Below, piece by piece: positions 1 through 64,000 of a stretch of DNA of 64,000 bases (position 1 is its first letter; every line of letters begins with the position of its first letter). A program made the translations under genes and the position numbers. The stretch spans positions 1 to 64,000 of the forward strand of contig NZ_CP111080.1 of NCBI RefSeq assembly GCF_026278245.1, read 5' to 3'. The notes under the pieces were generated by a model, which saw only the letters and a list, made by a program, of their open reading frames with translations, was not told where the DNA came from and did no database searches. The DNA comes from Pontibacter kalidii (lineage in GTDB: Bacteria > Bacteroidota > Bacteroidia > Cytophagales > Hymenobacteraceae).

Positions 1-123
1 TACATTGTTAACTTTGAAAAAAATTAACTTACTCAAAGATTTTTACCAACCCGTCCTTATAAGGAGGAGGAAGGACTGTACCAGTGGCTGAGTTGCCAAT
101 CCGTACCTGTATTTTTGTAACTT

Positions 124-362
124 ATGCAACACGAGAACAAACCATCTGAGGCCCTTTTAAGCGATCCGACCTACTTCCTGAGTAGAATTTGACAGGAGCG
201 TAGCCGATAACATCAGAGACATTGAGAAGTCCTTTGATGAAGATGCCGGTATTGTGAAAGATTTCATCGTCTTCATTTCGAGGAAAATGAAAAAGGACCT
301 TTCGGGTTCACGAGGTTCACGCTTCAGAGTTCTGCAAAGAGACTGGACGTAACAAGCAGACC
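124..362 (+). pseudogene. Frameshifted N-terminal part of the Rep initiator
   Basis: Continuous protein-like coding runs through this stretch but changes frame several times. An ATG at 124 opens frame 1 (MQHENKPSEALL...), a stop in that frame falls at about 190, frame 2 continues from about 182 (VEFDRSVADNIRDIEKSFDE) to about 300, frame 1 resumes (FGFTRFTLQ) to about 327, and then frame 0 carries on (EFCKETGRNKQ) straight into the large rep ORF. The pieces read as one N-terminal domain. Either the gene is decayed here or the sequence has indel errors near a contig edge. Frame assignments are read directly; the reconstruction is inference. Confidence 0.55.
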
Positions 363-1244
363 TTGTGTGAGGTGCACCCCAAGTTCAAAAACAACCCCAA
401 AGCGGAAGTGCCTGAATATTTCGGTCACAGGTTTGAGACAACCTTTGACTATGCCCTGTTCCACATGTTGAGCAATAACATCATCTTCTCTCGCTCCTAC
501 GAGTATAAGCATCAGGATAAGGTGATAGAGCTGAAGAACTTTGCCATTCTCAAGGATATTAAGGTTAGCATCGACAGACACACCAACACTATCAAGATTT
601 ACGATGTCCGGATATCGGATGAGCTTATGGAAGGGTTTTTCCGCAGGTACTATACCATTGACACCAACGGCTATAAGCATGTAGGAAAAGGGCGTGGCGG
701 CGACGGGCGCAAGAGCCTATATATTTTCCTTTACAAGACGCGTCACCAGCTGCTCAGCTCAGGTCAACGCATCACGAAGATGCCCATAGACCTGTTGGCC
801 TCGGTTGCCCATATTGAGTCAGAGGAACCTAGGTTTAAGAAAAAAAGTGTGAAGAGGGTACTGGACTACATTCGGGAGAAGGGAAAGCTGCCTTTTGACT
901 ATACTTTTGTCCAAGGGGATCCAACTAAAAAGTACCAGGAGCTCTATTGGGTTAGTCTGGACTTCTCTGTATACCACGAGGTTATGGAGGCGAAGGAGGA
1001 TCACAACTTTTACATTGCCTTGCTGGAGCGCATGCGGGATCTTTTCCACCATACATATGGGAACCATGTCCAAATCACAGGAGAGAAAGATACTTTTCAG
1101 CGTTGGCTGACTAATTCGGACGCGGACCTGACGCACAAAGCAAATGAGCTTTGCAAAGCATATTTTAAGGTGCACAACAAGGATATCACACTGGCAATGG
1201 CGAAAAAGCTTATTCGGGGAGGTCTATTCTCCGACGATAATTAA
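363..1244 (+). CDS. Plasmid replication initiator, RepB/Rep_3-like (N-terminus disrupted)
   Basis: This is the uninterrupted part (293 codons) of a replication initiator. It is basic and shows the winged-helix style segments of Rep_3 initiators (for example RFKKKSVKRVLDYIRE near residue 158 and a C-terminal helix-rich region). The codon at 363 is TTG and is simply where the open frame becomes long; the natural start is probably upstream, near 124, with intervening frameshifts. The strongest support is the cluster of TTCAAGTATTGCCAC iterons immediately downstream, the usual binding sites of such initiators. Family assignment is by overall look and context and has not been checked by search. 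Confidence 0.7.
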   Translation: MCEVHPKFKNNPKAEVPEYFGHRFETTFDYALFHMLSNNIIFSRSYEYKHQDKVIELKNFAILKDIKVSIDRHTNTIKIYDVRISDELMEGFFRRYYTIDTNGYKHVGKGRGGDGRKSLYIFLYKTRHQLLSSGQRITKMPIDLLASVAHIESEEPRFKKKSVKRVLDYIREKGKLPFDYTFVQGDPTKKYQELYWVSLDFSVYHEVMEAKEDHNFYIALLERMRDLFHHTYGNHVQITGEKDTFQRWLTNSDADLTHKANELCKAYFKVHNKDITLAMAKKLIRGGLFSDDN

Positions 1245-1251
1245 AAAGCTA

Positions 1252-2083
1252 TTCAAGTATTGTCACAGAGGGCATAACTAAAGTCTATATGGAAACTCCC
1301 TACATTGCCCTTGGAAGGACTTTAAGCAAGGGTTCCAGCCTATTATTCAAGTACTGCCACGCATACGAAACATAAAGAGCCAATCTAATATATGGATGAG
1401 ATATGACTTTTGCAAAATACAGACTTGGAGAAGATGTAGAAGTAAGCGGTACGCTCACAGGATTAGGTAACCAAAGAGGCAGCGTTATCGAAATAGTGTA
1501 TGACAAGCTGAGCAGTCAATTCTTCTATAACGTGCAATGTGGAGAGAATCGACATTATGCGCAGGAACGATTTGTCTCTATTGTACAGAGACTTAACGAA
1601 GGCACTTGAATAATGATGATAGAAACTCCTAGCGAATGTCTCCAGCATACCACAGGCGTTCTTTATGAGGGTCTCTTGACAGGTTGCGTTACTGCAAGCC
1701 TTATGAAGCGGCGGGTTTAATGCATCGAATCGATCTTTTACCTTATGGATGCCTTCTTAAGCCAAGGGAATATTTACTATTCAAGTATTGCCACACTCTT
1801 TCTGAGCCGTTCAAGTATTGCCTCAGTAGCCGGAACCGTTCAAGTATTGCCACAATCCATTCAAGTATTGTCTCAAGGCGTTCAAGTATCGCCACAAATT
1901 GGCTATTTCCCTCAATAATAGCAGTTTTACCTACTCAAGTATTGTCTCAAGTCGTTCAAGTATTGCCACGCTTCTCCAAAGCTGTTCAAGTATTGCCTCA
2001 GTAGTAGTAGGTCATTCAAGTATTGTCACACCCATAATGCAGCCCATTTGCTCTATTCCGTACAGCCGTTCAAGTATTGCCAC
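1252..2083 (+). repeat. Iteron cluster, probable replication origin (12 copies of a 15-bp repeat)
   Basis: Twelve direct copies of TTCAAGTATTGYCWC start at 1252, 1346, 1780, 1810, 1839, 1860, 1881, 1934, 1955, 1985, 2015 and 2069. All are on the same strand. Variants are limited to C/T at position 9, C/T at 12 and A/T at 14, plus one C at position 1. Spacing in the dense part is 21, 29-30 or 53-54 bp, i.e. near multiples of the helical turn. Position directly after rep and the flanking AT-rich DNA fit an iteron-controlled origin. No DnaA box was confidently identified. Confidence 0.9.
1403..1609 (+). CDS. Small hypothetical protein inside the iteron region
   Basis: A 68-codon reading frame begins at ATG 1403 after a GATGAG ribosome-binding-like stretch. 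The product has an SH3/KOW-like beta pattern: it opens with a charged strand, has a GNQRGSVIEIVYD turn-strand, and ends YAQERFVSIVQRL. It lies between the second and third iterons. The patterned sequence argues for real coding, but no family is recognised. It could be a replication or copy-control accessory protein; that is only a guess from position. Confidence 0.45.
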   Translation: MTFAKYRLGEDVEVSGTLTGLGNQRGSVIEIVYDKLSSQFFYNVQCGENRHYAQERFVSIVQRLNEGT

Positions 2084-2396
2084 TAAATATATATACTTCT
2101 ATATACTTCCTTATAAATAGGAATTTGAAATGTCGGAGGGGTTCGTGAACAATAAAGATTTAACAAAAGGGAAGAGAAAGAGACTTGGGCTGCGAAAATT
2201 ACACAACTTCTTTACAAAAACAGCTAAAATATGTCCAGTGCTTTAATGACTAGCTATGAAGCCTAAAGGTTCCATACACAGGGCCAGCAAAAATATGATA
2301 AAAGCATAAAAATTATATATACATATTGTAACCTTTTAAATACATAACGTATATATAAATATACTTTTTATATCAACCCCTTTAAATTTTGTGTGT
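2084..2396. other. AT-rich non-coding stretch after the iterons
   Basis: About 310 bp with no credible gene. It is rich in TATATA runs (2086-2110 and 2310-2370) of the kind expected at a melting region beside iterons. The JAB-domain gene starts immediately after it. No clear promoter could be assigned. Confidence 0.4.
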
Positions 2397-2861
2397 ATGG
2401 AACAGACTTCAACAACCGTAACCCAGATTGCAGAGGTAAAGCTCAGCTATCATCCCCAGGTGAAGGCCTCCGAGCGCCCGCAGATTACGAGTTCTAAAGA
2501 CAGTTACACTTTCTTCCTACAGCTGTGGGATGAAGGCAGCATACAGTTCCGCGAGCAATTTAAGGTTATGTTATTAAGCAGGGCAAACAAAGTGCTGGGA
2601 ATATTTGAAGTTTCTACCGGTGGCGTGGCCGGTACGGTGGCAGATCCGAAACTTATCTTTGTCGCTGCACTCAAAGCCAATGCCAGTGGGATCGTTTTAG
2701 CCCATAATCACCCATCGGGCAACTTAAAGCCCAGCAGTGCAGATATCAGCCTTACTAAAAAGGTTAAAGAGGGCGGTAACTTACTTGATATTGCTGTTCT
2801 GGATCACATCATCCTTACTAATGAGGGCTATTATTCTTTTGCAGACGAGGGACTTTTATAA
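2397..2861 (+). CDS. RadC-like JAB/MPN domain protein
   Basis: The product (about 154 aa from ATG 2397; a GTG two codons upstream is also open) is the C-terminal JAB domain of the RadC family. The JAMM metal-binding signature HNHPSG(x)nSxxD is intact: two His at about 103 and 105, Ser and Asp about 8 and 11 residues further. Such short RadC-like proteins are common on Bacteroidota plasmids and conjugative elements, and their role is unproven. It lacks the N-terminal HhH part of full-length RadC. A strong terminator follows. Confidence 0.9.
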   Translation: MEQTSTTVTQIAEVKLSYHPQVKASERPQITSSKDSYTFFLQLWDEGSIQFREQFKVMLLSRANKVLGIFEVSTGGVAGTVADPKLIFVAALKANASGIVLAHNHPSGNLKPSSADISLTKKVKEGGNLLDIAVLDHIILTNEGYYSFADEGLL

Positions 2862-2908
2862 AAGTCCCTCACTCTTTCAAATCTCGGCTGTTAAACCAAC
2901 CGTAGCGG

Positions 2909-2940
2909 CCCGCCTGACGGCGGGTTTTCCTTTTTTCTTT
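2909..2940 (+). terminator. Rho-independent terminator after the radC-like gene
   Basis: CCCGCC (2909-2914), loop TGAC, GGCGGG (2919-2924), followed by TTTTCCTTTTTTCTTT. Confidence 0.85.
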
Positions 2941-3106
2941 CTGTAGCAATGCCTGTTCTACAATAGCACACAGGCAATTTAGCGCTAACATAAGGGGAAA
3001 TAAAAACTCTATTTTGTGGATAATTAATATACACTAAATGTAACTAAATATATACTAAACGTATATATCAATATGAGTTTTGTTTAACCTTCTAAAGCTA
3101 AAAGTT

Positions 3107-4048
3107 ATGAGCGCTTATCAAAAATTCATTCAACTGGCAGATCAGGTAACAAATGAGGTCATCGAGCAATTAGAGCAAGGCCAGGTATTCTGGAGAAAGC
3201 CTTGGACATCTTACGGACTGCCTAAAAACTATGTATCTGGCCGCTATTATGAAGGCTTCAATGCTTTCTTTCTGAACTACCTGACTGATAAGAAAAGCTT
3301 TAGGACACCCTACTTTCTTACCTATAGACAGGCTAAAGAACTGGGCGGGCATGTAAAGAAGGGAGAGAAAGGAAGCCAGATCATCTACTGGAAAGTTTAC
3401 GCCAAAAGTGATACTAGGGAGGGTAATGGCACTACAGGAGAGACACAGGAGGTGTACCAGAGAAGATTTGTCCCCTTTATTTGGACGGTATTTAATATTG
3501 ATCAAGTGGAAGGAATCGAGTTTACCCTCCCTTCTGTTCATGAGCGTACCGAACTGCAGGTAATAGAGGCTTGTCAGGAGGTGGTGGATCAATACCCTAT
3601 GCCACGCCCGAACGTTCTGCACGGAGGCTCCCAGGCCTACTATGCGCCTTTTAATGATACGGTACAGATGCCGGAGCTGAGCAGCTTTGTTTCCTCTCAG
3701 GCTTATCACGCAACTTTGTTTCACGAACTGATTCACTCCACAGGCCATCAAACCAGGCTTAACCGTTTTGCTGACGAAGAGAAGGCGGCCCGGTTTGGCG
3801 ACATAAATTACTCTAAGGAGGAACTGATAGCCGAGATGGGAGCAAGTTTCCTCAATGCCTTTACAGGTATCAAAGCGGAGGTTTTTGAAAACTCGGTGGC
3901 TTACCTGCAGGGATGGGCGAAGAAATTTAAGGATGATAAGACAATGATCATCTATGCAAGCACAAAGGCTTTTAAAGCGGCCAGCTATATCCTAAACCTA
4001 CAGGCAGAAAGTAATCTGGCGGCAGAACCAACAACTATGGCAGCGTAG
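3107..4048 (+). CDS. ArdC-like antirestriction protein (ssDNA-binding domain plus metallopeptidase domain)
   Basis: The 313-aa product from ATG 3107 has the two-part layout of the ArdC family. The N-terminal domain (about 1-130) contains the GxxYxGxNxxxL-type segment (SGRYYEGFNAFFL) and an aromatic-rich core. The C-terminal domain has a zincin motif HELIHSTGH (about 206-214) with the downstream Glu in EELIAEMGA. ArdC proteins protect incoming plasmid DNA from restriction during conjugation, which suits the plasmid context. An in-frame TTG lies 27 bp upstream; ATG 3107 is preferred because it opens on the conserved MSAYQKF start. Convincing at family level; substrate of the peptidase fold unknown. 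Confidence 0.88.
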   Translation: MSAYQKFIQLADQVTNEVIEQLEQGQVFWRKPWTSYGLPKNYVSGRYYEGFNAFFLNYLTDKKSFRTPYFLTYRQAKELGGHVKKGEKGSQIIYWKVYAKSDTREGNGTTGETQEVYQRRFVPFIWTVFNIDQVEGIEFTLPSVHERTELQVIEACQEVVDQYPMPRPNVLHGGSQAYYAPFNDTVQMPELSSFVSSQAYHATLFHELIHSTGHQTRLNRFADEEKAARFGDINYSKEELIAEMGASFLNAFTGIKAEVFENSVAYLQGWAKKFKDDKTMIIYASTKAFKAASYILNLQAESNLAAEPTTMAA

Positions 4049-4053
4049 CCTTT

Positions 4054-4095
4054 TGAAAGATCTTGCCTGGTAACATCAGGCAAGATCTTTCATTT
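4054..4095 (+). terminator. Strong hairpin terminator after ardC-like gene
   Basis: A perfect 16-bp inverted repeat, 4054-4069 (TGAAAGATCTTGCCTG) and 4077-4092, with a 7-nt loop and a short T-run, 6 bp after the ardC-like stop. Probably works in both directions. Confidence 0.85.
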
Positions 4096-4495
4096 TCAAT
4101 ACTGATGGAGTTAACTGCGGAAATTTGAAAGGTGAAATCCTGCTATGGCGACCCGCCTTCGGCGGGATTACTTTTGGGGTGTAGGCTTTATGTGAAGCGT
4201 CTGCCGTATAATCAGCTCAAAGCAAATATGGCCATTTTTTGTGGTCCTTCTTGCTGTCTTGTTAAAGACTCAATGGATACTATAATGGGTGCTTGTGGCC
4301 CTCTAAAGCGTTCATCTTCCTCTCTCCTACTTCTGCCTTCTTGATTGCTCTTAAGTAACAGGTCGAGAAAGAATAAAAGTAAACTTGTCAAATACTTTTA
4401 GTATTAATTTGTATATGTTACGTATATATTTGTAAGTGTCATTTCTTAGATATTTGGCTTAAGATAAGCCATCAGGATTCGTTAATTATAGAATA
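4096..4495. other. Intergenic region with a GC hairpin and an AT-rich promoter area
   Basis: No supported gene. CCCGCC TTC GGCGGG at 4152-4166 forms a second hairpin with a weak T-tail. The part after 4380 is AT-rich and contains TATATTTG at 4425-4432, matching the Bacteroidota -7 consensus TAnnTTTG, 64 bp before the next gene. A matching -33 element was not seen at the right distance. Confidence 0.35.
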
Positions 4496-4777
4496 ATGCA
4501 GATAGAAGACAAGAGCCCTAAGTTTGAACTAGGCAAGCGTATGCTTGAAAAGCAACAGCTGACTTCACTTACTGAGCTGTTTGATATCGTACCGTATACT
4601 CCCGTGGCCAAAGCACTAGGCATAAATAACCAGCGACTTCGAAACAAGATTGGCGATCCCCGCTCCTTTCGTGTAAGCGAATTGCTGGACCTTGCGGTAC
4701 TACTGGATGTCGATGCGATCAAGCTCTTTGCCTTACTTCACGAAACAATCAAGAAATCGGCACCTGCTGAAGGATAA
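4496..4777 (+). CDS. Small HTH-like DNA-binding protein (hypothetical)
   Basis: The 93-aa product is mostly helical and contains a segment (VAKALGINNQRLRNKI, about 37-52) that looks like a helix-turn-helix recognition region, followed by a leucine-rich helix. It stands at the head of the mobilization region, so regulation of mob genes is plausible, but this is inference from position. No named family assigned. Confidence 0.6.
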   Translation: MQIEDKSPKFELGKRMLEKQQLTSLTELFDIVPYTPVAKALGINNQRLRNKIGDPRSFRVSELLDLAVLLDVDAIKLFALLHETIKKSAPAEG

Positions 4778-4860
4778 CTAAATGATAGCTTCACAAGGCA
4801 CAAGATGCAAAGCTTTACATTGCCTACTATTCTATTAATCAACTTCTAGCTTGTTCTCCT

Positions 4861-5115
4861 ATGAATCTATATGAGTTCAATAGTATTCTTTCACTTAATG
4901 AAAGGGCACAGGCGGTATGGGATGAGGGGCAGTTTCTTTCAAGCCGCCTAGATGGAGAGTATCGGGTATGCCTCTACTACATGGGTGATTTTTTTGCAGA
5001 GGTTTGGATAAATTCATGCGATAACGGTAGTAGGATTTGCCATGTACGGGCTTTTAAGAGCCGAAGGCTTCTGGAACCTTACCTCTCCCCTATTGACCTG
5101 TCTACCCTTTTCTGA
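4861..5115 (+). CDS. Conserved hypothetical protein of Bacteroidota plasmids
   Basis: An 84-aa product beginning MNLYEFNSILSLNERAQAVW. The compact beta-rich pattern (YRVCLYYMGDFFAEVW) and terminal RAFKSRRLLEPYLSPI resemble small proteins often found beside mobilization genes in this phylum. Function unknown. It ends about 100 bp before a 7-bp tandem repeat. Confidence 0.6.
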   Translation: MNLYEFNSILSLNERAQAVWDEGQFLSSRLDGEYRVCLYYMGDFFAEVWINSCDNGSRICHVRAFKSRRLLEPYLSPIDLSTLF

Positions 5116-5216
5116 CTCTTTCTGCTTTTCGTCTCAAACTATCTACTTTGACTATTAAGCTGCTTGCCTTTAATTGACACATATTTCTAGCTTTAAAAAA
5201 AAAATAATTATTATTT

Positions 5217-5251
5217 AACACATAACACATAACACATAACACATAACACAT
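5217..5251 (+). repeat. Five tandem copies of the heptamer AACACAT
   Basis: Perfect copies at 5217, 5224, 5231, 5238 and 5245, within a 490-bp gene-free AT-rich stretch (5116-5607) preceding the mobC-like gene. It may be a protein-binding array or a slippage-prone simple repeat. The rest of the stretch shows nothing else recognisable. Confidence 0.9.
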
Positions 5252-5607
5252 TTTACTTATTAGATAATGCTTATTATCTGTTAGGTAATACATGATAAAT
5301 AATAATTATTAAATATTTGTACCGCTGGATTTAGTATTTGAAGCTTTTTCTTATAGTAGGTACTTGTTATCCATACTCCCCTGTTCCCTCCAGCTTACCC
5401 AATGCTCCGCTTTTGGAACCTTACTCTTCCTAATCTCCCCTCTTCTTGTATTATTTACCTAGAATTCTTTCTTTTGGTGTATGGTGGGCTTTGTATTGCA
5501 AGATGTGTTTTGAGTCCCTCAAAACCTCTTGCCTTGCTTTCAGCGTAGCTATCAGCAAGGGGGATAAACCCACTCGCAACTCGTGTCTTTTATTGAGCAA
5601 AGAATGT

Positions 5608-6045
5608 ATGGAAGGTGTTAAGAAACCAAAAGGAGGGCGTCCAAAACTATCGCCGGAATTAAAGAGGGCCAGACAGTTAAAGCTGACCTTTTCCGATAGC
5701 GAATACAAGCAACTGGAGACGGAGATGACGGCTGCAGGGCATGAATCGTTGTCTGTTTACCTGCGGAGGAAGGCACTGGCGCAGCCTGACGAATTTATTG
5801 CTAATCCCAAAGAGTTAATCGCTGTGTTGGATAGGCTCGGCCCAGAGATCAGCAGGGTCGGCAACAATATCAATCAGGTAGCCAGGTATGTCAATTACCT
5901 GAAGGCAAACAATATGATAAACCTGCAGTTTCTTGCCGATTTTAACAGACACATGATAGAGTTTAGTATCATAGAAAAAGAATTGGTCAAGGCGCTTCGC
6001 TCTTTTCTTCGGATTGCTGCTGCAAGGTTCAAGAAGTTTAAATAA
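5608..6045 (+). CDS. Relaxosome accessory protein, MobC-like (ribbon-helix-helix)
   Basis: From ATG 5608 the product is about 145 aa: a basic N-terminus (KKPKGGRPKLSPELKRARQ), a ribbon-helix-helix type strand and helix (LKLTFSDSEYKQLETEM... LSVYLRRKAL) and the hallmark GNNINQVARYVN of MobC/bacterial mobilization proteins. These proteins bind oriT and help load the relaxase, which is encoded downstream at 6467. The open frame extends 162 bp further upstream, but that part is not protein-like and the basic N-terminus marks ATG 5608 (or 5604 out of frame) as the likely start. Confidence 0.88.
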   Translation: MEGVKKPKGGRPKLSPELKRARQLKLTFSDSEYKQLETEMTAAGHESLSVYLRRKALAQPDEFIANPKELIAVLDRLGPEISRVGNNINQVARYVNYLKANNMINLQFLADFNRHMIEFSIIEKELVKALRSFLRIAAARFKKFK

Positions 6046-6057
6046 TATTTATTATTT

Positions 6058-6316
6058 AATAAGTAAGAATTAATAAGTAAGAATTAATAAGTAAGAATTA
6101 ATAAGTAAGAATTAATAAGTAAGAATTAATAAGTAAGAATTAATAAGTAAGAATTAATAAGTAAGAATTAATAAGTAAGAATTAATAAGTAAGAATTAAT
6201 AAGTAAGAATTAATAAGTAAGAATTAATAAGTAAGAATTAATAAGTAAGAATTAATAAGTAAGAATTAATAAGTAAGAATTAATAAGTAAGAATTAATAA
6301 GTAAGAATTAATAAGT
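6058..6316 (+). repeat. 18 perfect tandem copies of a 14-bp repeat between mobC and the relaxase
   Basis: The unit AATAAGTAAGAATT is repeated 18 times without a single mismatch from 6058 to 6309, followed by a half copy AATAAGT. Flanks are extremely AT-rich (6317-6420). The array fills the spacer between two mob genes, where oriT or a binding array could lie. The exact identity of all copies implies recent expansion or active homogenisation. Not CRISPR: there are no spacers. Confidence 0.95.
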
Positions 6317-6466
6317 TTTAACTATTAAATTTTAAGTTTAATATTATAAATAATAACTAATAATTATTAAGTAAAAGATAATAGTTTAAAATTGTTAAAT
6401 AATATATAGTAGCTTTTATGTGAAAGTTATTATTTGTTATATTTTTGAAGCGTTAATGAGTGGGCT

Positions 6467-8044
6467 ATGATCGTGAAAATCCTTTCTGCCGCTGCCGGGT
6501 TCAATGGCGTTGTTTACAATGAAGAGAAAAGAGCACAGGGTGCAGCTCAGCTGCTCAAGGCTGAGAACTTCGGTTTCTTGAACCTGGCTGCGGGAAACTT
6601 GAAGCAGGAGGATTATATCAGGTACATGACGTTGGTGGCAAACACAAACGAGTCAGTGCTAAAGTCCCAGTTCCATGCCATTATTTCCTGTAAGGGAAGG
6701 GAGAAGAGTGCGGAGGAACTCCTGGAAATCGCGGAGAAATACCTCCAGCGCATGGGGTACCATGATAACCCCTACCTTATCTACTTTCATTCAGATACTG
6801 CGCACAACCATGTACACATAGTATCTACCAGGGTAAGCAAAGAGGGGAAGAAGGTGAACGACAAGTATGAAAACATGAGGTCTCAGAAAGTGATGCAGGA
6901 GATTCTGATGCAGGATGTGGCATACGAGGTAAAAGCATACTTGAGGAAAGCGCTGGCATATGGATTTTCCTCTGAAGCTCAGTTTAAGTTACTGCTCGAA
7001 AGGGAAGGCGTGAAAGTCACGGAGAAGGATGGACAGTACCAGTTCATTAAGTACGGTTCAGTGGTGCATGCCTTTGCAAGGAAAGAAGTTGCTGACAGGA
7101 TAGCAAAGTATAAAGCACCAGATACGCGTGTAGGGCAGCTGAAAGCCATATTCCGCAAGTATAAACGAGGCCTAACGGTGGAGCAGTTCTCCGGGCTATT
7201 AAAGGAAAAGTTTGGGATAGAGCTGGTGGTGCACCAGGCAAAGGGGAAGAGCACTCCCTATGGCTACACGATTCTCGACCATGCCAGCAAACTGGTGCTG
7301 AAGGGTTCCCAGGTGATGAAGCTCGACGAGCTGCTTTCCAGTGTTAACAGAGAAGAGAAAATACAGGCTGGACGGGAGCTCATAGCCAAGCTTTCTGCAG
7401 ACAGGGGGCTGTGCTACACCGGTTTCAAAAGACAGCTGGAGGCAACAGGGCTCCTTGTCAACAAAAAGGGAGAGATCCGCATCAAGGGAGATGAAGAAGG
7501 CAGCATCCCTGTTCTGATGCTTGATAAGGCCCATGTCAGGGCGCTGCTTTACCAAGAAAGGCTGCAGGAGGCGCGGCAGTACGCCGTGACGAGCGACAAG
7601 GATATGAGGCTGCTTTCCAGGCTGTTTTTTGTAAAGCAGTCGGATCTGTCGGTTGCGAAGGCTTCTGACCCTCTGGAGAAGGAGGTGGTAGCCGCCAAAC
7701 TGCACAGCGGCCTTGCCAGCGGCAGGCCGCTGCAGGAAATGCTGGACAGTTGCGGCTGGAGCATCGCTCATGCAGACGGAAAGCACTTCCTGATTGATCA
7801 TCAGCAGAAACGGGTGTATGCCTGGGCAGATCTGACAAAAGAGAGGCCTGACTTTCATGCTGTGCAGGTTGTTGAGCTTGATAAGGGTAGTGATCGGGCG
7901 AGAGAGGAAAGGCTGCAGGACGCATGGACCCAGTCTTCCGGGACCATCGGTCAACTGGCAGCTTCTATGCTTTACCTTATGGAGTCAAACCTCGGACCTG
8001 ATCAGGGAGAGAATAGGAAGAGAAAGAATCAACGAAAACGATAA
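6467..8044 (+). CDS. Relaxase, MobB/MOBP-type mobilization nuclease
   Basis: The 525-aa product carries the relaxase/mobilization nuclease domain in its first 200 residues. The metal-binding triad HNHVHIV is at 113-119 with His113, His115 and His117, and an upstream FHAIIS strand is at about 69-74. A tyrosine in the GFNGVVYNEEK segment (Y17) is a candidate nicking residue. The C-terminal 300 residues are helical and lysine-rich with no recognised domain. It follows mobC and the 14-bp repeat array and precedes parA by 20 bp, so the three probably form one transfer-initiation unit. Confidence 0.92.
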   Translation: MIVKILSAAAGFNGVVYNEEKRAQGAAQLLKAENFGFLNLAAGNLKQEDYIRYMTLVANTNESVLKSQFHAIISCKGREKSAEELLEIAEKYLQRMGYHDNPYLIYFHSDTAHNHVHIVSTRVSKEGKKVNDKYENMRSQKVMQEILMQDVAYEVKAYLRKALAYGFSSEAQFKLLLEREGVKVTEKDGQYQFIKYGSVVHAFARKEVADRIAKYKAPDTRVGQLKAIFRKYKRGLTVEQFSGLLKEKFGIELVVHQAKGKSTPYGYTILDHASKLVLKGSQVMKLDELLSSVNREEKIQAGRELIAKLSADRGLCYTGFKRQLEATGLLVNKKGEIRIKGDEEGSIPVLMLDKAHVRALLYQERLQEARQYAVTSDKDMRLLSRLFFVKQSDLSVAKASDPLEKEVVAAKLHSGLASGRPLQEMLDSCGWSIAHADGKHFLIDHQQKRVYAWADLTKERPDFHAVQVVELDKGSDRAREERLQDAWTQSSGTIGQLAASMLYLMESNLGPDQGENRKRKNQRKR

Positions 8045-8064
8045 TACACATAGACGATTAATAC

Positions 8065-8694
8065 ATGAAAATTGTAGTAGCAAATCAAAAAGGAGGGGTA
8101 GGCAAGTCCACCACCTGTATACTGCTGGCTAACTATCTGGCCTTGGAGAAAAAGGACAATGTGATCATCCTGGATATGGACTTTCAGGACTCCATCTACT
8201 CCAGATGGGAGAAGGAGAAGGAGCTGTATGCCAATGACCCACTGTACGAGGTTATCAAGATGGAGGTAGAGGAGTACCCGAAATACAAGGTGCACATTGA
8301 TAGTCTGCAAGGGGGGCATGTTATTATGGACATGCCTGGCAGGCTGGACACGAACGAGCTCATTGCTGTATACCAGGACGCTGAAGTAATCGTCTGTCCG
8401 TTTGCCTATGAAAAGATGACTTTTGAGTCCACCATGTTCTTTGTTCAGGTGGCCAAGCATGTTAACCCGCAGGTAAAGATCGTGTTCCTGCCAAACCGCC
8501 TGAAGTCCTCCGTGAACTATGAATTGAAAGCTGCAGTGGATGAGCAGCTGGCGCAGTTCGGCACTGTAGCTCCGGCGCTGCCAGACCGGGTAGGATTTCA
8601 ACGCATAGATACCGTATCTATCTCTTCGGATATCCGAGGGGTGCTCGACAAGTCTTTTGGATATATATATAATGAGTATTTAGAGACAACATAG
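8065..8694 (+). CDS. parA: ParA-family ATPase (TraA-like)
   Basis: The 209-aa product has the deviant Walker A motif KGGVGKST at 9-16, the IILDMDFQDS strand (A' motif) and the VIMDMPGRLD Walker B-like segment near residue 90. This is the small ParA type without an N-terminal HTH. In Bacteroidota conjugative elements the same protein heads the tra region as TraA. It starts 20 bp after the relaxase gene. Role: plasmid partition, or positioning of the transfer machinery. Confidence 0.9.
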   Translation: MKIVVANQKGGVGKSTTCILLANYLALEKKDNVIILDMDFQDSIYSRWEKEKELYANDPLYEVIKMEVEEYPKYKVHIDSLQGGHVIMDMPGRLDTNELIAVYQDAEVIVCPFAYEKMTFESTMFFVQVAKHVNPQVKIVFLPNRLKSSVNYELKAAVDEQLAQFGTVAPALPDRVGFQRIDTVSISSDIRGVLDKSFGYIYNEYLETT

Positions 8695-8766
8695 AAGATT
8701 CTTTAAATAAAATTTATATTAATATTCAATAATTGAAACATTTTAATTAAATAACGTATAATATTC

Positions 8767-9261
8767 ATGGCTACAGCAGGTAACAAAGGGTTTGACATCA
8801 AGAGCTTTAAGCAAAGCATAGGACAGGCTCCCCAGCAGAAAAACGCAGAAGAGAAAGCTGTTCAACCAGTTCCTGAGGAAAAAGAAGAGACGGCGCCCGC
8901 AGTTTCAAAATCGGGCAAAAAAGGTGAAAAGCCTAAGGCTTCTTCTACCGCTACAGCAGGCAAAAAGCAGGAGGCGCCTTCCTCGAAAAAGACAGCTGCA
9001 AAGGCTTCGGGTAAAGCAGCGTCAGGTTTGAGCTTTGAACAACTGCTTGCTGAGCTCGATAGTGCGAAGGATGAGTTTACCTTTACCTCCAAAACAGTTT
9101 ATGTGGACGTGCATATACACGAAGTGCTAGACCTGCTGAAGAAAAAAGGAGGGATCAAAATCAATGTGCTGGCAAGCTACCTGTTTGCCAAATTCATTGA
9201 AGAGCATAAAGAGGAGATCCAAAGGCTACGTGATAGGACGGATAACAAGTTCTTGAACTAA
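8767..9261 (+). CDS. Probable ParA partner, Lys/Ala-rich N-terminus with C-terminal DNA-binding-like domain
   Basis: The 164-aa product has a low-complexity charged N-terminus (about 20-95: Lys, Ala, Glu, Ser, Pro) and a compact C-terminal part (about 96-164) with strand-helix-helix spacing (TVYVDVHIHEVLDLLKKKGG) like the DUF3408/TraB-type proteins that follow ParA/TraA in Bacteroides elements. The size, the order after parA and the disordered tail fit a centromere-binding partner. No direct motif proves it. Confidence 0.6.
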   Translation: MATAGNKGFDIKSFKQSIGQAPQQKNAEEKAVQPVPEEKEETAPAVSKSGKKGEKPKASSTATAGKKQEAPSSKKTAAKASGKAASGLSFEQLLAELDSAKDEFTFTSKTVYVDVHIHEVLDLLKKKGGIKINVLASYLFAKFIEEHKEEIQRLRDRTDNKFLN

Positions 9262-9415
9262 GCTGAATCTATAACATTAGGTAAAAAAGTATATAAATAA
9301 ATAATCTAATCTTAAAATATACGTATAAGTATAAAACCGTATTTCATATCGATTATATATTTAAATTAGGAATGTCTAGTCTTTAAATCGATGTTTTAAC
9401 TTAAATTATATAGCT

Positions 9416-9826
9416 ATGTCTTGGGGCGTTTTCTTTGCTACGGTAGCAGTACTCTATGTGCTTTATTATGCAGGTAACCTGTTGTTTGACCTGTACCTTC
9501 GAAATGCAAAAGGCGTAGCCGCAGATATGGTAGCGCAGTACAGTGTTTCAGATTTAGTAGACACTACAGAGGCACCCCAAGACGTTGTGGACGAGGATTA
9601 CCTGGAGGAAGAATTCGAGGAGGACTATGAGGATTACGAGCAGGAGGAGCAACCCTTGGATAGCGATCCCCAAGAATATCCTGTTGCAGCCGACGGGCAT
9701 GCCTTTGCGCATCAGACGGCCTCTGAGAATAGTGTCGCCATGCCCGTGATAGGGCAGGGGATACCCCTAGAGGAGTTCCTTCAGAACGCCAGGCGACTTT
9801 CAAACGCAATACCTTTTTCTTCATAA
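9416..9826 (+). CDS. Single-pass membrane protein with acidic tail, transfer operon
   Basis: The 136-aa product has one N-terminal membrane segment (about 5-26, FFATVAVLYVLYYAGNLLF) and a very acidic cytoplasmic stretch (about 55-80, mostly Glu, Asp and Tyr). It sits directly before traE in the position of TraC/TraD of Bacteroides elements. No family is recognised. Its start ATG 9416 follows 150 bp of AT-rich DNA where the tra promoter could lie. Confidence 0.6.
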   Translation: MSWGVFFATVAVLYVLYYAGNLLFDLYLRNAKGVAADMVAQYSVSDLVDTTEAPQDVVDEDYLEEEFEEDYEDYEQEEQPLDSDPQEYPVAADGHAFAHQTASENSVAMPVIGQGIPLEEFLQNARRLSNAIPFSS

Positions 9827-9850
9827 ATTTTTAACTCAATGACAGAGATT

Positions 9851-10144
9851 ATGAAAAAGTTACTTGCTATGCTCGTATTGGTAGTCCTCGCTGTCCCATC
9901 TTCCTTTGCTCAAGGGGCCGGAGGCATTGATGCCGGAGCCTCTGAGCTCCAAACTTACATTGACCCTGTAGGCAACTTAATCCTGGTCATCGGAGCTATT
10001 GTTGGCCTGATTGGAGGAGTTAGAGTGTACATCAAGTGGAACTCCGGAGACCAAGACACACAAAAGGCTGTCATGGGGTGGATGGGTTCCTGCGTATTCC
10101 TAATGGTGGTGGGGGTGGTGATCAAAGCCTTCTTCGGCTTGTAA
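9851..10144 (+). CDS. traE: TraE (DUF4134), inner-membrane pilin-like conjugation protein
   Basis: From ATG 9851 the 97-aa product has a signal peptide ending SFAQG, then two hydrophobic segments (LILVIGAIVGLIGGVRVYI and GSCVFLMVVGVVIKAFFGL) separated by a short KWNSGDQDTQ loop. This is the standard TraE/DUF4134 layout, comparable in size and topology to VirB2-type pilins. An in-frame ATG lies four codons upstream at 9839. It opens the compact traE-traF-traG cluster. Confidence 0.9.
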   Translation: MKKLLAMLVLVVLAVPSSFAQGAGGIDAGASELQTYIDPVGNLILVIGAIVGLIGGVRVYIKWNSGDQDTQKAVMGWMGSCVFLMVVGVVIKAFFGL

Positions 10145-10147
10145 GCC

Positions 10148-10450
10148 GTGGCTCCCGAAGATAACAGAGGATTTAATGTCTACAAGGGGCTGCAAAAGCC
10201 CCTTGTATTTAAATCCTTGAAAGGTAGATATATCTACTGGGGCCTGGCCTCCGTTCTAACTGGCTTCTTTGCAGCAGTTGTCTTATCTGTTTCGCTCAAC
10301 TTCTTTTCAGGTCTGGTAGCCTTGGTGATTGTGACTTTCGGTGGTATGGGGTTTACGGCTATGCAGCAGAAGAAAGGGTTGCATCATAAAACGAGGTCCA
10401 AAGGGGTATACATCATGCCCGCACAATGGAAGCGTTCTGCACGAAGATAG
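10148..10450 (+). CDS. traF: TraF (DUF4133), VirB3-like membrane protein
   Basis: The 100-aa product starts at GTG 10148, three bases after traE. It has the DUF4133 opening (FNVYKGLQKPLVFKSLKGRY) and two membrane segments (about 32-70), then a basic tail. TraF/DUF4133 always accompanies TraE and the VirB4-type ATPase in Bacteroidota conjugation systems, as here. Confidence 0.9.
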   Translation: MAPEDNRGFNVYKGLQKPLVFKSLKGRYIYWGLASVLTGFFAAVVLSVSLNFFSGLVALVIVTFGGMGFTAMQQKKGLHHKTRSKGVYIMPAQWKRSARR

Positions 10451-10498
10451 GAGCCTGGCCCTGGCAGCACAACTTTAACGTCATCACTTTTCTCAGCC

Positions 10499-12943
10499 AT
10501 GAAAAAGCAGCGGTTTGGTCTGCCATACATTGGCATAGACCGTCATGCCCATGATATTCTATATCATGAGCGCGGAGACTATTCGGTTATCATCAAAGTA
10601 CAAAATCCTGCCCTGCAGTACTGTGCAGACGTGGAGGCTTACCATCTCTTCCACCAGACCTTTGCCAACATCGTTAAAATTTTAGGCGCAGGCTACACCC
10701 TTCAGAAAACGGACATACTAGCCAGGAAGTGCTATGTGCCGAAGCAAACGGATGACCTCCTGAGTCAGAAATTTCAGGAGACATTTGCAGGAAGAGACTA
10801 CCTGGACGTCTCTACATACCTGACTATAACAAGGGGCGTGCGGCGCTCCAGCTTCTTTACCTATGACGAGAAAGACTTCAAAGCATTCCAGCGGAACGTT
10901 GCCAAAGTGCTGGACATACTGGAGAGCAGGTCTTTCAAGCCCTATGCTCTGAAAGAGACCGAGGTGAAGCAGTTTATTTCCCGCATGCTTGCCTTCAACT
11001 TTTCCGATGAGGTTTATGCGCTCAATAACCTCCTTGCCTCAGAGGAAGGCCTGCAAGTCGGTGGCAGCGTTATCCGATGTATCTCGCTTGTGGACATAGA
11101 TGAGATTAACTTCCCGTCCAATCTTAAGCCAAACACAGCGCTTCACATAGGGTACAGCCTCCCGGTAGACCTGATGCATTTTCTGCACCAGGTGCCAGGT
11201 TGTGACTGCCTGGTGTACAACCAGGTGATCCAAATCCCTGATCAGCGCCATGAATTGGCCAGGCTGCAGGCCAAAAGAAAAAAACACCTCTCCATGCCTG
11301 ACCCGGCCAATGATCTGAGTGTGCAGGATATTGATCAGGTGATGGCCGATATCGCCAAGGATAACCAGCTGCTTGTGTACGGGCATTACAGCGTGCTGCT
11401 TTCAGCCAGAGAAAAGGAGATAGACCGTGCCGCTAACTATCTGGAAAGCGCTTTGTTTTCCATTGGCATTATTCCCTCCCGAAACGCATATAACCAACTC
11501 GAGCTATTCCGGTGTGCCTTGCCCGGCAATAGTTCGGAGCTTAAAGTATATGATAAGTTTTTGACTACTTCAGACGCGGCCTTATGTCTGCTTTTTAAAG
11601 AACGTTTGCTGCAAAGTGAGTCATCCAGTTTTCAGGTATACTTCACGGACCGGCAGGGGATTCCTATCACGATTGACACAAGTGATGCGCCTATCTTCTC
11701 AGGCCGGATGAATAACCGTAACAAGTTCGTGTTGGGACCTTCGGGAGCGGGAAAATCATTTTTCATGAACCACCTGATCCGGCAGTATGCCCTGCAGCAC
11801 ACAGATGTTATTTTGGTGGATACCGGACACAGTTACTCCGGCCTGTGTGCCTACTACAGGGGCCGCTACATTACCTACTCCGAAGAGCAGCCGATCACCA
11901 TGAACCCCTTCCGGATCTCTGCTGCCGAATTCAACGAGGAGAAGCGGGAGTTTCTCAAGTCATTGGTGGGCCTGCTCTGGAAAGGTGCCGGGGGCACTGT
12001 CAGCCAAATTGAGGACAGCGTCCTCTCTTCCGTTATCACTTCCTATTACCAACACTACTTTGAAAACGGCTTGGAGAGCAGCTACCTTTCCTTCCAGTCC
12101 TTCTATGACTTCTCCATCAGAAAGATCGAGGAGATCACGCAAAAAGAGTCTATTAACTTTGACCTGACCAGTTACCGCTTTATCCTCAAGAAGTTCTGCA
12201 AAGGGGAGGCGTATGGCCAGATTCTGAACAACGAGCTGGATACCACCCTGTTTGATGAGCCCTTTATTGTTTTCGAAATAGATGCCATCAAGGAGCATAA
12301 GGTACTTTTCCCGATCACCACCCTGATCATCATGGATGTGTTCCTTCAGAAGATGCGCCACAAGAAGAACCGTAAGGCGCTCATCATCGAGGAGGCCTGG
12401 AAGGCCATTGCCTCTCCGCTGATGGCCGGCTATATCCTCTACGTCTATAAAACGGTCCGCAAATTCTGGGGAGAGGCCGTGGTCGTGACACAGGAGCTGG
12501 ATGATATCATCGGCAATGTTGTGGTTAAGAACTCCATCATCAACAACTCCGATACCATCTGCCTCTTAGACCAGACCAAGTTCAAGGACAATTTCGACGA
12601 GATCGCCACGCTGCTCTCCCTCAATGAGGTGGAGCGCAAGAAGATTTTCACCATCAACAGCCTCGACAACAAAGAGGGGCGGGGCCGCTTCAAGGAAGTC
12701 TACATCAAGCGCGGGGCCATTGGTGAGGTATACGGGGTGGAGGTATCGCTGGAAGAGTATTTGACCTTTACCACCGAGCGCCAGGAAAAAGAGGCCATGC
12801 ACGTGTACCTGAGCAAGTATGGGGATTTCAGGGAAGCCCTGGAAAGATTTGTCGCAGACTTCAGGGCCTCGGGGCTCAAGCTAAACGAATTTGTTCACCT
12901 TATTTTGCAACGCAGCTATGAAAAAGTACCTCTACACACTTAG
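10499..12943 (+). CDS. traG: TraG, VirB4-type conjugation ATPase
   Basis: The 814-aa product is the main ATPase of the transfer apparatus. Walker A is GPSGAGKSFF near residue 412 and Walker B is ALIIEEAWK near 628, both intact. The N-terminal half corresponds to the CagE/TrbE/VirB4 N-terminal domain, and the length is normal for the family. Its last 26 bp overlap the signal peptide codons of traI. It powers pilus assembly and DNA transfer at the inner membrane. Confidence 0.95.
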   Translation: MKKQRFGLPYIGIDRHAHDILYHERGDYSVIIKVQNPALQYCADVEAYHLFHQTFANIVKILGAGYTLQKTDILARKCYVPKQTDDLLSQKFQETFAGRDYLDVSTYLTITRGVRRSSFFTYDEKDFKAFQRNVAKVLDILESRSFKPYALKETEVKQFISRMLAFNFSDEVYALNNLLASEEGLQVGGSVIRCISLVDIDEINFPSNLKPNTALHIGYSLPVDLMHFLHQVPGCDCLVYNQVIQIPDQRHELARLQAKRKKHLSMPDPANDLSVQDIDQVMADIAKDNQLLVYGHYSVLLSAREKEIDRAANYLESALFSIGIIPSRNAYNQLELFRCALPGNSSELKVYDKFLTTSDAALCLLFKERLLQSESSSFQVYFTDRQGIPITIDTSDAPIFSGRMNNRNKFVLGPSGAGKSFFMNHLIRQYALQHTDVILVDTGHSYSGLCAYYRGRYITYSEEQPITMNPFRISAAEFNEEKREFLKSLVGLLWKGAGGTVSQIEDSVLSSVITSYYQHYFENGLESSYLSFQSFYDFSIRKIEEITQKESINFDLTSYRFILKKFCKGEAYGQILNNELDTTLFDEPFIVFEIDAIKEHKVLFPITTLIIMDVFLQKMRHKKNRKALIIEEAWKAIASPLMAGYILYVYKTVRKFWGEAVVVTQELDDIIGNVVVKNSIINNSDTICLLDQTKFKDNFDEIATLLSLNEVERKKIFTINSLDNKEGRGRFKEVYIKRGAIGEVYGVEVSLEEYLTFTTERQEKEAMHVYLSKYGDFREALERFVADFRASGLKLNEFVHLILQRSYEKVPLHT

Positions 12944-13589
12944 CTTTCTGGGTCTGGTAACAGGGCATGTACTAGCCCAGCAGGTTGTTTTTGACCCAGC
13001 GGTCGTCTCCACACTTGTTGTGAACCATACGGCCCAGCAGGCGGCCTTAAATGACATTAAGGAAAACGAAGGAAAGATTGCGGCCCTGCAGACTACCATT
13101 AGCCTGAAGATGACGCAGATCAAAGAGCTGGAGGAAAAGATGTACAACTCTCTCAAATCCGTTCAATCCATTATCGGGCAGAGTAAAAACATTATTTATG
13201 CCTCCCAAATTGCCGCAGACATAGGCCACTACCAAAACCAAATGATGGAACTGGCGCGCGGTGACAACGAGTTGCTCCTGATCGCTGCCAAGACAGAGCT
13301 GGAGCTGCTCAACCGTACATCCGACCTGTTTACCTATATCTACCAGGTGGCTGTTATCGGCACGGATGTGAACCTGATGAACAACGCCGACAGGCTCACC
13401 CTGATCCGCCATGTGGTGGATGAGCTGCGGGTGATGCGGGGCCTGGCCTATTCCATTACGCGCAAGATGCGTGTGGCCAAGTACGCGGGCCTTTTGAAGA
13501 CCATGAACCCGATGGGACTTGCCTACCCTGACAACAGCCAGGCGATCATCCGCTCCCTGATGGATGAGTACAAGGCAATCAAGAAGTAA
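12918..13589 (+). CDS. traI: TraI (DUF4141), secreted conjugation protein
   Basis: From ATG 12918 the 223-aa product has a signal peptide (KKYLYTLSFLGLVTGHVLAQ) and a mature part with two long helical regions (about 40-85 and 170-200). It matches the DUF4141/TraI type in size and order. It overlaps traG by 26 bp, implying translational coupling. A VirB5-like periplasmic role has been proposed for this position; this sequence alone does not prove it. Confidence 0.8.
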   Translation: MKKYLYTLSFLGLVTGHVLAQQVVFDPAVVSTLVVNHTAQQAALNDIKENEGKIAALQTTISLKMTQIKELEEKMYNSLKSVQSIIGQSKNIIYASQIAADIGHYQNQMMELARGDNELLLIAAKTELELLNRTSDLFTYIYQVAVIGTDVNLMNNADRLTLIRHVVDELRVMRGLAYSITRKMRVAKYAGLLKTMNPMGLAYPDNSQAIIRSLMDEYKAIKK

Positions 13590-13604
13590 ATTATCTCTAT
13601 TGCT

Positions 13605-14228
13605 ATGAAGACGTTATGTGTACCTGCTTTGTGCCTGGCCCTGCTTCCTATACTCTTCACAGATGCCCTGGGGCAGGGCGTGCAGCCAGTTAACAGTAAA
13701 AACACAAGGTACCAGCTGGAGCGGGAGGTTGTTACCCGTTGGGGAAAGTTCAATCCGAAATGGTACTTTATTCTGTTTCATAACAAGTACAGGAAAGGAC
13801 CTGACAGGCGGAACATGCTGCAGCTTGCCCCTACCATGGCTTTGCTGAACCAGAACAAGGTGAAGGCGGAGGCGCAGGAGGAAGCAGTAAGCCAGGTATA
13901 TGAGCAGGAGATGTTCAAGTTTGCTGACAGGTCCCTGAATAAAGGATACCACCTGTTGTATAAAAAGAAGATCGATGAACTCAACACTGCCCTATTGGGG
14001 ATGAATGCTGAGGCGGTGCAGGCCGGGGTGCAGGCAGATTATATTTTGGCCATCCATGCCGAGCGGGATAGAATTAACGCCGACATCGGGATCATCCTGG
14101 ACGCTTACCTGGACGATGCCAAAAAAGGGGAGCAGCTGCGGGTATACATCGGGGAGCTTACAGCATTGAGGAATGATTTCAGGCGGCTCATCTCTCTCTT
14201 TAAAACGAGTCAGGACTTAACCGACTGA
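13605..14228 (+). CDS. Secreted hypothetical protein between traI and traJ
   Basis: The 207-aa product has a signal peptide (cleavage near LGQG, about residue 24) and a charged, helical, coiled-coil-like mature part rich in Ala, Glu and Arg. It lies 15 bp after traI and 4 bp before traJ in the same operon, so a role in the transfer envelope complex is likely. No named family recognised; it is a lineage-specific addition to the CTnDOT-type order. Confidence 0.7.
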   Translation: MKTLCVPALCLALLPILFTDALGQGVQPVNSKNTRYQLEREVVTRWGKFNPKWYFILFHNKYRKGPDRRNMLQLAPTMALLNQNKVKAEAQEEAVSQVYEQEMFKFADRSLNKGYHLLYKKKIDELNTALLGMNAEAVQAGVQADYILAIHAERDRINADIGIILDAYLDDAKKGEQLRVYIGELTALRNDFRRLISLFKTSQDLTD

Positions 14229-14232
14229 TGCC

Positions 14233-15228
14233 ATGCGTGAATTGATCGATAAAGCCATATTTGACCTGTTCGACGGGCTCTTTCTCAATATACAGGATTT
14301 GGTGAGTGTTTTCTTGTATGATGCGCAGGCGCTTTGCGCCATCAGCATGCTGCTGTACTTCGGCCTGGAGGCATACAAAATGATGGCCGGGGATGAAACG
14401 CTTCGCATCATGCCTTTGCTGCGCCCTTTCGCCCTGACACTGGTGATTGTTTTCTGGCCAGGGTTTATTGACGCTGTGAACCTGCCGCTGCAGCTAGTCA
14501 ATGATCAGGCAAAGGGCATGTACGGCGCACAGGTAGACCAGGTGGAGGATTTGCACCGGGAACGCCTCGCGCTGGTGGACTCTGTGGCCCGAAAGCTCTC
14601 TGAGAGCAGCGCCGAGTTTGAGCGGATTGAGAGTGAGGCGAGTGACGCGAGCTGGTACGAGACCATGGGAATTGACCTGCAGCCCCTGTTTAACAAAATG
14701 AAAGGCTATTACCTGATGCTGATGGCCAAGCTGCACTTTACGGCGATGATGGTGGTGGAGTGGATTGTGATCAGCATCTTTCAGGTATGCTCTTACATTA
14801 TCTATTTCCTGCAGATCATCTTTGCAGGCATTCTGGTGATCCTGGGTCCCTTCTCCTTTGCCCTTAGCGTGCTGCCGGGCTTTCGGGACTCTTACCTGAC
14901 CTGGATTGCCCGCTATATCTCCGTAGGGCTGTACTCGGGGCTGGGCTATATCATTATGTCCATCTCCTTTGTGCTGGTCAAGTATGGCTTGATGAAGGAA
15001 ATAGATATCCTGAAGGCAGTACTGGGCAACGAAGAGATGTTCATTGCCTACGTTTCCTTTCCCTCGGGCGGCATCAGCTTCTACATCGTCTCCTTGATTG
15101 TGGGAGGATTGGCCATGCTGACCATTCCCATTATTTCCACCTGGATCGTGCACACCACGGGTGTGGGTAATGCCATTGGTACAATGGCAGGAGGAGCTGC
15201 GAAGGCGGCCGGAGGAATTTTAAAATAA
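14233..15228 (+). CDS. traJ: TraJ, VirB6-like polytopic membrane protein
   Basis: The 331-aa product has about six membrane segments (about 33-50, 62-80, 170-225, 240-260, 285-310) and the loop-rich middle region typical of TraJ/VirB6. The segment ILGPFSFALSVLPGFRDS is characteristic of Bacteroidota TraJ. It is in the expected order between traI and traK and would form part of the inner-membrane channel. Confidence 0.9.
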   Translation: MRELIDKAIFDLFDGLFLNIQDLVSVFLYDAQALCAISMLLYFGLEAYKMMAGDETLRIMPLLRPFALTLVIVFWPGFIDAVNLPLQLVNDQAKGMYGAQVDQVEDLHRERLALVDSVARKLSESSAEFERIESEASDASWYETMGIDLQPLFNKMKGYYLMLMAKLHFTAMMVVEWIVISIFQVCSYIIYFLQIIFAGILVILGPFSFALSVLPGFRDSYLTWIARYISVGLYSGLGYIIMSISFVLVKYGLMKEIDILKAVLGNEEMFIAYVSFPSGGISFYIVSLIVGGLAMLTIPIISTWIVHTTGVGNAIGTMAGGAAKAAGGILK

Positions 15229-15245
15229 ACTAAAAAGCGCTTGCT

Positions 15246-15854
15246 ATGATAAACAACCTCGAAAAGAAAATGAAGCTGGCATTTGCCGTGAGTATCGGCA
15301 GCTTTATCTCCTCCATCATTATAGTAGGCACGGTTTGCGCCTTTGCCTTTCGTTATGCCGAGGAGCAGCGGAAGAAGATTTATGTGATCGACCACTCGGT
15401 GCCGCTGCTGGTGGAGCAGACCGAGCTGGGGGTAAACCGGACGGTAGAGTACAAGTCGCACGTGAACATGTTTCACCTGCTCTTCTTCACGCTACCTCCA
15501 GATGACGCCTACATGAAAAATAACATCTCCAAGGCCATGTACCTGGTGGATGAATCCGGTCTGGCACAATACAACAACTTGAAGGAGAAGGGCTATTATA
15601 ACCAGATCCTGGCAAGCTCTGCGGTTTTGACGATCAAAACCGATAGCGTTAAAGTGGACGAAAACAGGCACTTTACCTACTACGCCACACAGCGCATTGA
15701 GCGGGAGACCTCTGTGATGAAAAGACTTCTTGTCACGGAGGGGGATCTTGAGGAAGTGCCACGCACAGAGAACAACCCCCATGGACTTTTGATAAAGAAC
15801 TGGAAAACGGTCCTAAACAAGGACTTGGAGTATGTCGAAAAGAAATCCTTTTAG
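15246..15854 (+). CDS. traK: TraK conjugation protein
   Basis: The 202-aa product has a short cytoplasmic N-terminus, one membrane segment (about 10-36, AFAVSIGSFISSIIIVGTV) and a soluble periplasmic domain. It opens INNLEKKMKLAF and contains the MKNNISKAMYLVDESG segment seen in TraK. The topology is VirB8-like. Its end overlaps the next gene by 23 bp. Confidence 0.88.
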   Translation: MINNLEKKMKLAFAVSIGSFISSIIIVGTVCAFAFRYAEEQRKKIYVIDHSVPLLVEQTELGVNRTVEYKSHVNMFHLLFFTLPPDDAYMKNNISKAMYLVDESGLAQYNNLKEKGYYNQILASSAVLTIKTDSVKVDENRHFTYYATQRIERETSVMKRLLVTEGDLEEVPRTENNPHGLLIKNWKTVLNKDLEYVEKKSF

Positions 15855-16218
15855 CAACAACACAAAGCAAAAGCTTTCATCCCTCAAGGAAAGTGTCAGG
15901 GACTACTGTGCCTCGAATCCTAAAGCAGTAGTGCTGGCCATGCTGGTTTTACTTTCTGTGGCTGTCATAGGGTTGCTCATCGTCCGGCACCTGCACCAGG
16001 GGACCTATGCCGTGTCGGCTGGCAAGCTGTACAGGCAGCTTGATACTTCTGGCGACAAGATGACTATAGGCAGGTCAAGTACCGCAGATATGCTGGAGCT
16101 GATAAAGCTCTACAACACGGCCAGGCAGCTAAATCCTGACAGTCTGCGTGCCCAAGACAGTGTTTTTCTCAAAGCTATTGATCAGCGTTTAAACCGAATC
16201 ATCCATGAAGCGAATTAA
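15832..16218 (+). CDS. TraL-position single-pass membrane protein
   Basis: The 128-aa product has a basic N-terminus, one hydrophobic segment (about 34-52, VVLAMLVLLSVAVIGLLIV) and a short helical periplasmic part. It overlaps traK upstream and traM downstream (14 bp), so it is translated as part of the block. Position and topology match TraL of Bacteroides elements, but sequence motifs are too few to assign the name. Confidence 0.65.
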   Translation: MSKRNPFSNNTKQKLSSLKESVRDYCASNPKAVVLAMLVLLSVAVIGLLIVRHLHQGTYAVSAGKLYRQLDTSGDKMTIGRSSTADMLELIKLYNTARQLNPDSLRAQDSVFLKAIDQRLNRIIHEAN

Positions 16219-17386
16219 CTTTCGGCATCCCAGGTATGCCATCCCGCTCATCATACTGCCTTTCCTTGTCCTGCTTAATTACCTGTGGCTGGACATGACA
16301 CCGGCGGCCACCGCCGCACAAACGAAAGTGGAACTCACCGAGACAACAGCCCTTAATACCTCCCTTCCGGATGCCAATCTGAGAAAGCGGGACATGAAGG
16401 ATAAGTTCTCGGCTTTTCAGGACGAGTTTAAGTATAGGACCGATTACTCGGCCATGCAGGAAATCGGGGAGGATAGGGTAGACCCCAGGGACATTGCCTA
16501 TGGCAGCGTGTACACGGAGGAGGAGCGGCGGATGCTCGACAGTCTCAATAACCGCATCCTATCGGATCAGCAGCCGGAGAGGTTTATGGAGCGGGTAAGC
16601 CAGCGTCAGCGCCTCAGCTCAGAGCGCTATGCATCGGCGACTGCCTCTGTGCCTGGACGGTCAACCCGCCCTATGCGAAAAGTTGAATCGGAATACGAAA
16701 AGGAAATGCGGCTGTTCCGGGAGCAGATGATGTTTATTGACAGCCTGAGCCGGGTAGGAGAGGAGCCTGTGCCTTCACGTAGGGGCCCACAGCCGACGAA
16801 AGCCCATGCACCGGCTTTCGAGAAGCAAGAGCCGACACCGTTACCCGTAACCAAATACAGAAATACGAACAAAGCCTTTTTCAACACCATTACAGCCGAC
16901 GGTGAGGAGCAGTTTATCAGAGCTATCCTGGACGAAGGGTTGAAGGTGATGCAAGGCGGCAGGATCAGGATTCGCTTGCTGGACGACATCTATGTGCGGG
17001 ACTACGAAATAAAGAAAGGCAGCTACCTCTACGGCACGGTCTCCGGTTTCAGTGCCCAACGAATTGAGATAGCCATCCGCTCTATACTCTACGGCAACCA
17101 AATCATCCCGGTAGACCTGAGTATCTACGACAACGACGGCTTGGCTGGGCTGTATGTCCCGGATTCACAGTTCCGGGACTTTACAAAAGAGCTTGCCGGG
17201 AATGTGAGCAGTGGTCAGTCATTTACTTTTGAGGATTCACCTGACAATGCCAGCCAAATGCTTTACTCGATGCTGGAAAGGGTTTCTCAGACCACTACCC
17301 GCGCCGCAGGCAAAGCCATCCGGAAGAACAAAGCTAAGTTGAAGTACAACACCATTGTTTATTTGATAGATAACAAAGCCCTGTAA
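16205..17386 (+). CDS. traM: TraM, VirB10-like conjugation protein
   Basis: The 393-aa product has an N-terminal membrane anchor (about 12-30), a charged, probably disordered linker (about 35-215) and a C-terminal beta domain (about 220-390) with the signature FIRAILDEGLKVMQGGRIRIRLLDD and GTVSGFSAQR. This is the TraM/VirB10 plan: a bridge between inner and outer membranes. It lies in the expected order before traN. Confidence 0.92.
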   Translation: MKRINFRHPRYAIPLIILPFLVLLNYLWLDMTPAATAAQTKVELTETTALNTSLPDANLRKRDMKDKFSAFQDEFKYRTDYSAMQEIGEDRVDPRDIAYGSVYTEEERRMLDSLNNRILSDQQPERFMERVSQRQRLSSERYASATASVPGRSTRPMRKVESEYEKEMRLFREQMMFIDSLSRVGEEPVPSRRGPQPTKAHAPAFEKQEPTPLPVTKYRNTNKAFFNTITADGEEQFIRAILDEGLKVMQGGRIRIRLLDDIYVRDYEIKKGSYLYGTVSGFSAQRIEIAIRSILYGNQIIPVDLSIYDNDGLAGLYVPDSQFRDFTKELAGNVSSGQSFTFEDSPDNASQMLYSMLERVSQTTTRAAGKAIRKNKAKLKYNTIVYLIDNKAL

Positions 17387-17387
17387 T

Positions 17388-18176
17388 ATGAAAAAGCTAT
17401 TCCTTCTATATGTGTTGTTTGCCCTGCTGTTTTCAGCCTCGGCACAGGATTCTCTTCAGGTAGTGCACGTGCATGAAAGCATCTCCACACATATTGTAAG
17501 CCCTGAGCCAATACAGTATGTAGATATCTCCACAGATGATGTAGCCGGGGACATACCTGTTGCCAATATCCTTCGGGTCAAACCCAAGCATGACGGAGCA
17601 AAACCGGGTATTATCACCATCGTTGGAGAGCGCTTCCTTGTACAGTATAAGCTGGCCTACAGCCGGGCGGATCGGGCAGACACGGAGGTGCGTATAGACC
17701 CTACCCAGGTAGATGATTACCTGAACCCGGCTGTGGCCATGAGCCGGGAAGACATGGCGCGGTTTGCGCTGCTGGCTCTCCAGCGAAAACCCCAGTTCAA
17801 CGGTGTGACTACGAAAGGGCAGGGGATGCAGGCAAGGCTGAACAACATCTATACGGTGGGGGACTATTTCTTTATTGATCTCTCCCTCAGGAATGATACC
17901 AACATTCCTTATACAATCGATCAAATACGATTTAAGATAGAGGATAAAAAAGTTGTGAAGGCCACTAACTTTCAGCAGGTGGAGCTACAGCCCAGTTTCC
18001 AGCTTTATGACACGGGTCACTTCAAGCGCCAGTACCGGAACGTGTTTGTGTTCAGGAAATTTACTTTCCCAGAGGAAAAGGTATTCAATATTGAGGTGGC
18101 CGAGGAGCAGATTTCTGGGCGCACCATCTCCCTTAAAATTGACTATTCCGACATCCTTCATGCAGACACCTTATGA
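17388..18176 (+). CDS. traN: TraN (DUF4138), VirB9-like conjugation protein
   Basis: The 262-aa product has a signal peptide (cleavage after SASAQ) and a beta-rich body. Diagnostic segments are YVDISTDDVAGDIPVANILRVKP and LRNDTNIPYTIDQIRFKIEDKK, typical of TraN/DUF4138. It starts one base after traM and its last four bases overlap the traO start. It would form the outer-membrane core with TraO and TraM. Confidence 0.92.
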   Translation: MKKLFLLYVLFALLFSASAQDSLQVVHVHESISTHIVSPEPIQYVDISTDDVAGDIPVANILRVKPKHDGAKPGIITIVGERFLVQYKLAYSRADRADTEVRIDPTQVDDYLNPAVAMSREDMARFALLALQRKPQFNGVTTKGQGMQARLNNIYTVGDYFFIDLSLRNDTNIPYTIDQIRFKIEDKKVVKATNFQQVELQPSFQLYDTGHFKRQYRNVFVFRKFTFPEEKVFNIEVAEEQISGRTISLKIDYSDILHADTL

Positions 18177-18631
18177 GAAAGTCATTACTCCTTTTCTTAC
18201 TGCTCTTAGTTGTGCTGCCGTGCCGAGCGCAAGAGGGCTACACCCACCTGAACCTGGCAGGCGGCTGGATGTACAAGGATGCCTTAACTGCTAACCTTGC
18301 CCTGGAGTTCAGCAAACGCCACTATAATTCCTATGAGATCTTCGGTGATGCCTATAAGAGCAACGTGGATGACAGCAAAAACTGGTTAGTGGGGGTTGCT
18401 TACAAACCCATGCTTACCCGATCCAGAAACACGTTTCTCAAGCTGCGCCTGGGAGCGGGCATTGGCTCTAACACCGAGCACTTCATAGGAGCCCTGCAGG
18501 CAGGCCTGGAGCTGGGCTATGTGCTGCCGGGAAATTTGGTGCTGATGCTCCAACAGAAAAACGAGGGTGTACTCCGGGTAAACCATAACTTCAGAGCTGG
18601 TTTGCTGGCGGGCATCAAAATTCCATTGTGA
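18173..18631 (+). CDS. traO: TraO-like outer-membrane conjugation protein
   Basis: The 152-aa product has a signal peptide (LLVVLPCRAQ) and a small beta-barrel-like body of amphipathic strands (HLNLAGGWMY, WLVGVAYKPML, LKLRLGAGIGS, LMLQQK). Its N-terminus overlaps traN by 4 bp. Size and position fit TraO. It closes the membrane-complex genes; about 100 bp of spacer precede the coupling protein gene. Confidence 0.8.
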   Translation: MRKSLLLFLLLLVVLPCRAQEGYTHLNLAGGWMYKDALTANLALEFSKRHYNSYEIFGDAYKSNVDDSKNWLVGVAYKPMLTRSRNTFLKLRLGAGIGSNTEHFIGALQAGLELGYVLPGNLVLMLQQKNEGVLRVNHNFRAGLLAGIKIPL

Positions 18632-18735
18632 GCAGGATTTGGCTAGTCGACGGGAATTTCCACAGGAAAGAAATTCTGCTAAGACTTTCCCTCACATCTA
18701 TCTGATAATATTGGATAACCTTTGTCAGTAACGAT

Positions 18736-20703
18736 ATGGAAGAATCCAGCGAAATCAAAAAACTTTACTCCTTCCTGCAGGGGCTTATCTACTTCACAAT
18801 TGTGGTAGAGGTAGCTGTTTTCCTCTTTATGGATTCGGGCAGTATGTATGAGCTGCAGCCTGTACTGCGCAAGGTAAAGCGCATGGCTATTTATGAGCAC
18901 ATCTACTTCTCCAAAGCTTTTACTTTCGGGTTGATTCTGATCGTGAGCATTGGCACAAAGGCCAGGAAGAACCTGAACCTTGACCCGCTCTGGCATATCT
19001 TCCTTCCCTTGCTCATCGGCTGCGCCTTTTTCTTTGGCTCGGGTTTCTTTTATTTCTTTGAAAGCAGCCGTATTCTTTTCTGGGATGTGTCCCTGTCTGA
19101 TGCGGCTTACATCCTGCTCTCCTTCTTAGGTGCGATGATGATTCATATAGCCTTGGATAATATCTCCAAGCATATACAGCACCGATTGATGAAGGACAAA
19201 TTTAACGTGGAGAATGAGTCCTTTGAGCAGTCCAGGAAACCGGTGCATACGCCTTACTCGGTGAATATCCCAATGCTTTACTATTACCAAAAGCGAATAC
19301 AGCGCGGGTGGCTTAATGTGGTAAATCCCTTTCGGGCAACACTGCTGATCGGTACGCCTGGCTCTGGAAAGTCTTTCTCGGTGGTGTTGCCTTTTATCAA
19401 GCAGCTTCTGGGGAAAGGCTTCTCTATGATGGTCTACGATTTCAAGTTTCCAGACCTGGCCAGAACGACTTATTACCATTATCTGGTCAATAAAAAGAGA
19501 GGGGCATTGAAAAACCACAGGTTCCATGTCATCAACTTTAACAGTGTAGAGCACAGCAGGAGGTTTAATCCTTTAAAGCCGGAGTACCTGCCTACCCTGG
19601 CTGATGCCACCGAAACGGCTGAGGCGCTGCTGGAGGCGCTGCGGAAAGGAGACAGGGACTCAGGGACTGCACAATTCTTCAACCAGTCAGCCGTTAATTT
19701 CCTAGCCAGCTGCATCTACTTTCTGAGCCGCCACGAAGGGGGGCGGTATTCTTCGTTTCCGCATGTACTTTCCTTCATCAACCTTAGCTATGATCAGATT
19801 TTCGAGGTGCTCTTTTCCGAACCTGAGCTGGAGAGTCTGCTTTCGCCTTTTGCCACAGCCTATAAGAACAGAGCCTTTGAGCAGCTGGAAGGGCAGATTG
19901 GCACCTTAAAGATTAATATTGGCCGGCTGGCCACAAAAGAAACATTCTGGGTACTATCAGGAGACGACTTTAATTTAAAGATAACGGACCCGGAAAACCC
20001 TTCTGTTTTGGTGATTGCAAATGACCCGGCCACACAGAGCATTAACAGCGCCTGCAACGCGCTTATCCTCAATCGCATGACACGCCTGATCAATACAAAG
20101 GGGAACTTGCCATGTGGGCTGATCGTGGATGAGTCTCCTACGCTTTACATACACCGGGTGGAGAACCTGATCGCTACTGCAAGGAGCAACAAGATAGCTG
20201 TGCTGCTGGGCCTGCAGGAACTTCCGCAGCTGCGGCAGCAGTATGGCAGGGAAACAGCCGACACCATTTGCTCTGTAGCGGCCAATGTACTCTCGGGCTC
20301 TGCTCGTAATAAAGAAACGCTTGACTGGCTGGAAAAACTGTTTGGTAGGGTGAGGCAGCTAAAGGAGGGGCTTAGTGTGGACCGTAACCGTACCTCCGTC
20401 AACATGAACGAGGAAATGGGGCCGCTCATTCCGGCATCCAAAATAGCCAATTTGCAGGCGGGTGAGCTGGTAGGACAGGTGGCTTCCGATAGCGAAGAGT
20501 ATAGCGGGAAGTATGTTGCCAGTACCTACCACTGTAAAATTAATCTCGACCTTGATAACATACAACAGGAAGAAAAGCAGTATCTTGACCTGCCAAAATT
20601 TTATAACTTTGGTACCCCCGACCAAAAAGACCAAATCCTGAGAGCAAACTACAATAAAGTTAGAAATGAGGTTAAGACACTAATCACAGCGTTACAGGTA
20701 TGA
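18736..20703 (+). CDS. Type IV coupling protein (VirD4/TraG-family ATPase)
   Basis: The 655-aa product has an N-terminal membrane domain with four hydrophobic stretches (to about residue 150) and a large ATPase domain. Walker A GTPGSGKSF lies near residue 206 and Walker B GLIVDESP near 460, followed by the EFxxL-like LLGLQELPQLRQQYG segment and the ANVLSGSARN region of TraM-recognition domains. It links the relaxosome to the secretion channel. Its stop overlaps the start of the xre gene (ATGA). Confidence 0.93.
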   Translation: MEESSEIKKLYSFLQGLIYFTIVVEVAVFLFMDSGSMYELQPVLRKVKRMAIYEHIYFSKAFTFGLILIVSIGTKARKNLNLDPLWHIFLPLLIGCAFFFGSGFFYFFESSRILFWDVSLSDAAYILLSFLGAMMIHIALDNISKHIQHRLMKDKFNVENESFEQSRKPVHTPYSVNIPMLYYYQKRIQRGWLNVVNPFRATLLIGTPGSGKSFSVVLPFIKQLLGKGFSMMVYDFKFPDLARTTYYHYLVNKKRGALKNHRFHVINFNSVEHSRRFNPLKPEYLPTLADATETAEALLEALRKGDRDSGTAQFFNQSAVNFLASCIYFLSRHEGGRYSSFPHVLSFINLSYDQIFEVLFSEPELESLLSPFATAYKNRAFEQLEGQIGTLKINIGRLATKETFWVLSGDDFNLKITDPENPSVLVIANDPATQSINSACNALILNRMTRLINTKGNLPCGLIVDESPTLYIHRVENLIATARSNKIAVLLGLQELPQLRQQYGRETADTICSVAANVLSGSARNKETLDWLEKLFGRVRQLKEGLSVDRNRTSVNMNEEMGPLIPASKIANLQAGELVGQVASDSEEYSGKYVASTYHCKINLDLDNIQQEEKQYLDLPKFYNFGTPDQKDQILRANYNKVRNEVKTLITALQV

Positions 20704-21050
20704 GCGTGAGCATACAGGAGTTAGGCCAAAGGCTAAAGCTGCTGCGAAAGCGGCTTGATTTATCGCAGGAGAGCCTGGCAGAGTCCATGGGGGTGAACCA
20801 GAACCAGATATCCCGGCTGGAGAACGGGGTGGGAGGGACGATCGAACTGCTTTTACTTCTGTTCAGCTTCTACAGCAAGCACTTTCACGTGGACCTTCTT
20901 TTTTCCGACAACTTTGACATCCTGGAAAAGCACGAGAAGCTATCCAACAGCCACAGCATCAACAGCATTGCTGTTGAAAAGCTGAAGCTGGCTCAAAGTG
21001 AGTTTTCCACGCAGATTGAGGAGGTGATACGTTTGCTTGATACCCCTTAA
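20700..21050 (+). CDS. Xre-family HTH regulator
   Basis: The 116-aa product has an N-terminal Cro/C1 HTH (residues about 5-62; LGQRLKLLRKRLDLSQESLAE ... NQISRLENG). The C-terminal half is helical. It is translationally coupled to the coupling protein gene (ATGA overlap), so it may regulate transfer. Unusual: its last codon and TAA stop lie inside the terminal 7-bp core of the last attC-like site of the cassette array (21045-21051). Confidence 0.88.
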   Translation: MSVSIQELGQRLKLLRKRLDLSQESLAESMGVNQNQISRLENGVGGTIELLLLLFSFYSKHFHVDLLFSDNFDILEKHEKLSNSHSINSIAVEKLKLAQSEFSTQIEEVIRLLDTP

Positions 21051-21110
21051 CGTGTTAGTACAGGCTGCGAGCGAGGCGCAGCCGAGTATAGAGCCTGTGC
21101 AGTGTTAGCA
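21045..21110 (-). repeat. attC-like site 6 (distal end of array)
   Basis: On the minus strand the site runs from TGCTAAC (21110-21104) to GTTAAGG (21051-21045). Inner arms ACAGGCT (21060-21066) and AGCCTGT (21092-21098) pair perfectly. TGCTAAC complements GTTAGCA, the 5' core of the same cassette in site 5. Confidence 0.85.
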
Positions 21111-21129
21111 AGAGATATTCTTTGGTATT

Positions 21130-21666
21130 CTACAGTTTCCCATCAAACCTGCCTTCGGTAACTTTAATAACTTCACATCCAGTCTTGGACAGTGTAAATG
21201 AGAACTTCCCTGCGATGATACCATTTTCTAAATCAAGTTTAGTAACTTCAAGTGTGCCGCTGCGGGATACTTCAGGACTCTTGTCGTAATCGCAGTATTC
21301 GTTATAGAAGCTTACTCCGCTTATCTCAGCATTATCAAATGTATAAACTCCTGCTTTATCAACTTGAGCCATAGCTATAACAAGATAATCGTACTCTGCA
21401 GGACTTTCTTTGGTTTCCCTGTAGGCTGCTATATTTAAAGTGCCACCTTTATAAGCAGGGTCGTAAATAACATTAAAATTTGACTGGAACGTACTGGGTC
21501 TGCCCTTTGGCAACCACACCTTTCCGTTCACCATAGCACCGAAAGTGTTCTTGCCTTCCATAGTATCTGCTGGAAGTTCTTCTCTGGGATTAGCGTCTTT
21601 CTTTTTACAGGATGAAAAGGAGATAAGGACTATTAGGATAAAGAGGGATAGAGTTAGTGTTTTCAT
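21130..21666 (-). CDS. Cassette 6: secreted lipoprotein, DUF6252-like
   Basis: The 178-aa product starts with a lipoprotein signal (ILIVLISFSSC, lipobox Cys at about 20) followed by KKK. The mature part is beta-rich, opening NTFGAMVNGKVWLPKG, a pattern common to Bacteroidota DUF6252-type lipoproteins of unknown function. It is flanked by attC-like sites 6 and 5. Its codon use is more AT-rich than the tra genes. It has no visible promoter of its own in the 30-bp leader. Confidence 0.85.
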   Translation of the reverse strand: MKTLTLSLFILIVLISFSSCKKKDANPREELPADTMEGKNTFGAMVNGKVWLPKGRPSTFQSNFNVIYDPAYKGGTLNIAAYRETKESPAEYDYLVIAMAQVDKAGVYTFDNAEISGVSFYNEYCDYDKSPEVSRSGTLEVTKLDLENGIIAGKFSFTLSKTGCEVIKVTEGRFDGKL

Positions 21667-21696
21667 ATTTTAGGGTTTTCTGATGATTTTATTCTT

Positions 21697-21750
21697 TGCT
21701 AACGTACTGGCCTATAATGTGGCGAAGCTAAATTATAGGCGTGGTTAGCC
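21697..21750 (-). repeat. attC-like site 5
   Basis: Minus strand: GGCTAAC (21750-21744) to GTTAGCA (21703-21697). Inner arms GCCTATAAT (21710-21718) and ATTATAGGC (21732-21740) form a perfect 9-bp inverted repeat. Length 54 bp. Confidence 0.9.
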
Positions 21751-21759
21751 AAATGTGTT

Positions 21760-22449
21760 TTATCTTGAACCGTAGTTCCTCATTTCAAGAGAGTCCAGAC
21801 AATCAAAGTCAGGCCACGCAATATGAGATTCGGCTTTTACTAAGAAGAATTGCCTGCCTTCTTTAAAAAGAAGAGATTCTATTCTAAGACCGTCCTCGAG
21901 TATCACATTCTCATATACAATACTTTCTTCAAACTTGCTCTCCGCTTTGTTGAATACGCTTGCCTTACCCAACAGCAGTAGATCGCTGACGATCCACCTG
22001 TAACTTTCATTTGCTTTTACATTTGGCTCTGAAATTTTAGAAACTGGCGCATAGCCATAAGGCTCTATAAACTGCCTTTTGTATTCTTTATAGTATCTCC
22101 GCCCCATATCCTTGTGATAGTCTGGAGCAGGAAGATGTTCTATATTAAATAGATCGGCATTTCCTTCTATTGTTCGTATTTGCTTGTTCAGTTTACTGAG
22201 GTCATTCTTTTTCTCTTGGCATAAGTCCTTGTCGGAAAGGTTCTCGACAATATAAGATTGTAAAACTGAAAGAGGAATAAAGATCAACGCCTTGCTGTTT
22301 TCATAGATAAACTGGTTGGCAGTGGTATCAATCTGCAACAGACGAATCGGCTTCTTGTCTGCGAGCTGAGAATAGTCGCCTTGACTACTGTCTGTTGCTT
22401 TACAGGACACCAGTATAAAAACTACCAGAATGAAAACAGTTCTTATCAT
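21760..22449 (-). CDS. Cassette 5: hypothetical lipoprotein
   Basis: The 229-aa product has a lipoprotein signal (TVFILVVFILVSCKA, lipobox Cys about 16). The mature protein is charged, mixed alpha/beta, with two Tyr-rich stretches (RRYYKEYKRQFIEPYGYAP). No family recognised. It lies between attC-like sites 5 and 4, with only about 20 bp between the upstream core and its start codon, as expected of a cassette gene. Confidence 0.8.
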   Translation of the reverse strand: MIRTVFILVVFILVSCKATDSSQGDYSQLADKKPIRLLQIDTTANQFIYENSKALIFIPLSVLQSYIVENLSDKDLCQEKKNDLSKLNKQIRTIEGNADLFNIEHLPAPDYHKDMGRRYYKEYKRQFIEPYGYAPVSKISEPNVKANESYRWIVSDLLLLGKASVFNKAESKFEESIVYENVILEDGLRIESLLFKEGRQFFLVKAESHIAWPDFDCLDSLEMRNYGSR

Positions 22450-22468
22450 TTTCTATGGTTTCACTTTT

Positions 22469-22534
22469 GGCTAACGTGCTGGTATAGCAGATTGCAAGGC
22501 GTAGCCGCAGCAGTACTGCTATACTTTGTTGTAT
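22469..22534 (-). repeat. attC-like site 4
   Basis: Minus strand: ATACAAC (22534-22528) to GTTAGCC (22475-22469). Inner arms GTATAGCAG (22482-22490) and CTGCTATAC (22516-22524) are a perfect 9-bp inverted repeat. Length 66 bp. Confidence 0.9.
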
Positions 22535-22539
22535 GGTTG

Positions 22540-22977
22540 TTATTCTTCAGTTTCTGCCGAATCGTATCTATAAATATCTACATCAGTAGCAGTCTGCGTC
22601 TGATAAAGAAATTCTATAGTTTTTAAGTCATGTCCTAAAGCAGGCGTTGACTCTTCTGGATTGACATCAATGTACATCACAATTTCAAGTACAGAAGTCA
22701 GCTGGTATTTTTCTTTTAGCTTATTGATGAGTCCAACTTTGTCTTTCAGTTTCTCTACCAATTCATCTACAAGGTTGTCTATGAATATGGCTTCTTTTCC
22801 TTTTCCAGTTGACCACTTCCAACAGGCATATTTCTGATTAGCAATGTACTGCCCTTTGTCTCCCTTTTTCCAAGAGTCTGTTGGTTCTATTCCAAGTGCT
22901 CTGGTGACTTCATTTGGTTCAAAGTCATCACCATGAAGAGCAAAATAGACGTAGGATTTTGAGAGAGTGTTATTCAT
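22540..22977 (-). CDS. Cassette 4: DUF4279 domain protein
   Basis: The 145-aa product matches the DUF4279 pattern: an opening strand YVYFALHGDDFEPNEVTRALGIEPT followed by WKWSTGKG and a C-terminal acidic part. Function unknown; such genes are frequent in polymorphic-toxin immunity loci and in cassette arrays. Its cassette is unusually long only because an IS110 element has inserted upstream of the gene, separating it from its own 5' core at 24619-24625. Confidence 0.85.
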   Translation of the reverse strand: MNNTLSKSYVYFALHGDDFEPNEVTRALGIEPTDSWKKGDKGQYIANQKYACWKWSTGKGKEAIFIDNLVDELVEKLKDKVGLINKLKEKYQLTSVLEIVMYIDVNPEESTPALGHDLKTIEFLYQTQTATDVDIYRYDSAETEE

Positions 22978-23005
22978 GCTTTTAATCCTGACTAACGTTT
23001 ATTTC

Positions 23006-24361
23006 TCAGGCCGTTGCAAAGCCCAGTTCTTCAGGCTTGAGGTCTAATTTAGCGATGTTTTTCTTTATCCGCTGCACCAGCTTGAGCTTTCTCTTCTCGT
23101 CGAGGAACAGGTATTGCGTGGGCGGGTTGTAGGGCACGCGGTAAGTGAGCATGTGCCAGATGATCACCGCCAGCTTGCGGGCCGTGGCGCTCACGGCCGC
23201 CTGCCTGCCCTTGCGGAAGGCCACTCTTTTAAAGAAGTCCGACAGGTGCGTCTCACGCAGGTTGCCGATGACATTGGCCGCGTTCCGCAGGGCGATTTTC
23301 AACCGGTTGCTGCCCTTGGGAATGTGGGAGCTGAGCACCCTGCCCCCGCTCACCTTCGTGTTGGGGCAGAGCTTGAGCCAGTTGGTGAACTGCTTGGCCG
23401 TGGGAAACTTGCGGATGCCTTCGGCACCCACCTCGCTCATCAGCGCCATCACCGTCGCATGGCTCACCCCCTCGATTCGGAGCAGGTCCACCCCACCGTA
23501 GTACTGGTAGGCCAACTGGTTGAGATCCATCTGCTGCGGGGCATTCTTGTTGACCCGCTTGTAGGGTTTAGGGTCTGTTCTCAGCTCCCGCCTCTCTTTA
23601 TCTGCTCCAATCTGCTCTCTAAGCAGCTGCTCGATGGCCGCGTCACAAGCCGCAATCTTATCCTGCAGCATCTTGTACATATCCAGCTCCTGGGCAAGGG
23701 TAAAGAGCAGCTCACGGCGGCCGTTGCCGCGCAGGGCCAGGGCGATTTCTTCTTTCGATTTTCGGCAGTTGCCATGCCGGAAGCAGGCCAGCTTTTCGGG
23801 ATTGGTTTCCCCCTGGCAAACGGCCTCGATGATGGCCATGCCCGTCTGGCCGGTGATGTCGCGCACGACCACGTCGAGCCGCAGGTTCAGCAGGCGCAGG
23901 TACTTCTGCATCTTCTGGGTAGTGACGGCGGCCGTCTCCAGCAGCGAGGCGCGGTGGCGGCAGTAGGTCCTGAGCTCCTCGGTGGCCTGGTCAGGCAAAA
24001 AGCTGCCCGAGAGCAGCCCCAGCGCGTGCAGGCGCTGAATCCACTGGCAGTCCTGCACGTCGGTTTTGCGCCCCTTGATGTTCTTGGTGAACTTGCCGTT
24101 GCAGAGCAATACCTCCAGGCCTGCCTGCTGCAGGGCCGTGAACAGGCTCTGCCAGTAAGTACCCGTGCTCTCCATGGCCACGGTGGAGATGTGGCAGGAA
24201 AGGAGCCACTGGGTAAGTTCCCGCACCTCGTCCTCATAAACGCCGAACTCCCGCACCTGATCCGCTCCCTGGCCCACAGCCACAAAGTGCGAGCGGCTGC
24301 CCACGTCGATGCCGGCAGCATGTTGGTTGACAATCTCCATAGGCGTGTTTCTCTTTTTCAT
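23006..24361 (-). CDS. IS110-family transposase (DEDD plus Tnp domain)
   Basis: The 451-aa product has the RuvC-like DEDD domain at the N-terminus: AGIDVGSRSH (Asp about 20), VAMESTGTYW (Glu about 60) and GRKTDVQDCQ (two Asp about 96 and 99). The C-terminal transposase_20 domain holds IEGVSHATVMALMSEVG and the NWLKLCPNTKVSGG segment with the conserved serine region. Length is normal to slightly long for the family. It is intact, so the element may be active. A long antisense frame on the plus strand is an artefact of its GC-rich codon use. Confidence 0.95.
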   Translation of the reverse strand: MKKRNTPMEIVNQHAAGIDVGSRSHFVAVGQGADQVREFGVYEDEVRELTQWLLSCHISTVAMESTGTYWQSLFTALQQAGLEVLLCNGKFTKNIKGRKTDVQDCQWIQRLHALGLLSGSFLPDQATEELRTYCRHRASLLETAAVTTQKMQKYLRLLNLRLDVVVRDITGQTGMAIIEAVCQGETNPEKLACFRHGNCRKSKEEIALALRGNGRRELLFTLAQELDMYKMLQDKIAACDAAIEQLLREQIGADKERRELRTDPKPYKRVNKNAPQQMDLNQLAYQYYGGVDLLRIEGVSHATVMALMSEVGAEGIRKFPTAKQFTNWLKLCPNTKVSGGRVLSSHIPKGSNRLKIALRNAANVIGNLRETHLSDFFKRVAFRKGRQAAVSATARKLAVIIWHMLTYRVPYNPPTQYLFLDEKRKLKLVQRIKKNIAKLDLKPEELGFATA

Positions 24362-24575
24362 AGTGGTAAAGAATAAAGTGAAAAACGATCCCAGGGGAAT
24401 GTACGCTAGGTCTTGAAAGTATCCTGATCGGGGTCTCCCGAGGGAGCCGCCACTGAAATCACCTCAAAGCCCTCCTCAGTAGAAGGGCTCTCTACATTCC
24501 AACCAGAATGCCACCCGAGCTTTAAAGCGTCAATTAGAAACCGGTCTTGCAAGGGATACAAAATAGATACGCAGC
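24362..24575 (-). ncRNA. Candidate IS110 bridge RNA (5' non-coding region)
   Basis: The region upstream of the transposase is non-coding and strongly structured. GGAATGTA (24396-24403) and TACATTCC (24493-24500) form a perfect 8-bp closing stem. Inside are AGCCCT/AGGGCT (24468-24473 and 24484-24489) and CTCC/GGAG (24435-24438 and 24443-24446) hairpins. IS110-group elements encode a bridge RNA, guiding target and donor choice, in this position. The call rests on position and visible stems; loop-to-target matches were not established. Confidence 0.55.
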
Positions 24576-24618
24576 AACGTTAGCGGGAGAAATCAATAGT
24601 TAATATGGGGGGAATACC

Positions 24619-24683
24619 ATACAACGGACGGGTGCATGCGGAGCCTGAAGCGTAGCGAAGGTTGAGCATGCATTGTGTTGGCA
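24619..24683 (-). repeat. attC-like site 3
   Basis: Minus strand: TGCCAAC (24683-24677) to GTTGTAT (24625-24619). Inner arms TGCATGC (24633-24639) and GCATGCA (24666-24672). GTTGTAT complements ATACAAC of site 4, showing that everything between sites 3 and 4, including the IS110, belongs to one cassette. Confidence 0.88.
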
Positions 24684-24695
24684 CATGTTTTTCTT

Positions 24696-24983
24696 TTATT
24701 TCTCCACCCAAGCTCCAGCCAAATCTTCATACTCCCATTCTGCCTGGTCTATTGCGTCATCTATAGTTTCATGCCATGTATCGGTTACAGATTCCCAACT
24801 TGAATCACAACCGAACAGGTAAAATCCTTCTTCATTATCATATTTACAGATAGCAAGTCCAACAGTGGGGTTTACTGTTTTTCCGATATGGATGTGTACA
24901 GTTTTTCCCGTAGCCCTTCTTCCTTCTACAGAAGCATAAAGTATAACCTTTGCTCCACCAACTATGTCTGGTGCTTCTTTCAT
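24696..24983 (-). CDS. Cassette 3: hypothetical protein
   Basis: A 95-aa soluble product with two beta-rich blocks (VGGAKVILYASVEGRRATGK and VHIHIGKTVNPTVGLAICKY) and an acidic Trp-rich helix at the C-terminus (ESVTDTWHETIDDAIDQAEW). No family recognised. It fills the cassette between attC-like sites 3 and 2, with a 54-bp leader after the upstream core. Confidence 0.75.
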   Translation of the reverse strand: MKEAPDIVGGAKVILYASVEGRRATGKTVHIHIGKTVNPTVGLAICKYDNEEGFYLFGCDSSWESVTDTWHETIDDAIDQAEWEYEDLAGAWVEK

Positions 24984-25036
24984 CGCTTTAGTTATTCGTA
25001 TTGGTTACTTGGATAGCATTCATAACTTGAAATATG

Positions 25037-25103
25037 TGCCAACGGTCTCGTACAGGCAATGGGTGCGGCATCAGCCGAACATGGTGCCTGTGCTTTGTTA
25101 CCT
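25037..25103 (-). repeat. attC-like site 2
   Basis: Minus strand: AGGTAAC (25103-25097) to GTTGGCA (25043-25037). Inner arms ACAGGCA (25052-25058) and TGCCTGT (25085-25091). Length 67 bp. Confidence 0.88.
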
Positions 25104-25149
25104 GATTGAGTTTTTCTTTTTCTTGTTGTTCAAGATGAAACGAAGAATT

Positions 25150-25425
25150 TTAAGAGAAGAAATATTCAGTCATTTCGTCTATAAATTCCTTATCCGTAAG
25201 AGGCAAGCCAGATTTAGAACCCAAAACGGAATCTATGTTGCACTTTGGGCAAACAGCTGTCACTCTACCATCACTTTCTTCAAACCATTCCTTTATTTCA
25301 TTAGGACTAAAAGTATTTTGACAGTAGAAGCATACACACATTTCACTGGCAAGTACTTCTACTTTATGAGAATGACAATGATTATGTGCCTTTAATAAGA
25401 AGTCTATACTATACTTCATCGTCAT
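25150..25425 (-). CDS. Cassette 2: small zinc-ribbon-like protein
   Basis: The 91-aa product has two Cys pairs, CFYC (about 32-35) and CPKC (about 59-62), enclosing NTFSPNEIKEWFEESDGRVTA, followed by the GLPLTDKEFIDEM helix. This layout is shared by short conserved proteins annotated only as cytoplasmic proteins in many phyla. Function unknown. It is the whole cargo of the second cassette; its stop lies about 47 bp from the attC-like site. Confidence 0.82.
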   Translation of the reverse strand: MTMKYSIDFLLKAHNHCHSHKVEVLASEMCVCFYCQNTFSPNEIKEWFEESDGRVTAVCPKCNIDSVLGSKSGLPLTDKEFIDEMTEYFFS

Positions 25426-25442
25426 TCATACTTTTCTCTTAC

Positions 25443-25496
25443 AGGTAACGTACTTGGCTTTGCGGTGGCACAGCTACCGTAAAGGTGTGGTTATGT
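25443..25496 (-). repeat. attC-like site 1
   Basis: Minus strand: ACATAAC (25496-25490) to GTTACCT (25449-25443). Inner arms CTTTGCGGT (25458-25466) and ACCGTAAAG (25476-25484), one mismatch in nine. The stop codon of the cassette 1 gene lies inside the ACATAAC core. Length 54 bp. Confidence 0.88.
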
Positions 25497-25946
25497 ACCG
25501 TTATATTTTGAGATAAAATCATTGATAACTTTATCAAACTCATCTTTTCTTTCTTTGGGTATATTTTGGTAACCTATCCAATACAGGCCTTTTACTTCTT
25601 CTTTTCTCCAATATTTATTTCCTTCACTACCAGTGATAGAATTTATTTCATTTCTATTGGGTCCACCAATTATGAATTTTCCAGCCTTTGCAACTTCTTC
25701 ATAGTTCCATCCAAAGTCTTCAGTAGAAAAATAAAATAAACCGTCGTTCTCGTATTTGAACTCATAAGACGTACCATGAGCCTGCGACTCAATTTTGTCT
25801 ATGTATCCATCTGGTGGATTTAACTTATAAGTGATTCTCTTATTTTCCTGTGTCAAATAACCCTTTTTCTTAATTACATATGATTGGCAGGATGTAACAG
25901 ATATGAGAGCGATAAAACTTAAAAAAGCTATTAAAACCTTTTTCAT
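25491..25946 (-). CDS. Cassette 1: hypothetical lipoprotein
   Basis: The 151-aa product begins with a lipoprotein signal (KKVLIAFLSFIALISVTSC, Cys about 20). The mature part is Lys/Tyr-rich with several strands and no recognised domain. It is the cassette nearest the recombinase, the position normally best expressed in integrons. Its stop codon TAA overlaps the attC-like core at 25490-25496. Confidence 0.8.
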   Translation of the reverse strand: MKKVLIAFLSFIALISVTSCQSYVIKKKGYLTQENKRITYKLNPPDGYIDKIESQAHGTSYEFKYENDGLFYFSTEDFGWNYEEVAKAGKFIIGGPNRNEINSITGSEGNKYWRKEEVKGLYWIGYQNIPKERKDEFDKVINDFISKYNGT

Positions 25947-25958
25947 TATTACTTATGA

Positions 25959-26109
25959 TACATAACTATAGTATATACGACAACATACGCTTATCTGCAC
26001 TATGTACGTAGTAGCTAAACACTGCTTGAGTCCACTTTTGCTTACTGGATCTGATACTTGTGGCTGTAGTGCGCATGCGTTTATATAGTTAAGCTAATAT
26101 AGGTGATTG
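25959..26109 (-). other. attI-like region between recombinase gene and first cassette
   Basis: The recombinase stop (26110) and cassette 1 are separated by about 150 bp with no gene. The junction core is GTTATGT on the minus strand (25965-25959), the exact complement of ACATAAC at the end of cassette 1, so this is where cassette 1 joined. The spacer also holds a weaker inverted repeat GCACTA (25997-26002)/TAGTGC (26067-26072) and GTTAAGC at 26088-26094. Which bases the recombinase binds cannot be read. Confidence 0.65.
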
Positions 26110-27591
26110 CTAGAGATTATCCAACGGGCTGACAATTTTATCCAGCGCATGGGTGGTGATGTGGGTGTAGATCTCGGTGGTCTTGCTGCTCCGATGTCCC
26201 AGCAGCACCTGGATATACCTTAAATCCGTTCCTTGCTCTAGCAGGTGAGTGGCAAAAGAATGGCGCAGGGTATGTGGCGTGGCGGGTGCTTTCACGCCTG
26301 CCTTCTCCTTGCTGGCCCGGAACACGCTGCGGATGCTCTCCACCGTATATTGCCCGCCCGTCTGCCCCTCAAAGAGCCACACCCTGGGCCTGTACTGCTT
26401 GTAATAAGCACGCAGGCTTTCCAGCAGCTTTTGGGAGAGCAGCGTGGTGCGGTCCTTCTTGCCTTTGCCGCCACGGATCAGCAGCAGGTTGCGCTCCGAC
26501 TGCACGTCCGTAAGTTTCAGGTTGATCACTTCGCCAATACGCAGGCCACCCGCATACAAAAGCTGCAGCATGCAGCGGTGCTTGAGGTTCTCGGTCACAG
26601 AGAGGATTTTCAGCACGTCCTGCTTGCTGAGCACCTGCGGCAGCCGCTCGGGCTTCTCGGGCCGCTCCACCTGGCCCAGCTGCACCTCGTGCCGCAGCAG
26701 CACGCGCTGGTAGTAGAACTTCACGGCATTGATGGACTGGTTCACAAACGATACGGAATAGGTGCCGGCCTGCACCATCTGGCGGTGGTAGTGGTTGATG
26801 GCCTCTTCCGAGAAAGCATGTATGCCCTCCAGCCCGCTATCCCTGTGCGCATTCAGAAAGCGCAGTAGCAGGCTGTGGTAGGTGCGGATGGTACTGAGGC
26901 TGTAATTGAGCAGGAACAGCTTCTCCACGTAGTGAAGCGGGCAGGCAATATAGCCGTCGCCCTTCCGGTAACATTGTTCCCAGAGCCGGGCCTGCAGGGC
27001 CATGTCCTTCACCTGCATGGTCTGCGCCAGCCACACCTGGGCTACTCGCTCTACCTCGGTTAGCAGCGTGTGCAGACTGCTGCTTTCGGTGCGGATGACA
27101 AAGCACTGCATGTCGTGCAGCCACCTGGCCACTTTGCTTTGCTTCAGGCAGGTATGGATTTCCTTGTTGTAAAGATAACTGAGCTGTACATACGGTCTGC
27201 CCTGGTGTTCCAGGGGCTGCAGGCGCACGACGGGGCGTGCGGGCACCTTTCCCAATGGCTCTGCCACATGCTTATCTTGTTGCAGGATAACGGTTCCTTC
27301 CGCCGGGCGCAGGCGCTTGGGCCGGAACAGGTACCTTGTGTCCACCTTGGCCAGCCCCTGGAAGTGCTGGTGCGTCATCTCGATGGCCTGGCTGCTGCGG
27401 TGCATCACAAAGCACTTGTAGGTCCTGCTGTACTTGATCCAGCCAGCCTCCTTCAGTCGTTTGGAGAGGAAGGGGTTGGGCTTGTGCCAGATGCGGATAA
27501 TAGCTTTGCCCGCGTGCTCCAGCGGGTTAAGGTACAAAATAGGTTTTTGATCGGGATAAGCCATGGCAAATGAGACAGTTACTGAAGGCAA
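26110..27591 (-). CDS. Tyrosine recombinase with duplicated N-terminal module (putative cassette integrase)
   Basis: The 493-aa product is a tyrosine recombinase with a complete active site: R351 (GGLRIGEV), K376 (GGKGKKDR), H440 and R443 (HTLRHSFATH), H466 (LLGHRS) and Y475 (TEIYTHI). A SAM-like core-binding domain lies at about 220-305. It lacks the roughly 20-residue insertion that defines IntI between the Lys and HxxR motifs, so it is XerC/D-like. Residues about 17-85 and 120-187 are two copies of one module (PILYLNPLEHAGK versus PVVRLQPLEHQGR; KCFVMHRSS versus QCFVIRTES), about 190 extra residues ahead of the recombinase. MAYPDQK at codon 10 is an alternative start. It is GC-rich, unlike the cassettes, and faces the same way as them. 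Confidence 0.9.
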   Translation of the reverse strand: MPSVTVSFAMAYPDQKPILYLNPLEHAGKAIIRIWHKPNPFLSKRLKEAGWIKYSRTYKCFVMHRSSQAIEMTHQHFQGLAKVDTRYLFRPKRLRPAEGTVILQQDKHVAEPLGKVPARPVVRLQPLEHQGRPYVQLSYLYNKEIHTCLKQSKVARWLHDMQCFVIRTESSSLHTLLTEVERVAQVWLAQTMQVKDMALQARLWEQCYRKGDGYIACPLHYVEKLFLLNYSLSTIRTYHSLLLRFLNAHRDSGLEGIHAFSEEAINHYHRQMVQAGTYSVSFVNQSINAVKFYYQRVLLRHEVQLGQVERPEKPERLPQVLSKQDVLKILSVTENLKHRCMLQLLYAGGLRIGEVINLKLTDVQSERNLLLIRGGKGKKDRTTLLSQKLLESLRAYYKQYRPRVWLFEGQTGGQYTVESIRSVFRASKEKAGVKAPATPHTLRHSFATHLLEQGTDLRYIQVLLGHRSSKTTEIYTHITTHALDKIVSPLDNL

Positions 27592-27625
27592 AGGTAAAAC
27601 CTTTCAAAACCGTAGCCGTGTTATT

Positions 27626-27666
27626 ACGCGAGTATACACGGATATACGCGAGTACAAACGCGGGTA
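27626..27666. promoter_or_regulatory. Three direct repeats in the recombinase/zinc-ribbon divergent promoter
   Basis: ACGCGAGTA at 27626-27634 and 27646-27654, and ACGCGGGTA at 27658-27666. They lie between two divergent starts (27591 minus, 27671 plus), which makes an operator or recombinase-binding array likely. The last copy abuts the start of the zinc-ribbon gene. Confidence 0.45.
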
Positions 27667-27670
27667 AGTT

Positions 27671-28051
27671 ATGAGCCAAGCCAGAACATGCATCCAGTGC
27701 GGAACAGCCATTGTAGGCAGGAGCGATAAGCGCTACTGCTCTGACCCCTGCAGACACCTGGCCAACAATATGGTCAAGGTACAGAACCAACACGAACGCA
27801 GGATTCTCCAAATCAATGCTGCATTAAGAAAGAACCGCAGCATTCTCAAACAGCTCAGTCCGCAGGGTAAGACCACCCTGCCCCGCCAGTACCTGGAGCT
27901 GGCAGGCTTTGATTTCCGCTACCTGACCCAGGTCTACCGCACCCAGAAGGGAAACACCTACTATCTCTGCTATGACTATGGGTATATGCTCCTGCCTGAG
28001 GAGAAGGTATTGATCGTGAATTGGCAGCCCTACATGGATGTGGGTCGGTGA
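27671..28051 (+). CDS. Small zinc-ribbon protein divergent from the recombinase
   Basis: The 126-aa product has an N-terminal zinc ribbon CIQCG ... KRYCSDPCRH (Cys about 7, 10, 23, 27), a basic helical middle (RRILQINAALRKNRSILKQL) and a C-terminal aromatic domain (YLCYDYGYMLLPEEKVLIV). Similar short proteins are widespread in Bacteroidota without assigned function. Its divergent arrangement with the recombinase over an 80-bp repeat-bearing spacer suggests joint control or a partner role; that is inference. Confidence 0.75.
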   Translation: MSQARTCIQCGTAIVGRSDKRYCSDPCRHLANNMVKVQNQHERRILQINAALRKNRSILKQLSPQGKTTLPRQYLELAGFDFRYLTQVYRTQKGNTYYLCYDYGYMLLPEEKVLIVNWQPYMDVGR

Positions 28052-28432
28052 TAGCGCTGTCGGTATGTCAACTGGGATGTGCTTTTTGCTGCAACATGGT
28101 TATAGCTGAGGCGACACACGCATTTAGGTACGTTAAGTAAAGCGGTTCTTGTTGGCACAACCATTCTTGTTTCCTGTTGCCGTTTCTCACTATCTCCTAT
28201 AGGGGAAAGCCATAACCCCTGATACAATTAATAGAATAGACTTTTTTCTAGGATAAGCAAATTGCTAAGCACGGTAATAAGAGTAACAACAATCCTGTTT
28301 ATATAAATTATAAGTATTTTATTTATTATTATATATAATATAATTGAAATAATTAAAAATAATCCGTAAATCTATACTCGTGTAATATTTTTACGTAGAT
28401 TTATTTAGCAATATCTACGATATAAGTAAACT
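28052..28432. other. Gene-free AT-rich region with a small inverted repeat
   Basis: No supported gene. From 28240 it is strongly AT-rich. CGTAGAT (28394-28400) and ATCTACG (28413-28419) form a 7-bp inverted repeat 14 bp before the next start codon, a candidate operator or 5' leader hairpin. Confidence 0.4.
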
Positions 28433-29065
28433 ATGAACTTTGATATAAAGGACCTGCCTTATGGTCAATTCGAGCGTTTGGGGATGAGCAAAAAAGACGT
28501 GCTCTCCATGAAGTCTGGCGATTTGGTCAGCCTGCTGACGGGCAGGCGCACGAGCCTGCATACCTTTACTATCAAGGATGCCGGTCTGGAACCTCTTACC
28601 GTGGATGCAAAATTGAGCCTGAAGATGAATCCAGACAACACCCTATCACTGCTGATCCACCCCATACGGAGGGAGATACAGAACGAGATTGGCGCCAGTA
28701 AGCAGGAGTTGGAGAAACTGCAAAACGGGGAGTTACTGGTAAAGCCATTTAAATCGCTTAATGGGGAGAAGGAGTTGTATGTTTTCCAACTGGATAAGGA
28801 GACCAACGAGATTCTAAGGGTGAGGGTACGTGATATCCAAGTGCCTAGTGCTATCAAGGATATAGTTTTGAGTACTGATCAGAAAGAGCACCTGCGGCAA
28901 GGCGGCACCCTGGAGCTTTATTCCAAAGCAAAAGATCAGCTGATCTCGGCCCGCCTGGATCTGAATGATCCTAAAGGACTAAAGATAGTGGAGGGACAGG
29001 TCTCCCTAAAAGAAAGCCACACCTTGGCAGTGAAGGAAACCCCTGTTGTGTCTATCAAACGTTAA
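28433..29065 (+). CDS. DUF4099/DUF3945 domain protein
   Basis: The 210-aa product opens NFDIKDLPYGQFERLGMSKKDVLSMKSGDL, the DUF4099 pattern, and continues with a DUF3945-type segment (LQNGELLVKPFKSLNGEKELYVFQLDKETNEIL). These domains are found on Bacteroidota conjugative elements, usually next to topoisomerase- or primase-like genes, as here. Role unknown. It overlaps the next frame slightly, suggesting an operon. Confidence 0.85.
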   Translation: MNFDIKDLPYGQFERLGMSKKDVLSMKSGDLVSLLTGRRTSLHTFTIKDAGLEPLTVDAKLSLKMNPDNTLSLLIHPIRREIQNEIGASKQELEKLQNGELLVKPFKSLNGEKELYVFQLDKETNEILRVRVRDIQVPSAIKDIVLSTDQKEHLRQGGTLELYSKAKDQLISARLDLNDPKGLKIVEGQVSLKESHTLAVKETPVVSIKR

Positions 29066-29072
29066 CTTGCCT

Positions 29073-30167
29073 ATGACCTTTCAGGAATACAGAGAGCAGG
29101 TGTCGATCATTCAGGTCGCCGAATCGCTAGGCTATGTGTTTGATCCCTTGAAGGGGAGAAAGAGCCCTGAGTTCAAGCACCCTGACGGAGACAGAATCAT
29201 TATCAACAACCCAGGCGACAGCTCCCGGCAGATGTACTTCAACCGGGATGGAAGCAACGACAAGGGGTCGGTGATAGATTTTGTGGCCAACCGGCTGCAC
29301 CGCTTCCAGGGAAGCTTTCGCAATGAGATCGACGGTATCAATAGGGTGCTATCTAGGTATGCCTATGCCTCTCAACCCAAAGCTCCAATCTACAATGTTA
29401 CGGAAGCAAAGCCCTTTGACAAAAGCAGGTTTGTCGAATCGGAGGCCTCTGTTTTTAAGCTGCATTACCTGATCAAGGAACGAGGTCTCTCTAGCGAGAC
29501 GGTGCAGCTGTTCCTGCCTTACATTAGGCTGGTGCGGGACGCAGAGAAGGATAATGCCTATACCAATATCGCTTTCCCACTGCAAAGGCCAGCTAGTAGC
29601 GAAACGATAGGCTACGACCTGCGTAATTATGGCTTTAAGGGCGTGGCAGCGGGCAGCGACCGCAAGCACGGTGTCTGGGTAGCCGACTTTGCGCAGAATC
29701 CGGTTCTTACACGCCATGTCTACTTTGCGGAGAACCCTATAGATGCCATGAGCTTCTATCAGCTGGAGAAGGGTAAGCGGGACTTCAGCAACTCAGTGTT
29801 CGTCTCGTTTGGCGGGGGGATGTCGAGAATGCAGGTGGAGCTTTCCCTGAAGGCATGGCTGCATGCCCAAAAGCATACCATTTTCGATAATGATTACCAG
29901 GGAAAGATCTATGATATCTATCTGGCCACGGCGATAGCAGGTAAGCCTTACACCTTTACAAAGAATGCCGACAGTATCACCTTCAACTTGGATGAGAAAA
30001 AGTTTGATATTCCCGTAGACAAGCTGAGCCTTTTTGCCTTTGAGAAGAACTCCGGTATTCGTTCCGGACTTCAGGTGCATAAGCCCCTTGGCCATAAAGA
30101 CTATAACGACATCATACATCCCAAAAACAACCAAGAGAATCGTACCCCTGTGAAAGTGAAGTTATGA
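29073..30167 (+). CDS. Toprim-domain primase-like protein
   Basis: From ATG 29073 the product is about 364 aa. The N-terminal part (FQEYREQVSIIQVAESLGYVFD ... QMYFNRDGSNDKGSVIDFVANR) resembles the zinc-binding/DUF3991 region of plasmid primases, though without clear Cys ligands. The second half has Toprim strands: HVYFAENPIDAMSFYQL (catalytic Glu) and HTIFDNDYQGKIYDI (DxD-like). Mobile elements use such proteins for lagging-strand priming after transfer. It follows the DUF4099 gene with a few bases of spacing. Confidence 0.82.
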   Translation: MTFQEYREQVSIIQVAESLGYVFDPLKGRKSPEFKHPDGDRIIINNPGDSSRQMYFNRDGSNDKGSVIDFVANRLHRFQGSFRNEIDGINRVLSRYAYASQPKAPIYNVTEAKPFDKSRFVESEASVFKLHYLIKERGLSSETVQLFLPYIRLVRDAEKDNAYTNIAFPLQRPASSETIGYDLRNYGFKGVAAGSDRKHGVWVADFAQNPVLTRHVYFAENPIDAMSFYQLEKGKRDFSNSVFVSFGGGMSRMQVELSLKAWLHAQKHTIFDNDYQGKIYDIYLATAIAGKPYTFTKNADSITFNLDEKKFDIPVDKLSLFAFEKNSGIRSGLQVHKPLGHKDYNDIIHPKNNQENRTPVKVKL

Positions 30168-30302
30168 TCTGGAATCTAGTATAGCAGTCAAAGACTGTAG
30201 GAGATGAAATGCAGTTTCTGTGTTTCGCATGGCTGTTACGGTTAATTAAGTCTCTGTAGAAAATATTTTTCACCTAACTATAAACCATTTAGTTTTTAGG
30301 CT

Positions 30303-30743
30303 ATGAAAAAGCTATCTCTCTTCTCCCTTCTGTTGTGCATAGTTCTACTCTTTGCTGGTTGTGATGACGAAGGCGAGGGCCCGGTCCTGCCTGATACTGC
30401 TACCTATCGGGTAGATTACAGCCAGTCTGGGGATTATGAGAAATTCATTAAGATTATTACTATTGGAGGTGGCGATTTCAAAGTGAGGGGTACTAGCGAA
30501 GCTATGCCGGCCGTGTTATTTGACGGGAACCTTTCGGAAACGTCCTATTCCTTTGAAGCGGATAATGTAAGGGAACTTACTGTACACGCTGCCAATGAGT
30601 TCAGTGCTGTAGAGGATGGCCCTGCTTCCATGCAGATGCGCTTTGTTATTTACAAGAACGGTAAGCAGATAGATGAGAAGACCTTCAATTACAATGAGGC
30701 TTCAGGGGAGAAGAACGAATACTTGAATTATAAGGCTAAATAG
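30303..30743 (+). CDS. Hypothetical lipoprotein
   Basis: The 146-aa product has a lipoprotein signal (FSLLLCIVLLFAGC, Cys about 20) followed by an acidic DDEGEG stretch and a beta-sandwich-like body. It resembles small Bacteroidota outer-membrane lipoproteins of unknown function. It stands alone; no attC-like site flanks it. Confidence 0.8.
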   Translation: MKKLSLFSLLLCIVLLFAGCDDEGEGPVLPDTATYRVDYSQSGDYEKFIKIITIGGGDFKVRGTSEAMPAVLFDGNLSETSYSFEADNVRELTVHAANEFSAVEDGPASMQMRFVIYKNGKQIDEKTFNYNEASGEKNEYLNYKAK

Positions 30744-31017
30744 TAGACACTTTTCATCCTGTTCATGCTGCGCCATCTGGTAAAAGAGATTGCCAAAACA
30801 GTATAGACTTAATTATTTCTTCTACACAAAGCGTGTTGTAAGTATGTCATGAAGGCTTTGCTCTTAACTGGCACATATAAAGAGTAATATTTATATAATA
30901 GCTGTTATAAGGGAAAGGCCGTTTGCAGGCTCCTGGAGGGGTGCCGCTGTTGGCACTTTTAAGGGCAAGAAAAGACTGTAGGAAAAGGTCCTGCTAGTGG
31001 TGAGCTATTCTTGCACG

Positions 31018-31512
31018 TCAGTCTGCTCTGCAGCAAGCGTTCCCCCAAGCTCTCTCTCTTAGGGACTCTCTTACCTTGTGAAGCAGCTCTGCCAATTCTT
31101 TAGCTTCTTCCTCAGTAAGGCTCTCTATCATGGCATCCACTTGGTGCAAATCCTTATCAATAGCTCCCAAAGCTTTCTGTCCCTTATCTGATATCAGGAT
31201 ATTGACCAAGCGCTTATCTCCTATGTTTGTAGTGACCTCCACCAGCCCCTTTCCTTGCAAACGGCTTACCAGCCGCGAGGCATCGGACATCCTGTCCAAC
31301 ATCTTCTCGCGCAGGAAGGAAGTGGACACGGGCCGGGGGTACTGGTCGCGCAGGATGCGCAGGGCGTTATACTGCTGCCCCGTCAGGCCATACTTTTGAA
31401 AGAATCTGTTGTAGCTGTTCGAAAGAAAGCCATACGTATACAGAATACTCATGCTGGCTTTCTGCCATTCATTCCGAAATGATTTGACGCCTAATTGGTT
31501 CTCTAAGTTCAT
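31018..31512 (-). CDS. MarR-family transcriptional regulator
   Basis: The 164-aa product has the MarR winged-helix domain (about 40-125): LTGQQYNALRILRDQYPRPVST, then the recognition region SDASRLVSRLQGKGLVEV and the wing NIGDKRLVNILIS. MarR proteins usually repress an adjacent operon, but the neighbouring side upstream is now occupied by an IS256 element starting 58 bp away, which probably cut it off from its former target. Confidence 0.92.
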   Translation of the reverse strand: MNLENQLGVKSFRNEWQKASMSILYTYGFLSNSYNRFFQKYGLTGQQYNALRILRDQYPRPVSTSFLREKMLDRMSDASRLVSRLQGKGLVEVTTNIGDKRLVNILISDKGQKALGAIDKDLHQVDAMIESLTEEEAKELAELLHKVRESLRERAWGNACCRAD

Positions 31513-31569
31513 AAGTGCAGTCAGGTGAGTTTACCAAGTATAGTAAAAAATAATGAGGGAGTGTAATTC

Positions 31570-32870
31570 AAACTGTGTCATCATTTCCCTTTTGTCAAGG
31601 TTCACTTCAAGTCCAGTTGCATCCTGTCGCCGAACCAGATGGCCAGTTGCTGGGCTGTCTGGCTCCAGTTGCTTAGCGGCATGACCCATTTCCGGCTGAT
31701 GTTCTGGTGCGAGAGGTAAATGAGCTTCAGCAGGGCCATGTCAGAGGGGAAAGCCCCCTTGGTCTTGGTCACCTTCCGCACCTGGCGGTGAAAGCCTTCT
31801 ATCGTGTTGGTGGTGTAGACCAGGCGGCGAATCGGCTCGGTGTACTTAAAGTACGTAGTGAGCCTCTCCCAGTTCCGCTGCCAGCTCTCGAGCACCTTGG
31901 GGTACTTTTTGCCCCACTTCTCTTCCAACTCCAATAGCCGCAGTTCAGCCAGTTCCTTTGTCTCAGCCCGGTACACCGGCTTTAAGTCCCGCAGGAACTC
32001 CTTCTGGTCCTTGGAGCCGACGTACTTGATGCTGTTTCGTATCTGATGCACGATGCAACTCTGCACTTCAGTTTGTGGAAAGACACTGCTGATGGCTTCC
32101 GCAAAGCCTTTTAGGTTGTCGATGCAGGCAATGAGCATGTCGGCAACGCCCCGCTGCTGCAGGTCGGTGAGCACTGAGAGCCATAAGGTAGCTCCTTCAC
32201 TTTCTGATACATACACGCCCAGCAGCTCTTTGTGGCCATGGCGGTCTATGCCCAGGATGTTGTAGACGGCTTTGCTGACAATACGCCCCTCCTGCCGCAC
32301 CTTGTAGTGCATGGCGTCCAGCCAGACGATGCAGTAGAGCCTGTCCAGCGGCCTTGCCTGCCACTCCTTGACCTGGGGCACGATCTTCTCGGTGAGGGCG
32401 GCTAAGGTATCATGGGAAATGTCCATGCCGTACATTTCCTTGAGATGAGCCGAAATGTCCCGCAAACTCATCCCCAAACCGTACATGCTCAGGATACGGG
32501 GCTCCAGGTTCTCGGCCAGCACCGTCTCCCGCTTTCGAATGATCTGCGGCTCAAAGCTTGCCGAGCGGTCGCGGGATGATTCCACATCAATCACCCCGTC
32601 CGAGGTGCGCACCTGTTTGGATACTTTGCCATTGCGCCTATTGCCCTTTTGGCGTTGCTCATCCGATAGGTGTAGGTCCATCTCCGCGTCCAGGGCGGCC
32701 TCCAGAAAGTGCTTTAACAGGGGGCCTAAGGCGCCATCTTTGCCAAAGGTGGGTTTGCCGCTCCGGAACTCATCCAGGAACTGGCGCTTGATCTTCTCCA
32801 GATTCAGCTCGTTTTTGTCTTCCATGTTGACTGTGTTAAAGGTAATACTGCTAATCCTTTGACACAGTTT
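31570..32870 (-). mobile_element. IS256-family insertion sequence
   Basis: Terminal inverted repeats AAACTGTGTCA (31570-31580) and TGACACAGTTT (32860-32870) bracket one transposase gene, giving about 1.3 kb, normal for IS256. The bases directly outside (TGTAATTC left, ATTTTACA right) do not match, so no target duplication is visible; either the true ends differ or one side was rearranged after insertion. Confidence 0.85.
31602..32825 (-). CDS. IS256-family transposase (mutator type)
   Basis: The 407-aa product is full length for the family. DDE residues lie in VWLDAMHYKVR (Asp about 170), MLIACIDNLKGF (Asp about 235) and TNTIEGFHRQVRK (Glu about 343), with the CIVHQIRNS motif between the second and third. 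The N-terminus carries the HFLEAALDAEMDLHL and RRNGKVSKQVRT segments. It appears intact. Confidence 0.95.
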   Translation of the reverse strand: MEDKNELNLEKIKRQFLDEFRSGKPTFGKDGALGPLLKHFLEAALDAEMDLHLSDEQRQKGNRRNGKVSKQVRTSDGVIDVESSRDRSASFEPQIIRKRETVLAENLEPRILSMYGLGMSLRDISAHLKEMYGMDISHDTLAALTEKIVPQVKEWQARPLDRLYCIVWLDAMHYKVRQEGRIVSKAVYNILGIDRHGHKELLGVYVSESEGATLWLSVLTDLQQRGVADMLIACIDNLKGFAEAISSVFPQTEVQSCIVHQIRNSIKYVGSKDQKEFLRDLKPVYRAETKELAELRLLELEEKWGKKYPKVLESWQRNWERLTTYFKYTEPIRRLVYTTNTIEGFHRQVRKVTKTKGAFPSDMALLKLIYLSHQNISRKWVMPLSNWSQTAQQLAIWFGDRMQLDLK

Positions 32871-32937
32871 ATTTTACAGCCTCTTGCTAGGGGGAAACTT
32901 CACAAGTCTGCTATTTCCAACCTCATCCCTCTTATCT

Positions 32938-33004
32938 AACATACGGTAAATTATTTATGAATAACATCCCTATATATAAATTGTCTTATAATTTACCTTA
33001 TGTT
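32938..33004. repeat. Long imperfect palindrome beside IS256
   Basis: AACATACGGTAAATTAT (32938-32954) and ATAATTTACCTTATGTT (32988-33004) are inverted repeats matching at 16 of 17 positions around a 33-bp AT-rich centre. It lies in a gene-free stretch (32871-33412) just outside the IS256 right end. The remaining 400 bp show no gene. Possible recombination, resolution or regulator-binding site. Confidence 0.7.
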
Positions 33005-33412
33005 AAATAGTTAATGCTTGTTATTAATAAAACAGTATATTTATTTATCATAGAAGCCAATAATTGTAAAGCATTAGTTTTGAATTAACTTTTAGAGTTA
33101 TAATTGGCAGCTAATTCCAACTGCATCACATCGATAATTGACTATTTGGCGACTTACCTTGAACGAATGGCCATATAGGCGCTTTATTGCCACGGACAGT
33201 GTTGCTCACTCTGCTGACGAAGAAGCGGGGCTGCACAGATGATAAAGTCTGGAAAAGGGGAAAGAATAGAGCCAGCCAAAACTCCCTTTGGCCTAACGGC
33301 ACCAAAGAGTGGAAGATAAATACAGGAAAAAGTGGAGCCACAACAGGTATATCATGTACTAGCATTCAGCCTGGCCTAGGAGTAGCACCGCCTGAAAGGC
33401 CCGTACCACTGA

Positions 33413-34213
33413 TTAGCTGTCCAATTTTACTAATATGGTGGTTCCCAGATAGCCACTCCCCCCGTCACGCACGACATGCCACCCCATGTCTTCTAGGTTC
33501 TCCTGAATATAGCGGTTCAACAAGCCATGGGCTACAAGTGCTACTTTAGGCCTATCCGCGCTTGCACTGACCAGGATTTGGGCTGCCTCCTGTGCCCGTC
33601 GGCGGGCATCCGCGAAACTTTCAGCCCCCTGCCGGTCTATACCCAACACCCACTTGATGCGGGCAGCAGTGGTCCAGAATTTGATTGGCATGCGTAAGCT
33701 AGGGCTATGCTCGCCCATGGCCGTTTCAAACTCTCTAAAAACCGGTGAGACGGTCATTTGGCTATCTGCCCCAAACACATATTGTGCTGTCGCTCTGGCC
33801 CTGTTGATAGAACTGGCGAATACGGCCACCTCTTTTGGGTTCTGAATTTCAAAGAAAGGAGCATCTGGCGTCACTATGCCTACACTATCATAATCTACTG
33901 CAAACTTCCTGGCTTCCATATAAGAAAACTTACCCGTCTTTCGCAAATCAGGTTCGCCATGTCGAATGAGAGCAATTTGACGCAGGTTGCCGTTAACAGG
34001 GAACGTCAGGTCTTTTTCCTGCAGAAACGACACCTGCTGCACCACCGGCTTCCCTTTGGCAGTGACATACGAAGCGCCTACACCCATTGCTTCAAACTTA
34101 GCCGCTATAGCCTTGATGGTTTGATGTAAATCATCCTTGTCTTTTGCAGCTACAGAAGTAATGGCAAGGATGGTTAATATGCAACTCAAAGCTGCTTTCC
34201 TGATCGAATTCAT
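33413..34213 (-). CDS. Secreted histidine phosphatase family protein
   Basis: The 266-aa product has a signal peptide (ILTILAITSVAAKD) and a phosphoglycerate-mutase-like fold. The catalytic RHG motif is in IALIRHGEPDLRK (about residue 83), the second Arg in SSINRARATAQYV, and the second His in VALVAHGLLNRYI. Substrate unknown. It is monocistronic, at the start of the metal-resistance region. Confidence 0.85.
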   Translation of the reverse strand: MNSIRKAALSCILTILAITSVAAKDKDDLHQTIKAIAAKFEAMGVGASYVTAKGKPVVQQVSFLQEKDLTFPVNGNLRQIALIRHGEPDLRKTGKFSYMEARKFAVDYDSVGIVTPDAPFFEIQNPKEVAVFASSINRARATAQYVFGADSQMTVSPVFREFETAMGEHSPSLRMPIKFWTTAARIKWVLGIDRQGAESFADARRRAQEAAQILVSASADRPKVALVAHGLLNRYIQENLEDMGWHVVRDGGSGYLGTTILVKLDS

Positions 34214-34865
34214 TTCACATTATGTAAGAGGATGTACTAATGCTATAACTTAAAATAGTCATGGGAAGTTCATCATTATGAGCGGTCTTAGCTGCACCAA
34301 AAGTTTAAGAATAAGTTGCCTTCTTTTTAGTTGACAGTAAGGAACATGGGCTTTGATAGTTATACTACTGACAGGCAATACCAAGCTTGGGAAACCGGAT
34401 GAACAATGTTTCGCATCTCTTACTCAAGACGCATGGTTGAGGAGGAGCATGAGGTTAATAACCCCAAGACCTTAGATAAAGACCTTGGGGCACAATCAAC
34501 GCAATCAACACAAACATAAGACTGCCGTTCTTTAAACGGAAACAGGTGTCCCTAGTTCCCTTACTTGCAATACATTCAGGGCTTGAGGATTTTATTTGCA
34601 ATGGAATCAGGGTAATTTACATTAAATAACATCGATGGTATGCTTGTTTTTCCAAAGTTCCTGCAAGGAGAATTAATTCATGAGACTGCTGGTGATCAGC
34701 TCGTTTGTTGCCCCACTTGGTCGTACTGTGCCACGCAGAATCTTCTTCTAGGGACTGCAGTGCTCAACCCTATGATCCCGCCGGTTTCGGTTTCTTGCAT
34801 GTGTGTAAGCAACTTGTTGGTAGCATCTTGTTCTTTTTACTGAACACCGTGCCACTCAGGCGCCA
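34214..34865. other. Intergenic region with hairpin and paired direct repeat
   Basis: No supported gene. CCCCAAG (34460-34466) and CTTGGGG (34482-34488) form a hairpin. Two 17-bp direct repeats, TTGCAATACATTCAGGG (34565-34581) and TTGCAATGGAATCAGGG (34596-34612), lie exactly 31 bp apart (three helical turns) and differ at three positions, like a tandem operator. Confidence 0.4.
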
Positions 34866-35777
34866 CTACAAGTGAGTTCCTTTCTCCTTATATCCACTGC
34901 TCTCAAGTTGGATGGTGGTGTGCGATATTTTAAAGTTAGAGGTGACAGTTTGGTTTATTCTGCTTAGCAATTCGTCGTAAGAGGCCTTGTTATCAGCAGC
35001 TAAGACTACATGCGCGCTCATCGCATTGACGCCAGAAGTCAAAGACCAGACATGCAGGTCGTGCACTTCTTCAATTCCTTTTATCGCTTTCATGGAGGTG
35101 CGCAATTCATCTATGTTCACGTCTGAAGGCGTTCCCTCTAACAACACCCCAACTGCCTCTTTAAGCAGTATCCAGGTTCTGGGAAGGATAAAAAGCCCTA
35201 TTCCTGCTGACAAAATCGGATCGGCATAATACCAACCGGTTGTCCACATGATGATACCTGCTACGATTACTCCTACAGATGTAAGCATATCAGAAAGAAC
35301 TTCAAAGTAAGCTCCCTTCATGTTCAGGCTTTCCTTAGACCCCTTCCGTAGGATAAACATACCTGTCAGATTCACTACTAAACCGACTACTGCTACCAGC
35401 AGCATGGCTTTGCTCTCTACCTCTGGTGGGTCAAGAAAGCGCTGATAAGCCTCGTAGAGGATATAAAGCGAGATGCCAATCAGAACCACCGCATTGGCAA
35501 GCGCAGCCAATATCTCAGCACGATAGTAGCCGTAGGTGCGTGCAGGGGAGGCAGGCCGCTCTGCCAGTATAATGGCGAAGAGCGCAAAAGCAAGCCCTCC
35601 CACGTCCGTTAGCATATGGCCGGCATCAGCAAGCAAGGCAAGGCTCCCTGTTAAAATGCCTCCCACCACCTCAACAATCAAATACAGCGATGTAAAGGCT
35701 AGTACCAGTTTAAGCCGGCCTTTATTTTGGCTGCTTGCAGATACAGCGTGTCCCTGTGGCATAGGCTTATCTATCAA
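34866..35777 (-). CDS. czcD: Cation diffusion facilitator (CzcD-like metal exporter)
   Basis: The 303-aa product has six membrane segments and the CDF metal-site motifs: LLADAGHMLTDVGGLAFAL (HxxxD in TM2) and YFEVLSDMLTSVGVIVAG (xxxD in TM5). The C-terminal cytoplasmic domain has IEEVHDLHVWSLTSG. These proteins export Zn, Cd or Co across the inner membrane. The HxxxD variant and the neighbourhood of P1B ATPases and Czc fit zinc or cadmium. It has a His-poor N-terminus. Confidence 0.93.
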   Translation of the reverse strand: MIDKPMPQGHAVSASSQNKGRLKLVLAFTSLYLIVEVVGGILTGSLALLADAGHMLTDVGGLAFALFAIILAERPASPARTYGYYRAEILAALANAVVLIGISLYILYEAYQRFLDPPEVESKAMLLVAVVGLVVNLTGMFILRKGSKESLNMKGAYFEVLSDMLTSVGVIVAGIIMWTTGWYYADPILSAGIGLFILPRTWILLKEAVGVLLEGTPSDVNIDELRTSMKAIKGIEEVHDLHVWSLTSGVNAMSAHVVLAADNKASYDELLSRINQTVTSNFKISHTTIQLESSGYKEKGTHL

Positions 35778-36468
35778 TTAGTGTCTAGCTTTTATTGTGG
35801 TGTAATTTGTACGGGACGACTATCATATTGTTAGGGATACAGCTTCGGGAAGATAGCACCACATTAAGGTTTCACACACCCCACCACAGTAGTTGACAAA
35901 AAAGTTTTGAATGCGCACAACGCAGTTCTTGTGGCTTGATATAAAGCAAGCTACAATATTATTCTCCCCGCTTTGGAGGAAAGAGCGGCGGGTTTGAGAA
36001 CATCACCACTACCTTGGTAATGGTGATGTTCAAGGCCGATAGCCTGCTGTCGCAAATGGTGCCGGGCTCATAAGATTAAAGAAGTGTCAGCCCAGGAAAA
36101 TGGACTTTATGAACCATCCGGACGTACATACCTGGCATTTCTGGGTAGACTAGACTCTGTCTGTTACGTAGAGGAACCAGATAGCGCACGAGACGAAGGG
36201 CACGATACACGATACAGGCACATTGCCTCCATTCTACGCTATCATGGCCCAAATCGAACCGACAGAGATTCCCTGCCCCGAATAATCTTATAGCACATAA
36301 GCTCCCTTTTATATGGTTAAAGTATAGAAGGGAACATGGATATATTATGCCTACTAAAGAGTTTTGATGCCCACTACCTACAAGTACTATCGTTCAGGCT
36401 TGTGGGTTAATCGATTTTTTCTATACCAATTGTATTTCCAATACCTGATAGCCCAAGAGAAGAACACA
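35778..36468. other. Long gene-free stretch with an 11-bp inverted repeat
   Basis: About 690 bp without a supported gene. GAACATCACCA (35998-36008) and TGGTGATGTTC (36021-36031) form a perfect hairpin with a 12-nt loop but no T-tract. Around it a short open frame ending SLLSQMVPGS with stop near 36072 looks like the tail of a lost gene, not identified. Confidence 0.4.
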
Positions 36469-37335
36469 TCAAACCTGAAGATGACCCTTTCCATCTTTGT
36501 CAGCACTCAAGCACAGAGCTGCCTGCTCAATATCTAGGAAAGGAGAAGTATAGCCACTAGAGGGACCGTCTACGTATAATATTGTCCTATTTTTGATTGT
36601 ATCAATGATAGGTTTGGTTACCTCCACAGGAAGGGCAGGACAACCTTGGCTGCGACCCAAGCGGCCATTGGCCTTGATAAAGCCTTCGCTGGCATAGGCT
36701 GCTCCATGCACCACAATATACCTACCCAAGGCATTTGAATTATAATCAGCGTCTAATCCTGTCAGCTTTAGCGAGAGCCCATTCTTGCCGACATAGGTCT
36801 CTTGGGTAAGATAAAATCCTAAGCTGCTCTGGTACGAGTTAGGAACGTTAGAAAAGGTAGTTGCGAATTCTCCACCGCTGCCTTGCCCATGAGCTACCCA
36901 AGTATTGTACACCACTTTGTTTGTAGCCAAGTCAATGACCCACAGACGACGATTTTTGCTGGACTGGTTAAAATCCACAATGGTGATCAATGCCTTATTC
37001 TGTGATAAAGAGTCCGTTGACATCAGATTATGATACCCCGTAACTGCTTCTCTGAATGTTTCGAGCGAGAGCCCCATCAACTCTAAACCTGCCTCTTTAT
37101 AGGAGCCCTCTACATACTGCTCAAACACAGCCTTGGGAGCGGAATCAGTGACAGAAGCACTCTTGTCAACAGGACTCTCTGATATTACAGCCGCTTTATG
37201 CAGGTTTGTTTCTGCTTTTACTGGGGGAGAGCCGCTGCCTTTGCCGCTGCCTTTGAGGACAAAGCCCATGCTGAGAGCAACAGCAAAGACAACTAGAGCG
37301 AAGCTGATGGATTTCATAAAATGTCTTCCTGTCAT
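36469..37335 (-). CDS. Murein L,D-transpeptidase catalytic domain family protein
   Basis: From ATG 37335 the product is about 288 aa: a short N-terminus, a membrane anchor or signal (SISFALVVFAVALSMGFVL), a Ser/Lys-rich linker, and a catalytic domain with VAHGQGSGGEF, the YIVVHGAAYA strand and the Cys/His site in GRLGRSQGCPALP. This is the YkuD-like murein L,D-transpeptidase family, acting on peptidoglycan in the periplasm. An open frame extends 26 codons further upstream but is not protein-like. Confidence 0.85.
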   Translation of the reverse strand: MTGRHFMKSISFALVVFAVALSMGFVLKGSGKGSGSPPVKAETNLHKAAVISESPVDKSASVTDSAPKAVFEQYVEGSYKEAGLELMGLSLETFREAVTGYHNLMSTDSLSQNKALITIVDFNQSSKNRRLWVIDLATNKVVYNTWVAHGQGSGGEFATTFSNVPNSYQSSLGFYLTQETYVGKNGLSLKLTGLDADYNSNALGRYIVVHGAAYASEGFIKANGRLGRSQGCPALPVEVTKPIIDTIKNRTILYVDGPSSGYTSPFLDIEQAALCLSADKDGKGHLQV

Positions 37336-37629
37336 GTCGTTTTTCCGATAGAACACCATGACGACCCTTGATTGTTCCATTCCTAAACCAACGCTGCCAG
37401 TTAGCTTGGTCATTAATCAAGGCTGGCCAGTGGGACATAGTAGGGTCTATTATTTTGTTGCAAAGGCCATGTAGCAAGTATTAACATGGCATATCCTATA
37501 TGGTATACTGAAGCAAAATAAGCTCTGAGCCTGGATCGATCCTCTTTGGAGAGCGATGCAACGGGAGCGTGACGCAAGTCCATCGGGCTGCAGAGCGCGT
37601 GTAATTCAAAGGAGACTATCACCTTCCCG

Positions 37630-39033
37630 TTACATGTGAACAGCCCTGCCCCCTGTGGCCGCCAAGCAAGCCTCTTTGAAAGACTCTGAGAAGGTAGGGT
37701 GTCCGTGCGTCATGCGTGCGATGTCCTCTGCAGAAGCCCTGTACTCCATGGCCACGACGGCCTCCACGTAGGTATCGGCGATACGGGGACCGATCATATG
37801 CACACCCAGTATTTCGTCTGTTTGCGCGGATGCCAGCACCTTGATAAAGCCGTCCGTATCCATGCTTATCTTGGCCCGGGCATTTGCTTTGAACGGGAAA
37901 GAACCCACCTTGTAGGCGATGCCCTGCTCCCGGAGCTGCTCTTCCGTGACGCCTACTCCGGCCACTTCCGGCGCTGTATACACGATACTGGGGATAAGGT
38001 TATAGTTAATGAGGGGTCGCTGGCCTGCTATGGTTTCTGCCACAAAAACACCTTCTTCGCTGGCCTTATGCGCCAGCATAGCGCCCTTTATAACATCTCC
38101 TATGGCATAAATGCCTGGAACAGCTGTCTGCAGTTGTTCATTCACCGGTATCATGCCCTTTCCGTCTGTCCCGATGCCAATATTCTCTAGCCCTAAATCA
38201 GTGGTATAAGGCCTGCGGCCTACCGCCATCAGGCAGTAGTCTCCTGTCAGGGAAATTTCTTCCTTAGATTCAAGCGCCTGCGCGGTCACCGTCACTTCTT
38301 CACCAGTACGTATCACCTCTGTTACCTTGTGCTGCAAAAGAAATTCTATCCCCTGCTTCCGGAGAGACCGCTGCAGTTCTTTGCCCAGTGCCAAATCCAT
38401 TGCGCCAATCAGGGTGTCCATATATTCCACCACCGTTACTTTGGCCCCCAAGCGGTTGAAGACTGATCCAAGCTCCACCCCAATAACTCCCCCTCCGATC
38501 ACGATCATGTGTTTAGGGATTTCTGTTAAGGATAGCGCTTCCGTAGAGCTTATGATCCGCTCCTTATCCAGCGCGACATTAGGAAGGGAACTGGGTTTTG
38601 AGCCTGTGGCTATGACGATATTAGCGGATTCTATAGTTTGTGTACCGGATTCTTGGGTGATTTTAACAGTGTTTTTATCTTTGATCGTGCCTGTCCCTTG
38701 ATACACGGTCACTTTGTTCTTTTTCATTAAGAAGGAAACCCCATTGATAATCTCTTCTACCACTGCTTTCACGCGCCCGTTCATCTTAGCGATGTCCACA
38801 GCAGGATTCTCAAAAGTCACCCCGAACTTCGGGAAGTCATGCACTAGCCTATGGTAGTGCTCCGATGCCTCCAGCCACGCTTTAGACGGTATGCACCCCA
38901 CATTCAGGCAGGTGCCGCCAAGGGTGCTGTATTTTTCTATAAGGGCTGTCTTGAGACCAAGCTGGGCACATCGGATGGCACATACATAACCCCCAGGGCC
39001 GGAGCCAATAATAACTGCATCATATTTTTCCAT
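37630..39033 (-). CDS. lpdA: Dihydrolipoyl dehydrogenase
   Basis: The 467-aa product is full length. FAD-binding GSGPGGYVCAIR (about 10-21), redox-active disulfide GGTCLNVGCIPSK (Cys about 43 and 48), NAD-binding VIGGGVIGVELGS (about 178-190), second FAD segment YAIGDV (about 313), and the C-terminal catalytic HxxxxE HGHPTFSE are all present. It normally serves 2-oxo acid dehydrogenases; here it stands alone among metal genes, where a reductase role in stress or metal handling is possible. That role is inference. Confidence 0.95.
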   Translation of the reverse strand: MEKYDAVIIGSGPGGYVCAIRCAQLGLKTALIEKYSTLGGTCLNVGCIPSKAWLEASEHYHRLVHDFPKFGVTFENPAVDIAKMNGRVKAVVEEIINGVSFLMKKNKVTVYQGTGTIKDKNTVKITQESGTQTIESANIVIATGSKPSSLPNVALDKERIISSTEALSLTEIPKHMIVIGGGVIGVELGSVFNRLGAKVTVVEYMDTLIGAMDLALGKELQRSLRKQGIEFLLQHKVTEVIRTGEEVTVTAQALESKEEISLTGDYCLMAVGRRPYTTDLGLENIGIGTDGKGMIPVNEQLQTAVPGIYAIGDVIKGAMLAHKASEEGVFVAETIAGQRPLINYNLIPSIVYTAPEVAGVGVTEEQLREQGIAYKVGSFPFKANARAKISMDTDGFIKVLASAQTDEILGVHMIGPRIADTYVEAVVAMEYRASAEDIARMTHGHPTFSESFKEACLAATGGRAVHM

Positions 39034-39127
39034 TGAAGCTATAAATAAGGAATTTAAATCTTTGTTAAATTTAAATTATTTCGAGAAAAGTCTGTGCATT
39101 GGCTTTGGGTTTAAACCAATGCAAAAC

Positions 39128-39703
39128 ATGAGGGTAAAGACATCTATAACTATTACTGCCTTTATTATTACAATAGTTATTCTTACCCTGGGTTATATTT
39201 CTTTTGGCATATGGCCTACGGTTATTTTTACCTCCGGTTTTTAAGGTTGATTTATTTTATGGCTAATTATGCCCACAAATCCAGATTTCTCATCTATAAA
39301 AATTCAATTTTTGGGTAACCTTCTGCTTATTCCTGGTCCATAGAATAGAAGAAACTTTTTTCGGGATTTTTGCCTGACTTTCGACCTTACAAGGGTTCCG
39401 GTTTCTGAAATAACTTCTGTACCTATAACTTTGCTTGTGCTTACATCTGTAGGTGCTTGGTTGTCCATTCCATTTCTCCATGGCAGGGGGTATGCCTTTG
39501 GATATTATTTAGCCTGGACCTTTTTTGCAGCTATGGGTATTACAGAACTCGCTCATTTTATTTTTCCATTCTTCACGAATGGAGGCGACAGTTATTTCCC
39601 AGGAATGGCAAGTGTCTTTGTACTTGCTCCATTCGCCTGGTGGGGAATGTATAGGTTTACCAGAAAATCAACACCTCATCCGTTAGATTCTCATAACATT
39701 TAA
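39128..39703 (+). pseudogene. Decayed HXXEE-domain membrane protein
   Basis: Two open segments (39128-39241, KTSITITAFIITIVILTLGY; and 39431-39703, LVLTSVGAWLSIPFLHGRGY...) belong to one polytopic membrane protein. Between them the conserved VHRIEETFFGIFA segment, carrying the HxxEE motif, is in a third frame at about 39320-39378. At least three frameshifts (near 39243, 39305 and 39378) interrupt the gene. The segments are directly readable; joining them is inference. Probably non-functional. Confidence 0.65.
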
Positions 39704-39794
39704 ATTTAACCAAAAAAAGCTACACCCACATCGGCAACAACTACTTTCCACATAGTTGCCAGAATAGGTATATAAGGCGGATCAGCCTCAGGCT

Positions 39795-39960
39795 AAGGCA
39801 CTAATTCTATACCGATCATTGCCAGCACGACCCCGGCAGCCAGGTGCAGCGCCAGGCTTAGTTTTTTTCGGATACGTTGAACATGTCCGCTAGTACTTCT
39901 CCTAATAAGCTGCCTATACGATGGCTAGTAGCTCCTATTTGGTCTTGCTAAGCAGCAAGC
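39795..39960 (-). pseudogene. Remnant of a ZIP-family metal transporter
   Basis: On the minus strand the frame RKKLSLALHLAAGVVLAMIGIELVP (39855-39795) resembles the TM region of ZIP/ZupT permeases containing the metal-binding His and Glu. Upstream pieces (GSLLGE-like and ADMFNVSEKK) are in other frames and interrupted by stops. No start or complete frame remains. The rest of 39704-39994 holds nothing else. Confidence 0.5.
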
Positions 39961-39994
39961 CGGCAGGTATTTATTTTTGATCAGCATCGCAGGG

Positions 39995-42502
39995 TTACTT
40001 TTTCTGATATGCCAGAAGCCGCAAGGCGTTGAAGACTACCAGCAGGGTAGACCCCTCATGAATCAGCACCGCCACGCCGATGTTAGCGAGGCCCAGAATG
40101 GTGGCGGGGATCAAAAGCGCCACTATGCCCAGGCTTACCCAAAGGTTCTGCTTGATGATGCTCCTGGACTTGCGGCTCAGCCCAATGGCAAAGGGAAGGT
40201 TCTCCAGCTTGTCGGACATCAGGGCAATGTCGGCGGTTTCCAAAGCCACATCCGACCCAGCGGCCCCCATCGCGATGCCAACCGTGCTGTTGGCCATAGC
40301 CGGGGCATCGTTTACCCCGTCCCCCACCATCGCTACTTTGCTCTCTTTTTGGCGAAGCTCTTTTATGGCGTTCACCTTCTCTTCAGGCAACAGGCTACCC
40401 CAGGCGTCAGTGAGGCCGATTTCCGCAGCCACTGCGTCCGCTACCTTCTGGTTGTCGCCGGTGAGCATGATCATCCGCTTGATACCTATCTTCCTGAGCT
40501 CCTCCAAGGTGGCCTTTGCCGCTGCACGCGGCGTGTCCATCAAGGCCAGTATACCGATATAGCGGTCATTTTCGCGCACCAGCATGGTGGTGTTTCCCGC
40601 TGCCTCCAAAGCCTGCACTCTGTCTATCAGCTCCTCTCCAGGCTTTACGGCATCCAGTTCCTCGAAGAGCTCCAGGTTGCCGATATAAATCCTGTTCCCC
40701 TCGAGGGAGGCTTTGATGCCTTTCCCCAGCACAGCCTCTAGGTCCTCCGCATTGGGAACAGGCATGCCTTTCAACCTTCCCTTTCCGTCCCTGACGATAG
40801 CCCTGGCCAGCGGATGGTTACTCAGCGCCTCCACGGCGACGGCTTTTTTCAGGAGATCATGCTCCTGTATGTCACTAACTGGAATAACGTGCGTGAGCTT
40901 AGGTTTGCCTTCTGTCAGTGTGCCGGTTTTATCGAAGGCCAGTGCGGTCAGCACACCCAGGTCTTCTAATGGGCGGCCTCCTTTAATGAGGACACCTCCG
41001 CGAGCGGCGCGCGCTACGCCGCTCAGTACGGCGCTTGGCGTGGAAATGGCCAGGGCGCAGGGACTGGCTGCCACTAACACGGCCATCGCCCTGTAAAAGC
41101 TCGCTCTGAACGGTTCGTCGACGACCAAAAAGGCAAAGTTCAGCAGCAGCACCAGCAGGAGTACGGAGGGCACGAAGTGCTTCTCAAATTTATCGGTAAA
41201 GCGCTGGGTGGGGGACTTTTGGGTTTGAGCCTCGTTCACCAGCTGTACCAGGCGTGATAAAGTGGAGTCCTTTGCTTCTTTGGTCACTTTTATTTCCAAC
41301 GTGTTATTCCCGTTGATAGTCCCGGAGAACACGCGGCTTTCGGCCCTGATCTCACTATCCGGCCCAAAGTCCTGCTCCGGGTCCTCTACCGGCAGCTTAT
41401 CCGCAGGCACACTCTCGCCCGTAATAGGAGCCTGGTTCACGCTGCTGCGTCCTTTGACCACCACCCCGTCCGCCGAAATCTTGCTATTAGGCTTCACCAC
41501 GATCACATCGCCCAAGCGAAGAGTCTCGATGCCCACCTCTTCGGTTTTGCCATTCCGTTTGAGCAAGGCTGTTTTGGGCGCCAGCTCCGCCAGCGCTGCA
41601 ATGGACTTGCGGGCTTTGTTCATAGCATAATGCTCCAGGGCGTGCCCCATGCTGAAGAGGAACAGCAGCAGCGCCCCCTCGGCCCACTCTCCCAGGATAG
41701 CGGCCCCGATAGCTGCCACCAGCATCAGGAAGTCTATCTCAAAGTTCCTTTTAAGTATCTCCTCCACCGCCTCCTTGGTGGTAAAAAAGCCTCCAAAAAA
41801 GTAGGCTCCAATGTAGAGCGAGAGGCTTACCCAATCCGCCGCACCCTCCACGAAGCTCAAGCCGAAGCCCGTACCTAACAGCACACCACAGATAATGGAA
41901 AAGATCAGCTCGGTGTTCTTGCCAAAGATGCCCCCATGCTCGTGCGTGTGGTCGCTGCCTGGCTCCATTTTCTTTTTTAACCTTTGGTGCCCTTCTGCTT
42001 CTGCCTCCGCTACACGACCTCCAGTTTGGCGTGTATAGTCTTCAGCACTAACAGAGGCGTCCAGAACATTCACGCCTTCCTTCCTTAGAGTAGAGATAAT
42101 TTCTCCTTCACTGGTGCTGGACCTATCGAACTCTAGTCGCACCATGCCTGTGGGGGCAACGGAAGCCTGAATCACCCCCTCTGACTGTTGTAAAGCCTGC
42201 TCTAGGTGGCGGGCATGGCGAGCATGGCGAATACCGTCTACTGCCAGGAGCCTATGCCCAATTTTTTCAGCCAGTGAAGCTCCAGTTTGCCTGGCCAGCG
42301 CCTCGATGCGGGCCATGGAAATCTCTTCCGGATTATAGTGAAAGCAAAGCTGCGGCACGCCATCCTCCTGCCCGTTGGAGACATGCACGCTTTCTATGCC
42401 TTCCCGGCCCTGCAGCCGGTCCATTAGCTCACGTACACAGCGGTCTTTTTCATCCGGCACTTGGGGTAAAAGGAGGGGGATTTCTATTTTGAGCTTCTCC
42501 AT
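39995..42502 (-). CDS. Heavy-metal P1B-type ATPase (Zn/Cd type) with long N-terminal region
   Basis: The 835-aa product has all P-type motifs: TGES (about 357), the SPCALA transport motif (about 476), phosphorylation DKTGTLTEG (about 524), HP in SNHPLARAI (about 563) and GDGVNDAP (about 729). The C-terminal HEGSTLLVVFNALRLL is typical of ZntA/CadA-like pumps. The first 180 residues hold two degenerate HMA-like folds without CxxC pairs. The transport motif reads SPC rather than CPC, an unusual variant that should affect metal choice. It exports divalent cations from the cytoplasm. Confidence 0.92.
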   Translation of the reverse strand: MEKLKIEIPLLLPQVPDEKDRCVRELMDRLQGREGIESVHVSNGQEDGVPQLCFHYNPEEISMARIEALARQTGASLAEKIGHRLLAVDGIRHARHARHLEQALQQSEGVIQASVAPTGMVRLEFDRSSTSEGEIISTLRKEGVNVLDASVSAEDYTRQTGGRVAEAEAEGHQRLKKKMEPGSDHTHEHGGIFGKNTELIFSIICGVLLGTGFGLSFVEGAADWVSLSLYIGAYFFGGFFTTKEAVEEILKRNFEIDFLMLVAAIGAAILGEWAEGALLLFLFSMGHALEHYAMNKARKSIAALAELAPKTALLKRNGKTEEVGIETLRLGDVIVVKPNSKISADGVVVKGRSSVNQAPITGESVPADKLPVEDPEQDFGPDSEIRAESRVFSGTINGNNTLEIKVTKEAKDSTLSRLVQLVNEAQTQKSPTQRFTDKFEKHFVPSVLLLVLLLNFAFLVVDEPFRASFYRAMAVLVAASPCALAISTPSAVLSGVARAARGGVLIKGGRPLEDLGVLTALAFDKTGTLTEGKPKLTHVIPVSDIQEHDLLKKAVAVEALSNHPLARAIVRDGKGRLKGMPVPNAEDLEAVLGKGIKASLEGNRIYIGNLELFEELDAVKPGEELIDRVQALEAAGNTTMLVRENDRYIGILALMDTPRAAAKATLEELRKIGIKRMIMLTGDNQKVADAVAAEIGLTDAWGSLLPEEKVNAIKELRQKESKVAMVGDGVNDAPAMANSTVGIAMGAAGSDVALETADIALMSDKLENLPFAIGLSRKSRSIIKQNLWVSLGIVALLIPATILGLANIGVAVLIHEGSTLLVVFNALRLLAYQKK

Positions 42503-42745
42503 TGATCTTCGATGTTGTTGTATAGCCTAGATTAATACCTTCTTGCAGGTTACGTGCCTACTGGCAACTAGGTAGCACTCCAGGGTAGTAAAGAGCGCTC
42601 GCTCTCTTCAAACCAATATGCGTGGCGCTTGAGTGTCCTTAAAGCCAAGTCCAGCACAGCCAGCCAGCCTCTTCGCTTAAACAGGAAGTTACCAGTAGCT
42701 TCCAATGAAAATACATGAGCCACACCACAAAGATGACTATTATGC

Positions 42746-44773
42746 TTATTTAAACTTCATTCGCTGGATCCGTACTGCGTTCAGTATGGCCAGGAAAGCG
42801 ACGCCCACGTCGGCAAACACGGCCTCCCATAGACTGGCCAGGCCGCCAGCCCCCAAGATCAGCACGATGGCTTTCACCACGAAGGCCAGCGTGATGTTCT
42901 GCCACACGACCTGCTTGGTCTTCTTGCCAATGTCGATGGCCGTAGCGATCTTGGAAGGGTGGTCTGTCTGGATCACCACGTCCGCCGTCTCAATGGCTGC
43001 GTCCGAGCCAAGCCCCCCCATAGCCATGCCCACATCGGCCAGTGTGATCACCGGCGCATCGTTGATTCCGTCGCCCACGAAGGCAACTGTCCTGCCCTCT
43101 GCTTTCAGCTTCTCCACTTCGCTTACTTTATCCTGCGGCAGTAGGCCTCCATATGCCTCATCCAGTTGCAGCTCACCAGCAACCTTCTGCACGATGCTCT
43201 CCTTGTCACCGGAAAGCATCACCAGCTTATTCACCCCCAGCTCACGCATTCTCCTCACAGCCAAGGGAGCGTCCTCTTTAACTTTATCAGCAATGGTGAT
43301 GTAACCTGCATAGGTTCCGTCTACGGCCACCAACACGATCGTTTCCACTATCTCCTTCACGCTGGAATCATAGACAATACTGTACTTATCCAGCAATCGG
43401 GTATTTCCCACCAGCAGCTGCCTGCCCTCCACTTGGCCCTTCAGTCCATGACCGGAAATCTCCTCCACGTTTCTCACCGAGAGGCTCTGGTAGGTCAGCC
43501 CCACTTCTGAAACAATAGCCTGGGCGATCGGGTGCGTGGATTTACTCTCCAGTCCGGCTACAGCCTCCAGGAACCAGGCCTTATCATCCAGTAATGTCTC
43601 TACTCGCTGTACCTTAAATACCCCCTCGGTCAGCGTGCCGGTCTTGTCCATCACTACCGTGTCTACCTGCGTCATTAGGTCCAGGAAATTAGCCCCCTTA
43701 AACAGGATGCCGTTACGTGAGGCGGCTCCGATGCCCCCGAAGTAGCCGAGCGGGATGGATATCACCAGCGCGCAGGGGCAGGAGATGACCAAGAAGACCA
43801 ACGCCCGGTAGAGCCACTGATTAAAATCATAAGCCTCCACGAAGAAGTAGGGGATGAAAGTGAGGCCAAGGGCGAGGAAGAAGACAACAGGCGTGTACAC
43901 TTTGGCCAGACGGGTGATAAGCTGCTGCGTTTTGGCCTTGCGGCTACCGGCCTCCTCCACCAGCTGCAATATTTTGGAAAGGGCACTGTTTTCATAAGCA
44001 GAAGTTACCTTCAGCTCGATTACCCGGTCCAGGTTAATCATCCCGGCCAGCACCGTCTCGCCCTGCTTTTTAGTATCTGGTTTAGACTCGCCTGTCAGGG
44101 CGGCGGTGTTGAAGGAGGATCGTTCAGAGAGCAGCTCCCCGTCCAAAGCCACCTTTTCGCCGGCCTTCACCTGTACTACATCCCCCACTTGCACCTCTTT
44201 CGCCTTCACCGTCAATACCCCATTAGCGGTCACGAGCCCAACCTCATCCGGCCTGTTGTCGATGAGTGCCTTGATAGAACGCCTGGAGCGCAGCACAGCT
44301 GCTTCCTGGAAGTGCTCACCTATGACATAGAAAAGCATCACAGCAACTCCTTCTGCATATTCGCCAATATAGAAGGCACCCAACGTAGCCATGCTCATCA
44401 GGAAAAACTCATTGAAGAAGCTGGAACGCAGGCTTTTGATGGCATGCCACACCACCCGCCAGCCCACCAGCACATAGGCTATACTGTAAACTGCAAAACG
44501 AAGGTAACCTGTAAACCAAGGGGTGTCCAGGTAGTCAAGCAAAATGCCTCCCAGTAGCAGGACAAGGCTGATGGCCGTGGGGATGTAGGAAGCCTTTGCC
44601 TCTTCTTCTGCCTCCTCATGCTCCTGAGCCCCCTTAACTTTTGTTCTTCCATCTGTAGAGCAGCATTCTGCCCCCACATTCGGCCCTGGTGCTTCCGCTG
44701 TCCTCGGGGAAGTGATCTCCAGGGGCTTGAAACCCGTCTCTATCGCTTTATTCTTGCTGTCTTCACTGTTCAT
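42746..44773 (-). CDS. Heavy-metal P1B-type ATPase (CadA/ZntA-like)
   Basis: The 675-aa product has the CPC transport motif (SCPCALVIS, about 331), DKTGTLTEG (about 374), the HP motif (KSTHPIAQAI), GDKES and GDGINDAP. The N-terminus lacks an HMA domain, having only a short region with ECCST and a Lys/Glu-rich stretch. The C-terminal ADVGVAFLAILNAVRI is typical of Zn/Cd/Pb pumps. It differs strongly from the ATPase encoded downstream, so the two probably cover different metals. Confidence 0.92.
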   Translation of the reverse strand: MNSEDSKNKAIETGFKPLEITSPRTAEAPGPNVGAECCSTDGRTKVKGAQEHEEAEEEAKASYIPTAISLVLLLGGILLDYLDTPWFTGYLRFAVYSIAYVLVGWRVVWHAIKSLRSSFFNEFFLMSMATLGAFYIGEYAEGVAVMLFYVIGEHFQEAAVLRSRRSIKALIDNRPDEVGLVTANGVLTVKAKEVQVGDVVQVKAGEKVALDGELLSERSSFNTAALTGESKPDTKKQGETVLAGMINLDRVIELKVTSAYENSALSKILQLVEEAGSRKAKTQQLITRLAKVYTPVVFFLALGLTFIPYFFVEAYDFNQWLYRALVFLVISCPCALVISIPLGYFGGIGAASRNGILFKGANFLDLMTQVDTVVMDKTGTLTEGVFKVQRVETLLDDKAWFLEAVAGLESKSTHPIAQAIVSEVGLTYQSLSVRNVEEISGHGLKGQVEGRQLLVGNTRLLDKYSIVYDSSVKEIVETIVLVAVDGTYAGYITIADKVKEDAPLAVRRMRELGVNKLVMLSGDKESIVQKVAGELQLDEAYGGLLPQDKVSEVEKLKAEGRTVAFVGDGINDAPVITLADVGMAMGGLGSDAAIETADVVIQTDHPSKIATAIDIGKKTKQVVWQNITLAFVVKAIVLILGAGGLASLWEAVFADVGVAFLAILNAVRIQRMKFK

Positions 44774-44829
44774 AATTCTTCTGTTTAAGATGCTGCCTTT
44801 TGCGTGACCCTGTACTTTCAGAGGCCTTC

Positions 44830-45588
44830 CTAGCTCATTCTTTCAATATACTCCAGGGCCTCTGTTACCTCTAGTTCCCGGGTGCTTACGCCCTCCCGGA
44901 TATAAAAATGCGAGCGCTCACCCACGTGCACGTAGACAGGGAAGGAAGCACGTTTTACCTGTATACGACAAATGTCTTTTCCCTCAACTACCTGGAAGCT
45001 TACCTTTAACAGTGCGCAGCAGCTAGGTTCCAACACGCTTTCTACCACCTGCAGGAGGTGCTGACGAAAATTCTCGCGGCCTGAGTTTCCCAAAACCTTA
45101 TAGTCTTCTTCCATTCCCCTACAGCTGCCGTCCTTGTCCACGCCAATAAAAAGAAAGCCCCCTTGCGTGTTCATCAAGCCTGCCATTGTACTAGCTACAG
45201 CCAGCGCCGGACCAGATGAGAACTTTGATTGCCCAGGAGCTCCCAGCATTCTTGGCAGTAGGGCAACAACCTGAGTCTCTCCCACTTTAATGAGGCCCAT
45301 GATTTGCCTTACGACCTGAAACTCCCTTATTGCCTGAAGCTTTTTATTACCGGTTGCTACTCTCAGGAGGAAGATTGCTAATAAGAGCCCAAGCAGCAGC
45401 CAGAGGATGTATTGCTCTGAATCTTGAAAGGAGAAGTTGCCCTGAATTATCAGGACAACTTCTCCCAGCCAAGACTTCTGCTTATGTGGCGCCTCGATGT
45501 TGCCCACAGAAAGCATCAGTGGGTATAGGGATACCATAGCAACTGCTATCCATGCCACTATCCATAGTATTTTTGACTTTACACTCAT
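44830..45588 (-). CDS. Membrane protein with AlbA_2/Schlafen-like domain
   Basis: From ATG 45588 (after a GGAAGA ribosome-binding-like stretch) the product is about 252 aa. Two membrane segments (about 8-28 and 58-78) precede a cytoplasmic AlbA_2-like domain: LAVASTMAGLMNTQGGFLFIGVDKDGSCRG, then the closing FYIREGVSTRELEVTEALEYI. AlbA_2 domains usually bind nucleic acid; a membrane-tethered version is uncommon. It lies upstream of the P1B ATPase gene in the same orientation and could regulate or accompany metal export. Confidence 0.75.
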   Translation of the reverse strand: MSVKSKILWIVAWIAVAMVSLYPLMLSVGNIEAPHKQKSWLGEVVLIIQGNFSFQDSEQYILWLLLGLLLAIFLLRVATGNKKLQAIREFQVVRQIMGLIKVGETQVVALLPRMLGAPGQSKFSSGPALAVASTMAGLMNTQGGFLFIGVDKDGSCRGMEEDYKVLGNSGRENFRQHLLQVVESVLEPSCCALLKVSFQVVEGKDICRIQVKRASFPVYVHVGERSHFYIREGVSTRELEVTEALEYIERMS

Positions 45589-45768
45589 TCTTCCACATAC
45601 TACACGGTGAAGAAGCACGCTCTACAAGCTCATTCGGTTACCTGCGCGGGACATAAACGACTTATTCACTACCTTGGAAGAAGCTCTTGCGGCTAACTCT
45701 TCCACCATGTTCTCTTCCTGAAGAAAGTGAAAACGGCACGGATACTGAGCGCTTAGCCCCTTTGATTG

Positions 45769-45810
45769 CCTGCAATAGGTTTCTCTGCAGGCAGAGAAAC
45801 CTATTGCAGG
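45769..45810. terminator. Perfect 20-bp inverted repeat after czcB
   Basis: CCTGCAATAGGTTTCTCTGC (45769-45788) and its exact reverse complement (45791-45810) around a 2-bp centre, 7 bp beyond the czcB stop. Likely a terminator or mRNA 3'-end stabiliser for the czc operon, although there is no clear T-tract. Confidence 0.6.
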
Positions 45811-45817
45811 TCCAGGT

Positions 45818-47026
45818 TTAATGATGTCCGCCCTCGTCCTCTGAATTGCGCATCTTCGAGAGCAGTGAATAGGCTCCTTTGGTGACGAAATTTGCTGAGG
45901 CCGTATCTACACCGGCAGGAAGCGCCACCTGCACGTAACCGCTCTCTGCCACGCCTTTTTCTATCGGTACCATCCTGAAGCGCTTCATGACTGCCTCACC
46001 TTCTTTCTCCTCTCCTGTGAAGAGGAAGATGTAGTCATTCCCCGCATCCTGGACCACAGCCGTTTCCGGTAAGGCTAATACCTGCTGTCCGTTAAGCTCG
46101 ACATTGGCCTTCACAAACATCCCCGGAGTCAGCTCTTTGTCCTGCTCTTTCATCTGAGCCAGTACCTGAATCGTTCGCTCCTGGCTTATCTCTTTGCCAA
46201 TAAGGTGAATCGTGGCCACACGCTGCGCCGCCTGCTCATTTGGCAAGGCGTACCAGACAGGCTGCCCAACTTTTAAGGCAGCTACATCTTTTTCAAATAC
46301 AGTAAGCTCCACAAACATTTTATCTGTATCCGCTATCCGGAACAGCACATCCGTGGGGGCGACATACTGGCCGACACTTGCGTTTATGAATGTGACATAC
46401 CCATCAATGGGGGCATATATGGGAAGTATACGGCTAATACCGCCCGCTCTTAGGGAGCTTGGATTGACTCCGATAATCCTTAGCTTTTCCTCCAATCCCT
46501 GCACACGTGCCTGCAGGCTTCTGTATTCGGCTGTTGTCTGCTGGAAGGTCTTGGCGGCCGTTACTTGTTCTTCCGCCAGTTCCTTCTGCCTTTGGTATTC
46601 CTGCTCCATAAAGCCTAACCTACTTTTTGCCTCCAGGTAATCCTGTTGCAGGGTCACAAAATCAGGGTTCTCGATCCTGGCGATCAGCTGCCCTTTCTTC
46701 ACGCGCTCCCCTTCCAGCAGACTGGTACCCTTGACGAATCCCCCCATAGGGGCGCTCACCGAGGCCGTGCTCTGAGGTGGTACTTCCAATTGCCCCGTCA
46801 CAACGAGGCCTTTGCTGAGGTTGCGCATTTCCGGCTTGCCCAGCGCAATGCCTGCCACCCGGTACTGCTCCGCGGTCAGTTCCGCTACGTTGGGGTTTTC
46901 CTCTTCACCGTGGCCAGCTTCCTGCTCCTGTTCTGCTTCATGGGTAGGGGCAGTTTCCTCATTGCACGAGGAGAAAAACAGTAAGCCTGCGATAAAAAAT
47001 AGATTTATGTTCAGAATCCTTTTCAT
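45818..47026 (-). CDS. czcB: RND efflux periplasmic adaptor subunit (CzcB/CusB-like)
   Basis: From ATG 47026 the product is about 402 aa. It has a lipoprotein signal (FIAGLLFFSSC), a His/Glu-rich N-terminal segment (EAEQEQEAGHGEEE) that may bind metal, lipoyl/barrel-sandwich halves (SAPMGGFVKGTSLLEGERVKKGQLIARIE and ILPIYAPIDGYVTFINASVGQ), an alpha-hairpin and a C-terminal membrane-proximal domain ending in DEGGHH. It links the RND pump to the outer-membrane channel, encoded just upstream. Confidence 0.92.
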   Translation of the reverse strand: MKRILNINLFFIAGLLFFSSCNEETAPTHEAEQEQEAGHGEEENPNVAELTAEQYRVAGIALGKPEMRNLSKGLVVTGQLEVPPQSTASVSAPMGGFVKGTSLLEGERVKKGQLIARIENPDFVTLQQDYLEAKSRLGFMEQEYQRQKELAEEQVTAAKTFQQTTAEYRSLQARVQGLEEKLRIIGVNPSSLRAGGISRILPIYAPIDGYVTFINASVGQYVAPTDVLFRIADTDKMFVELTVFEKDVAALKVGQPVWYALPNEQAAQRVATIHLIGKEISQERTIQVLAQMKEQDKELTPGMFVKANVELNGQQVLALPETAVVQDAGNDYIFLFTGEEKEGEAVMKRFRMVPIEKGVAESGYVQVALPAGVDTASANFVTKGAYSLLSKMRNSEDEGGHH

Positions 47027-47055
47027 GTGGGACAAATTCAGCTTTAAAGTTTTTA

Positions 47056-50000
47056 TTATTGGTTTTCTATCAGGAAGTTCAGCTCGATGACTGCCCTGTC
47101 GTACTGGTAGAGGGTATCCAGGTAATTGGTCCTGATGGCCAATGCCCTGTTCAGGCTAAGGATGTAGTCCTGGTAGTTAATTTCCCCTGCGCGATAAGCC
47201 CGGGTAGCCTGGTTGATGATTAGCTCTGCCTGTGGCAGGGCTGTCTGCTCATAATAGTCCAGGCTACCCTGCAGCTTCAGCGCCTGCTGAAGTGCACCCT
47301 CTACGTCTGCCCGCAGCTCGTTTTGTGTATCCTGTAGGTTCATTTGAGCTGCGTCTGCCTGTATCCTAGCCGCCTCTATACGACTCCTCTGTGGCTTTGC
47401 CCACAGTGGGATGGCCACGCCGAAGGACACCTCCTGGGGCGCCTCGAACTCCTCTCCCCCCCTTTTTCCATGATTCCCGGCAATGGTTCGGTTCGTATAG
47501 CCCAGCTGTAGGTCCGGCAGTAGCCTGGACCGCTCCAATTTGGTTTCCGCCTGCCGCACCTCGACCTGTTGGCGGGCCAGTCGGAGCCGCGGATTCCGCT
47601 CCAGCATTTCCTCGGTTATGCCTGGCAGGGGCAAGCGGCTGAGTACCGTGTCTGCCGTGGCTACCAGCGTGTCGGTTGCCAGCAAGGCCTGCAGGCGCTC
47701 CTGGAACACGGCCCTGTCGGCCTCCGCCTGAAAGACGCTGTTGCGCACTTCCGACAGCTGCGTCTCGGCCGTCACCTGCTCCAGCAGGTGAGTCTCACCG
47801 GTCCGGAGCCTGACCTGGGCGGCCCGGAGGAAAGCTGTGTACAGGCTATCCTGATAGGTGAGCAAGCTGAGTCGGGAGCGTGCATAGACTATTCCGTAGT
47901 AGTTGAGCCTCACGTCGCGGACGACTTCCCGCTGGCGCTGGGTCAGGCCGATCCTGCTTGCCTGGGTGAGTTCCCCGGCAAGCTTTGCCTGTCTGGCATA
48001 AAGAGTCGGAAAGGCAAACGTCTGCAACACAGAAACCTCAGTGTCATACTCTCCAGACTGTAGCTTACCGGTGGAGTACTGCAGCTGCGTCTTATTGATG
48101 TCCCAGGCTGCCCCTTTGAGCGACTGGCTCCTCTTGACGCCAAGCCTGGCGGCCTCTACGGAGGGGTTTCGGTTAATTGCCTTGGCAACGGCCTCATCGA
48201 GCGTGTACACTTCTACCGGATGCTGCTGCTGGGCCTGTGCCGGCTGCGCCCTGCCCATAAGCAGGGCAACCGTGGCCAAAACCGTCACTATCGCGGTTGC
48301 CGGAAATCCACTGTCACTTGCTTTGCGTTGCTTTCTGCTGGAGAGATACCCTTCGATGAGAATATAAAGCACGGGCAGCACCACCAGCGTCAGCATGGTG
48401 GAGGTGATAAGCCCTCCGATCACTACCGTGGCCAGTGGTTTTTGCACCTCAGCCCCTGCCGTGTTGGAGAGCGCCATCGGCAAAAAGCCAAGGGAGGCCA
48501 CCGCAGCCGTCATCAGCACGGGGCGAAGACGTGTGGAGGTGCCGTTGAGCACCACATCCCGCAGGCTCAGGCTATTGTGCTCCTTGCGCTGTCGGTTGAA
48601 TTCAGCGATGAGCACAATACCGTTTAACACTGCCACCCCGAACAAGGCAATGAAACCCACACCGGCCGATATGCTGAAGGGCATATCCCTCAGCCACAGG
48701 GCCAGTACGCCCCCGATGGCCGACAGCGGTATGGCAGTGAAGATGAGCAGCGAGTGGCGCACGGAGCCGAAGGTGAAATACAACAGTAGGAATATCAGCG
48801 CCAAGGCAGCCGGAACAGCCACCGAGAGCCGCTTGTTGGCTTCCTGCAGGTTCTCAAACTGCCCCCCATACGTGACAAAGTAGCCCGTGGGAAGCTGCAC
48901 CTGCCGGTCTATTTTCTGCTGCACCTCCTCCACCACGCTGGCGACATCCCGCCCCCGGACGTTAAACCCCACGATGATGCGGCGCTTGGCGTCCTCGCGC
49001 TGTATCTGGTTTGGCCCTTGCCGAAACACAATGTCTGCCACTTGCTCTAGGGGCACCTGTACCCCATTCGGTGTAGTGACAAAGAGCTGCCGCACATCGG
49101 CTATGTCCTGTCTGTTCTCGTGCGTGAGCCGCACGACCAGGTCGAAGCGGCGGTCTCCCTCGTAGACCATCCCGGCGCTTTGGCCGGCAAAGGCCGCGTT
49201 GATGGCTTGGTTCACCGTCTCCACGTCCAAGCCGAACCTGGCTATCTGATCCCGTTTGATGTCCACCACGATCTGCGGCAGGCCGGACACCTGCTCCAGG
49301 TACAGGTCCTCGGCCCCCTGCACGGTGGACACGATGCTGCCAACCTCTTGGGACAGCCGGGTCAGCTCCTGCAGGTCCTCTCCAAAGATCTTGATGCCCA
49401 CGTCCTGGCGCACCCCGGAGATCAGCTCGTTGGAGCGCAGCTGGATTGGCTGTGAAACGCCAAAGGTAACTCCCGGTATGGCCTCCAGCGCCTCTGTCAT
49501 TTTGTTGGCCAGCTCCTCCCGTGTCTCCGCACTGGTCCACTCCTCCTTGTCTTTTAAGGTAATGGTCACGTCGGCGGACTCCATCGGCATGGGGTCTGTC
49601 GGTATCTCTGCCGCGCCGATTTTGCTGATCACATCTTTAACCTCAGGAAACTGCTCTTTCAGGATACGGGAAGCCAAGGTTACTTTTTCAATCGTCTCAG
49701 ACAAAGAGCTCCCGGTCAGCAGCCTTGTCTCCAGCGCAAAATCGCCCTCCTCCAGGGTGGGGATAAACTCGCTGCCCATGCGGGAGAAAAGCACCAGGCT
49801 CAGGGCAAACAAACCTACGGCTATGGCCAAAACAAGTGCCTTGAAGCGAAGCGCTCCATGGATGATCGGAGTATAGAGCCGCTGGAAGAAATCCATCATG
49901 CGGTCGGAGATGGTGCGCTTGTGTGTAATGTTCTTGTTCAGCAGCAGTGCCGACATCATGGGCACGTAGGTGAGCGAGAGGATGAAGGCCCCGAGTATGG

Positions 50001-51444
50001 CAAAGGAAACAGTCAGCGCCATGGGCCTAAACATCTTGCCCTCTATACCAACCAGCGCGAGTATCGGCAGGTACACGATCAAAATGATGATCTCGCCAAA
50101 AGCAGCGGCGGAGCGGATTTTCCGCGCCGATTCGTACACCTCCTCATCCATTTGCGCCTGCGTCAGCCTGCCTTTGCTGCGCAGCCCCAGGTGGTGCATG
50201 GTCGCCTCCACGATGATGACGGCCCCGTCGACGATAAGGCCAAAGTCGATGGCTCCCAGGCTCATCAGGTTACCTGTCACGCCGAACAGGTTCATCAGGA
50301 TGATGGCAAAGAGCATGGCCAGCGGAATGACAGAGGCTACCACCAACCCTGCGCGGAAGTTTCCCAGGAAGAGCACCAGCACGAAAATTACGATCAATGC
50401 CCCTTCAATCAGGTTTTTCTCCACTGTGCCGATGGCGCGCCCGATCAGCTCGCTCCGGTCGAGAAACGCCTGGATCTCCACGCCCTCGGGCAGTGACTTC
50501 CTTATCTGTTCGAGCCGCTCTTTGACCCGGTCCACCACCTGGTTGGTGTTCTCGCCCTTGAGCAGCATCACAATACCGCCCACGGCCTCCCCTGTGGCGT
50601 CCGTAAGGGCACCGTAGCGGTTGGCACTGCCGAAGCGTACCTGGGCAATGTCAGAGATTAGCACAGGAGTTCCATTGGCAGTGTTAGTGACCACGACCTT
50701 CTTGACCTCATCCAGGCTGCTGATAAGCCCCTCGCTGCGGATAAAGTAGGCGTTGGGTTTTTTGTCGATGTAAGCCCCACCCGTGTTCTGGTTGTTGCGC
50801 TCCATCGCAGCCAACACGTCACTGATGCTCAGGTTATAGCTGCGGAGCCTGGCAGGGTCGATGGCCACTTCATACTGCTTCACAAAGCCCCCGAAGCTGT
50901 TAACCTCCGCCACGCCGGGCGTTCCGAGAAGCTGCCGTCTGATGATCCAGTCCTGGATGGTACGCAGCTCCATCGCGTCATACTGCTTCTCATAACCAGG
51001 CTTGGGATGCACGACGTACTGGTAGATCTCGCCCAAGCCTGTGGAAATGGGGGCCATCTCCGGGCTGCCTATGGCTGGGGGTATGATGTTTTTGGCCTCC
51101 ACGAGCCGCTCGCTCACCTGCTGGCGGGCCCAGTAAATGTCCACATTGTCTTCAAACACAATGGTCACCACCGAGAGGCCGAAGCGGGAAATGGAGCGCA
51201 CCTCCTCAATATCGGCGATGGTGGACATGGTCTGCTCCACCGGGAAGCTGATGAGGCGCTCTACTTCTTGGGCTGCCAGGGAGGGGCTGGTGGTAATCAC
51301 CTGCACTTGGTTGTTGGTGATGTCGGGTACGGCATCGATGGGCAGCTGCGTGACGGAATAGCTGCCCCAGACAACAAGCGCAAGGGTGAAGATACCGATG
51401 ATGAACTTGTTGTAAATGGAGAAATGTATAATGCGGTCAAGCAT
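47056..51444 (-). CDS. czcA: CzcA-CzcC fusion: heavy-metal RND pump fused to TolC-like outer-membrane factor
   Basis: The 1462-aa product is two proteins in one. Residues 1 to about 1040 are a CusA/CzcA RND pump: FSIYNKFIIGIFTLALVVWG, the TM4 motif DFGLIVDGAVIIVE (about 400), and QRVNPTxx-type porter domains. After SSRKQRK a hydrophobic stretch ending GRAQPAQAQQQ looks like an internal signal peptide, and residues about 1076-1462 form an outer-membrane efflux protein with helical repeats (LDEAVAKAINRNPSVEAARL ... TRAYRAGEINYQDYILSL). Such fusions occur in Bacteroidota. Cleavage after export is likely needed for correct placement. Confidence 0.93.
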   Translation of the reverse strand: MLDRIIHFSIYNKFIIGIFTLALVVWGSYSVTQLPIDAVPDITNNQVQVITTSPSLAAQEVERLISFPVEQTMSTIADIEEVRSISRFGLSVVTIVFEDNVDIYWARQQVSERLVEAKNIIPPAIGSPEMAPISTGLGEIYQYVVHPKPGYEKQYDAMELRTIQDWIIRRQLLGTPGVAEVNSFGGFVKQYEVAIDPARLRSYNLSISDVLAAMERNNQNTGGAYIDKKPNAYFIRSEGLISSLDEVKKVVVTNTANGTPVLISDIAQVRFGSANRYGALTDATGEAVGGIVMLLKGENTNQVVDRVKERLEQIRKSLPEGVEIQAFLDRSELIGRAIGTVEKNLIEGALIVIFVLVLFLGNFRAGLVVASVIPLAMLFAIILMNLFGVTGNLMSLGAIDFGLIVDGAVIIVEATMHHLGLRSKGRLTQAQMDEEVYESARKIRSAAAFGEIIILIVYLPILALVGIEGKMFRPMALTVSFAILGAFILSLTYVPMMSALLLNKNITHKRTISDRMMDFFQRLYTPIIHGALRFKALVLAIAVGLFALSLVLFSRMGSEFIPTLEEGDFALETRLLTGSSLSETIEKVTLASRILKEQFPEVKDVISKIGAAEIPTDPMPMESADVTITLKDKEEWTSAETREELANKMTEALEAIPGVTFGVSQPIQLRSNELISGVRQDVGIKIFGEDLQELTRLSQEVGSIVSTVQGAEDLYLEQVSGLPQIVVDIKRDQIARFGLDVETVNQAINAAFAGQSAGMVYEGDRRFDLVVRLTHENRQDIADVRQLFVTTPNGVQVPLEQVADIVFRQGPNQIQREDAKRRIIVGFNVRGRDVASVVEEVQQKIDRQVQLPTGYFVTYGGQFENLQEANKRLSVAVPAALALIFLLLYFTFGSVRHSLLIFTAIPLSAIGGVLALWLRDMPFSISAGVGFIALFGVAVLNGIVLIAEFNRQRKEHNSLSLRDVVLNGTSTRLRPVLMTAAVASLGFLPMALSNTAGAEVQKPLATVVIGGLITSTMLTLVVLPVLYILIEGYLSSRKQRKASDSGFPATAIVTVLATVALLMGRAQPAQAQQQHPVEVYTLDEAVAKAINRNPSVEAARLGVKRSQSLKGAAWDINKTQLQYSTGKLQSGEYDTEVSVLQTFAFPTLYARQAKLAGELTQASRIGLTQRQREVVRDVRLNYYGIVYARSRLSLLTYQDSLYTAFLRAAQVRLRTGETHLLEQVTAETQLSEVRNSVFQAEADRAVFQERLQALLATDTLVATADTVLSRLPLPGITEEMLERNPRLRLARQQVEVRQAETKLERSRLLPDLQLGYTNRTIAGNHGKRGGEEFEAPQEVSFGVAIPLWAKPQRSRIEAARIQADAAQMNLQDTQNELRADVEGALQQALKLQGSLDYYEQTALPQAELIINQATRAYRAGEINYQDYILSLNRALAIRTNYLDTLYQYDRAVIELNFLIENQ

Positions 51445-51476
51445 AATTAAAGTTTTTAAATCAAAATTCTGTTAGG

Positions 51477-51761
51477 TTATTTTAAATGAACAGAGAAGAA
51501 ATGGTAAGCCTTGGCGATGACGGCTAAAGCGCCCAGGAGGGTGGCAGCAATCAGGACGGCCATTTTTAGCCGCCTCTGCCACTTAGGTTGCCGCCCCCGC
51601 CAGTTGTGTTGCCTATTTCTCTGCCCTGGTTTCCTTCTCTTATTGGCTTTTTTCTTGCTTACTTTTTTCAATTCCGATTGGCAAAATGTTTTAGAATGCT
51701 CTCGTCGGGTTACTGCGTTCTGAATTCGAAGGAATAAACAGGAACAGAAGGACACGTACAT
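51477..51761 (-). CDS. Small basic membrane protein (doubtful)
   Basis: The 94-codon frame has a very basic middle (KKVSKKKANKRRKPGQRNRQ) and one C-terminal membrane segment (MAVLIAATLLGALAVIAKAY). It lies 33 bp upstream of the CzcA-CzcC gene in the same orientation. The true start is probably internal. The TM tail is the only sign of real coding; it could be a small regulator of the pump or spurious. Confidence 0.35.
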   Translation of the reverse strand: MYVSFCSCLFLRIQNAVTRREHSKTFCQSELKKVSKKKANKRRKPGQRNRQHNWRGRQPKWQRRLKMAVLIAATLLGALAVIAKAYHFFSVHLK

Positions 51762-51812
51762 ACCAGTGCCGGTTATGTACAGGTCTGTTCACAAAAAAGA
51801 AAGGGAAACGGG

Positions 51813-52133
51813 TTAGGCTACCTTCGGCGGTTGCCAGATGGAATAGGAAAGGAAGGGGATAAAACTACTCTTGTACAGATCCACCTTCTGAATTGCCTGC
51901 TGTGGGGAGGTGTGCTCGATTACGGCTGTGCTTTGTGCCTGAAAATGGGTATGGCAGCAATGGCAGGAGCAAAATGGGGAGCATCCATCCGCAATATTAT
52001 CCTGATGGTCCTGATGTGTGCCAGCCATAGCCACTGCCTGCCGTTCACTCGAAACCGCACTTGCCCTGTCCATGCATGGTTTCAGGGAAAGCGTGAGCAA
52101 TAGCAGAATCAATATGGAGAGTATAAACCTCAT
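51813..52133 (-). CDS. DUF6660-like small Cys/His-rich secreted protein
   Basis: The 106-aa product has a signal-like N-terminus (FILSILILLLLTLSLKPCMD) and a His/Cys-rich centre (HQDHQDNIADGCSPFCSCHCCH), ending in SYSIWQPPKVA. This is the pattern of the short DUF6660 proteins that precede czc/cus operons in Bacteroidota, so a periplasmic metal-binding or sensing role is plausible. It is the first gene of the czc direction. Confidence 0.78.
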   Translation of the reverse strand: MRFILSILILLLLTLSLKPCMDRASAVSSERQAVAMAGTHQDHQDNIADGCSPFCSCHCCHTHFQAQSTAVIEHTSPQQAIQKVDLYKSSFIPFLSYSIWQPPKVA

Positions 52134-52361
52134 TCAGTGCAAAGGTAAGAGAAAAAATAATGCAATGGCATTGCGGATGTTGAAATTATTCCTATAATGA
52201 TCCCTTGAAAGGGCCAATATAATGTTACGTTAGTTTACGCCTTTAAGATGGTACTTGCTAAAAGATTAAGAGTTAGCTGGTGCTAATCTATAGCTCGAGC
52301 GTTCTACGCTGCAAATTCTGCTGGTTTACACTATCCAATGATAAAAATAGTGATAAACAAC

Positions 52362-52571
52362 CTAGCAGCAGCTTCTGCTTTGCTGAATAGGCGGGCAAGG
52401 GACTGTGCCGTAGGAGCAGTACACGCAGCAGTCCCCTGGCCTCGGTTTCAGAAGCTTCTTGCACTTTTCACACGCATAAAAGTACTGGCAGGCATCTGTG
52501 GGCATCTGCTCTTCCTTTCGATGCCCGCACTCCGGACAGGTGATAACTGAGCTTAGACTAGTCTCTCCCAT
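52362..52571 (-). CDS. Cys-rich GDCCVYCSYG protein of mer loci
   Basis: The 69-aa product has a zinc-ribbon-like CPECGHRK, CEKC, then GDCCVYCSYGTVPCPPIQ and a terminal SCC; ten or more Cys in 69 residues. Proteins with the GDCC..CSYG..CPP signature are typically encoded next to merTP-type genes, exactly as here: it starts 3 bp after the merTP stop. Probably binds mercury or another soft metal; mechanism unknown. Confidence 0.8.
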   Translation of the reverse strand: MGETSLSSVITCPECGHRKEEQMPTDACQYFYACEKCKKLLKPRPGDCCVYCSYGTVPCPPIQQSRSCC

Positions 52572-52573
52572 GC

Positions 52574-53179
52574 TTACTTCTTCTTAGCTACCTCCACTGT
52601 ATAGCCCGTCTTTTTAGCCGCCTGTAGGATATCCAAGGGCTTCACCCTTGTGCTGTCGTAGGAGATGGTGGCGCTTCCAGCCTTGTACGAGGTGCTCACA
52701 TGAAAGACTCCCGGCACCTCGCCTATCACCTGGCTCACCTGCGCCTCACAGCCCGCACAGGTCATTCCCTCCACTTTCAGTTCCATTGTCTGCTTAATGT
52801 CGCCCTCGGCACCGTTGGCTATCGGATTTGTTTGCCCATAGAAAGCACCTGCATAATTTGGGAAGGTAAGCAGAAGCAACGCAAGGCAACTCACCAATAG
52901 CAACACCCTGTTCGACTTCCAGAATGAGAACTTATCATTTTGCTCACAGTCGCAGCTAGAGGCTGACCTGCCCGGTTTCAGACGTTGATACCACGCCAAG
53001 CCCAGGACTGCGATGGTAATGCCTATCAGATACGGCCTGAGTGGTTCAACCCAGTCAAAAGAAGAAGCAACCCCTGTGGCACCTACCATTACGGCCAGCA
53101 GCGGTGTGATGCAGCAAAGAGAGGCCGTAAATGCAGCCACTATGCTGCTACCCGCAAGCTTAGATGAAGTATTTCTCAT
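52574..53179 (-). CDS. merTP: Mercury transport fusion protein MerTP
   Basis: The 201-aa product fuses a MerT-like membrane part (three TM segments; paired Cys in ASLCCITPLLA, about 21-22) to a C-terminal MerP/HMA domain (VEGMTCAGCEAQVSQVIGEV, Cys about 140 and 143). This architecture imports Hg(II). No merA reductase gene is visible in the window, so detoxification would need an enzyme elsewhere or a different role. It is followed by the Cys-rich gene and preceded by an arsR gene. Confidence 0.9.
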   Translation of the reverse strand: MRNTSSKLAGSSIVAAFTASLCCITPLLAVMVGATGVASSFDWVEPLRPYLIGITIAVLGLAWYQRLKPGRSASSCDCEQNDKFSFWKSNRVLLLVSCLALLLLTFPNYAGAFYGQTNPIANGAEGDIKQTMELKVEGMTCAGCEAQVSQVIGEVPGVFHVSTSYKAGSATISYDSTRVKPLDILQAAKKTGYTVEVAKKK

Positions 53180-53184
53180 TTCAC

Positions 53185-53562
53185 TTAGTTTGTTTTTATT
53201 TCTATTTCCCTGATGATTAGCTCCAACAGGGGCTTTATTACTTCCTGGCGCTCCTGCTTTAGGGAATAGAACACGGTCTGCCCTACCTTCTTACTTTGGA
53301 TGATGTTAGCATCCTTGAGCTTGCGCAGGTGCTGCGAGACAGCGGGCATGGTCATTTGCAGCACGTCGCTTAGATCACAGACGCACAGCGATTCCTCCTG
53401 CTCCAACAGGTATAGTAGCTTAAGCCTTGTCTCACTCCCTGCCAGGCTAAAGACCTGGCTCAGGGTCTGTATCATACCGGCTGCAGTCTCCAGCCGATCA
53501 GAGCATAGTTGCAGTCTTTCTTTATTGGTGTAAACCCGAATACATAACTTCTCTTCTTCCAT
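53185..53562 (-). CDS. ArsR/SmtB-family metal-responsive repressor
   Basis: From ATG 53562 the product is about 125 aa. The HTH domain has the ELCVCDL-type metal box (SLCVCDLSDVLQ) in helix 3 and the recognition helix MPAVSQHLRKLKDANII followed by the wing KVGQTVFYSL. It is the first gene of the merTP unit and likely represses it until Hg, Cd or Pb binds. A matching operator lies immediately upstream (53596-53623). Confidence 0.93.
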   Translation of the reverse strand: MEEEKLCIRVYTNKERLQLCSDRLETAAGMIQTLSQVFSLAGSETRLKLLYLLEQEESLCVCDLSDVLQMTMPAVSQHLRKLKDANIIQSKKVGQTVFYSLKQERQEVIKPLLELIIREIEIKTN

Positions 53563-53595
53563 AGCAATTTCTGTCAAGCAAATTTAATAAATGAT

Positions 53596-53623
53596 AAGTA
53601 TTTAAGCAAGTACTTAAATACTT
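53596..53623. promoter_or_regulatory. ArsR operator, perfect inverted repeat
   Basis: AAGTATTTAAG (53596-53606) and CTTAAATACTT (53613-53623), a perfect 11-bp inverted repeat with a 6-bp centre, in the 75-bp space between the divergent arsR and DUF6035 genes. Typical of ArsR/SmtB operators. Confidence 0.75.
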
Positions 53624-53637
53624 GCAAATGTTACTCA

Positions 53638-55584
53638 ATGGTACAACCGATGGTATCAGTATTGCCACTATTTTCAGCACTAGAGGATTTAACACAACTT
53701 CATAAATTTTATGTTCTACTCCCTCATCAACTGAGGCTTATGAGACAAGTAGGAAAACTGACCATTGAAGATGTCCTGAATTATGAAACAGGAGAGCAAG
53801 TGAGCGCATATATTTTTTTTAAAAAGCCTTTAGATGAAATCACAGAGCACCGCTCAGAGTTACAGAAAGCTATTCAAGGTTACCGGGAGCCGCTGTACGT
53901 CTGCTATTACTGCAAGCAGCTGATCAGGATCAGGGGTGGGAATTTTAACAGCGGAAAAAGTAAAAAGGACAGCTTCCACTTCGCTCATCTAAAAGATAGC
54001 GCAGCCTGCCATATAAAAACCAACCATGTATACACACGGGAGGAGGTTGACCGCATCAAATACAATGGTGCCAAAGAGAGCGCACTGCACATTCACCTCA
54101 AGGAACAGATCGCTGCTTACCTGAACAAAAACAGGTTGTTTAAAAAGGGGGTATCCTCTGTTGAGATAGAAAAGGTTGTTAAAAGCAAGCTCATTGAAAA
54201 GGAGTGGCGTAAGCCTGACATCAATGCCTCTTTCCAGGATAAGCGCGTGGCTATTGAGTTGCAGCTTTCCACCACCTGGCTGAGTGTGATTACCGGCAGG
54301 CAGCATTTCTATCAGGAAGAGGGCAGCTATATACCCTGGGTGTTTCATAAGTTCAGCCTGGATGATGATGTCAGAAAGCTAACCTATAATGATGTGATCT
54401 TTACCAATCACCATAATGCTTATGTTTTCGACGAGGAATGTAGCAGGAAATCAGATCTTGAGAACGATCTGGTGCTGAAGTGCTACTACAAGAAGTATTA
54501 CCGGCAGGGGCTTGAGATAATGGATACCTGGGAAATGACTTATGTTACCCTTTCCGACCTGACCTTTGATACCGTAAGCTATAAAGTCTACTTTCACGAT
54601 GCGAAGAAGGAGAAGAGAGAAGTGGAACTCGCCGTTGCCCGGGAAAGAAACAGAAGAGCCCTCCTTGAAAGGGAACAAGAAAATGAAGCCGAAAAACGCA
54701 GGGCCGCACAGGCCAGAATCCTGGAGCAAAGAAAGGCTGAAGAGAAAAGAAGAATAGCTGCTCATACCGAGTTAAAAGAAAACCTGTCAAAATTAACCCA
54801 GCAGCTTCACGGGCTCCAACAGGAGAAAGATAGTGCGGAGAGGAAAGCACAACGATTACAGGAAAGAGTAGAGAACAGGATGCAAATCCTAACAAATCTT
54901 ATAGCTTTTGCTGATAAAACTTATGACCTCATAACTGGTAAAAGCCGCTCAAACCCTTTCCACAGGAACTTCGAATACGGCCATTATGAAATGGTGAACA
55001 CACTGCGTGCAGAGTTCCTGGAGACTGGCAAAGAGTTAGAGGCAAGCTTTGCGCGGGCATTCGTAGAGAAAGGTTACTGGCTGAAGAAGCAGGCCGACCT
55101 TCCTACACTGGGGCAAATAACAATAGCGGGAGTAAGTTACCAAATTCTACCTGAGGTAGATCAATACTTCCAGCTGATAAGACCTCATTATGCTCGAGTG
55201 AAATATATACCGAAGTCAGCTGTGGGAACGCTTTTCGAGGGGGCTGAGCTTCGGTCTGTGCTTTCTGAAACTAACCTATTGGAGGTCTTTACCAAGAGCA
55301 GCTTATTTCTCTTGGTTGAACATGGTCAGGATGTATTGACCTTTTCTGATAAAGTAGAGGCTTGCCAGAGATCTATTTCGCGCATTGACGAGATGCAAGT
55401 AGAGTTAAAGATTCAATTGCAAGATAGGATAAAGCAAACTTTTGAAGCGGAGATAGCTGACTCTAAACTCGAAAAATCGAATATTGAAATCAGTAGTGAA
55501 GCATTAGATGGTGAGATAAGCGTTTTGCAAGCAGAGGTGGTAAGCTTGAAAAGCGTCCTGGATGATTTAAGAGGCTCCTTTTAA
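53638..55584 (+). CDS. DUF6035 / CoiA-like nuclease-fold protein with coiled coil
   Basis: The 648-aa product has a CoiA-like N-terminal half: a zinc-ribbon-like CYYCKQLIRIRGG ... HFAHLKDSAACH (about 85-125), then KESALHIHLKEQI and a PD-(D/E)xK-type core KPDINASFQDKRVAIELQLS with the downstream GRQHFYQ (about 185-225). A long charged coiled coil follows (about 325-425), then a C-terminal domain of unknown fold. Such proteins occur in defence islands and in competence-related contexts. It opens the defence cluster and is divergent from arsR. Function not known. Confidence 0.75.
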   Translation: MVQPMVSVLPLFSALEDLTQLHKFYVLLPHQLRLMRQVGKLTIEDVLNYETGEQVSAYIFFKKPLDEITEHRSELQKAIQGYREPLYVCYYCKQLIRIRGGNFNSGKSKKDSFHFAHLKDSAACHIKTNHVYTREEVDRIKYNGAKESALHIHLKEQIAAYLNKNRLFKKGVSSVEIEKVVKSKLIEKEWRKPDINASFQDKRVAIELQLSTTWLSVITGRQHFYQEEGSYIPWVFHKFSLDDDVRKLTYNDVIFTNHHNAYVFDEECSRKSDLENDLVLKCYYKKYYRQGLEIMDTWEMTYVTLSDLTFDTVSYKVYFHDAKKEKREVELAVARERNRRALLEREQENEAEKRRAAQARILEQRKAEEKRRIAAHTELKENLSKLTQQLHGLQQEKDSAERKAQRLQERVENRMQILTNLIAFADKTYDLITGKSRSNPFHRNFEYGHYEMVNTLRAEFLETGKELEASFARAFVEKGYWLKKQADLPTLGQITIAGVSYQILPEVDQYFQLIRPHYARVKYIPKSAVGTLFEGAELRSVLSETNLLEVFTKSSLFLLVEHGQDVLTFSDKVEACQRSISRIDEMQVELKIQLQDRIKQTFEAEIADSKLEKSNIEISSEALDGEISVLQAEVVSLKSVLDDLRGSF

Positions 55585-55601
55585 AGCACTTTCTTTTATT
55601 T

Positions 55602-55631
55602 TGTCAAGTTTAATAACAAAAAAACTTGACA
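55602..55631. promoter_or_regulatory. Inverted repeat upstream of abiEi-like gene (candidate operator)
   Basis: TGTCAAGTTT (55602-55611) and AAACTTGACA (55622-55631), a perfect 10-bp inverted repeat; the right arm overlaps a TTGACA-like element. AbiEi antitoxins repress their own promoters through inverted repeats, so this is a good candidate site. It could alternatively terminate the DUF6035 transcript. Confidence 0.5.
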
Positions 55632-55700
55632 TGTAATAGCTAAGCTACTACCTTTATAGAACCATTAGGCTAAACCAGTGCACAACTTAGAAAGGAAGTG

Positions 55701-56426
55701 ATGAGCATTATGCAGAAAGTCCGGGAAAGAATCGAGCAGGCACAGCCCGGGCAGCTGCTGACTTACGCCGATTTTCAGGTAAGCGACAGCCAGCTGGAGG
55801 CCCTGGCAGCGGCACTCAGCCGCCTGACCAGGCAGGGGGTGATCAACCGGCTGGCGAAAGGCCGTTACTACAAGCCAAAGGAAACTGTTTTCGGGAAAGT
55901 GAGACCATCCGAAAAAGAGATCATCAAGAGTCTTAGCACCTCCAAAGGCAAAGTCAAAGGTTACGAGAGCGGTTTGGGGCTTTACAACCAGCTGGGTCTG
56001 ACCACGCAGGTCCCCCGGGAGGTGACGCTGGTGACCCGCAAGCAGCGGCGGGTGGCCAGCGTCGGGAAGACCAAGATCCGTTATGTCCAAAGCCCCACCA
56101 GCTTCAAGGAGTCCGACATAGACAAGCTTCAAATCCTGGACGCCCTGCGCGGTTACAAGAAGATTCCGGACCGTAACAACAAAAAGACCATCCTCATTTT
56201 ACTGGAGTACATCAGGAAGCTGACTGAGCGTGACACATCACGTCTTATAGAGCTGGCGCTGGACTACAACCCAGCTACCCGTGCCCTGCTGGGAGCCCTG
56301 CTGGAGCAGCTGGGATATGCTAAGGAGGCAGACAGGCTAAAGCAGTCACTCAACCCGCTGACTAAATACAAACTGGGCATTAGCGAGAGCATTTTGCCCA
56401 ACAGAAAAGACTGGAATATTATATGA
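55701..56426 (+). CDS. AbiEi-type antitoxin (DUF6088 family)
   Basis: From ATG 55701 (ribosome site AAAGGAAG at 55691) the product is about 241 aa. It has a winged-helix N-terminus (LLTYADFQVS ... LSRLTRQGVINRLAKGRYYKP) and a C-terminal domain with YESGLGLYNQLGLTTQVPREVTLV, the DUF6088/AbiEi pattern. The toxin gene follows with an ATGA overlap. It represses the operon and neutralises the toxin in type IV toxin-antitoxin systems that abort phage infection. Confidence 0.88.
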   Translation: MSIMQKVRERIEQAQPGQLLTYADFQVSDSQLEALAAALSRLTRQGVINRLAKGRYYKPKETVFGKVRPSEKEIIKSLSTSKGKVKGYESGLGLYNQLGLTTQVPREVTLVTRKQRRVASVGKTKIRYVQSPTSFKESDIDKLQILDALRGYKKIPDRNNKKTILILLEYIRKLTERDTSRLIELALDYNPATRALLGALLEQLGYAKEADRLKQSLNPLTKYKLGISESILPNRKDWNII

Positions 56427-57397
56427 ACCTGCACCAAAACCCGGAGGTATTCCGGGATGCCATTACGGCCACGGCAGAGGCCTTGCAGATCAGGGATGTG
56501 TATGTGGAGAAAGACTACTGGGTGACGCTGGTGCTTTACCGCCTGGCCCACTCCCCCTACGTGGAGCAAGCCATCTTCAAGGGCGGCACCTCCCTATCCA
56601 AAGCCTACAACCTGATCGAGCGTTTTTCCGAGGACATCGACCTGGCCATCAACGCCGACGAGGGCATGACAAACAACCAGGTCATGCAGCTGATCCGCAA
56701 AATCTCAAAAGAGATCACAAAGGACATGGTTGAAGTAGATGACCCGCACCGGACCAGCAAAGGCTCCCGCTTCCGCAAAACACTGCACGACTACGGAGCC
56801 TCCGTGCAGGGAGACTACGGACAAGCAACTGACAAGATTCTGGTCGAGATCAACTCCTTTGCCAGCCCTAATCCACACCAGCTGATGCCGATCAAGACCT
56901 ATATCAGCCAGTTTATGGCTCAACGTGGTTTGCTGGAAATGATCCGCCAGTACGAGCTAGAGCCTTTTGAGGTAAATGTGGTGAGCCTAGAGCGCACCTT
57001 CACAGAGAAAGTACTGGCCCTAGTGCGGGCTTCTTATGCCGAAAACCCAGTAGATGAATTAGGTAGCAAGATCCGCCATGTATATGACCTGCACGCCATG
57101 CTGAAAGCACCTGCAGTGACCGCCTTTCTGCACAGCGAGGACTTCTTCGAGATGATCCAAGCTGTACAGGCCGATGATGCCCGCAACAGCGAGTTCCAGG
57201 GGGACTGGGCTCAGCAGCCATTGGATGCGTGCCTGCTGTTTGCAGATGTGAGAGGAGCCTGGAGTTCTTTAGAGACGGCCTACCAGCAGGAATTCCGATC
57301 CCTCGTGTATGGCACGCTGCCTGCCCCGGAGGAGGTAATTGCCGTCTTGGGAACGGTCGGTGCCCGCCTCCAGGTATTTGGAGGCAGGAAGAGTTAA
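56423..57397 (+). CDS. AbiEii-type nucleotidyltransferase toxin
   Basis: The 324-aa product has the nucleotidyltransferase signature GGTSLSKAYNLI (about 53-64) and the paired acidic motif SEDIDLAI (about 70-77), plus a later EINSFASPNPH strand and the TEKVLALVRA helix of the AbiEii/AbiGii family. It is longer than a minimal NTase and intact. Translational coupling to the antitoxin (ATGA) is typical. AbiEii-type toxins modify tRNA or other targets with nucleotides; the target here is unknown. Confidence 0.9.
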   Translation: MNLHQNPEVFRDAITATAEALQIRDVYVEKDYWVTLVLYRLAHSPYVEQAIFKGGTSLSKAYNLIERFSEDIDLAINADEGMTNNQVMQLIRKISKEITKDMVEVDDPHRTSKGSRFRKTLHDYGASVQGDYGQATDKILVEINSFASPNPHQLMPIKTYISQFMAQRGLLEMIRQYELEPFEVNVVSLERTFTEKVLALVRASYAENPVDELGSKIRHVYDLHAMLKAPAVTAFLHSEDFFEMIQAVQADDARNSEFQGDWAQQPLDACLLFADVRGAWSSLETAYQQEFRSLVYGTLPAPEEVIAVLGTVGARLQVFGGRKS

Positions 57398-57934
57398 GTC
57401 AGATAGGTAGCATTGACTTAGTGTAATTAGTCCCACAAGCTGTGGGATTAACTGCTCCTCAAACTATAGAATTAAATAATAAGAAATCGCCCAGGCCGTG
57501 CACAGCCTCCTTTCCTGGTAATACTCCGCTATATCTCATTGGCTATTGGTTGGCTTTCGAAGGTAAGGAAGTGTTTTCCTCCTGTATAAGCGTAGGCTTT
57601 CTTATCAGTCTGCTTCCCTCCTTTATATCCTATGATTTCCAATTCTATGGCGGCCGGCGGAGTCTTCACAGTTGAGAAACCATAGGTCTGGGTATGACAC
57701 TATCAAGTTGATTGTATTTAAAAAATAATATATAACAATAAAAATTTTTAAATTCATTCTCAATATCTTTAGAAGAGCATATACAACTCATGCATATAGC
57801 TCAGATAGAAGGAATAGGCATTTTAGTAAGTAGTAGCCAATTAATAATACACATCACAGCATAGTGTTTTTCATGAATGAGGGCTAAAGAACTTATCTTA
57901 AAACAAACTTATAATAAAGGGATATTGAGAATGT
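57398..57934. other. Gene-free stretch before the Gabija-like pair
   Basis: About 540 bp with no credible gene. The last 250 bp are very AT-rich and presumably hold the promoter of the next operon; no specific element can be assigned. Confidence 0.5.
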
Positions 57935-60037
57935 ATGAAAATATTTAAAATTGAAATAGATAATTACCGATTATTAAAATGCTTTTCCATTGACTTGGAA
58001 AAGGACCTTTCACTAGTTATCGGCAAAAACAATACTGGTAAAACATCTATTCTTTCTGTTCTTGATAAGTTTTTATGTAAACCTGATAAAAACAGATTCA
58101 CTGTTGACGATTTTAATATTGATTTCAAGAATGAGCTCAAAACTATAATTAATGCAGAAGAGGCTTTAACTGAAGAAGGCTATACACGCTTAGGAATAAG
58201 GCTCAAGCTTTTTATCGAATATACAGAAGTAGATAACCTGTCCAATATCAGCCAATTAATGATGGACCTAGATCCAGACAATAATGTTATCGTTCTCGGT
58301 TTTGAATATACAATGGACTTTGCTGGGTATTCACAGTTGAGAAAGGAGTACCGCGAGTATGAAGCTAAACAAAACAAAAAGAAGGAGGAAAAGCAGCAAC
58401 AAAACCAGAACTACAAGATCAGCACTTTACTGGACTTCTTAAAATTGAATCACACAGATTATTTTAAGATAAGTAAACACTCATTGGGGTATGATTCGGC
58501 TACAAAAAAGGCAAATGAGAGCATTTATATAGATTTGAATTCTGAAAAAATAAGTATTGCCGATATAATTAACTTCAAATACATCAGCGCCAAGAGAGAT
58601 GTCACTAATAAAGATATTGATAAGACACTTTCAGGCCAAACATCACGAATATATAGGCGCACCGAGGCTAGTGATGAGCAGAACATAGCCGTTGAAGATT
58701 TCAAAGACAAACTAAGTGAAACGGATACTCATCTAAGTGGGATTTACAAGTCTCTTTTTAATAATATAGTAAAGAAAGTTAGGGATTTCGGCGGTGTAAA
58801 AATCAATGAATCAGAGATTGAAATTATCTCTACTCTTCAACACCGGGAACTACTTGAAGGGAACACTACTGTAGTTTACAAACATGATGCGGACAATCAT
58901 CTACCTGAACACTACAATGGTTTGGGCTACATGAACCTCATCAGTATGATCTTTGAAATAGAGATTCTTGTACATGAGTTTGAACGGGAAAAAGAGAAAA
59001 GGCCTGCAGACATAAATTTGTTATTTATAGAAGAACCGGAGGCACATACCCATCCTCAGATGCAATATGTTTTCATTAAGAACATAAAAAGACTGTTAGG
59101 TGAAGGCATTAAGCGGAAAGATGGAGAGCATAGGGACTTGCAATATATCATAAGCACTCATTCGGCTTGCATTGTTGCAGACAGTGATTTTGACGATATC
59201 AAGTATTTGAAAAAGGAGAATGAATGCGGGGTAATTGCTAAGAACTTGAAAGACTTGAAACAGGATTATGATGACACAACTACTCAATATCAATTTCTGA
59301 AACAGTACCTAACTATCAGCCGGGCAGAAATATTCTTTGCTGACAAGGCAGTATTAATTGAAGGAGATACAGAACGCATACTTGTTCCAACACTTATGCG
59401 AAAGGTGGACATTGAAGAAGAAAAGAAGTATGCAGCATCAGTTGATCCTGATGCATACCTGCCATTGCTTTCTCAAAACATTTCTATTATTGAAGTTGGA
59501 GCATATTCTCAAATTTTTGAAAAATTCATTGATTTCTTAGGTGTTAAGGCATTGATCATTACCGACCTTGACGCTGTTGATGATGAAGGGAAAAAGTGTA
59601 AAGTAGCTTTAGGCGTTGATTACTCTAATGAGGCAATTAGGTCTTTCTTCGGTGACCCTTCTTTTAATAATCTCACGGACTTTCTTCTTACAGACAAGAT
59701 TTTCGGTAAAGTTGACGGCTCTTGGGTGAACCAGGTAGATGGAAAGCTTTGTGTTGTGTATCAAACCAAAGAGAACGGGTACAATGCTAGGAGTTTCGAG
59801 GATGCATTCATTAACATTAACAAAGAATATATAAAGAATAACAAAAGTAGCTTTAGAGGGCTTCAGCATAAATCACATTTTGATAATGGCCTTGGACCTT
59901 ATGAATTGGCTGAAAAGTGTATAAAAAAGAAAACACATTTTGCCTTGGACATCCTCTTCCATAGCGATGCAGATTTCAGTAACTGGGAAATTCCCTCTTA
60001 TATCAAAGAAGGTTTATTATGGTTAAAGAAAGATTAA
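57935..60037 (+). CDS. gajA: OLD-family ATPase/Toprim nuclease, GajA-like
   Basis: The 700-aa product has an ABC-type ATPase domain with Walker A IGKNNTGKTS (about 30-39), a signature-like GLGYMNLISM segment (about 329), Walker B LLFIEEPEAHTHP (about 364) and the STHSACI switch (about 408). A Toprim nuclease domain follows: AVLIEGDTERILV (Glu about 477) and ALIITDLDAVDD. This is the OLD/GajA architecture; at 700 residues it is longer than the roughly 580-aa canonical GajA. It overlaps the helicase gene by 19 bp. Together they form a Gabija-type anti-phage system. Confidence 0.85.
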   Translation: MKIFKIEIDNYRLLKCFSIDLEKDLSLVIGKNNTGKTSILSVLDKFLCKPDKNRFTVDDFNIDFKNELKTIINAEEALTEEGYTRLGIRLKLFIEYTEVDNLSNISQLMMDLDPDNNVIVLGFEYTMDFAGYSQLRKEYREYEAKQNKKKEEKQQQNQNYKISTLLDFLKLNHTDYFKISKHSLGYDSATKKANESIYIDLNSEKISIADIINFKYISAKRDVTNKDIDKTLSGQTSRIYRRTEASDEQNIAVEDFKDKLSETDTHLSGIYKSLFNNIVKKVRDFGGVKINESEIEIISTLQHRELLEGNTTVVYKHDADNHLPEHYNGLGYMNLISMIFEIEILVHEFEREKEKRPADINLLFIEEPEAHTHPQMQYVFIKNIKRLLGEGIKRKDGEHRDLQYIISTHSACIVADSDFDDIKYLKKENECGVIAKNLKDLKQDYDDTTTQYQFLKQYLTISRAEIFFADKAVLIEGDTERILVPTLMRKVDIEEEKKYAASVDPDAYLPLLSQNISIIEVGAYSQIFEKFIDFLGVKALIITDLDAVDDEGKKCKVALGVDYSNEAIRSFFGDPSFNNLTDFLLTDKIFGKVDGSWVNQVDGKLCVVYQTKENGYNARSFEDAFININKEYIKNNKSSFRGLQHKSHFDNGLGPYELAEKCIKKKTHFALDILFHSDADFSNWEIPSYIKEGLLWLKKD

Positions 60038-61944
60038 CATTAGAGCCAGAAGTACAGGAAATTTTCCAGTGCATTGATAACAATTGTAACTTTTTATTAA
60101 GCGGAGGTGCGGGAAGCGGAAAAACTTTTTCTTTGGTCCAGGTTATCAGACAGGTAATTATCGAAAACCCAACTGCCAAAGTCGCTTGCATGACATATAC
60201 TAATGCGGCAGTTAAAGAAATTGAAGAACGTGTAAACCATAAGAATCTAAATGTGTCTACTATTCACGACTTTTTATGGGATAATATCAAGCATTTTCAG
60301 AAGGAGCTAAAATCTGCCATTATTACATTAGCGAATGATGTAGAAGCTAAAATTTCTATCGATGAAGGAAGAGCTATTCCGGCCGATTATTTTAATAATC
60401 TTGAAAAAGGGGTTCAATACAAAGAGTACTTAAAACTCAAAGAGGGAATTATTTCTCATGACGAATTATTGATCATAGCGAATTTCCTTTTCGAAAATCA
60501 CCCAAAGCTTAGCTCTATCGTTAAAGATAAATTCCAGTTTATTTTCATTGACGAATACCAAGATACAAGCAAGTCAGTCGTTGCTATTTTCTTAAATCAC
60601 TTCAGAAAAAGCCAGAAGAAAAACCTTATCGGGTTCTTTGGAGATGCCATGCAATCAATTTATGATGATGGTATTGGGAACCTAGATGAATACAAGGGAG
60701 ATGCAGCAGATATGGTCCGTGAGGTCAAGAAAACACAAAATAGAAGAAGCCCCCTAAAAATAATTGAATTGGCTAACAGATTAAGAACGGATGGAATAGT
60801 ACAGGAGCCTTCAATTGATGAGGGTGCACCGAACATGGTAGCTGGACAGGTAAAAGAAGGCAATATTCTGTTTATTCATTCAAATAATGGTGATGTTGCA
60901 GCAGTAAAGCAGTACTTGACTCATAACCACAATTGGGATTTTAGCAATGCCAAGGAAACTAAAGAATTAAATCTTACCCATAACCTAATTGCTGATAAAG
61001 CTGGTTTCCGGACGCTGATGGATATTTATGATAGTGATCCAGTGATTGGGTTGAAGAATGATATCTTAAATAAAATCAAAAACAGCAATAAGAAAGGTTT
61101 ATCTGAGATTGAGATAACCGAAGATGATAGTTTTGATACTGTTGTTAATAAACTTCAACTAAAGAATAAGCAAAGGCAACTCAAAAAGGAGTTACTGCTT
61201 CAAGATGACAATAACGCCAATCTTTATAACCAATTGAAGCACAAGCCTTTCTCAGAAGTTAAAAAAATCTATCTGTCTAAAGACGCCTTAATTGACGACA
61301 AAAAGCAAGATGAAAATGGCGATCACAAAAAAGGGTCAAAACGTGACAGTTTGATAAAACACCTCTTTAAGATCCAAAGTAATATCGTGTTATACAAAAC
61401 TGGGCGATACAACGAGTTTCTTAGAGTTACTGATTATAGATACAAAATTAACCAAGTTACAGATAAGCGGACTTTAAAAAATAATATTGAAAGTTTAGTC
61501 AATGTAGGTAATAAAACAATCGAGGAAGTAATCAATGATGCTCATGAAAGAGGTATTTGCCTAATAGATGATACGTTAGAGAAGTTTATAGTAAAGAATG
61601 AGTACTTATATAATAGGGTAAAAGAAGTTCAATTTGAAGAATTTCAAAAGTTGTATGACTACTTGGAAGGTAAAACTCCTTTCTCTACACAACACAAAAC
61701 TAAAGGAACAGAATTTAATAATGTACTTGTTGTTTTAGACAACGGGGGCTGGAATAACTACAACTTTGAAAATCTATTTCTAAACACAGGTAAAGAAAGC
61801 GTTCTCAAAAGAACACAAAAAATATTTTATGTTTGCTGTACCCGGGCAAAAGAAAATTTGGTGGTTTTCTATCATAACCCTAGTAAGCAAGTGATAGTTT
61901 CTGCAACTGAGTGGTTTGGAGCTAAAAATATTGTAGCCATTTAA
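60019..61944 (+). CDS. gajB: UvrD-like helicase, GajB-like
   Basis: The 641-aa product is a superfamily 1 helicase: Walker A SGGAGSGKTFS (about 29-39), motif Ia CMTYTNAAVKEI, motif II FIFIDEYQDTS (about 174-184), GDAMQSIY (motif III), HKTKGTEFNNVLVV (about 557) and the motif VI segment FYVCCTRAKENL. It overlaps the gajA-like gene by 19 bp, as in Gabija operons. It is larger than the roughly 500-aa canonical GajB owing to a charged insertion (about 320-480). Confidence 0.85.
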   Translation: MVKERLTLEPEVQEIFQCIDNNCNFLLSGGAGSGKTFSLVQVIRQVIIENPTAKVACMTYTNAAVKEIEERVNHKNLNVSTIHDFLWDNIKHFQKELKSAIITLANDVEAKISIDEGRAIPADYFNNLEKGVQYKEYLKLKEGIISHDELLIIANFLFENHPKLSSIVKDKFQFIFIDEYQDTSKSVVAIFLNHFRKSQKKNLIGFFGDAMQSIYDDGIGNLDEYKGDAADMVREVKKTQNRRSPLKIIELANRLRTDGIVQEPSIDEGAPNMVAGQVKEGNILFIHSNNGDVAAVKQYLTHNHNWDFSNAKETKELNLTHNLIADKAGFRTLMDIYDSDPVIGLKNDILNKIKNSNKKGLSEIEITEDDSFDTVVNKLQLKNKQRQLKKELLLQDDNNANLYNQLKHKPFSEVKKIYLSKDALIDDKKQDENGDHKKGSKRDSLIKHLFKIQSNIVLYKTGRYNEFLRVTDYRYKINQVTDKRTLKNNIESLVNVGNKTIEEVINDAHERGICLIDDTLEKFIVKNEYLYNRVKEVQFEEFQKLYDYLEGKTPFSTQHKTKGTEFNNVLVVLDNGGWNNYNFENLFLNTGKESVLKRTQKIFYVCCTRAKENLVVFYHNPSKQVIVSATEWFGAKNIVAI

Positions 61945-62052
61945 AAAGTAAATCCTACCACTAAATTGAGATAAATATTGGTTGCTGCCTATAACATCAG
62001 TGCTACTCTCACTCCTATTGTATAAATTTAGCCTTTTTATAAAGGCTATACC

Positions 62053-62631
62053 ATGGGAGAATACACAACTGCAGCAGATGATAACCTGTTAGGCATAGCC
62101 GACAAAGCACAGCTCAACGAACTGGAGGCAAAGGGAGTGCTGCGAGCAGAGGAGTACATGCTGGACCTGGACTTTCCAGTCGAAATCACTACCAGCCTCA
62201 TTTTAGATATTCATAGAACTGCATTCGGTGAAGTTTATGAGTGGGCGGGAAAGTGGAGAAACAAGGATTTACAGGTAGGGTCCTATACGCCACCAAGGTT
62301 CTTTGATATTCCCCGCCTAATGTCGGAGTTTATCTATGACCTCAACTACCGGCTACAGAACTTAGATAACAATAACACAAATACATTGGTGAGGGATCTG
62401 GCTTGGGCGCATCACAAGATGGTGCACATACACCCCTTTGTGAACGGTAACGGCCGCTCAGCACGCCTGATTACGGACCTATTGGCTTACATGCACGGCT
62501 ATCAAAGTGTGGAGCTGTATCAACGAGAAGGGGATGGCAGAAAAAAATATCTGCAAGCCGTGAAGCTTGCAGATACACATGATTTCTCAGAATTGGAGCA
62601 GATGATTAGGGCGCAGCTTAAGCCTTTGTAA
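62053..62631 (+). CDS. Fic-domain protein (AMP-transferase toxin candidate)
   Basis: The 192-aa product has the complete Fic active site HPFVNGNGRSARL (about 135-147), the upstream ILDIHRTAFGEVYEWAGKWR and the flap VGSYTPPRFFDIP. It resembles the Fic proteins called mobile mystery protein B. The active-site helix is intact and no inhibitory (S/T)xxxE(G/N) helix lies within the protein. The convergent 56-codon gene at 62618-62788 supplies such a motif. Fic proteins transfer AMP to targets such as gyrase; target unknown here. Confidence 0.9.
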   Translation: MGEYTTAADDNLLGIADKAQLNELEAKGVLRAEEYMLDLDFPVEITTSLILDIHRTAFGEVYEWAGKWRNKDLQVGSYTPPRFFDIPRLMSEFIYDLNYRLQNLDNNNTNTLVRDLAWAHHKMVHIHPFVNGNGRSARLITDLLAYMHGYQSVELYQREGDGRKKYLQAVKLADTHDFSELEQMIRAQLKPL

Positions 62632-62788
62632 GCCGCTGCTCCTCCTTCACCTCACTGTATAGCTTCTCCAGGCGGTCTTTGCTTACGCCCTGGTTCTCCA
62701 GCAGCATAGAGCCGTGCACCGACTTTACCACCATCGAGCGCACAAATGCCTCATCCTTCAGCTTTGGGTAACGGTCTCTAAGTTTCAT
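62618..62788 (-). CDS. Tiny Fic antitoxin candidate, FicA-like inhibitory helix
   Basis: A 56-codon gene on the minus strand, convergent with the fic gene and overlapping its end by 14 bp. The product opens MKLRDRYPKLKDEAFVRSMV, then VHGSMLLENQG and ends EEQRLTKA. SMLLEN (residues 27-32) matches the class I Fic inhibitor consensus (S/T)xxxE(G/N), in which the Glu blocks ATP gamma-phosphate binding. Convergent placement is unusual; FicA genes normally precede fic on the same strand. Motif and translation are read directly; the function is inference. Confidence 0.7.
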   Translation of the reverse strand: MKLRDRYPKLKDEAFVRSMVVKSVHGSMLLENQGVSKDRLEKLYSEVKEEQRLTKA

Positions 62789-62797
62789 GGTCTTTTT

Positions 62798-63058
62798 TTA
62801 GTAGAGTACTTGCGGCAATGCTGCTACAATACAAATAGCTGTCATCAACGACGTTAGCAAAGATAGTTGTTTGTACGCTACAAGCAATACCAGTGCCAAT
62901 AATAACAACAATGATAGTGCATACGATAATTCCAATCCAAAAGTTAAAGCTGGCGAAAGTCTGGGTATGGGTATAAACCATAAGGCAAAAAGGATAAAGA
63001 AGCAGAGGGTTCTGTAGAGCCGGGAGGATGCTCTTCTATTGAGGCAGAAGGAACTCAT
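62798..63058 (-). CDS. Small hypothetical membrane protein
   Basis: The 86-aa product would have two or three membrane segments (LCFFILFALWFIPI, ALSLLLLLALVLLVAY, LLTSLMTAICIVAALPQV). It ends 9 bp before the Fic antitoxin candidate on the same strand, so the two may be cotranscribed. No family recognised; coding is supported only by the membrane pattern and spacing. Confidence 0.45.
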   Translation of the reverse strand: MSSFCLNRRASSRLYRTLCFFILFALWFIPIPRLSPALTFGLELSYALSLLLLLALVLLVAYKQLSLLTSLMTAICIVAALPQVLY

Positions 63059-63203
63059 TTCAATGATGCTTGTACAACCGTAGCCTATGAACTGGCTGGA
63101 ACTCTAGAAAAGGGTCTTGCTTGTGCAGTTGAAAGTAAACGTCAGATTATGCATAAAGCTAAGTTTACTTTAACTTACTGTCCGTAAACCTAGTCTCCAA
63201 CCG

Positions 63204-64000
63204 ATGGCGCAACTCTACTCTCCCATATTTTCCAGAAAATACCTCAAATCCAAAGCCCAGAACTTCCACCTGTCCCAGTTCCCAGACCTGGCAAAGAAGC
63301 GGGCATTCATTGAAAAATGGCAGAGTGGTATTAAAAGTGGCAAAATCCTGAAGCAGAAAGAAGAGGAACTGCAGAGTGAGTTCCTGAATATTTTCTTTGG
63401 GGAGGTGCTTGAGTATGTGTATAGCCCAGAGGCAACGAGATGGAACCTAAGCAAAGAGCACAAGTCTGACTCAGACAGTACAAAGGCTGACGGTGCATTG
63501 GGTTATTTCTGGATGTTCGGCAGTGAGCGCAAAGCGGATGTGAGGGCTGTGATTGAGCTGAAGGACGCGCGAACTGATCTTGACAAGCCGCAGAACCGTT
63601 TCCACGACAAGCGCAGCCCCGTGGAACAGGCCTTCAGCTACGTTCCGAAAGCCGGCGGCAACTGCCGCTGGGTACTGGTCAGCAACTTTCTGGAGATAAG
63701 GCTGTACCACCACTCCGATCAGAGCCGCTATGAACAGTTCGATGTGATGCAGCTGCATGAAGAGGCCGAGCTGCTTCGCTTCCTGTTTCAGGTGCACAAG
63801 GACCGACTAATGCTAGAGCACGGGGAGTCGGCAACAGAGCAGCTCTACAGGGAGCGGCAGGCAGAGGAGCAGAAGATCACAAAGAACTTCTATGGGGACT
63901 ATAAGAAAGCACGCCTGGACCTGTTCCGGCATCTACACAGCCAGAACCCGGAGGTACCGGAGCTGACTATATTCCAGAAAACGCAGAAGCTGCTTGATCG
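63204..64000 (+). CDS. Type IIG restriction-modification enzyme, N-terminal part (runs off the window)
   Basis: An uninterrupted frame from ATG 63204 to the window end encodes at least 265 residues opening MAQLYSPIFSRKYLKSKAQN. The nuclease region shows ADGALGYFWMFGSERKADVR, then AVIELKDARTDLD (catalytic ExK), and SPVEQAFSYVPKAGGNCRW followed by VLVSNFLEIRLYH. This is the N-terminal endonuclease half of Eco57I-type single-chain enzymes; the methyltransferase and specificity parts should follow beyond 64000. Partial; activity cannot be judged. Confidence 0.82.
   Translation, partial: MAQLYSPIFSRKYLKSKAQNFHLSQFPDLAKKRAFIEKWQSGIKSGKILKQKEEELQSEFLNIFFGEVLEYVYSPEATRWNLSKEHKSDSDSTKADGALGYFWMFGSERKADVRAVIELKDARTDLDKPQNRFHDKRSPVEQAFSYVPKAGGNCRWVLVSNFLEIRLYHHSDQSRYEQFDVMQLHEEAELLRFLFQVHKDRLMLEHGESATEQLYRERQAEEQKITKNFYGDYKKARLDLFRHLHSQNPEVPELTIFQKTQKLLD

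Follow-up and report, generated by a model that had tools for sequence, protein, structure and literature searches.

The first 64,000 nucleotides of contig NZ_CP111080.1 of Pontibacter kalidii (the window) carry an array of six gene cassettes next to a tyrosine recombinase gene, and the sequence features of both very probably mark an integron-type platform that is active or was so until recently, with an IntI relative lacking the IntI-specific insertion as its integrase. That an integron-type array is run here by a non-IntI recombinase lineage, as the initial annotation had proposed, is supported: the proposal held up under structure-based site detection, in the homologues found beside different cassettes and in the cassettes by which almost identical plasmid-type contigs differ.

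Between positions 21042 and 25966, six ORFs, all on the minus strand, and as many palindromic sites were found, adjoining the intact recombinase gene (26110-27591, minus strand). A covariance model (R1), trained on 40 sites from other genomes and none from the window, was run unfiltered over the whole 64 kb and gave six matches, all on the minus strand (E 8.5e-13 to 1.8e-8), the seventh-best match having an E-value of 0.94. This search, suggested in the initial annotation, thus returned exactly the six sites expected from its description of six small minus-strand genes and palindromes beside a tyrosine recombinase. The AAC...GTT core was also present as described, while the site layout was amended, as the unpaired spacers read from the sequences differ in length between the two sides (3-5 versus 6-8 nt).

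All cassettes and sites lie on the minus strand. Cassette 1 (25449-25965; site 25440-25500, E 1.5e-10) holds an ORF of 151 aa (25491-25946), whose product appears lipoprotein-like by eye and matched no Pfam or NCBIfam family above cut-off. It is followed by cassette 2 (25043-25448; ORF 25150-25425, 91 aa; site 25034-25107, E 6.2e-11) and cassette 3 (24625-25042; ORF 24696-24983, 95 aa; site 24616-24687, E 1.8e-8). The description as small-gene cassettes applies to all six, with the amendment that cassette 4 (22475-24624; site 22466-22538, E 3.9e-12) contains, upstream of its small ORF for a DUF4279 protein (22540-22977, 145 aa, PF14106), an IS110-family transposase gene as well (23006-24361, NF033542). 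Disruption of a site by IS110 was considered and rejected, as the transposase gene lies inside the cassette and all sites are complete. Cassette 5 (21703-22474; ORF 21760-22449, 229 aa; site 21694-21754, E 2e-10) precedes cassette 6 (21051-21702), which encodes a protein of the Riean_0653 family (21130-21666, 178 aa; 162.6 bits against NF052634, cut-off 57) and whose site (21042-21114, E 8.5e-13) forms the array end. Inverted repeats at the cassette's own ends, with at least five of six matches over positions 4-9, were present in all six cassettes (6/6 in cassettes 3, 4 and 5; 5/6 in cassettes 1, 2 and 6), versus one of six for the comparison of a cassette end with its neighbour's start at the same threshold.

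The same pattern was seen across a larger set of loci. Own ends matched in 147 of 208 segments, against a permuted mean of 7.3 (maximum 17 in 1000 permutations), and an end matched the next start in nine of 208. The test was failed by 61 segments, at least some of them because the segment spans a missed site. The longer ORF lies on the array strand in 154/161 cassettes. Position 11 of the cassette ends shows a fixed A/C mismatch (match 0.05), which is also present in the rows from Flavobacteriia.

Evidence for exchange comes from three plasmid-type contigs, the window, G075:C2 and G129:C46, which are 99% identical through the recombinase gene and attI but carry different cassettes, which the initial annotation had suggested looking for beside homologues. 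Homology among them ends at the GTT of attI. In G075:C2 this GTT runs straight into a relative of cassette 6, and breakpoints fall on the GTT of attI and on that of cassette 6; G129:C46 carries other cassettes, and its right boundary is blurred, with homology back inside the last site at 21090. One 712-bp cassette is present twice within a single array with 100% identity, and cassettes are common to different species at 80-91% identity. The cargo includes immunity, toxin, acetyltransferase and unknown domains; of 130 cassette ORFs from other arrays, a few encode immunity domains.

The recombinase (493 aa; PF00589, E 1.7e-40, and PF13495) consists of an N-terminal part, a SAM-like core-binding domain and a catalytic domain. 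In an alignment of 45 sequences the columns of R351, K376, R443, H466 and Y475 are invariant and that of H440 nearly so; following the RKHRH-Y pattern, we take these six residues to have the catalytic roles. The structure model has a pLDDT of 85.0, falling below 50 for residues 467-479, which include the tail with Y475. The N-terminal ~190 residues are modelled as two similar alpha/beta units in succession, for which a fold search gave weak matches only (YciH 1d1r, probability 0.89, E 0.051; SMARCAL1 HARP 4o66, probability 0.82, E 0.083). Many relatives align to the protein only from residue ~122 or ~213. The N-terminal part noted earlier as new varies among relatives and is therefore not a defining trait of the system.

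Against the IntI profile TIGR02249 the recombinase scored 193.4 bits, below the cut-off of 265, so it was correctly annotated as not being IntI; the scores against the XerC and XerD profiles, 178.6 and 181.2 bits, were likewise below the cut-offs of 335 and 330. At the IntI-specific insertion of the catalytic domain (ICR or I2) it is ~42 residues shorter than IntI, and the IntI structure 2a3v aligns as two stretches flanking the gap. The distance from GKG to HxxRH is 65-66 residues in all 68 family sequences in which both motifs were found (118 sampled), compared with 107 in all 25 such IntI sequences (30 sampled). In trees built without archaeal XerA, IntI was monophyletic (100/100) with the window recombinase outside, and XerC/D lay across a fully supported branch with the recombinase on the side of IntI. 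The label XerC/D-like non-IntI recombinase was therefore right in its second half and not in its first. The best Foldseek matches were XerA (4a8e and 5hxy), with IntI4 (2a3v) next. Separate XerC/D-type genes are located elsewhere in the genome, at C1:163716 (above the XerD cut-off) and C1:4645368.

The attI site (25964-26010, minus strand) consists of a conserved box and an inverted repeat, ends in ...TATACTATA|GTT with the GTT at 25966-25964, and lies 144 nt past the recombinase gene. Across 39 distinct loci it is conserved as far as the junction (GTT in 38, GTG in L119), beyond which the sequence diverges. Profile R2, which has the window attI among its 29 training rows, matched this site with an E-value of 1.0e-11. 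The pattern ATAGTGCAGATAARC, allowing two mismatches, lacked the specificity needed to count attI sites, since genomes that do not have the system were matched too, and R2 was used instead. A candidate -7 element of a Pc promoter, TATATTAG (26094-26101, minus strand), starts 11 nt past the first nucleotide of the stop codon of the recombinase gene and reads into the array. In 31 of 41 loci the motif TAnnTTNG, which resembles the Bacteroidetes -7 consensus, stands at a distance of 11-12 nt, counted in the same way, versus 7.9% of shuffled 40-mers.

On the chromosome, R2 detected 16 additional attI-like sites. Each of the 14 examined heads a small cassette group without a full recombinase gene, the groups beginning after the attI-like site on the same strand. 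The recombinase may act in trans on these dispersed sites. Integrons are known to have one attI per integrase, and we know of no integron with attI sites distributed over a genome in this way.

The system is widespread in relatives and is not a plasmid oddity. Sites are present in every one of the 65 Hymenobacteraceae genomes sampled outside genus g5 whose homologue reaches E <= 1e-60. Counting against the platform reading, nine g5 genomes encode a 45-48% homologue yet have no R1 site, and in 11 sampled genomes at least 12 sites were found but no recombinase at E <= 1e-60. A further reservation is that arm pairing was counted on sites that had been selected for pairing. Matches to R1 at E <= 0.01 lay on the recombinase strand in 172 of 179 cases with training sites included, and in 133 of 135 in a second set without them. 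A further 53 loci came almost entirely from other groups; 16 of them had R1 matches, all 44 of which are downstream of the recombinase gene and on its strand; the other 37 had none, in some for lack of downstream sequence.

The recombinase would act on double-stranded attI, joining it between G and TT to a circular cassette at the hairpin site of the latter, and one folded strand would be used for recombination, as in integrons. Cassettes would be excised via attC x attC or attI x attC, and a promoter right behind the recombinase gene would transcribe the first cassettes. The same platform might instead work by conventional exchange on both strands of double-stranded sites, the palindromes only positioning two enzyme monomers. 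The inverted repeat within attI itself speaks for such exchange, as does the absence from the enzyme of the insertion linked to single-strand attC use in PMC4792948. We consider it unlikely, though a serious competitor, as the sites conserve structure over sequence, the spacers are unequal as strand choice would predict, and the fixed mismatch at position 11 makes the two strands unequal, again as expected for strand choice.

Less probable is an inactive relic, once functional, whose recombinase or attI is now dead in this strain. A recombinase remnant on the chromosome and the transposase gene in cassette 4 would fit, but the plasmid copy encodes a full-length recombinase, and two other genomes, whose contigs differ in cassettes, have an identical one. 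It is very improbable that what we see are the remains of canonical IntI integrons with the recombinase as a bystander. IntI above cut-off is common in the other classes of the phylum (84/296 genomes), and genomes with sites only exist; however, IntI matches at E <= 1e-60 are absent from the genome itself, just one (G236) of the 85 genomes with such a match belongs to the same class or nearer, R1 and R3 (a locally built canonical-attC model, not that of IntegronFinder) barely cross-detect, and attI is fixed directly behind the window-type recombinase. This explanation was rejected. The least probable explanation, intergenic palindromes that recombine homologously or spread as non-autonomous elements without forming cassettes, fits the short palindromes between genes and their scatter over the chromosome, but was rejected because a match between the two ends of one unit is much commoner than a match with neighbours and breakpoints fall on GTT, the dispersed groups following attI-like sites on the same strand being a further point against it.

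An integron-type platform thus remains the preferred reading, and the balance is about even for a wider one: Bacteroidia would hold a second, IntI-less integron class including a gut branch known as rAID, an I2-less grade would have given rise to IntI, so that hairpin-cassette recombination predates the I2 helix, and one recombinase would serve a dozen or more attI sites genome-wide. Integron-like in its look and apparently in its function, the platform, with a sister enzyme that lacks the part thought essential for integrons, is found on the Pontibacter plasmid and in many other Bacteroidota. The I2 domain has been proposed (PMC4792948 and PMC7790495) to enable a tyrosine recombinase to use folded single-stranded attC, and this claim becomes directly testable in a related lineage that has the anatomy of an integron but lacks I2. 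One survey turned up very few integrons in Bacteroidetes, a single complete one among them, in Salinibacter (PMC9024848), although a review counts Bacteroidota among integron-bearing phyla (PMC8618304). Given the survey, a common exchange system of Bacteroidia may have escaped tools designed around IntI and canonical attC.

The window array shares with integrons the one-gene cassettes, the hairpin site, the AAC...GTT core, the inverted repeats at a cassette's own ends and an attI beside the recombinase gene; in 11 IntI loci, scanned on both strands, own ends matched in 16/40 segments versus 2.3 permuted (maximum 7). Integrons also carry immunity, toxin, acetyltransferase and unknown-domain cargo, as window-type arrays do. 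The position of the array 3' of the recombinase gene is not diagnostic, being found likewise in the IntI loci L169, L170 and L177. The system differs from integrons in its recombinase, which scores under the IntI cut-off, lacks the insertion and falls outside the IntI clade, in the position 11 match (0.05, versus 0.81 in canonical ends) and in the several attI-like sites per genome. R3 detected none of the window's sites. A search for canonical attC with gapless arms found nothing in the 11 IntI loci, presumably because canonical arms carry bulges, and folding was used instead. An integron-like subgroup of simple tyrosine recombinases has been described (PMC8138268), and the part of that paper available assigns no arrays, attI or cassette role to such relatives. 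No paper calling these arrays integrons was recognised among the literature matches listed, with subscription journals and most preprints outside the scope of the search.

XerC, XerD and archaeal XerA share the fold of the window recombinase, and XerC/XerD are split from it by the fully supported branch; dif-type modules were rejected as a reading of the array. Also among the closest known systems are the recombinase-associated acquired interbacterial defence (rAID) arrays of gut Bacteroidales (PMC12247911), which combine a tyrosine recombinase with short genes in a common orientation and with conserved motifs between these genes, all present in the window array. The word integron is absent from the main text of that paper, which describes the cargo as orphan immunity genes; none for T6SS were recognised by Pfam and NCBIfam in the six window cassettes. 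Arrays fitting rAID were found in Parabacteroides distasonis (L286) and Bacteroides ovatus (L288), with own ends matching in 7/8 and 5/7 cassettes against permuted means of 1.0 each (single permutations up to 6 and 5) and no match to the next start. They differ in their core, CCA|TTA and not GTT, in sites that R1 did not find in L286, and in a recombinase ~44% identical to that of the window over the C-terminal ~275 residues. An integron-type platform of this kind is a possible mechanism by which gut rAID arrays collect their immunity genes.

The window covers the initial 64 kb of contig C2, which is 73,841 bp long and is one of two contigs of a 5.05-Mb genome that its relatives place in Pontibacter. 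TraK, TraM and TraN encoded on this contig scored above the NCBI cut-offs, and TraJ- and MobC-like proteins below them; based on these scores C2 is likely a conjugative plasmid, as in the initial annotation. A gene for a 493-aa recombinase (26110-27591, minus strand) is situated 5' of six small minus-strand genes with a palindromic site behind each, the array ending at 21042. The units are numbered as cassettes 1 to 6 from attI. Cassette 4 contains an IS110-family transposase gene (23006-24361), and an IS256-family transposase gene (31602-32825) lies elsewhere on the plasmid.

A covariance model (R1) was constructed from 40 aligned sites of nine arrays of other Hymenobacteraceae, none of them from the window. 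Run without filters, it gave six matches in the window, all on the minus strand (E 8.5e-13 to 1.8e-8; next best 0.94), in agreement with the attC-type sites proposed initially. Arm pairing in the training alignment (89.1% of cells, shuffled mean 67.8%) is a biased figure, because the sites were chosen for paired arms. Matches outside the training set are those in the window, in 20 further stretches and in 53 further loci. In the first 29 stretches, training sites included, 172 of 179 matches (E <= 0.01) were on the recombinase strand; of the seven others, one was located in L128 and six formed a single array in L119 (10778-15361), which lies about 7 kb from the recombinase and may belong to another attI. 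In the 20 stretches without training sites this was the case for 133 of 135 matches (E <= 0.1). No match at E <= 0.1 was found in stretches L188, L191, L192 and L194-L196; apart from L192, these come from the Hymenobacteraceae genus g5 and carry a recombinase homologue of 45-48% identity without an R1 site.

The same search was performed on 53 of the 70 relative loci L048-L117, 52 of these 53 carrying a label other than Pontibacter; 17 loci were omitted, two from Pontibacter and 15 whose downstream stretch is shorter than 600 nt. Sixteen loci yielded 44 matches at E <= 1 (34 at E <= 0.01), all downstream of the recombinase and on its strand; 37 loci gave no R1 match. In 37 of 80 relative loci the contig edge is less than 1500 nt downstream of the recombinase, and in one less than 1500 nt upstream, as would be expected if repeats break assemblies there. 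Relatives labelled as Rhodobacteraceae (L083), Sabulitectum (L096) and Armatimonadetes (L061) MAGs, the first two carrying array sites, could result either from mis-binning or from transfer.

Among 200 Hymenobacteraceae genomes, the recombinase was detected in 75 (E <= 1e-60, some fragments) and R1 sites in 78 (E <= 1e-4, with scoring limited to 24 candidates in each genome). Both were present in 66 genomes, i.e. in all 65 recombinase-bearing genomes outside g5 and in G108; nine further g5 genomes, whose homologue is 45-48% identical, had no R1 site. Sites without the recombinase at E <= 1e-60 were found in twelve genomes (at least 12 sites in eleven, one in G092), and 113 genomes had neither.

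The first bases of an integron cassette and its last bases before AAC derive from one unit, and its ends should therefore match each other and not those of the neighbour. When each start was compared with its own end (at least 5/6 matches at positions 4-9), all six window cassettes passed, against one of six when ends were compared with the next start. Neighbouring sites in 32 loci delimit 208 segments with a length of 200-1600 bp, of which 147 passed (permuted pairing: mean 7.3, maximum 17 in 1000), compared with 9 for the next start; in the 53 further loci, 17 of 26 cassettes passed, against a mean of 1.45 and a maximum of 5 under permutation. The matching part in the 147 segments comprises GTT and five bases; it weakens at positions 9-10 (0.56, 0.63), is lost at position 11 (0.05; start A in 144, end C in 122) and returns over the next three bases (0.80-0.85). 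In a slightly larger set, in which two genomes were entered twice, 161 of 230 segments passed, with a median length of 548 bp; in 154 of these 161 the array strand carries the longer ORF. For 130 cassette ORFs of other arrays, Pfam revealed 35 families; the 25 listed have one to three members apiece, among them the immunity domains SUKH, Imm33 and WapI, a PemK toxin, acetyltransferases and DUFs; PADLOC found nine families with one member each. One 712-bp cassette is present twice in the L124 array with 100% identity, and three cassette pairs common to different species are 80, 89 and 91% identical.

Between the recombinase stop and the first cassette, an attI ending in ...ATAGTGCAGATAA-inverted repeat-TATACNRTA|GTT is conserved in 39 distinct loci (L119 has GTG for GTT); beyond the junction conservation falls and the loci diverge. 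Counted from the first nucleotide of the stop codon, a TAnnTTNG motif begins at a distance of 11-12 nt in 31 of 41 loci (shuffled 7.9%; the 41 include two pairs from the same genomes); it is a candidate cassette promoter. The window and contigs G075:C2 and G129:C46 of two sampled genomes share 99% identity over the recombinase gene and attI. Homology to G075:C2 ends at 25963 and restarts at 21703, the GTT opening cassette 6; therefore cassettes 1-5 and their IS110 gene are absent there. For G129:C46, a draft-genome contig that the shared backbone suggests to be a plasmid, it ends at 25964 and restarts within the last site, at 21090; the DNA in between is different. Homologues beside different cassettes, which the initial annotation proposed to look for, exist among these contigs. 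G075 has five recombinase matches (E <= 1e-60), some partial and one identical to that of the window. Judged from sequence, the window array very likely works like an integron.

On the own chromosome (C1), sites are dispersed: 31 of the 37 R1 sites of the genome (E <= 0.01) are chromosomal, single or in small groups, the other six forming the window array. Within about 2 kb upstream of 23 of the chromosomal sites lies a cassette start that agrees with the site at 5/6 positions or more, in some cases possibly by chance. An attI profile (R2) trained on recombinase-linked attI only detected 17 sites in this genome (E <= 0.001), one on the plasmid and 16 on the chromosome. It found 5-12 in each of six other recombinase-bearing genomes (training rows included) and no site in five genomes from genera g4 and g5. 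The 14 chromosomal ones in the stretches analysed (e.g. L264-L283) each stand just before a first cassette, and the small groups of cassettes that they head lack a complete recombinase gene. At E <= 0.1, 17 of 20 chromosomal stretches had one site, each on the cassette strand. The plasmid recombinase may serve these sites in trans. Alternatively, they may descend from loci that lost their recombinase; a recombinase remnant adjoins only L282 among these stretches.

The best NCBIfam scores of the window recombinase were 200.6 for NF040815 (cut-off 220) and 193.4 for IntI TIGR02249 (cut-off 265). The distance from GKG to HxxRH is 65-66 residues in its family (68 of 118 sequences, with both motifs found), 71-73 in 14 XerC/D, 30-75 in other NF040815 proteins (23 of 30) and 107 in IntI (25 of 30). 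The difference of about 42 residues between the family and IntI is larger than the IntI-specific insertion I2, given as about 20 residues in PMC4792948. Two trees were constructed, one of 147 rows by a quick method and one of 85 rows, with 40 recombinase-family rows sampled and eight long-branch rows and three fast XerC/D rows dropped. In both, IntI is monophyletic and a fully supported branch separates IntI and the recombinase family from XerC/D as well as from most of the remaining Xer proteins of Bacteroidota. In the second, IntI is joined by two NF040815 proteins (98/98), support is weak (87/46) for the group of 37 family rows that contains the window recombinase, and four family rows are placed elsewhere with NF040815 proteins (98/90); in these trees, which do not include archaeal XerA, IntI may therefore be nested in the family or form its sister group. 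The recombinase was initially annotated as non-IntI and as XerC/D-like; the former holds (193.4 bits, below 265) and the latter does not, both trees placing it on the IntI side. Its AlphaFold model (pLDDT 85.0, pTM 0.64) resembles XerA and IntI4. In relatives from Flavobacteriaceae the alignment starts near residue 122, in others near 213.

The window system is not a member of the IntI integrons, because three defining features of the integrase fail. IntI scored above cut-off in 84 of 296 genomes of the phylum, and 85 had a match at E <= 1e-60, G236 alone among them being labelled as the same class or nearer (the genomes of that rank in the sample are listed only in part); the own genome had no match at this threshold. 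R1 found nothing below E = 1 in 11 IntI loci. A canonical-attC model (R3), built locally from 13 sites of IntI loci L172-L174, matched five of eight other IntI loci (E < 0.001, best 4.8e-11); its reach is limited, since it found no site in L171, L176 and L178, although folding of L171 gave canonical-looking palindromes. In 380 kb of present arrays and window, R3 gave two matches (E 0.004, 0.87), both in array stretch L130, and none in the window. Own ends match in canonical IntI cassettes too, in 16 of 40 segments against 2.3 under permutation with both strands scanned; there, however, position 11 matches as well (0.81, compared with 0.05 in the present arrays). R1 sites, own-end cassettes, attI and cassette differences, with an integrase failing these IntI features, support the proposed integron type driven by a non-IntI recombinase.

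Of 66 plasmid records with a recombinase match, 50 were Acinetobacter. On plasmid pHH1107 (L284:7052-9073), tet(X3) is directly preceded by TnpF, a recombinase that shares about 49% identity with that of the window across 237 residues; R1 found no site in this locus. These searches also led to gut Bacteroidales arrays with immunity genes behind a tyrosine recombinase and integron-like cassette ends (L286:6725-14819, L288:8728-18807). They fit the description of recombinase-associated acquired interbacterial defence (rAID) arrays in PMC12247911. R1 had no match in L286, and their sites (TAACRA...CCATTA, core CCA|TTA) differ from the present ones, but own-end matching is shared: 7 of 8 and 5 of 7 cassettes, compared with 0 for the next start and a permuted mean of 1.0 each (best single permutations 6 and 5).
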